Virus record (IMG/VR): IMGVR_UViG_3300006916_000254
Span: 1 to 29,263 of that record
Direction: 5' to 3' (one strand)
From: a virus
DNA length: 29,263 nucleotides
Shown: in pieces, positions 1 to 29,263 of the stretch
Layout: every line of letters begins with the position of its first letter
How positions within the stretch are numbered: the first letter of the stretch is position 1
The notes under the pieces: generated by a model
Database searches by the model: none
Seen by the model: only the letters and a program-made list of their open reading frames with translations
Told to the model about the DNA's origin: nothing
Program-made: the position numbers and the translations under genes

Positions 1-64
1 TAGGAACAATAGACTTGCAGAGCGTATCAGGCTTAATGCTGGTTACTCTAAGGCTGGCCATTAG
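1..64 (+). CDS. 3' end of an unidentified early gene (cut by window edge)
   Basis: An open frame enters from the left edge (codons from position 2) and ends at TAG 62-64, leaving about 20 C-terminal residues that are rich in Arg, Asn and Ala and end in KAGH. The G of the stop codon is the first base of the hammerhead motif that follows. This matches the arrangement at 541, where a better supported gene also stops on the first hammerhead base, and that parallel is the main reason for believing the frame. No family can be recognised from so short a piece. Confidence 0.45.
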   Translation, partial: RNNRLAERIRLNAGYSKAGH

Positions 65-122
65 CAACACTGAAGAGCTCTAATTGAGCGAAACTAGGCG
101 GCTTGTCTGCCTAGTCTGTTGC
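64..122 (+). ncRNA. Type I hammerhead ribozyme, copy 1
   Basis: All core elements of a hammerhead are present in order. Stem I is GCAACA (64-69) with TGTTGC (117-122). The CUGANGA box is CTGAAGA (70-76). Stem II is GCTC (77-80) with GAGC (86-89) around a TAATT loop. The GAA core is 90-92. A93 pairs with T115 (the 15.1-16.1 pair), and stem III is CTAGGC (94-99) with GCCTAG (109-114). The cleavage-site base is C116. Position 7 of the core is A rather than the common U, but this position is variable in the family. The open end is stem I, hence type I. Cleavage is expected between 116 and 117, leaving a 5'-OH RNA upstream of the zinc-ribbon gene. No clear stem I/stem II loop contact is visible, so speed in vivo is uncertain. 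Confidence 0.88.
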
Positions 123-132
123 AAAAAGCAAC
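118..132 (+). promoter_or_regulatory. Post-cleavage 5' hairpin following hammerhead 1
   Basis: GTTGC (118-122), loop AAAAA, GCAAC (128-132). The 5' arm is also the 3' strand of hammerhead stem I, so this hairpin and the folded ribozyme exclude each other. It would sit one base from the new RNA 5' end after cleavage. A role in product release or protection of the processed mRNA end is inferred. Confidence 0.6.
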
Positions 133-158
133 CAAACAAACAACAGGAGTAATAACTT

Positions 159-305
159 ATGTTATGCTATGATTGCGGCGCCTCTGAAGGTACTTTATTA
201 AAAGAATTTCAGGAAGAGCCCGAAAAGAATTACAGCTGGGAAGACTTGGCAAAAATGACTGATGTGTGTGCCAGCTGCGGTTCTGAAAATGTAAAAACAA
301 ACTAA
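159..305 (+). CDS. Small zinc-ribbon protein, 48 aa
   Basis: The ATG at 159 is preceded by AGGAGT (145-150). The 48-residue product has two CxxC pairs: C3 and C6 at the N terminus (CYDCG) and C37 and C40 (CASCG). This is the usual four-cysteine layout of a zinc ribbon. Between them lies an acidic, charged stretch with a Trp. Such small early proteins in T7-like phages often bind host proteins or nucleic acid, but nothing here identifies a partner. It lies directly downstream of hammerhead 1 and would be the first gene on the cleaved RNA. Confidence 0.8.
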   Translation: MLCYDCGASEGTLLKEFQEEPEKNYSWEDLAKMTDVCASCGSENVKTN

Positions 306-328
306 CAAACAAATAGGAGTAAAAAACT

Positions 329-541
329 ATGTACTTTGATAATGTTAAAATAAAAGTGTTGGGCAATGAATATGACAAAAAAGGCAAGCCGTTCACTGTA
401 ACAACTCACAACTTTAATTTTTATGATGGCGTGAGAGCTAAGGACTTGGCGAAGTTTTTAGAAGAGACACAAGAAAATCTCGGCTATAGATGGAATGGCA
501 AAGTCTCAGTTAATATTGAGATTGACGCAACGGAAGAGTAG
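329..541 (+). CDS. Hypothetical early protein, 70 aa
   Basis: ATG 329 with AGGAGT at 314-319. The product is an unrecognised, soluble-looking protein with alternating hydrophobic residues near the N terminus (MYFDNVKIKVLG), a central FNFYDG segment and a beta-like C terminus (VSVNIEIDATEE), so a small alpha/beta fold is plausible. The TAG stop (539-541) ends on the first base of hammerhead 2. It therefore lies on the RNA segment bounded by the two cleavage sites, together with the zinc-ribbon gene. Function unknown. Confidence 0.75.
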   Translation: MYFDNVKIKVLGNEYDKKGKPFTVTTHNFNFYDGVRAKDLAKFLEETQENLGYRWNGKVSVNIEIDATEE

Positions 542-601
542 TAACACTGAAGAGCCTTTAATAGGCGAAACTAGGGTTGACTTTCAATCCTAGTCTGTTA
601 C
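541..601 (+). ncRNA. Type I hammerhead ribozyme, copy 2
   Basis: Same architecture as the copy at 64-122 but with different stem bases. Stem I is GTAACA (541-546) with TGTTAC (596-601). The core box is CTGAAGA (547-553). Stem II is GCCT (554-557) with AGGC (563-566) around TTAAT. The GAA core is 567-569, and A570 pairs with T594. Stem III is ten pairs, 571-580 with 584-593, closed by CTT. The cleavage base is C595. The two copies keep the core bases while stems I, II and III change by compensating substitutions. That is strong evidence for selection on RNA structure. Expected cut: 595/596, upstream of the 192-residue gene. Confidence 0.9.
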
Positions 602-608
602 AAATAAC
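597..608 (+). promoter_or_regulatory. Post-cleavage 5' hairpin following hammerhead 2
   Basis: GTTA (597-600), loop CAAA, TAAC (605-608). As after hammerhead 1, the 5' arm is taken from the 3' strand of stem I, and the hairpin would start one base inside the cleaved RNA end. The arms differ from copy 1 (GTTGC/GCAAC) yet remain complementary. The stem is short, so it is only marginally stable on its own. Confidence 0.5.
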
Positions 609-658
609 CTTAAGACTTGACGGCGATTTGTAAACAACAAACAATAGGAGTGTGATAT

Positions 659-1237
659 ATGCTAGACTGGAAACAACGCAGCGTCTTAGTTGACAATGAA
701 AAGACTAGACGGCGTTTTTTATCTGATGAAGAGTTCAAATTTGATTGCTCTATATCAGACAAACTTATGGGTCATTGGTACTTAGGCCGTTGCGATTATG
801 AGGCAGCAGGCGTAAGTAAAGAAGACTTCCATAAGTATAGACTAAACAGAGATAAACTTTTAGACTATCACCAATTTACATTTTCTTATGTAAACTGTGA
901 TAATCAAAATAGTTTTGAAAAGTTTAGTAGGTTATGTGAGAAGTACAACATAAAAGATATTGAATGGATGCCTAAGACTAAACGAGAAAATGATGGCTAC
1001 AATAAAAGTTACATTCAACAACTTATATTGGACTTTGTACACAACAATGAGAAATCTAAGAAAAAACCTTTACTGGCCAAACTTAGAGCTAAATTCCCTG
1101 ATGTTAAACCTATTAGTCTTAACACTCAGTTAAACAATTTGTTAAAACACAGGGCTCTTGAAATAGATACAAAGTACAAAACTAAACCGTTAGTAATAGA
1201 AGGTGCCTACTTTAAAAGTTGGTATTCAACTAAATGA
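659..1237 (+). CDS. Hypothetical early protein, 192 aa
   Basis: ATG 659 with AGGAGTG just upstream. The protein is unrecognised. It is rich in Lys, Asp, Asn and aromatic residues, with no membrane segment. The C-terminal half (about residues 110-192) contains a helix followed by a basic segment and a leucine-rich helix (LNTQLNNLLKHRAL), compatible with a small winged-helix or other DNA-binding fold, though this is only an impression. The stop TGA (1235-1237) overlaps the ATG of the next small ORF (1234), so the two are probably translationally coupled. It would be the first gene on the RNA released by hammerhead 2. Confidence 0.75.
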   Translation: MLDWKQRSVLVDNEKTRRRFLSDEEFKFDCSISDKLMGHWYLGRCDYEAAGVSKEDFHKYRLNRDKLLDYHQFTFSYVNCDNQNSFEKFSRLCEKYNIKDIEWMPKTKRENDGYNKSYIQQLILDFVHNNEKSKKKPLLAKLRAKFPDVKPISLNTQLNNLLKHRALEIDTKYKTKPLVIEGAYFKSWYSTK

Positions 1238-1338
1238 CGGAGCTATTTTTGTCTATACCTACAGACCTGCAAGTAATTATACTTGCGGGTCTAGTGTTTT
1301 ATGTGTATTTAACTATAACAGAGGAACGTAACAAATGA
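1234..1338 (+). CDS. Small single-span membrane protein, 34 aa
   Basis: This frame is under the usual length cut-off but is convincingly placed. Its ATG overlaps the preceding stop as ATGA (1234-1237), and its own TGA (1336-1338) overlaps the next ATG (1335) in the same way. The product starts MTELFLSIP, has a hydrophobic stretch at about residues 13-28 (LQVIILAGLVFYVYLT) and ends in charged residues (EERNK). That is the layout of a one-pass membrane peptide with a short periplasmic or cytoplasmic tail. Function is unknown; holin-like, superinfection-exclusion or host-membrane-effector roles are all possible. A strong RNA hairpin (1263-1292) lies inside the frame. Confidence 0.6.
   Translation: MTELFLSIPTDLQVIILAGLVFYVYLTITEERNK
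1263..1292 (+). other. Strong RNA hairpin (processing site or weak terminator)
   Basis: AGACCTGCAAGTA (1263-1275) pairs with TACTTGCGGGTCT (1280-1292) around an ATTA loop: 13 pairs with one G-U. Only a short T run (TTTT, 1297-1300) follows, at some distance, so it is not a convincing intrinsic terminator. T7-like early RNAs are commonly cut by RNase III at such stems; that reading is inference. It lies within the 34-residue membrane ORF. Confidence 0.5.
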
Positions 1339-1529
1339 CATGGAAAAAGAAATATCAAATTATCAGGTTTTTACAACGCACATTTAGTTTAGAAGACCAT
1401 GATAATTTAACAGCTAATCAAGTAGCGCATAGGTCAGCTATTTTAATTGAGCGTATTATTGAAGGTAAAGAGACACCTAAAGTAAACCTTGAAAAAGAAC
1501 TTATGCTATCTTTGAGAATACCTGACTAA
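1335..1529 (+). CDS. Hypothetical early protein, 64 aa
   Basis: ATG 1335 overlaps the stop of the 34-residue ORF and has AGAGGAA upstream (1319-1325). The product is a small, mostly helical, charged protein: a basic N terminus (MTWKKKYQIIRFLQRTF), a middle segment NLTANQVAHRSAILIERII, and a C-terminal helix. Not recognised. Its TAA stop (1527-1529) is the first triplet of a predicted phage promoter, and it is the last gene before the RNA polymerase. Confidence 0.7.
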   Translation: MTWKKKYQIIRFLQRTFSLEDHDNLTANQVAHRSAILIERIIEGKETPKVNLEKELMLSLRIPD

Positions 1530-1544
1530 GGTACCCATAGTAGA
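1527..1544 (+). promoter_or_regulatory. Predicted phage RNAP promoter P1 (upstream of RNAP gene)
   Basis: TAAGGTACCCATAGTAGA, one of six similar 18-mers in the window (consensus TAAnGTwCCCnTnnTAGA). It resembles the T7 promoter layout (TAA, then an A/C-rich recognition block, then TA followed by an initiating G). The likely start is G1543. The TAA doubles as the stop codon of the previous gene. It would give autogenous transcription of the polymerase gene. Confidence 0.75.
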
Positions 1545-1584
1545 TACTAACAACATTAACCCACAATATACAAAGGAGTTAACA

Positions 1585-4032
1585 TTGGTTAAATTAATAG
1601 AGAGCATGCCAACTTACAATGATGAGCTGGCGCACGAAAAAGAGATGGCTGAACTTGGTAAAAATAGAACCAACAAAAGGCTTGTCTCACATGTAGAACG
1701 AGAAGAAGAGAGTGTCACCAGTTACGGTAAAGTTATGGTGGCCAACACTATCAGACCTTTAGCAATGGCTATTGCTGAATGGATTGAAGATACGTCTAAA
1801 AAGACTATAGGTAAACCGCCTATTGCTTTTGTGAAACTTTGCGAAGTGGAGCCTGAAGTATTGGCTTTGATTACTGGTAAGCATATTATTAATACAATTA
1901 CTCAGTATAAACCACTTACTGCAACCTGTATCTCACTTGGTGGTAAAGTTGAAACTGAAATATCATTAAAGAATTTCAAAAACTTAAACCCTGAACTTTA
2001 TCAAACTGTTAAAGCTGACTTGGATAAACGTTCTTTTAACTACACTTATAAAAGACGTAAGTTAAGAGAGAGTGCTAAACGTGATGAAGTGATGAGCTGG
2101 GAGGAGTGGACTACACCAACTAAACTTCATGTAGGTATTAGACTTGTTGAACTTATGATTTATGCAACAGGTTTAATTGAGATAGGAACTGAAACTGTCA
2201 AACATAAAAAAGCTAAAATAATAAAACAGACAGATAAGACTAGAGAGTGGATTAAAAACAGGAATGGTTTTAATGAGTTATTAAACCCAGAGTATCTACC
2301 CACAGTTATGCCGCCAAAGGCGTGGTCAACTGTAGTTGGCGGTGGGTATTGGACTAAAGAGTTACCTGAGTTGGACTTAGTTAAACAAAAGAATAAACTG
2401 TTTAAAAAAGAACTTGAGAACTTTGACATGCCTGAAGTTTATGCTGCTGTGAATACCATGCAGAATACACCGTATAAGATAAACAAGTTTGTTTTAAAAG
2501 TTATGCAGGAAGCTTGGGACAAAGGTTTGGCCATTGGTGGTATGCCACCTAACGTTAACTATGACATACCAAACAAACCACACGACATTGAGACAAACGC
2601 AGAGAGCCGTAAAGACTGGAAAAGAAAAGCTGTAATGGTTCACACTGAAAATGCTAGGATGTTTTCTAAAAGATTACTCTATGCTAAAATTATGTGGCTT
2701 GCAGAAAAATTTAAAGATTATCAAACTTTATATTTTCCATTGCAATTAGATTTTAGAGGTAGAGCATATTGTGTACCTGCTTTTCTAAATTATCAAAGTA
2801 TTACAGGTGCTAAAGCTTTATTGTCGTTTGCCAGAGGAAAAGAAATCACAAAAGAAAACAAAGGTGATTACTGGCTGGCTATTCATGGAGCCAACATGTT
2901 TGGACAAGATAAAATATCTTTAGAAGAGCGTGTTGAGTGGGTAAAAAACAATGAAGATATGATAATCAAATGTGCTGAAGACCCATTTACGAATAGACAA
3001 TGGGAAGATGCATCAAATGGCTATCAATTTTTAGCGTTCTGTGATGAGTGGTCTAAGTTTAAAAAAGAAGGTTATGGTTTTGTGTCTCACATACCAGTGA
3101 GTGTTGATGGTTCATGTAATGGACTTCAAGTTTACTCATTGATGTTAAGAGACAGTAAAGCTGGTAAGCTTGTTAACTTACTGCCTACAGATAAACCACA
3201 AGACATCTATCAATTAGTTGCTGATGCTGTAATTGAAAAACTAAAAGTTGATGCTGCGGAAAATAAACCGTATGCACAACTATGGTTGGATTATGGTATC
3301 AAACGTTCAACAACAAAGCGTAGTATTATGACTATCTGTTATGGTTCAACTAGATATTCATGTACAGACTTTGTGATTGAAGATTTAACTAAAAGAAAAG
3401 ACAAAGGTGAAAACCATCCATTTATTGACGACCTGTTTAGGCCTGCAAGTTACCTTGCTGGTGTAATCTGGGACAGTATTGGTGACAACCTTGCTTCAGC
3501 TAGAATTGGAATGGACTACTTACAAACCATTGCAAGAGTTGTTGCGAGAGAGCAACTTCCAATACATTGGATAACACCTGTTGGCTTCCCTGTTTATCAG
3601 TCTTACCCTGAGATGAAATCTAAAAGAGTTAAGGCTATGTTAATGGGTGAAGTTATTAAACCAAGAATTAACACTGAGACTGACTTAACTGATAAGTTAA
3701 GAATGGGTAACGGTGTTGCGCCAAACCTTGTTCACAGTGTTGACAGTGCTGCTATGATGAAGACTGTTAATATTGCACACAAGAATGGTATTCAAAACTT
3801 TTGTAATGTACATGATAGTTTTGGAACCACAGCTGGTGATGTTGAAGTTTTAAACCAGTCGTTGAGAGAAGCGTTTGTAACTATGTTTTCTGAAAATGAT
3901 ATTTTAGAAAATTTTAGAAATGACGTTTTGAAACAATTACCTGTTGAACTTCATAAAAAAATACCTGAGGCACCTAGTAAAGGTAACTTAGATATAAACC
4001 AACTACGGGAAAGCAAATTCTTCTTTGCGTAA
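1585..4032 (+). CDS. Single-subunit DNA-directed RNA polymerase (T7 gp1 type)
   Basis: Transcribes the phage middle and late genes from phage-specific promoters. The 815-residue length is close to T7's 883. Catalytic motifs are intact. Motif A is VDGSCNGLQ with D508 (T7 D537). Motif B is TKRSIMTICYGS with K578 and Y586 (T7 K631 and Y639, same 8-residue spacing). Motif C is VHDSFGT with D744 (T7 D812). The chosen start is TTG at 1585, 6 bases after AAGGAG (1573-1578). An in-frame ATG at 1606 lacks a well-placed ribosome site. The C terminus ends FFFA (T7 ends FAFA), matching the family's aromatic foot. It is preceded by predicted promoter P1 and followed by P2, so it can amplify its own synthesis. 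Confidence 0.98.
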   Translation: MVKLIESMPTYNDELAHEKEMAELGKNRTNKRLVSHVEREEESVTSYGKVMVANTIRPLAMAIAEWIEDTSKKTIGKPPIAFVKLCEVEPEVLALITGKHIINTITQYKPLTATCISLGGKVETEISLKNFKNLNPELYQTVKADLDKRSFNYTYKRRKLRESAKRDEVMSWEEWTTPTKLHVGIRLVELMIYATGLIEIGTETVKHKKAKIIKQTDKTREWIKNRNGFNELLNPEYLPTVMPPKAWSTVVGGGYWTKELPELDLVKQKNKLFKKELENFDMPEVYAAVNTMQNTPYKINKFVLKVMQEAWDKGLAIGGMPPNVNYDIPNKPHDIETNAESRKDWKRKAVMVHTENARMFSKRLLYAKIMWLAEKFKDYQTLYFPLQLDFRGRAYCVPAFLNYQSITGAKALLSFARGKEITKENKGDYWLAIHGANMFGQDKISLEERVEWVKNNEDMIIKCAEDPFTNRQWEDASNGYQFLAFCDEWSKFKKEGYGFVSHIPVSVDGSCNGLQVYSLMLRDSKAGKLVNLLPTDKPQDIYQLVADAVIEKLKVDAAENKPYAQLWLDYGIKRSTTKRSIMTICYGSTRYSCTDFVIEDLTKRKDKGENHPFIDDLFRPASYLAGVIWDSIGDNLASARIGMDYLQTIARVVAREQLPIHWITPVGFPVYQSYPEMKSKRVKAMLMGEVIKPRINTETDLTDKLRMGNGVAPNLVHSVDSAAMMKTVNIAHKNGIQNFCNVHDSFGTTAGDVEVLNQSLREAFVTMFSENDILENFRNDVLKQLPVELHKKIPEAPSKGNLDINQLRESKFFFA

Positions 4033-4047
4033 GGTTCCCATAGTAGA
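4030..4047 (+). promoter_or_regulatory. Predicted phage RNAP promoter P2 (upstream of SSB)
   Basis: TAAGGTTCCCATAGTAGA, 17 of 18 bases identical to P1. Its TAA is the stop codon of the RNA polymerase gene. It stands 25 bases before the SSB gene, so it would drive the replication block. Likely first transcribed base G4046. Confidence 0.75.
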
Positions 4048-4071
4048 ATAAAAAACCATAAAGGAGAAAAA

Positions 4072-4695
4072 ATGGCAAAAAATATGTATGCCAAAATTGT
4101 TAGTCCAGAAGGCGTGTCTAAATACGCATGGCTAACAAAACCTGACACTAAGTTTGACAAAGACGGACACTTTAAAGTTAATCTTGTCGTTAGTGCAGAA
4201 GAGGCTCAGCCATTAATCCAACAGATTGATGCTGAGATGAAAAAAAGTGCTGAGATAGCTAAAGAGAAAAATAAAAAAGCTGTCAAAATGGCAAACCCAC
4301 CGTATGAAACAGAGACTGATGACACTGGTGCAGAAACTGGTAACATTGAGTTTAAGTTTAAACGTAAGGCACAAATCATAGCATCAGATGGTAAAGTTAT
4401 ACCTTTTAAGGTAGCTATCTTTGATAGTTCTGGAACACCTATGACTGATACTAATGTTTGGTCGGGTAGTAAAATGAAAGTCAGTGCGGAATTAGTACAC
4501 TGGTACACCGCAATGGCAGGTGCTGGCGTGTCTCTTAGATTAAGAGCAGTACAAATAACTGAACTTGTTGAAGGCGGTTCAGACAATGCGTCTGGATATG
4601 GCTTTGATAAAGTTGATAATGGTTATGTAGCACCAGAAAAGGTAAAAGAGGATGTGGCAGCAAAGACTGAAGAGAGCCAAGAAGCTGACTTCTAA
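4072..4695 (+). CDS. Single-stranded DNA-binding protein (T7 gp2.5 type)
   Basis: Coats single-stranded DNA at the replication fork and coordinates polymerase and helicase. The 207-residue product begins with a beta-rich OB-fold-like region (MYAKIVSPEGVSKYAWLTKPD, with FKVNLVVS further on). It has a charged helix at about residues 50-75. The C-terminal tail is acidic and ends EADF. An acidic tail with terminal Phe is the hallmark of gp2.5 and is the contact for DNA polymerase and helicase. Its position between RNAP and endonuclease I matches T7. Start ATG 4072 follows AAGGAG. The 3' end overlaps endonuclease I by 44 bases. Confidence 0.93.
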   Translation: MAKNMYAKIVSPEGVSKYAWLTKPDTKFDKDGHFKVNLVVSAEEAQPLIQQIDAEMKKSAEIAKEKNKKAVKMANPPYETETDDTGAETGNIEFKFKRKAQIIASDGKVIPFKVAIFDSSGTPMTDTNVWSGSKMKVSAELVHWYTAMAGAGVSLRLRAVQITELVEGGSDNASGYGFDKVDNGYVAPEKVKEDVAAKTEESQEADF

Positions 4696-5071
4696 ACAAG
4701 TTGGACTTAGATATGGTTTTCGTTCTGGACTTGAAGAACAAGTTGCTACAGAATTGAGAAACAAAAGTGTTATGTATGAGTTTGAAAAGACTAAACTAAA
4801 ATATGTTAAGCCTCAAAAAGCTCATACATACACACCTGATTTTTATTTACCAAAACAAAATATTTATATTGAAACTAAAGGTTTGTTTACTACACAAGAC
4901 AGACAAAAAATGCGTCTTGTAAAAGAACAACATCCAGAATTAGATATTAGATTTGTATTTAGTAATTCAAATTCAAGAATTACAAAGAAATCAAAAACAA
5001 CTTATGCAATGTGGTGTGAGAAGTATGGTTTTAAATATGCTGACAAACATATACCTAAGGAGTGGATATGA
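4652..5071 (+). CDS. Endonuclease I, Holliday-junction resolvase (T7 gp3 type)
   Basis: Resolves branched DNA and helps degrade host DNA. The 139-residue product matches the T7 enzyme closely in motifs: FRSGLEEQ near the N terminus with E28/E29 (T7 E20), YTPDFYLP with D63 (T7 D55), and IETKG with E74 and K76 (T7 E65 and K67). Further matches are EQHPELDIRFVF and ADKHIPKEWI. The start at 4652 lies inside the SSB gene in another frame. It gives an N-terminal extension of about 22 residues before FRSGLE, slightly longer than in T7. The stop TGA overlaps the amidase ATG. Confidence 0.97.
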   Translation: MWQQRLKRAKKLTSKQVGLRYGFRSGLEEQVATELRNKSVMYEFEKTKLKYVKPQKAHTYTPDFYLPKQNIYIETKGLFTTQDRQKMRLVKEQHPELDIRFVFSNSNSRITKKSKTTYAMWCEKYGFKYADKHIPKEWI

Positions 5072-5493
5072 GTAACTTAAGAAAAGATACTAAGTATATT
5101 GTCATTCATTCGTCTGACACGCATCCAGAAGAAAATATACAAGTTAAAGATTTAGAAGTACAACACAGAAAAGAAGGTTTATTTTCATGTGCATTTCACA
5201 AAGTTATAACTAGAGATGGTGAAGTGCAGGATGGAAGAGATATTCAGATAGCTGGCGCACACATAGAAACTACAGCTGAGCTATCTAACAAAAATTCCAT
5301 TGGTGTCTGCTTAATTGGTGGACTGACACCAGAGGGACAACCTGATTGTAATTTTACTTTCAAACAGTATGAGAGTTTAGTTAAGCTCATAGATGTTTTA
5401 AAAGCCAATTACAAAAAGGTTGAAGTTGTTGGTCACAGAGATGTGACTAGCTCCAAAGCTCCGCATTTCAATGTTAAAGAATTGCTGAGCTAG
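5068..5493 (+). CDS. N-acetylmuramoyl-L-alanine amidase family protein (T7 gp3.5 lysozyme type)
   Basis: T7 lysozyme cuts the amide bond between muramic acid and peptide and also binds phage RNAP to restrain transcription. The chosen start is ATG 5068, five bases after AAGGAGT. An upstream GTG at 5062 overlaps that ribosome site. The 141-residue fold is clear: VIHSSDT with H14 (T7 H17), SIGVCLIGG, and VVGHRDV with H123 (T7 H122) and K130 (T7 K128). Two active-site positions differ. F43 replaces T7 Tyr46 (AFHKVI against GYHFII). The CPSF motif carrying zinc ligand Cys130 is replaced by PHF, where H133 might substitute. Enzyme activity is therefore uncertain; the RNAP-regulating role could still hold. 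Confidence 0.93.
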   Translation: MSNLRKDTKYIVIHSSDTHPEENIQVKDLEVQHRKEGLFSCAFHKVITRDGEVQDGRDIQIAGAHIETTAELSNKNSIGVCLIGGLTPEGQPDCNFTFKQYESLVKLIDVLKANYKKVEVVGHRDVTSSKAPHFNVKELLS

Positions 5494-5506
5494 TTTGTTT
5501 GTTAAG

Positions 5507-5538
5507 CTCTGGGTGTAAAAACCCAGAGTGAAACACTC
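5507..5538 (+). other. Two overlapping RNA hairpins upstream of primase-helicase
   Basis: CTCTGGGT (5507-5514) pairs perfectly with ACCCAGAG (5521-5528) around GTAAAA. A second stem, GAGTG (5526-5530) with CACTC (5534-5538), shares GAG with the first, so only one can be complete at a time. No T run follows. Candidate for an RNase III-type processing site or a translational control element of the primase gene. Function unproven. Confidence 0.5.
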
Positions 5539-5561
5539 AAAATATTTTAGGAAAAAAATTT

Positions 5562-7163
5562 ATGCAAGAAACACAAAGTAACTTTTTATATCATACACAC
5601 TGTGAAGAGTGCGGCTCTAGTGATGCCAACTCTGTCTATGATGATGGACATACTTTTTGTTTCTCATGTAACACAATCAAAAAAGGAGTAGATGATTTGA
5701 AACCACAACAAACAAACGAAGTAGAAGATGTTAAATTTATTTCAGGTGACGTAAAAGAATTAGCTAAAAGAAAAATAGATTTAAGAACTACACAAAAATT
5801 TAATTATCAAATTGGTAGTTGGTTTGGCAGACCTTGTCAGATTGCAAACTACTATAACAAAGATAAACAATTAGTTGCACAAAAATTAAGATACCCAGAT
5901 AAAACTTTTCAGTGGTTGGGTGATGCAAAGCAATCAACATTGTTTGGTCAACACTTATGGGCTGACAAAGGTAAGATGCTTATTGTTACTGAAGGTGAGA
6001 TAGATTGTTTATCTGTATCTAAAATTCAAGACAACAAATTCCCAGTAGTAAGTATAAAGTCAGGAGCACAAGGAGCTAAAAAAGATATTCAAAAAGAAAT
6101 AGAATGGCTTGAAGGTTTTGAGTCTGTTATATTTATGTTTGACCAAGATGAGTATGGACAAAAAGCGGCTGTTGAATGTGCTAAATTATTATCACCTAAC
6201 AAAGCAAAGATATGTACGTTACCATTAAAAGATGCTAACGAAATGTTATTACAAAACAGAACTAGAGAATTACTTAATTGTATGTGGGCAAGTAAACCAT
6301 ACAGACCTGATGGAATAGTTTTAGGTAGTGATTTATGGAATGAAATACAAACAGAAGATAACTATGTTAGTGTTGATTATCCATTTGAATGTTTAAATAA
6401 AAAAACTCATGGACTTAGAAAAGGTGAGTTAGTTACCATCACTGCTGGTAGTGGTGTAGGTAAATCAAGTTTTTGCAGACACGTAGCATTGCATTTATTG
6501 CAAAAGGATTATTCAGTAGGCTACATTGCATTAGAAGAGAGCGTTAAAAGAAGTGCACTCGGTATCATGGGCGTTCAAGTTAAAAAGCCTTTACATCTTA
6601 CGAGAGAAGGAATTAGTAATGAAGAACTTGAACGTACCTTTAAAGATACAATAGGCAATGGTAAGTTTTATTTATATAATCACTTTGGTTCTACTGTTGC
6701 TGACAATTTATTATCTAAAATAAGATACTTAGCAAAAGCATGCAGCGTTGACTTTGTTATACTAGACCATTTACACATGGCTTTGTCTGCTATTGGTGAT
6801 GAAACTACAAATGATGAGAGAAAACTTATTGATTATTTTGTCTCTAAATTAAGAACGCTAGTTGAAGAAACTGGTATTGGTTTAATACTTGTATCACATT
6901 TAAAAAGACCTGAAGGTAACAAAGGTTATGAAGATGGTGTAGCAGTATCAATGAATAGTCTTAGAGGCTCTGCTTCTATTGGTCAATTATCTGATATGAT
7001 TTTAGCATTATCAAGAGACTTACAATCTTCAGAAAATATTTCTCAAGTAAATATACTTAAGAATAGATTTAGTGGTGAAACAGGTAAGGCTTGTAGTTTA
7101 CAATATGATTTAGCTACTGGATGTTTGAATGAAATTCAATCAGAGGTGGCTAATGAGTTTTAA
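5562..7163 (+). CDS. Primase-helicase (T7 gp4 type)
   Basis: Makes RNA primers and unwinds DNA ahead of the polymerase. The 533-residue product has all the expected parts: an N-terminal zinc-binding domain with C14, C17, C33 and C36; a TOPRIM primase core (VTEGEIDCLSV and FDQDEYGQKA); a RecA-like helicase with Walker A GSGVGKSS (K301, T7 K318), Walker B VILDHLHMA and the VSHLKRPEG sensor motif; and an acidic C-terminal tail ending VANEF. In T7 the tail with its terminal Phe contacts the polymerase. Length is close to T7's 566. The ribosome site is weak (AGGA) and lies after the paired hairpins. Its 3' end overlaps the next small gene. Confidence 0.97.
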   Translation: MQETQSNFLYHTHCEECGSSDANSVYDDGHTFCFSCNTIKKGVDDLKPQQTNEVEDVKFISGDVKELAKRKIDLRTTQKFNYQIGSWFGRPCQIANYYNKDKQLVAQKLRYPDKTFQWLGDAKQSTLFGQHLWADKGKMLIVTEGEIDCLSVSKIQDNKFPVVSIKSGAQGAKKDIQKEIEWLEGFESVIFMFDQDEYGQKAAVECAKLLSPNKAKICTLPLKDANEMLLQNRTRELLNCMWASKPYRPDGIVLGSDLWNEIQTEDNYVSVDYPFECLNKKTHGLRKGELVTITAGSGVGKSSFCRHVALHLLQKDYSVGYIALEESVKRSALGIMGVQVKKPLHLTREGISNEELERTFKDTIGNGKFYLYNHFGSTVADNLLSKIRYLAKACSVDFVILDHLHMALSAIGDETTNDERKLIDYFVSKLRTLVEETGIGLILVSHLKRPEGNKGYEDGVAVSMNSLRGSASIGQLSDMILALSRDLQSSENISQVNILKNRFSGETGKACSLQYDLATGCLNEIQSEVANEF

Positions 7164-7365
7164 TGATGTTGAACAAGAAGCTGTAAGTTGGACTGAATAT
7201 CTTATGGGACATTTATTGAAAGCAAAACACAGGCCAGATGAAGACATCACTGTGTTAGTTCCAAATGAAACTGTAAAAGATATGATGGACACAGCAATTT
7301 CAGAATTGTGCACACAATCAACTGAAGCTTGGCAACTTATAACAAAAATACAAACGGTACATTAA
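7153..7365 (+). CDS. Hypothetical protein, 70 aa
   Basis: The frame is open from ATG 7129, but ATG 7153 is preferred. It follows AGAGGTGG at 7143-7149 and overlaps the primase-helicase stop by only 11 bases. The product (MSFNDVEQEAVSWTEYLMG...) is acidic, predicted helical and without membrane segments or recognisable motifs. In T7 several small accessory genes lie between gp4 and gp5; this one occupies that place but I cannot assign it to any of them. Confidence 0.7.
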   Translation: MSFNDVEQEAVSWTEYLMGHLLKAKHRPDEDITVLVPNETVKDMMDTAISELCTQSTEAWQLITKIQTVH

Positions 7366-7366
7366 T

Positions 7367-7645
7367 ATGAAAATCCCAGACTTAAAAGTAAAAATGCCAT
7401 TTAAAATAATATGGTGGAAAGATATAAATTCAGATGCTGCATGGCAGACTATGGATGCTGCTAAAAAAAGTAAACCAACTATTTGTGTATCAACTGGATG
7501 GTTATTATTAAAAAATAAAAACGTAACTATTATTTGTTCTGATTTTAATTATGATGAAAGTGATAACGCAACTATATCTGATGTTGGTAACGTAACAACA
7601 ATACCAACTTGCAATATACTTTCAATGAAAGATGTTAAGATATGA
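7367..7645 (+). CDS. Hypothetical protein, 92 aa
   Basis: ATG 7367, one base after the previous stop. The unrecognised product starts with a basic segment containing IIWWKD, then has a KPTICVSTGWLLLKNKNVTIIC region that looks like two beta strands with a turn. It could be a small beta-rich protein. No membrane span is obvious. Its TGA stop overlaps the DNA polymerase start (ATGA, 7642-7645), so the two genes are probably translated in tandem. Confidence 0.7.
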   Translation: MKIPDLKVKMPFKIIWWKDINSDAAWQTMDAAKKSKPTICVSTGWLLLKNKNVTIICSDFNYDESDNATISDVGNVTTIPTCNILSMKDVKI

Positions 7646-9378
7646 GATACTGTTTTGATATAGAAAGTAATGGATTTGTAGACACAGCAGATAAAATACA
7701 TTGCATTGTATTAAAAGATATAGATACAGGCGAAGTATTTAAACTTCCAAACTATCAATCGTTACTTAAACTAGAAGCAGCTGAATTAGTTATAGGTCAC
7801 AACATAATTAAATTTGATATACCTTTAATTGAAAAATTATATCCTACATTTATGTTAAGAGCAAAAGTATTTGATACATTAGTTGCTGCTAGATTATTAT
7901 ACCCTGATGTAACTGAACAAGATTTTAAAAGAAAAGATTTTCCAAAAGATTGTATTGGAAGACACAGTTTAAAAGCATGGGGTAATAGAATAGGGGAATA
8001 CAAAGCTGAGTTTGAGTCTGACTTTAATAATTTTACACCAGAGATGTTAGAATACTGTGTGCAAGATGTTGAAGTAACACACAAACTTTATAACTTAATA
8101 CAGAAAAAAGGTTACTCTGAAGAGAGCATGCAGTTAGAGCATGATGTGGCTGAACTTATTTATAGACAAGAAGTTTATGGATTTAAATTTAACACACAAG
8201 CTGCACAAGAATTATATTCTAAATTAAATGCTAGAAGATTAGAACTTGAAGATGAATTACAAAAAGTATTTCCACCTGAAACAGTTAATACACCTTTTAT
8301 TCCTAAAGTAAATAACAAAGCAAAAGGATATGTTAAAGGTGAAGTGTTTTATAAACAAAAAGTTGTTGTCTTTAATCCGTCAAGCAGACAACACATAGCT
8401 AAAAGATTAATTGATAAATATAATTGGAAACCAACTGAGTTTACTAATGATGGTAAACCAAAACTAGATGAAACTATTTTAGAAAAGCTAGAATATTCTG
8501 AAGCTAAATTATTATGTGAGCATTTCTTATTAGATAAAAGAATTGGTCAACTTGCTACAGGTAATCAAGCTTGGTTAAAGCATGAGAAGAATGGAAGAAT
8601 ACATGGCACATGCAATACTAATTCAACAGTGACTGCACGTGCAACTCATTCTTACCCTAACATGGCTCAAGTACCTAGTGTGTCTGTGCCTTACGGTAAA
8701 GAATGTAGAGCGTTATTTACAGTTCCAACACATAAAAAACTTGTAGGCGTTGACGTCTCAGGTTTAGAGGTGAGAATGTTGGCTCACTATATGGCTAAGT
8801 ATGACAACGGTGACTATGCAAAGGTTGTGTTAGATGGTGATATACACACAGAGACACAAAAACTAGCTGGTTTAGATAGCCGTGACTTAGCCAAAAGATT
8901 TTATTACTGCTTCTTATATGGTGGTGGTGTAAAAAAGATAGCGTTAGTTACAGGTAAAACAATTAAGGAAGCTGGTCAAATTAAAAAGCGTTTCTTAAAT
9001 AACTTGCCTGCATTAAACAAATTAATAACGCAAGTCCAAGAAGCTGCTACACGTGGTTACTTAGTCGGATTAGATAAGAGACAAGTAAAAGTACGTTCAC
9101 CACATGCAGCCTTAAATACTTTATTACAATCCAGCGGAGCCATTGTCTGTAAACAATGGTTAGTTGAATTTGATAAAAGGATAAGAAATAGTGTTGCAGA
9201 CATACATCAAGTTGTATGGGTACATGATGAAATACAAATAGAATGTCCTGAAAATATTACAGATGCTGTAGGTAAAATTGCTGTAGATGCTATAGAACAA
9301 ACTGGTAAACATTTTAAACTACGAGTACCTTTAACAGGGGAATACAAAATAGGAGACAACTGGAGTGAAACGCACTAA
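7642..9378 (+). CDS. DNA polymerase, family A with 3'-5' exonuclease (T7 gp5 type)
   Basis: Replicative polymerase. The exonuclease domain has FDIESNG (D6, E8), VIGHNIIKFDIPL and YCVQDVEVTHKLY. The polymerase domain has FNPSSRQHI, TARATHSYPNMAQVPS, motif A GVDVSGLEVRMLAHYM (D371, T7 D475), O-helix RDLAKRFYYCFLYGGG (R414, K418, Y422, Y426; T7 R518, K522, Y526, Y530), and motif C VHDE (D529, T7 D654). Y422 is the position equivalent to E. coli Pol I 762; Tyr there is the T7-like state. At 578 residues it is well short of T7's 704. Part of the difference lies before FNPSS, where T7 carries a longer linker, so thioredoxin dependence is uncertain. Confidence 0.98.
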   Translation: MRYCFDIESNGFVDTADKIHCIVLKDIDTGEVFKLPNYQSLLKLEAAELVIGHNIIKFDIPLIEKLYPTFMLRAKVFDTLVAARLLYPDVTEQDFKRKDFPKDCIGRHSLKAWGNRIGEYKAEFESDFNNFTPEMLEYCVQDVEVTHKLYNLIQKKGYSEESMQLEHDVAELIYRQEVYGFKFNTQAAQELYSKLNARRLELEDELQKVFPPETVNTPFIPKVNNKAKGYVKGEVFYKQKVVVFNPSSRQHIAKRLIDKYNWKPTEFTNDGKPKLDETILEKLEYSEAKLLCEHFLLDKRIGQLATGNQAWLKHEKNGRIHGTCNTNSTVTARATHSYPNMAQVPSVSVPYGKECRALFTVPTHKKLVGVDVSGLEVRMLAHYMAKYDNGDYAKVVLDGDIHTETQKLAGLDSRDLAKRFYYCFLYGGGVKKIALVTGKTIKEAGQIKKRFLNNLPALNKLITQVQEAATRGYLVGLDKRQVKVRSPHAALNTLLQSSGAIVCKQWLVEFDKRIRNSVADIHQVVWVHDEIQIECPENITDAVGKIAVDAIEQTGKHFKLRVPLTGEYKIGDNWSETH

Positions 9379-9769
9379 TAAAACATGGACTAAAGAATAT
9401 GATTTAAAAAACAATTTTAAATATTGTTTAGAAAAAGGTAAACTAGGTGAAAATTTAGTAAATAAACTTTTAAATAACGAACTTTCACATGAGGTTAAGA
9501 CAGATTTTATGTGCAAAGACACAGGTAATGTTTTTGTAGAATTTCAAAGTAGAGGAAAAGATAGTGGAATAAGAAAAAGCACTTCTGATTATTGGGAATT
9601 TGTTTTACCTTATAATGGAGATGATTTGCCTTGTGTAATTTTTATTCCTTTAATTAAATTAGAAAAATTAATTAAAACTAAAAAATACAAAAGTGTAAGA
9701 GGTGGTGATGCACTGACATCATTAGGTTATTTAATACCAAAAGAAGATTTAATACAATTAAACAAATAG
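9365..9769 (+). CDS. Putative PD-(D/E)XK-like nuclease, 134 aa
   Basis: Start is GTG 9365, eight bases after AGGAGA (9351-9356), overlapping the polymerase end by 14 bases. The product has a layout seen in PD-(D/E)XK nucleases: a helix with E29 (KLGENLVNKLL), D47 in HEVKTDF, then E59-F-Q61 on a strand (VFVEFQSRG). These are followed by DSGIRKSTSDYWEFVL, a segment resembling the SGI/ADYW signature of phage resolvase- and VRR-like enzymes. Gln in place of the usual Lys in ExK occurs in some members. The substrate is unknown. Lying between polymerase and exonuclease, it may help degrade host DNA or repair DNA. The assignment rests on motif resemblance only. Confidence 0.6.
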   Translation: MKRTNKTWTKEYDLKNNFKYCLEKGKLGENLVNKLLNNELSHEVKTDFMCKDTGNVFVEFQSRGKDSGIRKSTSDYWEFVLPYNGDDLPCVIFIPLIKLEKLIKTKKYKSVRGGDALTSLGYLIPKEDLIQLNK

Positions 9770-9777
9770 GAGATAAC

Positions 9778-10530
9778 ATGGCTAAGAAAAAAGTATTACT
9801 AATTGATGGTGATATTCTTATTTATAAAATAGCTACACAAAATGAAGTTGCGACTGATTGGGGTAATGACTTATGGACATTACACTGTGATGCTGCACAA
9901 TGTAAAGCTGAAGTAGATGCAACAATAGATGACTTAGGTTCTAATTTAGAAGCTGACGATTACATTGTAGCATTAACTGATAAATATAATTTTAGAAAAG
10001 ATGTGTTACCATCATACAAAGACAATAGAAAAGCAAAACGTAAACCTATGGTGTTGCCACACTTACGTGATTACATTATGAAAAAACATAATGGAGTTAT
10101 ATTTAAAAATTTAGAAGCTGATGATGTGTTAGGCATCATGTCAACGGAGCCATCTAAAGAAGATAGAATTATTGTCTCTATTGATAAAGACTTAAAACAA
10201 ATACCAAACTCTAATGTAACTTCTGACGGTTACAATGTAGAGTATATACCTGAGAAACTAGGTAACTATAACTGGATGATACAGGTATTAGCTGGTGATG
10301 CAACTGATGGTTACACTGGTATTCCTAATGTTGGTATAAAAACAGCAGAAAAATTTATTAAGAAATACACTAACGTACCCCTCTTAGACCTATGGAAAAT
10401 TGTTGTAGGTATTTATAAAGACAAAGGGTTTACTGAGAAAGAAGCTTTACAACAAGCTAGAGTTGCACGTATTCTTAGACACGGTGACTATGATAAAAAG
10501 ACTGGAGCAATAAAATTATGGCAGATGTAA
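9778..10530 (+). CDS. 5'-3' exonuclease (T7 gp6 type)
   Basis: Removes RNA primers and degrades host DNA to feed phage synthesis. The 250-residue product shows the FEN/5'-nuclease series of acidic motifs: LLIDGDILIY near the N terminus, ADDYIVALTD, the YKDNRKAKRKP basic arch region, NLEADDVLG, IVSIDKDLKQIP, and the helix-hairpin-helix area AGDATDGYTGIPNVGIKTA. ATG 9778 follows AGGAGATAAC. The 3' end overlaps the next gene by 13 bases. A predicted promoter (P5) lies inside the gene near its 3' end. Confidence 0.95.
   Translation: MAKKKVLLIDGDILIYKIATQNEVATDWGNDLWTLHCDAAQCKAEVDATIDDLGSNLEADDYIVALTDKYNFRKDVLPSYKDNRKAKRKPMVLPHLRDYIMKKHNGVIFKNLEADDVLGIMSTEPSKEDRIIVSIDKDLKQIPNSNVTSDGYNVEYIPEKLGNYNWMIQVLAGDATDGYTGIPNVGIKTAEKFIKKYTNVPLLDLWKIVVGIYKDKGFTEKEALQQARVARILRHGDYDKKTGAIKLWQM
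10371..10388 (+). promoter_or_regulatory. Predicted phage RNAP promoter P5 (inside exonuclease gene)
   Basis: TAACGTACCCCTCTTAGA matches the consensus at every fixed position although it is coding. In the exonuclease frame it gives codons GTA CCC CTC TTA GAC. CCC and CTC look uncommon in a genome whose genes mostly use CCA/CCT and TTA, which suggests the bases are held for another reason. It would start transcription at G10387, ahead of DUF3310, the AdoMetDC-like gene and RNR. Confidence 0.65.
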
Positions 10531-10724
10531 TAAAGAAACCAAAGCACTATGCTAAACATAATATTGAACCAATAGATTTTATAACTGAAAATAAACTATC
10601 TTTTTGTGAAGGTAATGTTATTAAATACATTTGTCGTTGGAGAGATAAAGGTGGAATAGAGTCTTTAAAAAAAGCTAAACAATACATTGATTTTATAATT
10701 GATAAGGAAAGTAAAATAGGATGA
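10518..10724 (+). CDS. DUF3310 family protein, 68 aa
   Basis: Short phage protein with the family signature: KKPKHYAKHNIEPIDFI at the start, then NVIKYICRWRDKGGIESLKKAKQYI. Members are common in T7-like and many other phages and are sometimes labelled nucleotide kinase; the biochemical function is not settled. The gene overlaps the exonuclease stop by 13 bases, and its own stop (TGA) overlaps the next ATG. Its place directly before the AdoMetDC-like and RNR genes fits a nucleotide-metabolism or regulatory role, but that is inference. Confidence 0.85.
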   Translation: MADVIKKPKHYAKHNIEPIDFITENKLSFCEGNVIKYICRWRDKGGIESLKKAKQYIDFIIDKESKIG

Positions 10725-11140
10725 TATTAAAACATGAGCATGTAATAATTAGAGCGGAAGCAATGAAACCACCTATGGATAAAGAAAGTATAAAACAATG
10801 GGTTACAGATTTAGTTCCTAAAATTAATATGAAACTTATGGGTGAGCCACAAGCTTATTATTCAGACATGGTTGGTAATCAAGGTGCTACATGTGCTGCT
10901 GTAATTGAAACTTCACATATTGTTATGCATGTGTGGGATGAAAATATACCTGCATTAATTCAGTTAGATGTTTATAGTTGTAAAGAATTAAATATTGATA
11001 CTGTATTAAAAGAACTAGAACAATTTAATCCTACAAAAATAGAATTTAAATTTTTAGATAGGGAAAACAATTTAGAACTGGTGCCTGATTTTGCCAGTCA
11101 TTTTAAATCAACAAGAGAACTAATGGAAAAACTAACATGA
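10721..11140 (+). CDS. S-adenosylmethionine decarboxylase-like protein (SpeD family)
   Basis: AdoMetDC is a proenzyme that cleaves itself at a Ser to make a pyruvoyl cofactor, then decarboxylates AdoMet for spermidine synthesis. This 139-residue protein carries the core: ETSHIVMHVWDE with S65 (pyruvoyl-forming Ser, T. maritima S63), H70 (H68, same +5 spacing), and C87 in LDVYSC (C83). The surrounding LIQLDVYSCKEL matches the usual IDVFTCG region. The segment before the serine (ETSH) departs from the usual ESH context, and the conserved TWPE is VWDE. Substrate could therefore differ; pyruvoyl decarboxylases acting on ornithine or arginine have arisen in this family. It is coupled to DUF3310 and NrdA by ATGA overlaps. 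Confidence 0.8.
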   Translation: MILKHEHVIIRAEAMKPPMDKESIKQWVTDLVPKINMKLMGEPQAYYSDMVGNQGATCAAVIETSHIVMHVWDENIPALIQLDVYSCKELNIDTVLKELEQFNPTKIEFKFLDRENNLELVPDFASHFKSTRELMEKLT

Positions 11141-12903
11141 ACATAGATTATAGTAGAGATGATTTACTAACACACTTTGGTAAGACAACATTAAAAGATA
11201 GATATTTATTACCCGAAGAGAAATCACCACAAGATGCATTTGCTAGAGCAGCAGAAGCATTTTCAGATAACCCAGAGATGGCTCAAAGAATATATGATTA
11301 TGCATCTAAGTTATGGTTTATGTATTCTACACCTGTATTATCTAATGGTGGTTCTGCTAGGGGTATGCCTATTTCGTGTTTCTTAAATTATGTTGGCGAC
11401 AGCAGAGAAGGATTAACTGGCCATTACACAGAGAACGCTTGGCTTGCATCAGTTGGTGGTGGCATAGGTGGTTACTGGGGACACGTACGTTCTGATGGTA
11501 TGCTAACTTCAGGTGGTTCACAGTCTTCAGGTTCAATACCATTTATGCATGTCGTTGACAGTGAGATACTTGCTTTCTCTCAAGGCAAAACTAGAAGAGG
11601 AAGTTATGCATCATACATGGATATATCACATCCAGAAATAATTGAGTTTATTGAAATGCGTAAACCCACAGGTGGTGATGCACACAGAAAGAATTTAAAT
11701 TTACATCATGGAATAAATGTAACTAATGAGTTTATGGAACTCATAGATAAATGTGTTAAAGAACCTACGTATGATGACAGCTGGAATTTAATTGACCCGC
11801 ATACTAAAAAAACTGTACGTACTGTATCAGCTAGAGACTTATGGTTAAAGATACTAGAGGTTAGAGTTAACACTGGTGAGCCTTATATATCTTTTATTGA
11901 CACAGTTAATGAAGGACTACCCGAAACACAAAAGAACTTAGGATTAAAAGTACATCATTCAAATCTTTGTTCTGAGATAACATTACCTACAGATGAAAAC
12001 AGAACAGCTGTTTGTTGTCTGTCTAGTGTTAACTTAGAAAAGTATGATGAATGGAAAAATGATGCATTGTTTATACCAGATTTAATAAGATTTTTAGATA
12101 ATGTATTACAACACTTTATTGATAAAGCACCTGAACAATTATTCAGAGCTAGGTTTAGTGCCGCACAAGAACGTAGTCTTGGTCTTGGTGCTATGGGTTT
12201 TCATGCATACTTACAATCTAAAGGCATACCATTTGAGTCTGCTATTGCTAAGTCAATCAATATAAAAATATTTAAGAATATTAAACAACAAGCTGTAAGT
12301 GAGAGTGAAAGACTTGCAGTTAAAAGAGGTGAAGCTCCAGACATGGAAGGCACTGGATTACGTAATGCACATTTATTAGCTGTTGCTCCTAATGCATCTA
12401 GTTCAATTATATGTGGTACAACGTCACCATCAATAGAACCGTACAGAGCAAACGCTTATGTACAGAAAACTATGTCAGGTTCGTTCTTAGTTAAGAACAA
12501 ACATTTAGAAAAACTATTAGAAAAGAAAGGATTAAACAATGATGATATATGGACATCCATTATCGCTCAAAGAGGTTCAGTCGCTCATGTGGAAGGTTTG
12601 TCAGAAAATGAGAAAGATATTTTCAAGACTGCTATTGAGATAGACCAGAGATGGTTGATTGAACATGCGGCTGACAGACAAGAACATATTTGTCAAAGCC
12701 AAAGTTTAAATATATTTATACCAGCTGATGTGAATATAAAAGATTTACACAATCTACACATGATGGCTTGGAAAAAGAAAATTAAAACATTATACTATTG
12801 TCGTTCTGAAGCAATTAAAAGAGCGGAGTTAGTATCACAAAAAGTACAGCGAGAAATTATTCCTGAGTGGAAAGAGAATGATTGTCTTGCATGCGAAGGA
12901 TAG
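11137..12903 (+). CDS. nrdA: Ribonucleotide reductase, class I catalytic subunit (NrdA)
   Basis: Reduces ribonucleotides to deoxyribonucleotides for phage DNA. The 588-residue protein keeps the catalytic barrel: C81 in MPISC (redox cysteine), NLCSEI with N276, C278 (thiyl radical) and E280, C293/C294 in AVCCLSS (partner cysteine), and the phosphate loop APNASSSIICGTTSPSIEP. YYCRS holds the radical-transfer tyrosine pair, and the C-terminal swinging cysteines are C583 and C586 (CLACEG). It is much shorter than E. coli NrdA (about 760). It starts close to the barrel, so the N-terminal ATP-cone is absent and dATP feedback inhibition would be lost. ATG 11137 overlaps the preceding stop. Confidence 0.97.
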   Translation: MNIDYSRDDLLTHFGKTTLKDRYLLPEEKSPQDAFARAAEAFSDNPEMAQRIYDYASKLWFMYSTPVLSNGGSARGMPISCFLNYVGDSREGLTGHYTENAWLASVGGGIGGYWGHVRSDGMLTSGGSQSSGSIPFMHVVDSEILAFSQGKTRRGSYASYMDISHPEIIEFIEMRKPTGGDAHRKNLNLHHGINVTNEFMELIDKCVKEPTYDDSWNLIDPHTKKTVRTVSARDLWLKILEVRVNTGEPYISFIDTVNEGLPETQKNLGLKVHHSNLCSEITLPTDENRTAVCCLSSVNLEKYDEWKNDALFIPDLIRFLDNVLQHFIDKAPEQLFRARFSAAQERSLGLGAMGFHAYLQSKGIPFESAIAKSINIKIFKNIKQQAVSESERLAVKRGEAPDMEGTGLRNAHLLAVAPNASSSIICGTTSPSIEPYRANAYVQKTMSGSFLVKNKHLEKLLEKKGLNNDDIWTSIIAQRGSVAHVEGLSENEKDIFKTAIEIDQRWLIEHAADRQEHICQSQSLNIFIPADVNIKDLHNLHMMAWKKKIKTLYYCRSEAIKRAELVSQKVQREIIPEWKENDCLACEG

Positions 12904-12911
12904 AGGGACAC

Positions 12912-13862
12912 ATGGCATTATTTAAAGAAAGAGTACATTATAAACCGTTTGAATATGATTGGGCATTTGAAGCCTATGATATGCAACAGAAAATGCATTG
13001 GCTACCAAGTGAGGTACCATTACATGAAGACGTTAGAGATTGGAATGAAAGATTAACACCAGAAGAAAAGAACTTAATAAATCAAATATTAAAATTCTTT
13101 ACACAAGGTGATGTAGATATAGCACAAGCTTATCTTGATACATATATACCAAAGTTTAAACCACCTGAAATAAGAATGATGTTGTCTGCTATTGCTACAT
13201 CAGAAGCAAACCATGCACATAGTTATTCATTATTAAATGATACTATTGGTATGCCTGAAAGTGATTACAAAGCATTTCAAGAATACAAAGAAATGTCAGA
13301 CAAACATAATTATTTGTTTTCTAAAAAAGGCAGCGGAATAGAAGGACTTGCTAGAGACATGGCTTGTTTCTCTGCGTTTGGTGAAGGCCTACAACTGTTT
13401 GCATCTTTTGTTATGTTATTAAACTTTCAAAGGTTTGGTAGAATGAAGGGAATGTGTCAGATAGTTACTTGGTCAATTAGAGATGAAACACACCATGTAG
13501 AAAACATGATTAAATTATTTCATGCATTGATTAAAGAGAACCCAAATATTTGGACAGAAAAATTTAAAGCAAGTATCTATCAAACATGTAGAGATATGGT
13601 TGACTTAGAAGATAAGTTTATTGATTTAGCTTTTGACATGGGTGGCATCAGAGGATTGAAACCAGAAGAAGTTAAACAATATATCAGATATATTGCTGAT
13701 AGAAGATTGTTACAGCTGTCTCTTAAACCTAATTATGGTGTGAAAGATAATCCATTGTCTTGGTTAGATTGGGTATTAAATGGTGTAGAACACGCTAATT
13801 TCTTTGAGAATAGAGCAACTGAATACAATAAAGGAACTATAACTGGTAGCTTGTGGGACTAA
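12912..13862 (+). CDS. nrdB: Ribonucleotide reductase, class I radical-generating subunit (NrdB)
   Basis: Supplies the radical for NrdA. The frame is open from 12882, but ATG 12912 is preferred: it follows the NrdA stop and an AGAGGGA site (12903-12909), giving 316 residues. Metal ligands are complete and correctly spaced: D67, E98, H101, E158, E192, H195 (E. coli D84, E115, H118, E204, E238, H241). The tyrosyl-radical position is Y105 (E. coli Y122) in SEANHAHSY. The ligand set is therefore that of a canonical tyrosyl-radical di-metal protein. It lies immediately downstream of nrdA as one unit, with predicted promoter P3 directly after its stop. Confidence 0.97.
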   Translation: MALFKERVHYKPFEYDWAFEAYDMQQKMHWLPSEVPLHEDVRDWNERLTPEEKNLINQILKFFTQGDVDIAQAYLDTYIPKFKPPEIRMMLSAIATSEANHAHSYSLLNDTIGMPESDYKAFQEYKEMSDKHNYLFSKKGSGIEGLARDMACFSAFGEGLQLFASFVMLLNFQRFGRMKGMCQIVTWSIRDETHHVENMIKLFHALIKENPNIWTEKFKASIYQTCRDMVDLEDKFIDLAFDMGGIRGLKPEEVKQYIRYIADRRLLQLSLKPNYGVKDNPLSWLDWVLNGVEHANFFENRATEYNKGTITGSLWD

Positions 13863-13877
13863 AGTACCCTTTTTAGA
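13860..13877 (+). promoter_or_regulatory. Predicted phage RNAP promoter P3 (upstream of head genes)
   Basis: TAAAGTACCCTTTTTAGA; its first three bases are the nrdB stop. The similarity to P4 (28332) extends further right through AGAAGAATA. It sits at the junction between metabolism and virion genes, where T7 also places class III promoters. Likely start G13876. Confidence 0.78.
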
Positions 13878-13885
13878 AGAATAAA

Positions 13886-14068
13886 ATGAATGATTTAGAC
13901 GACATTGTGTTACCTACAACAGTAGAAGATTTAATTAAACTACTAAATAAAATATATCCAGAGAAATCACCTGTATTATCAGATGATACTAAGACAATAT
14001 ATTTTAAAGCAGGTCAACGTGATGTTGTCAATTTCATTAACACACTAAAGGAAAGGTCTGAAAAATAA
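13886..14068 (+). CDS. Hypothetical protein, 60 aa
   Basis: First gene after predicted promoter P3. The purine-rich AGAAGA of the promoter tail may also serve as ribosome site. The product is acidic at the start (MNDLDDIVLPTTVEDLIKLL), then has an IYPEKSPVLSDD turn and a helix VVNFINTLKERSEK. No membrane span. In T7, small genes 6.5-7.3 occupy this place. I cannot match it to a named family. Confidence 0.7.
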   Translation: MNDLDDIVLPTTVEDLIKLLNKIYPEKSPVLSDDTKTIYFKAGQRDVVNFINTLKERSEK

Positions 14069-14070
14069 TT

Positions 14071-14289
14071 ATGTGTTTATCAACACCTAAAGTACCAGAA
14101 GTACAACCAGCTCCAGCTCCAGTTGAGCCATCACCAATAGGTGAAACTCAAGCTCCTGAAGTTAAGACAGCAGTTGAAGAAACTTCACCAGAATTAAAAA
14201 AGAAAAAAGCAAGAAAAACAGGTACTTCTGCTTTACAAACAAGTTCTGGATTGAATATTCCTACTACATCTGGTTTAAATATATCTTAA
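14071..14289 (+). CDS. gp7.3-like small virion/tail assembly protein, 72 aa
   Basis: Low-complexity Pro/Glu-rich protein beginning MCLSTPKVPEVQPAPAP, followed by a KKKKARK basic patch and the C-terminal repeats SSGLNIP and TSGLNIS. T7 gp7.3 has the same plan: a charged low-complexity body, a KKARA patch and an end of SGGGINI. It also stands just before the connector gene, as in T7. gp7.3 is a minor virion protein needed for tail assembly and adsorption. The assignment rests on position and the terminal motif, not on long similarity. Confidence 0.7.
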   Translation: MCLSTPKVPEVQPAPAPVEPSPIGETQAPEVKTAVEETSPELKKKKARKTGTSALQTSSGLNIPTTSGLNIS

Positions 14290-14295
14290 TAAACA

Positions 14296-15864
14296 ATGGC
14301 TTATAACGATATTAGTATGTTACAAAACACCGCTAAAGAACGTTATGAGAAATTAAAACAAGATAGAGAACATTTTTTAGATAGAGCACAAGAGTGCAGC
14401 GAATTAACAATCCCATCATTATTACCGCCAGACGGTTTTCATTCATCCACTGAATTATACAATCCATTTCAATCAGTCGGCGCAAGAGGTGTAAACAATT
14501 TAGCATCAAAATTATTGTTATTATTATTACCACCCAATTCCCCATTTTTTAGATTATCAATAGCAGGAAATGCTAAGAAAGAATTAGAAACACAAAAAGA
14601 TTTAAAATCAGAAATTGAAAAATCATTAGCTACTATTGAAAGAGAAGTATCAGCTAAGATAGAACAACTTGCTTTAAGAGTATCAGTATTTGAAGCATTA
14701 AAACATTTAATTGTATCTGGTAATGTATTAACATACTTACCTAAAAAAGGTTCAATGAGAGTTTACCCTTTAACAAACTATGTTGTAAGAAGAGATGCTA
14801 GTGGTAATGTTTTAGAAATAGTTATTAAAGAAAGTATTACACCATTAGATTTAAATGAAGATATTAGAAATCAAGTTATTGCTGACGCTGATTACAAATC
14901 AGATGAAGACGTAGATATATACACACATATCTATAAATTAGATAAAGATAAATATTACGTATGCCAAGAAGTTAAAGGTATAAAAATTCCAGAGTCTATT
15001 GGTAATTACTCTTTAGACAACATGCCTTACCAAGCATTAAGAATGGTAAGAGTTGACAATGAAGATTATGGTAGAGGTTACGTAGAAGAATTTTTAGGAG
15101 ATTTAAAATCCTTAGAAGGATTATCTCAATCACTTGTAGAAAGTGCTGCTGCATCTTCTAAAGTAGTATTTATGGTTAAACCTAATTCAGTTACTAGAAA
15201 AAAAGATTTATCTTTAACTAGAAATGGTGACATTATCACTGGTTCTAAAGATGATGTTTCTGTATTACAAACTGAAAAACAATATGATTTACAAGTAGTT
15301 GAAAGAAGTATTGCAAAGTTAGAAGAAAGAATGTCTTATGCATTTTTATTACACACAGCAATACAAAGAGATGCAGAAAGAGTTACAGCACAAGAAATTA
15401 GATACATGGCAGAACAATTAGAAACTGCTATGGGTGGTATTTATTCTTTATTGTCTCAAGAATTTCAATTACCTTTAGTTACGATATTAATGAAAAGAAT
15501 GTCTCAAGCAAATGAGATACCTTCTTTACCTAAAAACTCTGTAAGACCTACTATTATTACAGGCATTGAAGCATTAGGCAGGGGAAATGATTTACAAAAA
15601 TTAAGAGAATTTGTTGCTGAGGTAGCAAACCTAGCACAAGTAAATCCTCAAATAGTTCAATCATTGAACACACAGGATTTAATAAAAAGAATTGCAACTG
15701 GATTAGGCATTGATACTGAAGGTCTGATGAAGACTGAAGAAGAATTAATGGCTGAAGAAGAAGCAATGATGAGTCAAATGCAAAACCAGCAAATAATGGG
15801 AATGGCTGAAAAAGCTGTTGCACCTATTGCTAGTGGCATGATGAAACAACAAGAGGAAAAGTAA
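14296..15864 (+). CDS. Portal protein / head-tail connector (T7 gp8 type)
   Basis: Forms the dodecameric ring through which DNA enters and leaves the head. The 522 residues match T7 gp8 (536) in length and position. Recognisable features are the N-terminal ERYEKLKQDREHFLDRAQEC helix, LPPDGFHSSTELYNPFQSVGARGVNNLASKLLLLLLPPN, the HTAIQRDAERVTAQEIRYMA helix typical of podovirus connectors, and an acidic, Met/Gln-rich C terminus (EEELMAEEEAMMSQMQ). It starts seven bases after the gp7.3-like gene and is followed after one base by the scaffold gene. Confidence 0.96.
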   Translation: MAYNDISMLQNTAKERYEKLKQDREHFLDRAQECSELTIPSLLPPDGFHSSTELYNPFQSVGARGVNNLASKLLLLLLPPNSPFFRLSIAGNAKKELETQKDLKSEIEKSLATIEREVSAKIEQLALRVSVFEALKHLIVSGNVLTYLPKKGSMRVYPLTNYVVRRDASGNVLEIVIKESITPLDLNEDIRNQVIADADYKSDEDVDIYTHIYKLDKDKYYVCQEVKGIKIPESIGNYSLDNMPYQALRMVRVDNEDYGRGYVEEFLGDLKSLEGLSQSLVESAAASSKVVFMVKPNSVTRKKDLSLTRNGDIITGSKDDVSVLQTEKQYDLQVVERSIAKLEERMSYAFLLHTAIQRDAERVTAQEIRYMAEQLETAMGGIYSLLSQEFQLPLVTILMKRMSQANEIPSLPKNSVRPTIITGIEALGRGNDLQKLREFVAEVANLAQVNPQIVQSLNTQDLIKRIATGLGIDTEGLMKTEEELMAEEEAMMSQMQNQQIMGMAEKAVAPIASGMMKQQEEK

Positions 15865-15865
15865 C

Positions 15866-16639
15866 ATGGTAGATAAAGTAGAAGTAGTGGCAGAAGAAAC
15901 TACTGCCGAAAAACCTGTTGTAGAAGAAACACAACAGACAGAACAAGCAAACGAGACACAGTCCACACAAAGTAAACCAGAAGGTTTGCCAGAAAAATTC
16001 AATTCAGTTGAAGAGCTGGCTAAATCATATTCTGAGTTAGAGAAAAAACTTGGTGCACAATCTCAAGAAAGACCTTCACCAGCAAATCCAAATCCACAGT
16101 CTGATAATAAATCAACTTTGGAAGTAGCTGAAAATGCTGTACAAGATGCTGGTTTAGATATGACTACTCTTCAAAAAGAGTATTCAGAAAAAGGTGAGTT
16201 AGATACTAAGTCTTACGAAGCTTTAGAAAAAGTTGGTATTACTAAACAATATGTTGATAATTATATTGCTGGCCAGCAAGCGTTGGCTGAACAAACAGCG
16301 GCAGAAATAAAAGATACTGTTGGTGGTACTGAAGCATATAACGACATGGTCAGTTGGGCTGCTAATAATATGACTGATGGTGAAAGACAAGCTTACAACA
16401 AAGCTGTTAATAGCCCAGATAAAGAAACTGTTAAACTTGCTGTCAATGCACTTAAAGCTCAATATGAAAGAGCTAATGGTGTTGAACCAAGATTAGTAGA
16501 AGGCAAAGCTGCACCTACTCAAGAACAAGGTTTTAAATCTTGGGCTCAAGTAACTGAAGCTATGGCTGACCCTAGATATGCTAAAGATATGGCATATCAA
16601 GAAGAAGTAAAAGCTAAACTAGAAAACTCTAACCTATAG
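15866..16639 (+). CDS. Capsid assembly scaffolding protein (T7 gp9 type)
   Basis: Internal scaffold for procapsid formation, absent from the mature head. The 257-residue product is typical: an acidic, Gln/Thr/Glu-rich disordered N terminus (VEVVAEETTAEKPVVEE), a segment GLPEKFNSVEELAKSYSELEKKL that recurs near the start of podovirus scaffolds, a coiled-coil-like middle and a C-terminal helix (EVKAKLENSNL). It lies between connector and capsid genes. In T7 the capsid follows directly; here four tiny basic genes intervene. Confidence 0.93.
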   Translation: MVDKVEVVAEETTAEKPVVEETQQTEQANETQSTQSKPEGLPEKFNSVEELAKSYSELEKKLGAQSQERPSPANPNPQSDNKSTLEVAENAVQDAGLDMTTLQKEYSEKGELDTKSYEALEKVGITKQYVDNYIAGQQALAEQTAAEIKDTVGGTEAYNDMVSWAANNMTDGERQAYNKAVNSPDKETVKLAVNALKAQYERANGVEPRLVEGKAAPTQEQGFKSWAQVTEAMADPRYAKDMAYQEEVKAKLENSNL

Positions 16640-16647
16640 GAGAGAAC

Positions 16648-16749
16648 ATGTACGGTAAATCAAAAGGAAAAAAAATGTTAAAAGGTGGTCAGAAAAAATT
16701 ACCTATGGCATTAAAGAAAAAAATAATGAAAGCTAAGAAGAAAAAATAA
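16648..16749 (+). CDS. Tiny Lys-rich protein, 33 aa
   Basis: ATG 16648 with AGGAGAG at 16639-16645 directly after the scaffold stop. The product begins MYGKSKGKKMLKGGQKK and ends KAKKKK; nearly half its residues are lysine. No known family. Its stop and the next start share an A (TAATG at 16747), so it is probably translated together with the next genes. Such composition suggests binding to nucleic acid or to acidic scaffold surfaces, but that is inference. Confidence 0.7.
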   Translation: MYGKSKGKKMLKGGQKKLPMALKKKIMKAKKKK

Positions 16750-16898
16750 TGGCTAAAAAAGGTTTATACGCTAACATCCATGCTAAAAGAAAAAGAATAG
16801 CAGCGGGTAGTGGAGAGAAAATGCGTAAGGTTGGAAGCAAAGGCGCACCAACTGCAAAGCAATTTAAGAGAGCAGCCAAAACAGCTAAGAAAAAGTAA
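16749..16898 (+). CDS. Small basic marine-phage protein, 49 aa
   Basis: The product has a form I recognise from many marine phage genomes: MAKKGLYANIHAKRKRI, then GSGEKMRKVGSKGAPTAKQF and a basic tail (AAKTAKKK). Its function has not been established to my knowledge. TAATG overlaps link it to the genes on both sides (16747-16751 and 16896-16900). The protein is strongly basic, with conserved Gly turns and no membrane segment. A role in head assembly or DNA packaging is inferred from its place between scaffold and capsid. Confidence 0.82.
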   Translation: MAKKGLYANIHAKRKRIAAGSGEKMRKVGSKGAPTAKQFKRAAKTAKKK

Positions 16899-17140
16899 TG
16901 GTTGCTAAAAGATACCAAAGTCCTTCTGGCGGCTTAAATGCCGCTGGGAGAAAATACTTTAAAAGAAAAACAGGTTCTAATTTGAAAGCGCCTGTAACGG
17001 GTAAAGTAAAAAGAGGTTCTAAAGCTGCGGCTCGTAGAAAATCTTTCTGTGCTCGTATGTCTGGAGTAAAAGGTGCTATGGTTAAAAATGGTAAACCTAC
17101 CAGAAAAGCATTAGCACTTAGAAAATGGAAGTGTAGATAA
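16898..17140 (+). CDS. DUF6321-like small basic protein, 80 aa
   Basis: Recognisable segments are YQSPSGGLNAAGRKYFKR near the start, then CARMSGVKGAMVKNGKPTRK and ALALRKWKC at the end. These match a short basic family (DUF6321) found in many phages, where it is usually annotated without function. Two cysteines (in FCARMSG and KWKC) are retained. The gene overlaps its neighbours on both sides by TAATG. It is again highly basic, and belongs to the same cluster between scaffold and capsid. Confidence 0.82.
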   Translation: MVAKRYQSPSGGLNAAGRKYFKRKTGSNLKAPVTGKVKRGSKAAARRKSFCARMSGVKGAMVKNGKPTRKALALRKWKCR

Positions 17141-17253
17141 TGTCACCATTAGGTAAAAAGATATTTAGACTTAAGAGTCTAATAATGAAATGTCGAGAGA
17201 AAGGTAAGTTTTCTCTTGCCATCAGGTTAGCTGATAAACTAGCTAGCTTATAG
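17140..17253 (+). CDS. Tiny basic protein, 37 aa
   Basis: ATG 17140 overlaps the previous stop (TAATG). The 37-residue product begins MSPLGKKIFRLKSLI and continues MKCREKGKFSLAIRLADKLASL. It looks like two amphipathic basic helices. Not recognised. It is the last member of the run of four micro-genes and ends on the 5' edge of a strong RNA hairpin (17252-17279), after which about 120 bases of structured leader precede the capsid gene. Confidence 0.6.
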   Translation: MSPLGKKIFRLKSLIMKCREKGKFSLAIRLADKLASL

Positions 17254-17279
17254 TTGTGCTTTCTGTTTAGAAGGCAACT
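17252..17279 (+). other. RNA hairpin after the basic micro-gene cluster
   Basis: AGTTG (17252-17256) pairs with CAACT (17275-17279), and CTTTCT (17259-17264) with AGAAGG (17269-17274) around GTTT, leaving a two-base bulge (TG) on the 5' side: 11 pairs with one G-U. No T run follows. It separates the micro-gene cluster from the capsid leader and could be a processing site that yields a discrete capsid mRNA. Function inferred. Confidence 0.5.
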
Positions 17280-17398
17280 GCCAAAACATAAACAAAGTCT
17301 AACGACTTGACCGCTTGCGGGCGACAATCTTGTTTGTGAAACTGGAGATATGTAGAGGCTTTTAAAACCAAACGTCAAACCATAAAAGGAGAATAATT
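17280..17398 (+). promoter_or_regulatory. Structured leader of the major capsid gene
   Basis: Non-coding stretch before the capsid ATG. It contains hairpin AAGTC-TAAC-GACTT (17295-17308) directly followed by CCGC-TT-GCGG (17311-17320), and ends with a strong ribosome site AAGGAG about ten bases before ATG 17399. No copy of the predicted phage promoter is present here, so capsid mRNA would come from upstream transcription plus processing. The hairpins may set a stable 5' end; that is inference. Confidence 0.45.
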
Positions 17399-18382
17399 AT
17401 GGCAAACGCAACCCCTGTTAGTGTTGGTAAAATCAACGCTGGTGGTAGTGAAGACGCTTTGTTTCTGAAAGTTTTTGCAGGTGAAGTACTTACTTCATTT
17501 GAGAGAGCTTCAGTTACTCAAGGTGCTGAAATGGTGAGAAGTATCTCATCAGGTAAGTCAGCAACTTTCCCAGTAATGGGTAGAGTTGATGCGTCATATC
17601 ACACTGCTGGTTCAGAAATTACTGGCTCTGACGTAAACCACAATGAGAAAGTCATTACAATTAATGACCTTCTATTATCTTCAGTATTCTTATCGAATAT
17701 CGAAGAAGCAAAAAACCACTGGGATGTAAGAAGTGCATACTCATCTGAAATCGGTAGAGCATTAGCTTTCCAAAAAGATAAGCACATATTACAAACTATT
17801 GGTCAAGCTGCACAAGCTTCTGCAAACGTATCTGACACTGGATATGGTGCAGGAACTGTATTAACAAATACTTCAATTGCATCTGCAACAGCTTCAACTG
17901 CTGCTGACGCTATGATTGAAGAGTTGTTCAACGCAGCTAAAGCATTAGACGCTAACTACGTTCCAAAAGAAGGTAGAAAAGCGTTCATTAGACTAGAAGA
18001 ATACTACAAACTAGCTAATGCGACTAACGCAGTTAACGTTGACTTTAGTGGTCAGGGTTCAATCGCAGAAGGTAAAGTAGTGAAAATTGCTGGTATTGAA
18101 TTAGTACCAACAGCTCACTTCGTAGCTTCAGATTACTCTGCATCTACTGATGTAAACGGTGGTTCTGCTACAGCTGGTGGTTCTAACCCACAACAAGTGA
18201 ACCTAGCAAACTATGTTTGTTTAGTGTCTCACCCAAGTGCGGCGGGAACTGTTAAATTAATGGACTTGGCAGTTGAGTCAGAATATGACATCAGAAGACA
18301 AGGAACATTAATGGTAGCTAAATACGCAATGGGACATGGCGTCCTAAGGCCTGAGGCTGCTGTAGGAATTAAAGAAGCGTAA
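17399..18382 (+). CDS. Major capsid protein (T7 gp10 type)
   Basis: Builds the icosahedral head. The 327-residue product resembles T7 gp10 (345) in layout: an N-terminal arm, FERASVTQGAEMVRSISSGKSATFPVMGR early in the protein (the E-loop region), AYSSEIGRALAFQKDKHILQTIG, the Ala/Ser-rich P-domain, and a C-terminal segment YDIRRQGTLMVAKYAMGHGVLRPEAA that is highly typical of podovirus capsids. It has the best ribosome site in the region and uses more C/G-ending codons than its neighbours, consistent with high expression. A hairpin follows the stop. No downstream frame suggests a T7-type frameshifted longer form. Confidence 0.97.
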   Translation: MANATPVSVGKINAGGSEDALFLKVFAGEVLTSFERASVTQGAEMVRSISSGKSATFPVMGRVDASYHTAGSEITGSDVNHNEKVITINDLLLSSVFLSNIEEAKNHWDVRSAYSSEIGRALAFQKDKHILQTIGQAAQASANVSDTGYGAGTVLTNTSIASATASTAADAMIEELFNAAKALDANYVPKEGRKAFIRLEEYYKLANATNAVNVDFSGQGSIAEGKVVKIAGIELVPTAHFVASDYSASTDVNGGSATAGGSNPQQVNLANYVCLVSHPSAAGTVKLMDLAVESEYDIRRQGTLMVAKYAMGHGVLRPEAAVGIKEA

Positions 18383-18401
18383 TTGTTTCTTTAACCAATT
18401 T

Positions 18402-18431
18402 GATAAGGGGATGGGAGACTGTCCCCTTGTC
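18402..18431 (+). terminator. Post-capsid hairpin, possible phage terminator
   Basis: GATAAGGGGA (18402-18411) pairs with TCCCCTTGTC (18422-18431): ten pairs with one G-U around a ten-base loop. T7 places its late terminator (T-phi) directly after the capsid gene, and this is the same place. The downstream bases are A/T-rich (ATTATCTAAAA) but lack a T run, so termination would be partial at best, or the hairpin may act in RNA stability. Confidence 0.55.
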
Positions 18432-18457
18432 ATTATCTAAAATATTATTAGGAGATT

Positions 18458-19066
18458 ATGACTACAAGAATTACACCAACGACTGAATTACAGGCGATAA
18501 ATATTATGTTATCAACTATTGGTGAAGCTCCAGTTAACTCAATAACAGGAACTACTACAGTTGACGTATCTGTCGCTAAAAATATTTTAGATGAAACTTC
18601 AATGTCTATTCAATCACAAGGATGGCATTTTAATACCCACCATAAATATACTTCATTATCTTTAGATGGTGATAATAAAGTTCCTCTACCATCTAACTGT
18701 GTCAAAGCTGATGCAAGTTCAAATTATAGATATTTAGATTACACAATTAGAAATGGTTATTTATATGATTTAACTAACCACACAGATGTTTTTACTTCGG
18801 CTCCAGCTGAAGTTGATTTAGTTTTAGTACAACAGTTTGAACAATTACCTGAATATGCAAGACAATATATTACCTTAAAAGCAGCTAGAAGATTTGCTGC
18901 TAGATACATTGGTGATAAAGCTATTATTGATTTAATTGCAGCTGATGAGAATGAAGCATTAATGTCTTTTCATCAAGCAGACAGTCAAGAAGCTGATGTT
19001 AACATGTTAGAAGGTGATGCAAATACTTATTCAATAATTAATAGACCAACTAGAAGGACATACTAA
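18458..19066 (+). CDS. Tail tubular protein A / adaptor (T7 gp11 type)
   Basis: Forms the ring joining connector and nozzle. The 202-residue product matches T7 gp11 (196) in length and in pattern: TELQAINIMLSTIGEAPVNSI at the N terminus, SIQSQGWHFNTHHKYTSL, LPSNCVKADAS, and a helical C-terminal part with EYARQYITLKAARRFAARYIG. ATG 18458 has AGGAGA upstream. It follows the post-capsid hairpin and overlaps the next gene by one base (TAATG). Confidence 0.95.
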   Translation: MTTRITPTTELQAINIMLSTIGEAPVNSITGTTTVDVSVAKNILDETSMSIQSQGWHFNTHHKYTSLSLDGDNKVPLPSNCVKADASSNYRYLDYTIRNGYLYDLTNHTDVFTSAPAEVDLVLVQQFEQLPEYARQYITLKAARRFAARYIGDKAIIDLIAADENEALMSFHQADSQEADVNMLEGDANTYSIINRPTRRTY

Positions 19067-21570
19067 TGGGTAGTGTGGTTTCACAGAGCATACCTAATTT
19101 TCTAAATGGTATATCTCAGCAGACACCAACACAACGAAGTGTTAACCAAGCTGAAGAACAAATAAATTTTCAAAATAATATTGTTGAAGGTTTAACTAAA
19201 AGACCATCTTTAGAATACATAGCAACATTAGATGCTAGTAATGTGTTTCCTAACACAACAAAGTTTTGGTCTATTCAAAGAGATGAAGATAACCAGTACA
19301 TTGTAGCATTTTACAATGGCGGTGTTAAAGTTTATGATTTATTAGGTAATGAAAAAACTGTGACTATTTCTAGTGGTTCTAGTTATTTAACATCCACAAA
19401 TCCAAGAAGAGATTTTAAATTAGTTAATATTGCAGATTATACTTTTATAGCAAACAAATCTGTAACAGTAGCAGCTGATAGTACAACAAGTGCTGCAAAG
19501 AATGAAGAGTTTTATATTAATGTAGTTACAACAAACTACGGAAGAGAATACACAGTAGAACTAACACATCCTGATATGACAACTGATTTAGGATATGGAT
19601 TAAAAGTTGCTTTACAATTACCAACAGGTTCTAATGCAACACATGATGCCGCTTATAGAGATACGGCACACGTTGCTGATATTTTAATGTATGGCACTTC
19701 TAGTGCTTATTGGGATGGCTCATCTTCAGCAGCATTTAAAGTTGTAAGAACTGACACAGGTGCAACTTTGACATCAACACAAGGTTTAGGTACATATTCA
19801 GGGTTTACCAATTATTTTGATTTTCAATTAATGAACTCAGTTATCTATGGTGAACCAACAGATAATGACAGTAATTACACTATAGAAACAGGAGATGGCT
19901 CTGGTAACTCAGGTATGTATGCTATTAGAGATGAAATATCAGATTTTACTAAATTACCTTATCATGGTGTTGCTGACACTAAAATAAAAATTACTGGTGA
20001 TGAAGGTGATACTTTGTCTGATTACTGGGTTAAGTTTGAAACTGACGGTGTATGGAAAGAAACTATTGCGCCAGACACAAGTTTAGGTTTAGATAATTCT
20101 ACAATGCCACACGCATTGATTAATAACAATGACGGCACATTTACATTTCAAGAAATTGATTGGACTGATAGAACTTGTGGAGATAGTGATAGTAATGCTG
20201 ACCCAACTTTTGTTGGTAAGAAAATTCAGAATTTAACATTTTATAAAAATAGATTAGGTGTATTGTCTGGAGAAAATTTAATCTTTACAGAAAATGCTAG
20301 TTTCTTTAATTTCTTTTCTAGTACAGTTACACAAGTTTTAGATACAGACCCTATTGATATTTCTGCGTCTGGTACACAGGTTAACACACTTAAAAATTCT
20401 GTGTCATTTAACGAAACATTATTATTGTTTTCTGATACAGCACAATACAAATTAAATAGTACAGGTGAAGCAATCACACCAACTACAGCTATACTTAATG
20501 AAGTATCAAGTTTTGAACATGATGACAATGTAAGGCCTGTGTCTGCTGGTAAGTTTGCTTACTTTGCGCAATCAAGAAATAACAATACAGCAATTAGAGA
20601 ATATTTTGCTGATGATGATACATTAACAAATGATGGATTAGATATAACAGTTTCTGTTTCAAATTTAATACCAACAAATGTATATCAATTAATCAGTAAT
20701 ACAACAGAAGATACATTAATTGCATTAGCTGCGGATAGCACTGACACACAAACAGCTCCTTATGCTGCTGGTAGTGCAGTTGACCCTACTTACGCAAACA
20801 CTATGTACATTTATAAATACTTTTTTGATAGAGGTGAGAAAGTACAAACAGCATGGTCTAAATGGACTTTTACTGGTGTTAAGATTTTAGGTGCAATGAC
20901 AGTTGATAGTTTTGTCTATGCATTAGTTGCAGAGAATACAGATACAAAATTAGTTAAATTAGACTTAAGAAATTTAAAAGACCAAACAATAGGTTTTGGT
21001 ATTTACTTAGATTTAAAAACATCTGTTACTGGTACTTATGATAGTGGTACGGATTTAACTACATTCACGTCACCGTATGGTGCAAAGACAGGTTTGATTG
21101 CCATAGATACTGCTAATGGTAATAACTATAGTGCAACAAATACATCAGGGTCAACTTACACAATAGAAGGAGACCACACAAGTTTATACATTGGTGTACC
21201 TTTTGAGTCCACTTACAGATTATCACCTCAATATATTAGAGAAAGTTCTGGTAGAGGTTTAGTAGCTATTACATCTGGTAGATACCAAATAAGAAATATT
21301 AGATTTAATTATGAAAATTCTGGTTTCTTTCAAGTAGAAGTAACACCTACTGGTAGAGATAAAAGTACAACAATTATGAACGGTTATATTATTGGTACTG
21401 CTACAAGTAAAGTAGGAATACCAGCAATTAACTCAGGTACTCTTTTGGTACCCGTTATAGCCCGAAACACAGATTTTACACTTGATATTAAGAGTAGTTC
21501 GCATCTACCTGTATATATTGCAAGTGCTGAAATTGAAGGCTATTATCACACACGTTCAAGAAGGATTTAA
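19066..21570 (+). CDS. Tail tubular protein B / nozzle (T7 gp12 type)
   Basis: Forms the tail nozzle. The 834-residue product (T7 794) opens with the family signature SQSIPNFLNGISQQTPTQR and GLTKRPS. It is beta-rich throughout, with FYKNRLGVLSGENLIFT in the central part (the usual RLG motif of gp12 proteins) and a C-terminal RYQIRNIRFNYENSGFFQVEV segment. Start ATG overlaps the gp11 stop. Near the 3' end, bases 21444-21461 match the predicted phage promoter and are encoded with codons (CCC, GCC, CGA) that look uncommon for this gene. Confidence 0.95.
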   Translation: MGSVVSQSIPNFLNGISQQTPTQRSVNQAEEQINFQNNIVEGLTKRPSLEYIATLDASNVFPNTTKFWSIQRDEDNQYIVAFYNGGVKVYDLLGNEKTVTISSGSSYLTSTNPRRDFKLVNIADYTFIANKSVTVAADSTTSAAKNEEFYINVVTTNYGREYTVELTHPDMTTDLGYGLKVALQLPTGSNATHDAAYRDTAHVADILMYGTSSAYWDGSSSAAFKVVRTDTGATLTSTQGLGTYSGFTNYFDFQLMNSVIYGEPTDNDSNYTIETGDGSGNSGMYAIRDEISDFTKLPYHGVADTKIKITGDEGDTLSDYWVKFETDGVWKETIAPDTSLGLDNSTMPHALINNNDGTFTFQEIDWTDRTCGDSDSNADPTFVGKKIQNLTFYKNRLGVLSGENLIFTENASFFNFFSSTVTQVLDTDPIDISASGTQVNTLKNSVSFNETLLLFSDTAQYKLNSTGEAITPTTAILNEVSSFEHDDNVRPVSAGKFAYFAQSRNNNTAIREYFADDDTLTNDGLDITVSVSNLIPTNVYQLISNTTEDTLIALAADSTDTQTAPYAAGSAVDPTYANTMYIYKYFFDRGEKVQTAWSKWTFTGVKILGAMTVDSFVYALVAENTDTKLVKLDLRNLKDQTIGFGIYLDLKTSVTGTYDSGTDLTTFTSPYGAKTGLIAIDTANGNNYSATNTSGSTYTIEGDHTSLYIGVPFESTYRLSPQYIRESSGRGLVAITSGRYQIRNIRFNYENSGFFQVEVTPTGRDKSTTIMNGYIIGTATSKVGIPAINSGTLLVPVIARNTDFTLDIKSSSHLPVYIASAEIEGYYHTRSRRI
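21444..21461 (+). promoter_or_regulatory. Predicted phage RNAP promoter P6 (inside nozzle gene)
   Basis: TTTGGTACCCGTTATAGC matches the consensus in the central GTACCC-n-T and the TAG, but differs at positions 2, 3 and 18. It lies about 110 bases before the gp13-like gene, where T7 has its phi-13 promoter. The surrounding codons (CCC, GCC, CGA) look unusual. Weakest member of the set. Likely start G21460. Confidence 0.5.
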
Positions 21571-21571
21571 T

Positions 21572-22048
21572 ATGAAAGAAGCTTTTGTGCGGGAAGCACA
21601 ACTTATAGATGCTATACATTTAGCACCTAGATTAAGAAAAATTGATAGAGAAGAAATTAGAGCTGCAAGTAATGTATCTTGTTTAGAAGCTTTAGTTACA
21701 CCATTTACATCTGATAATGCCAAAACATATTCAGTTGTTAAAACAGAAACTGATGAAGTTATAGGAATGTTTGGTTCCGCACCTTCACATGACCCTGAGT
21801 ACGGTGTAGCATGGTTATTGTCTAGTGAAGATTTATATAACCATACAAAAGAATTTGTAAAACAATCACCACACTGGATAAGTGAAATGGGAAAAGGTTA
21901 TACTTATCTATATAATTTTGTAGATAAAAGAAATTGGAAATCACTTAAGTGGTTGCAATATTTAGGGTTTGAACCCAAAGAACAAATAGATAATTATGGT
22001 GTAGGTAATATGCCGTTTTTATTAATGATAAAGGAGATAAAACAATAA
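21572..22048 (+). CDS. GNAT-like internal virion protein (T7 gp13 type)
   Basis: The frame is open from 21482, but ATG 21572 is chosen: it lies just after the nozzle stop with AAGGA upstream, and the extra N terminus would overlap the nozzle gene. The 158-residue product resembles T7 gp13 (138) in order and motif: an N-terminal basic strand, CLEALVTPF, the EVIGMFGSAP turn, a WLLSS segment, then ISEMGKGYTYLYNFVDKRNWKSLKWLQYLGFE. This is a GNAT-like fold arrangement. T7 gp13 is needed for virion assembly but is not a stable particle component. Enzyme activity as an acetyltransferase is not expected. Confidence 0.88.
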   Translation: MKEAFVREAQLIDAIHLAPRLRKIDREEIRAASNVSCLEALVTPFTSDNAKTYSVVKTETDEVIGMFGSAPSHDPEYGVAWLLSSEDLYNHTKEFVKQSPHWISEMGKGYTYLYNFVDKRNWKSLKWLQYLGFEPKEQIDNYGVGNMPFLLMIKEIKQ

Positions 22049-22051
22049 ACT

Positions 22052-22621
22052 ATGTGTGATGTAGTTACTGCTTTAAAAATAGGTGCAGCAGTTTATTCGC
22101 ACCAATCAAAACGAGCTGTAGCAAAAGGAAAAAATAAAGCTAATGAACAAACACGTAGAAACTCTGACCAAGCATATCTTAATGATATATCAAAAATAGA
22201 TAGAGAAGCAGTGTCAGCTAGTAGAGAAAAACAAGCTGAAGATATGAAAAACAAATTAAAAAAGCAAAAAGACATAGCAAAAAGTTTAAATTTAAATGCT
22301 GGTAATGGAGATAAAATTATACAAGATATTACAGGAACTTATGACCAAGCATTTTTAGATACAGCTAGAGATTATGAAACAGATGTATTTAGATTAGACA
22401 CACAAGAAAAAGAAGCTTATGCAGCTCAACAAAGAAGATATAATAGTATTAAACCTGTGTCTATGCCTAGTGATACTGGTTTATTCTTAGAAGTAGCAAC
22501 AATAGGTGCTGAAGGTTATCAAGCTTATAAAAATGATACTTTACCAAACAAAAATACAGGTTTATTTAATTCAACTAATACAAACACATACGCATCAACA
22601 GATTTTGAGGATTATAAATAA
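22052..22621 (+). CDS. Internal virion protein B (T7 gp14 type)
   Basis: The product starts MCDVVTALKIGAAVYSHQSK, like T7 gp14 (which starts MCWAAAIPIAI): a conserved Met-Cys followed by a hydrophobic/amphipathic helix that inserts in the outer membrane during ejection. The rest is helical and highly charged, with a Gln/Lys/Asp-rich middle and a low-complexity C terminus (NTGLFNSTNTNTYASTDFEDYK). Length 189 compared with T7's 196. Its stop overlaps the next start (TAATG). Confidence 0.9.
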   Translation: MCDVVTALKIGAAVYSHQSKRAVAKGKNKANEQTRRNSDQAYLNDISKIDREAVSASREKQAEDMKNKLKKQKDIAKSLNLNAGNGDKIIQDITGTYDQAFLDTARDYETDVFRLDTQEKEAYAAQQRRYNSIKPVSMPSDTGLFLEVATIGAEGYQAYKNDTLPNKNTGLFNSTNTNTYASTDFEDYK

Positions 22622-24534
22622 TGGCATATAAATCAAGAGTAAGTAATAAATATATGGGTGCAACATTTGCTGGACAAGTAAATGCAGCATCAGACTCAGA
22701 AGCTATGGATTTAGCAAGAACACTACAAAGAACTGTTAATCCAGCTTTAGAAAGAATATATAAAAGAAACATTGAAAAACAAAAAGATACTGCAAAAGAA
22801 AAGATTAATCAATTATTTTTAGAAGGTAAAAAATCTGATGTTATTCAACAAGAAATACTAGAGGGAAAACATCCAGAATTATCTGGTAGATATGTAGAAA
22901 AAACTGTGTCTTATCACACAGGAAGACATGAAGCTATTGATGCTATTTCTAATATAGAAGCAAATAAAAATAAATATGACCATACTAAAACTAATTTACC
23001 AGCATTTTATAAAGAATATTTACCTAGTTTTGCTAATAAAGATGGTTCTTATACACTAGGGTTTGCTGCTGTCTTTAATCAATACAAAACTAAAGAAGCT
23101 ATTAATGATGCTGAAGTTAGAAACAAATATGCTAAAACACAAAAAATTAATCAAGGTGCTAAAATAATATCTAATGTACCTGTTAATGAAGTATGGGACA
23201 CAGTTAATTCGTTAAATGTCCCGCTCCCACCAGAAGAAGGTCAAACCAAACCTAGACAATTTTATTCCAATGAAGAACTTAATGAAGTTGTTTTACAACA
23301 TGCTGGTAATTTATTAGACACAGCTACTACCCCAGAAGAAATTGATAGAGCATTAAAAGTATTAACGGCAGACAGAGGATTAGCAAAAGATGGTACTAAA
23401 TTAGGTTCTTTAGTTGATACTAAAAGAAGTGACGTTTCTGAATTAGTTGGAAAATTAAATAGAAGAAGAACTGTTTTAGTTACAAATAATAGAATTGAAA
23501 ATGAATACAAAGAAACAAAACAAAAACAAGATTTAGTAAAAAAATTGTTTGAAAAAAATGCTGATGGCTCTGAAAAATCTTTTCAAGAAAAACAAAAATT
23601 TTTAGAAGATGCAAAAACATTTGGCGATATTTCTTTTTATAACTCTATTAACAATATTATTACAAGTGATATATCACAAGTAAACAATGACCCTAATCAA
23701 TTAGGTAATTTTATGACTTCTATTTTAGAAGGTACTTATGCTGATTTTACAGACATGGTAAAAGACTTTGATAAAAATAAATTTTCACAAGACCAATTAT
23801 CTAAAGCTATAACTTATTGGAACACTTGGAAAAACAATTATGATAAAGGTGTTAAACCAATCTGGCAAACTAATGATACTTACACAAACTCAACAGCATA
23901 TATTTTAGATGCTGTAGCTGAACCTTTTAGAGATAAACTTGGTAATATAATGAAAGGTGGTGAGTTTGCACAGTATAGAGCTAGAAATTATATTATACAA
24001 ACTATTGAAGAAGAAGAAATTAGTTTCTACAATAAAAACAATAGAAAACCAACTGAATTAGAAAGACAACAAATTATAACTAAAATAGGTGATTACGTTA
24101 TAAAACAATTTACAACAAGAAATAAAAATGTTGAATTACAGACATTTACAGAACAAGAAGCTGCTGCTTTTAAAGCAGACCAAGAAAGAAAAGATAAAGA
24201 ATTAAAATATCAACAATCAGGTATTGATGTTCCTCTTTTAAATTTAAAAACAACACTACAAAATAAAACTAATGTTCCAAAACTTCCTAAAATGGAAACA
24301 TCTTGGTTTAAATTAGATAGTACAGACCGAAAAAATTATATTGAAAAAACTGTTATTCCAACTGTTCAACAATTTTTAACACAATCTTTTGGTGTACAAT
24401 TAACACCAGAAATGTGGGATTCATTAACAGATGAAGATGCACAAAACATGTATGGAAACGTTGCTCAAGCATTTGGTATTGACCCTAACATTGTTCAAAT
24501 TGCAATTGGAAATATACTTAGAGGACAACAATAA
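22621..24534 (+). CDS. Internal virion protein C (T7 gp15 type)
   Basis: Core protein ejected with gp14 and gp16 to build the DNA channel across the periplasm. Assigned by position and size: 637 residues against T7's 747. It is largely helical and charged, with VNAASDSEAMDLARTLQRTVNP at the start, a long Lys/Asn/Glu-rich middle and a C-terminal FGVQLTPEMWDSLTDEDAQNM region. No enzymatic motif seen. Sequence of gp15-like proteins diverges quickly, so the call leans on context. Two bases separate it from the next gene. Confidence 0.88.
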   Translation: MAYKSRVSNKYMGATFAGQVNAASDSEAMDLARTLQRTVNPALERIYKRNIEKQKDTAKEKINQLFLEGKKSDVIQQEILEGKHPELSGRYVEKTVSYHTGRHEAIDAISNIEANKNKYDHTKTNLPAFYKEYLPSFANKDGSYTLGFAAVFNQYKTKEAINDAEVRNKYAKTQKINQGAKIISNVPVNEVWDTVNSLNVPLPPEEGQTKPRQFYSNEELNEVVLQHAGNLLDTATTPEEIDRALKVLTADRGLAKDGTKLGSLVDTKRSDVSELVGKLNRRRTVLVTNNRIENEYKETKQKQDLVKKLFEKNADGSEKSFQEKQKFLEDAKTFGDISFYNSINNIITSDISQVNNDPNQLGNFMTSILEGTYADFTDMVKDFDKNKFSQDQLSKAITYWNTWKNNYDKGVKPIWQTNDTYTNSTAYILDAVAEPFRDKLGNIMKGGEFAQYRARNYIIQTIEEEEISFYNKNNRKPTELERQQIITKIGDYVIKQFTTRNKNVELQTFTEQEAAAFKADQERKDKELKYQQSGIDVPLLNLKTTLQNKTNVPKLPKMETSWFKLDSTDRKNYIEKTVIPTVQQFLTQSFGVQLTPEMWDSLTDEDAQNMYGNVAQAFGIDPNIVQIAIGNILRGQQ

Positions 24535-24536
24535 TA

Positions 24537-27500
24537 ATGGCTGAAATACCTACACTTACCTTAAACAACTTAACATTTGATAATAAAAAACCTATAGATG
24601 ATATAGAGATTTTTGGTGTTAACGTATCTGAAGTACAACGTACAAAACTTAAAAAAGCACAAGATGCAGAAAAAGCTTTAGAAGAAATACAATCAGAAAA
24701 ATTTTATAATACTTTAAAAAGTTATTATTCATACAGAGAAAACGATACATCTTTTAGTAATATGTCTCATGCAGATTTGTTACAGTATTTTTATGAAGAC
24801 AGGTCATGGAGAAACAATAACACTATTTCTATGGGTTTAGATTTATTAGATGTAAGTGAAAATGATGAGCAAAGAAATAAAGAGTTTGCTTATATATCAC
24901 AAACTTTTAATCAATTACCGTCATTTTGGTGGAATCAACCAGAAAGAAATTTCTCTGATTGGTTAATAGATAATGGTGGTGCTTTATTAGCTGACCCAGT
25001 AAACTTAGTTGGTTTTGGTATTGGTGGACAAGCTGGAAAACAAGCTTACAAACAAGCATTAAAAGAAGCTTTAAAAGGTAAAGTTGCTAGTGAAATTTCT
25101 AAAAAGACTTTAATGGAAGCGCAAAAAAGAGCTAACAAAGCTGCATTAGGTAAAGCTGTTAAAAAAGGAGCTTTAGTAGAAGGTGGTATTGGCGGTGTTG
25201 CTGCTTTAGGTCAAGATGCTATTTTACAAAACATAGCTATTAAAACAGGTGTTCAAGATGAATTTGATTTAAAACAATCTGCTATAGCAACTGGAGCTGG
25301 TTTTGGTTTTGGAACTGTTTTTGGAGCTGGATTTACGTATGGTGGTTTTAAACTAGGTTCAAGACAAATTAAAAATCAAGCTATTAAACAGTTGGATGAT
25401 TTACACAAATATGGAAGAGATGAAATAACAGGTAAACAATTATTTACAGATTTAGCTGTACCAAAAAAAGAAACATTATTATATAAAAATTTAACTAAAG
25501 AACAAATTGATGAGATAGAAATTAGAAGTACAATTAAAGCTAAATCACCTGAAAAAGTAGCAGATGAAATGTTAGAAGCTTTAGGAAAACCTATCCGAAC
25601 AGATAGCAAACCACCTAAAGAACCTTTTAACTTTACAAAATATGAACCAACAACTACAACAAGATATTTAAGATATTTAGCTAATGAAATTTTATCTGAT
25701 ATAGATTCAGGTAAAATGACATTTCAAGATATTCAGGTAGCTGCTGAAAGACTGGGAAAAGACCCTGAAGCATTAATTAAAAACTTTAAATCACGTTCTA
25801 AAGCTGATAGAGAATTAGCAGCTGAAATAGTAGCACATGCCGATTTAATGTTTAGAACTACAGATGATTACATTAAATTAACTCAACAATATGTTGACCC
25901 TTCACTTACAGCCGCAGAAAAGCAAAAGCTTGCAAAAAGATTGGCTATTTATGAAGATTATTTAAATGATTTAATTATAAATCAAAAAACAGAACAACAA
26001 AATATTGCAAGAGCACAGGTTGCAGGTAGAATTACAAAAGATAAACAAAGAGCTACTGAATTAATTATTAGTCCAGAAGACCCTAAATGGAAAGAATTAA
26101 AGTTAAAAAATAAAGATGCTTATTATGAAGCAATTGCTAAATTAGAAGATAATAACCATGTTATCTTATCTTTACAAAACGCTAAAAAAGTTGATTCTTG
26201 GGATTTAGCAGCTGAATATGTAAACAATAACCTTTTGTCATCCCCAGATACACATATTTTAAATATTGTGTCAGGATTAACACAGACTCAATGGAAACCT
26301 TTTGTTATGTTGTTACGTTCTGCTAATTTATCTCTTAAAGATAAAAACAGAGCAGCAATTGTTGCTAGAGAAGCTTTTGAAACTTACGTATATCAATACA
26401 CTTATTTAGCACATAGTATAAAAAGAATGTATAAAAGTTTTAGAGTAGGAAGACCATTGTTAGATTCTACTCAAATGAAATATGACAGCAATATTAGACA
26501 AGGTCAATTACAAAGATGGATTAATTCTACAGGTGAATTACTAACAAGTCCTTTAGGAAAAGCTGGTGCTCTTTTACAAAGAGGTGTTGTTAATCCAATT
26601 GCTTATGGAGTAACACTTCCAATGCGTGTATTATCTGCTGGAGATGAGTTTTTAAAAACTATGTTCTATAAAGCTAGAATGACTGCGCAAATAAATAGTT
26701 TAATTATAAAAAATCACCCTGAGATTTTAGGTGGTAATTTAAAATCTTTTGGTGATAGATTTAAAAATAGAGCTCAATATAAAAAACTATTTAAAGAATA
26801 TGAATCTCAATACTTTGCTAAAAGTGGTGAAGCAATACCAACAGCAGATTTAAATATTAGAGGTTTATCAGAAGCAGATAAAACAACAATTAATGACCCG
26901 CTAGAATATGCTAGGGAAGGTACGTACACACAATCAGCTTATTCTGTAAATCCTGTAACAGGTAAAAAAGAAGGTGGAATCACTGGTTTAGTTTTAGGTT
27001 TAACGAATAAAGTTAAAGCGCTAAGAGTATTTGGATTACACTTTATTAATACACCATCAAACTTATTAAGATGGAATTTTCAACATTTACCATTGCTTGG
27101 TCGTTTTCAATTTCAAATGAGACACATGTTAGCTAAAGGTGCAGATGGTAAATATTTAAACCCAGAAGCGGCAGCAGAAGCAAACGCAAGAATACAAGCG
27201 GGATGGTTATTATGGAGTACAGCAATATTTATGGCTGTTAATGGTAAATTTACAGGTGGTGGTTCTACTAATTATTTAACTAATAGAGAAAGAGAAAATG
27301 TAACAGGTTGGCAACCTTACTCTTATAAAAAAGAAGATGGGACACATATTTCATTAAACAGACTTGACCCTATCTTTATGCCTTTCTTTATAGCAGCTGA
27401 TGTTGTAGAATCTGTAAATGAGTTTTTTAGATATAATGAAGAAATGCCAGAAGACATTGAAAGACAATACACTGAATTAGCTATGGGTGTTGTTTCTTCT

Positions 27501-28334
27501 TTAACTAAGAATTTAACTTCTAAATTTTATACTAAAAATATTTTAGAAACAGCATCTTTCTTATTTGGTGATGATTTAATGAAATCAAGAAATCCTGAAA
27601 AATTAGGAGACTCTGTATTAGCAAGAGCTATTTATAAAGCTGTTCCTTTATCAGGTGGATTACGTTATTTAAGTAGAGTTCAACAAGATGAACAAAAAGA
27701 ATTATACAATTTTAATGATAGAATGAAAGCTTTAAATCCATTTAAAAACGGTCAAGAAAGTGTTATGCCACAGCGTAACATGTTTGGAGAAGTTATTGAT
27801 AGAAAAAATGGATGGTTATTTGGTTTAGGTGGTCAGACAGGTTTGTGGTCTTCACCTTTTGCTATGACTAAATTTAAAAACAATGAAACAGCAAAATTCT
27901 TTGAAAACAGAAAATTTTTATATAAAGCTCCACCAGCTAAAGATAGAAACACAGGTATTGATTTAAAAGAATTAAAACATCCAGTGACAGGTCAAACCGC
28001 ATACGATATGTGGCGAGAAAAAGTTGGTCAAGTAAAATTAAATTATAAAGGTAAAGATGTTGTTTTAAAAGAATACATTGAAAATTTAATATCTGATAAA
28101 ACTAGCGATTTATATAGAGTGTCTAGTCAATTATATATAGATTTAAATGGTTCAGTAGAAGATGTAAGACAACAGGTTATATTAAATATTGTACATGCGG
28201 CTGAAAGTGCTGCGTATGCTGAGATGTTTAAACAATTTCCAATTATACAAAAAACTATGGAAGAAAGAGGTTTAAATATACAAAATATACAGGATAATTA
28301 TTTAAAAACCTTTTTAAAAACATTACAACAATAA
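24537..28334 (+). CDS. Internal virion protein D (T7 gp16 type), transglycosylase region not seen
   Basis: Largest core protein, ejected into the cell first to guide DNA entry. The 1265 residues compare with T7's 1318. There are Gly/Ala-rich hydrophobic helices around residues 150-290 (including GGIGGVAALGQDAILQ and AGFGFGTVFGAGFTYGG) that could be membrane-active. A long helical body follows, with a C-terminal part containing NTPSNLLRW and LFGLGGQTGLWSSPF. T7 gp16 starts with a lytic transglycosylase domain. I do not see its catalytic Glu-Ser motif or GLMQ here, so peptidoglycan cleavage must come from elsewhere or be unnecessary. Promoter P4 begins on its stop codon. Confidence 0.9.
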   Translation: MAEIPTLTLNNLTFDNKKPIDDIEIFGVNVSEVQRTKLKKAQDAEKALEEIQSEKFYNTLKSYYSYRENDTSFSNMSHADLLQYFYEDRSWRNNNTISMGLDLLDVSENDEQRNKEFAYISQTFNQLPSFWWNQPERNFSDWLIDNGGALLADPVNLVGFGIGGQAGKQAYKQALKEALKGKVASEISKKTLMEAQKRANKAALGKAVKKGALVEGGIGGVAALGQDAILQNIAIKTGVQDEFDLKQSAIATGAGFGFGTVFGAGFTYGGFKLGSRQIKNQAIKQLDDLHKYGRDEITGKQLFTDLAVPKKETLLYKNLTKEQIDEIEIRSTIKAKSPEKVADEMLEALGKPIRTDSKPPKEPFNFTKYEPTTTTRYLRYLANEILSDIDSGKMTFQDIQVAAERLGKDPEALIKNFKSRSKADRELAAEIVAHADLMFRTTDDYIKLTQQYVDPSLTAAEKQKLAKRLAIYEDYLNDLIINQKTEQQNIARAQVAGRITKDKQRATELIISPEDPKWKELKLKNKDAYYEAIAKLEDNNHVILSLQNAKKVDSWDLAAEYVNNNLLSSPDTHILNIVSGLTQTQWKPFVMLLRSANLSLKDKNRAAIVAREAFETYVYQYTYLAHSIKRMYKSFRVGRPLLDSTQMKYDSNIRQGQLQRWINSTGELLTSPLGKAGALLQRGVVNPIAYGVTLPMRVLSAGDEFLKTMFYKARMTAQINSLIIKNHPEILGGNLKSFGDRFKNRAQYKKLFKEYESQYFAKSGEAIPTADLNIRGLSEADKTTINDPLEYAREGTYTQSAYSVNPVTGKKEGGITGLVLGLTNKVKALRVFGLHFINTPSNLLRWNFQHLPLLGRFQFQMRHMLAKGADGKYLNPEAAAEANARIQAGWLLWSTAIFMAVNGKFTGGGSTNYLTNRERENVTGWQPYSYKKEDGTHISLNRLDPIFMPFFIAADVVESVNEFFRYNEEMPEDIERQYTELAMGVVSSLTKNLTSKFYTKNILETASFLFGDDLMKSRNPEKLGDSVLARAIYKAVPLSGGLRYLSRVQQDEQKELYNFNDRMKALNPFKNGQESVMPQRNMFGEVIDRKNGWLFGLGGQTGLWSSPFAMTKFKNNETAKFFENRKFLYKAPPAKDRNTGIDLKELKHPVTGQTAYDMWREKVGQVKLNYKGKDVVLKEYIENLISDKTSDLYRVSSQLYIDLNGSVEDVRQQVILNIVHAAESAAYAEMFKQFPIIQKTMEERGLNIQNIQDNYLKTFLKTLQQ

Positions 28335-28349
28335 AGTACCCCTTTTAGA
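28332..28349 (+). promoter_or_regulatory. Predicted phage RNAP promoter P4 (upstream of tail fibre)
   Basis: TAAAGTACCCCTTTTAGA; its first three bases are the stop codon of the gp16-like gene. It equals P3 in 17 of 18 positions, and the match continues through AGAAGAATA. T7 has its phi-17 promoter at exactly this gene junction. Likely start G28348. Confidence 0.78.
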
Positions 28350-28363
28350 AGAATATAACAATT

Positions 28364-29263
28364 ATGGCTAATTCATTTGTAAGATATACAGGCGACGGTA
28401 GTACCGCTGCGTACGCTATTCCTTTTTCTTATAGAAGTACAGACGATTTAACAGTCACAATATCAGGTGTAGAAACATCAGCCTACACACTTGATGGTGC
28501 TGGAACTACATTAACATTTGATACCGCACCAGCTGACCAGTCTGCTATTGAAATAAGAAGATATACAAGTCAAACAACCAAATTAGTAGATTATAGTTCA
28601 GGTTCAGTTTTAACTGAAAACGATTTAGATACAGATAGTGACCAAGCGTTCTATATGTCTCAAGAGGCAATAGACAAAGCTGGTGATGTTATCTCATTAG
28701 ATAACACAGATTTTAACTGGGATGTACAAAATAAAAGATTAAAAAATGTAGCTGCTCCCACAGCTGATAATGATGCTGTTAACAAAGCATTTATTTCTAC
28801 AAATTTACCTAACATTACTACAGTAGCAGGTATTAGTAGTGATGTGACCACAGTAGCTGGTATTAGCTCTGATGTGTCAACGGTAGCAACGAATGACGCA
28901 AATGTTACTACTGTTGCTGATAACATTAGTTCTGTTAACACTGTAGCAACAAACATTAATGACGTAATCAAAGTCGCTGATGACTTAAATGAAGCAATAT
29001 CTGAAGTAGAGACTGTTGCCAACGACTTAAATGAAGCAACTTCTGAAATTGAAGTTGTTGCTAATAATATTACTAACGTAAATACTGTAGGTACTAACAT
29101 AGCTGACGTTAATACGGTAGCTGCTAATGATACTAATATTACTACAGTTGCAGGTAATGATACAGATATTTCTACAGTAGCAGGTATTTCAGCTAACGTA
29201 AGTACAGTTGCAGGTATATCAGCAGATGTAACAAGTGTTGCTAATGATGCTACAGATATTGGA
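28364..29263 (+). CDS. Tail fibre protein (T7 gp17 type), 3' end outside window
   Basis: ATG 28364 opens a frame that stays open for 300 codons to the window edge. The N-terminal about 150 residues are the tail-attachment domain of T7-like fibres: MANSFVRYTGDGSTAAYAI, then FSYRSTDDLTVTISG, the EIRRYTS segment and LDTDSDQAFYMSQEAID. From residue 152 on the protein is an imperfect tandem array of about ten residues (TVA...V pattern). This is probably a trimeric fibrous shaft leading to a receptor-binding tip that lies beyond the window. It determines host range. Confidence 0.93.
   Translation, partial: MANSFVRYTGDGSTAAYAIPFSYRSTDDLTVTISGVETSAYTLDGAGTTLTFDTAPADQSAIEIRRYTSQTTKLVDYSSGSVLTENDLDTDSDQAFYMSQEAIDKAGDVISLDNTDFNWDVQNKRLKNVAAPTADNDAVNKAFISTNLPNITTVAGISSDVTTVAGISSDVSTVATNDANVTTVADNISSVNTVATNINDVIKVADDLNEAISEVETVANDLNEATSEIEVVANNITNVNTVGTNIADVNTVAANDTNITTVAGNDTDISTVAGISANVSTVAGISADVTSVANDATDIG
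28817..29260 (+). repeat. Tandem decapeptide repeats in tail fibre
   Basis: About 14 consecutive units with consensus (T/S/N)TVAxNxxxV, mostly ten residues: examples are TTVAGISSDV (nearly identical twice running), NTVATNINDV and NTVGTNIADV. Two units are extended to 14 residues (IKVADDLNEAISEV, ETVANDLNEATSEI). The DNA repeats are imperfect (CAGTAGCAGGTATTAG-like). The regular spacing suggests a coiled or beta-helical shaft. The array runs beyond the window. Confidence 0.9.

Follow-up and report, generated by a model that had tools for sequence, protein, structure and literature searches.

In phage T7 the early mRNA is cut between genes by RNase III, a protein enzyme of the host. Tandem phage hammerheads were proposed in 2011 to cut transcripts into gene-length mRNAs, and those of prophage-type regions cleaved in vitro (PMC3088659), while in RiboJ (PMC6206723) the hairpin placed behind a hammerhead ends up at the 5' end of the mRNA, with more mRNA and protein as the result. 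The ribozyme class and the transcript-cutting idea are known already, and the view of an earlier note on the DNA studied here, that no system combining such a ribozyme with a hairpin had been described, is too strong, since the cutting was proposed in PMC3088659 and the layout is that of RiboJ. In the literature searched, which covered few subscription papers, we found no prior description of pelagiphage ribozymes, marine-phage hammerheads or RNase III-like roles, and both the pelagiphage setting and a ribozyme strand which refolds upon release appear undescribed there; a text search of PMC3088659 found no mention of refolding.

The window analysed is a whole virus record of 29,263 bases, which covers the left-hand portion of the genome of a T7-like pelagiphage. 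Its RNA polymerase gene, coding for a protein with 86% identity to the polymerase of Pelagibacter phage Eistla EXVC025P, forms the downstream boundary of the early region (Table 1). The hammerhead core pattern matched at two positions in the window, 70 and 547, as against no match in 100 shuffles, and with the structures derived from these matches the pair of hammerheads announced in the earlier note is indeed found at this place. At sites A and B alike the consensus core is complete, stem I measures 6 bp, stem II 4 bp, and stem III ends in GUC. Both sites fold into a three-way junction, and both carry the class-defining CUGANGA...GAAA...NUH (N7 free, H17 not G). By structural class they are real type I hammerheads, with self-cleavage itself a prediction. 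As cleavage is predicted after positions 116 and 595, the unit between them would span 117-595, in agreement with the length of 479 nt expected beforehand.

Table 1. Coordinates of ribozymes, hairpins and genes in the early region of the window.
Feature	Position	Strand	Evidence and details
TAG stop of upstream 140-aa ORF	62..64	+	final base is first stem I base of hammerhead A
Hammerhead A, type I	64..122	+	core pattern, folding, stem covariation; stem I 64-69/117-122; core CUGAAGA 70-76; stem II 77-80/86-89, loop UAAUU; GAAA 90-93; stem III 94-101/107-114, then U115 C116; predicted cut between 116 and 117
Post-cleavage hairpin A, GUUGC/AAAAA/GCAAC	118..132	+	-5.2 kcal/mol, z -2.3; arm GUUGC 118-122, loop AAAAA, arm GCAAC 128-132; released strand of stem I forms the 5' arm
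48-aa CxxC...CxxC (zinc-ribbon-like) ORF	159..305	+	within the predicted unit of 479 nt; leader CAAACAAACAACAGGAG
70-aa ORF, second gene of 479-nt unit	329..541	+	stop TAG 539-541, one base in common with hammerhead B stem I
Hammerhead B, type I	541..601	+	core pattern, folding; stem I 541-546/596-601; core 547-553; stem II 554-557/563-566, loop UUAAU; GAAA 567-570; stem III 571-593, then U594 C595; predicted cut between 595 and 596
Probable refold of released strand, site B	596..636	+	596-605 with 626-636, one bulged A
192-aa ORF, first gene past hammerhead B	659..1237	+	DNA 703-841 resembles HTVC109P early gene gp06
RNA polymerase, single-subunit T7-type	1585..4032	+	phrog_414 E 1.6e-261, PF00940

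An Rfam search of the whole window at E<=1 reported no hammerhead, and its sole match, SNORD108, was spurious. In a narrowed Rfam search, the best matches of site A were 22.9 bits with RAGATH-1-hammerhead (RF03152, cut-off 56.3) and 14.4 bits with Hammerhead_HH9 (RF02275, cut-off 52), both far short of the gathering threshold, and we claim the structural class rather than membership of either family. The window and the four array-bearing contigs that were checked carry no Rfam hammerhead annotation; Rfam overlooks such ribozymes in marine viral contigs.

The 140-aa ORF whose stop begins site A is complete in a near-identical sister contig (L086, in which 8418-8420 is the same stop codon). This contig also contains the 48-aa zinc-ribbon-like ORF and has three ribozymes in total, the third being located upstream of the window's start. 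With regard to the genes of the predicted 479-nt unit, the 48-aa ORF had no match in Pfam or PHROG, and the 70-aa ORF had no match in PHROG and only sub-threshold matches in Pfam. Strings similar to ACTTGACGGCG (615-625) and ACTAGACGGCG (704-714) are present near the HTVC109P ribozymes and in stem III of the HTVC019P type; the window contains three such strings where 1.2 are expected (<=2 mismatches), which is not above chance.

Relatives were taken from three pattern scans and one genome scan, polymerase-anchored loci and annotated phages, giving at least 349 unique type I hammerheads, which fall into at least 225 clusters when grouped at 85% identity. Of the at least 349 hammerheads listed, 275 have a stem I of exactly 6 bp, and the 180 non-redundant clusters with a stem I of at least 6 bp among the matches listed were used for the hairpin statistics; in these clusters all three stems vary in sequence with conserved pairing. 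In 27 pelagiphage-type sequences, 98% of the cells are paired and 12/18 pairs change on both sides, with a covariation of 0.58 vs 0.18 after shuffling, a score reached by none of 500 shuffles. Loop II is conserved and UNNNU-like and the tail past stem I is A-rich in the aligned clusters (among the matches listed), while the Watson-Crick complementarity between loop II and each of its flanks did not exceed that of swapped pairs, leaving a loop II/flank pseudoknot unsupported.

At least one hammerhead was found in 12 of the 15 cultured or named Pelagivirus records, some of them scanned in part (Eistla, HTVC168P, 142P, 031P, 109P, 304P, 019P, 022P, 131P, 201P, Ran and MedDCM-S35-C6), and every one of these ribozymes is on the coding strand, between genes and 5' of the RNA polymerase gene. 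A relaxed scan which covered some records in part gave no hammerhead in HTVC121P, HTVC105P and HTVC021P, nor in any of six non-Pelagivirus T7-like pelagiphages. A second kind of pelagiphage hammerhead, with a UA cleavage dinucleotide, a GCCGUCUA/UAGACGGU stem III and no refold hairpin, was observed in HTVC022P (2303-2353), HTVC019P (2954-3002), HTVC304P, HTVC131P, HTVC201P, Ran and MedDCM-S35-C6, where it is located upstream of the MarR-integrase-polymerase block.

Both hammerheads of the window begin on a TAG stop codon, of which one base is shared with stem I. The earlier note had suggested a search of related pelagiphages for its three-part unit after stop codons. In the relatives, the stop of the upstream ORF starts at -12 to +1 of the core in 160/188 clusters with a readable upstream ORF (a raw count among the matches listed). 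Most commonly it overlaps stem I or immediately precedes it, and 26 clusters (among the matches listed) use the UGA of the catalytic CUGANGA core as this stop. Within 120 nt past the cut, 159/225 clusters have a ribosome-binding site with a start codon, at a median of 33 nt (matches listed). Such anchoring of ribozymes to stop codons appears to be a new feature, undescribed in the literature searched (few subscription papers covered).

We consider it probable that the stop-anchored hammerheads cut the early polycistronic RNA during transcription, and that site A and a subset of the relatives produce a refolded 5' hairpin. The two type I hammerheads on early-gene stop codons would cut the nascent RNA and leave the early message in single-gene or few-gene pieces. 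The upstream mRNA would end in a folded ribozyme with a 2',3'-cyclic phosphate just past its stop codon, whereas the downstream mRNA would start with a 5'-OH, to which site A and the subset of relatives would add a hairpin, and would continue with an unstructured A/C-rich CAAACAAA-type leader and then a ribosome-binding site. Release of the strand and its re-pairing should disfavour re-ligation and should provide every mRNA with a 5' end that is defined and structured, and the hairpin may stabilise the RNA or aid translation. The ribozyme architecture, its covariation, the stop placement, the early location and the enrichment and covariation of the refold hairpin described below can be read directly from the sequences. 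From them we infer cleavage in infected cells, its co-transcriptional timing and formation of the hairpin after cleavage. The earlier idea that the early transcript is cut into cassettes is supported in this sense, as what is suggested by 12/15 Pelagivirus records having intergenic ribozymes, all of them in coding-strand orientation and 5' of the polymerase.

Inactive motifs, or motifs with another role such as the production of circular or spliced RNAs through cleavage and ligation between sites, seem highly improbable to us. Hammerheads are able to ligate, the two copies flank a 479-nt block, and this possibility was raised in PMC3088659; however, such products were sought in that same study and none were found, phages with a single ribozyme were common in the Pelagivirus scan, ligation would be opposed if the released strand refolds, and the complete consensus cores and the covariation of the stems speak for activity having been retained.

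The hairpin proposed in the earlier note directly past site A was borne out, as the predicted 3' product (117-140) folds into it with a free energy of -5.2 kcal/mol. Homologues of this hairpin have the forms GUUGC-aagug-GCAAC and GUUAC-aauaaau-GUAAC, and hence the ribozyme arm, the released strand and the downstream arm change together. That the arms differ between copies and yet stay complementary was a weak argument when based on the two copies of the window, but it holds in the relatives, in which one pair between released strand and downstream arm is AU in 11 and GC in 10 sequences, and in which the refold hairpins comprise 18 distinct arm combinations. A refold hairpin was counted if it was perfect, with at least 5 bp, a loop of 3-8 nt and its 5' arm within the released strand. 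By this definition it is present in 28/180 clusters (among the matches listed) vs 5.05 expected from 1000 dinucleotide shuffles of the tails, none of which gave more than 12, a count inflated by related sequences, so that only part of the 28 represent independent events. The subgroup with NNNACA arms has 20/67 (matches listed) vs 1.98 expected (maximum 7), and clusters outside this subgroup have 8/113 (matches listed) vs 2.93 expected. Swapping tails between ribozymes with different arms reduced the subgroup rate from 29.9% to 3.4%, and as the scan patterns stop inside the released strand, there was no selection for the downstream arm. Nucleotides 1-6 of the product have a mean pairing of 0.72 in the pelagiphage-type clusters (matches listed) vs 0.48 with shuffled tails (maximum 0.60), and other lineages have an independent, unrelated hairpin directly past stem I. 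Together these comparisons support enrichment and covariation of the refold hairpin in the relatives.

If the ribozymes cut and the downstream complementarity were a by-product, it would be either a local direct repeat of the stem I 5' arm or an A/T-rich chance match, and we find this quite unlikely. The downstream arm is often identical to the stem I 5' arm, it is missing at many sites, and the excess outside the NNNACA subgroup is small (8 vs 2.9 expected, among the matches listed), but chance is excluded overall by the shuffles and swaps, the 3-8-nt loops put the arms at hairpin distance, and in the inexact-complement clusters the downstream arm matches the released strand in 6/32 vs 2 copying the 5' arm. 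In five relatives (L036, L048, L253, L277 and L308), G-U pairs join the released strand to the 5' arm whereas Watson-Crick pairs join it to the downstream arm, indicating that the downstream arm follows the released strand. This argues for retention of the hairpin in the relatives, rather than of a simple copy of the 5' arm.

No short refold hairpin was found in 152/180 clusters (among the matches listed), so that the common function does not depend on it, and with so many relatives lacking it the hairpin is better seen as an optional add-on than as an obligate part. Ribozymes without complementary downstream arms, which according to the earlier note would refute the design, do therefore exist (HTVC109P, the HTVC019P type and L287 are examples), and yet the hairpin is enriched and covarying.

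The downstream arm could also act before cleavage, as part of a competing fold which steals the stem I 3' strand and ties cutting to transcription speed or translation, with the ribozyme active only in a short co-transcriptional window or when no ribosome is terminating at the overlapping stop. In a nearest-neighbour model without ribozyme tertiary energy, the hairpin beats stem I in the uncleaved RNA in 50 of the 62 cases that have one (mean P 0.70 vs 0.20), which would mean less cleavage unless co-transcriptional folding or tertiary contacts stabilise the ribozyme. The stop adjoins or overlaps stem I or the core in 160/188 clusters (among the matches listed), so that a terminating ribosome should cover the 5' strand, and in L197, L246, L253, L274 and L277 the hairpin loop holds a Shine-Dalgarno sequence. 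However, the energy model leaves out the tertiary contacts of the ribozyme, the hairpin is absent from the minimum-energy fold of 60-140 at site A, in which stem I is retained, most ribozymes share this stop placement yet have no competing arm, and an off-switch would leave the lineages with an independent 5' hairpin unexplained. We regard a competing fold as a serious rival, though not a very likely one, and a hairpin formed after cleavage remains our preferred reading.

In the five relatives with a Shine-Dalgarno in the loop (L197 from position 4847, L253 from 2550), the post-cleavage hairpin encloses an AGGAGG or GGGAGG ribosome-binding site, with arms AUAGC/GCUAU or AUGGC/GCCAU that show compensatory changes; it is possible that this represents a cleavage-driven translation switch.

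While site A has a stable hairpin at the 5' end of its 3' product, at site B this would be achieved only via a longer, less certain pairing. The 4-bp hairpin assigned to 597-608 in the earlier note (GTTA-CAAA-TAAC) proved unstable, folding at 0 kcal/mol, and a match of at least 4 bp with a 3-8-nt loop is expected by chance at about 11% of sites (20.7/180, matches listed); we consider it misassigned. The released strand is predicted to pair with 626-636 instead, at -8.2 kcal/mol and with a probability of 0.92 for nucleotides 1-6 being paired, although this pairing is equalled by 5% of tail shuffles and the whole fold is unexceptional against shuffles (z -0.63). The helix is retained in L020 with U10-A changed to C10-G, and in L010 the released strand pairs with another downstream arm. 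Refolding at site B is thus possible on the folding model, rather than established.

The scans also gave several observations on related arrays. A 22,483-base viral record (L287) has twelve predicted type I hammerheads in 6.3 kb (2298-8601), approximately one per gene and each followed by a ribosome-binding site, with a refold hairpin possibly at one only; ten of its ORFs, searched as translations, had no confident family match. Some second-copy ribozymes (L101 at 2076-2148, L003, L004 and their relatives) have a large stem II extension, the 28-nt insert of which looks capable of forming its own hairpin. Core-pattern matches were also found on MAG contigs that had been binned as bacterial, i.e. 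L311 (Verrucomicrobia), L310 (Rickettsiales) and L308, L309 and L312 (other), which may be prophages or phage contigs; L311 contains three predicted ribozymes, each ahead of a similar GCGAGGTAAAA leader.

The order of stop codon, ribozyme, hairpin, unstructured leader and ribosome-binding site suggests a concrete role, the making of defined mRNAs. SAR11 are the most abundant marine bacteria, and the arrangement is found in cultured SAR11 phages. Only tentatively do we extend this to gene-by-gene operon cutting by stop-anchored hammerheads that would be widespread in marine phages, made one-way by the refolding strand, which in some lineages would also control access to the ribosome-binding site, with cutting possibly coupled to translation termination. 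As HTVC022P has a predicted ribozyme at 2303-2353 and RNA-seq of its infection has been published (PMC12753301, PRJNA1253180), the cutting is testable without new experiments.

Finally, we compared the locus with the three described systems. With the arrays of PMC3088659 it shares the consensus core, the same proposed outcome, and an arrangement in which single genes or short blocks are flanked by several coding-strand ribozymes, of which the window has two, L086 three and L287 up to twelve; it differs in its setting in T7-like SAR11 phages and other marine viral contigs, in the anchoring to stop codons, and in the 5' hairpins that refold in a subset. RiboJ (PMC6206723) was engineered from sTRSV, has a separate, appended 23-nt hairpin and is placed after promoters, whereas the elements described here are natural and intergenic, with a hairpin which reuses the released ribozyme strand. 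The proposed cutting resembles RNase III processing in T7 in that discrete mRNAs whose ends are structured would be cut from an early transcript, between genes located around the RNA polymerase gene and upstream of it, but where T7 uses a protein enzyme of its host, here the RNA itself should do the cutting.
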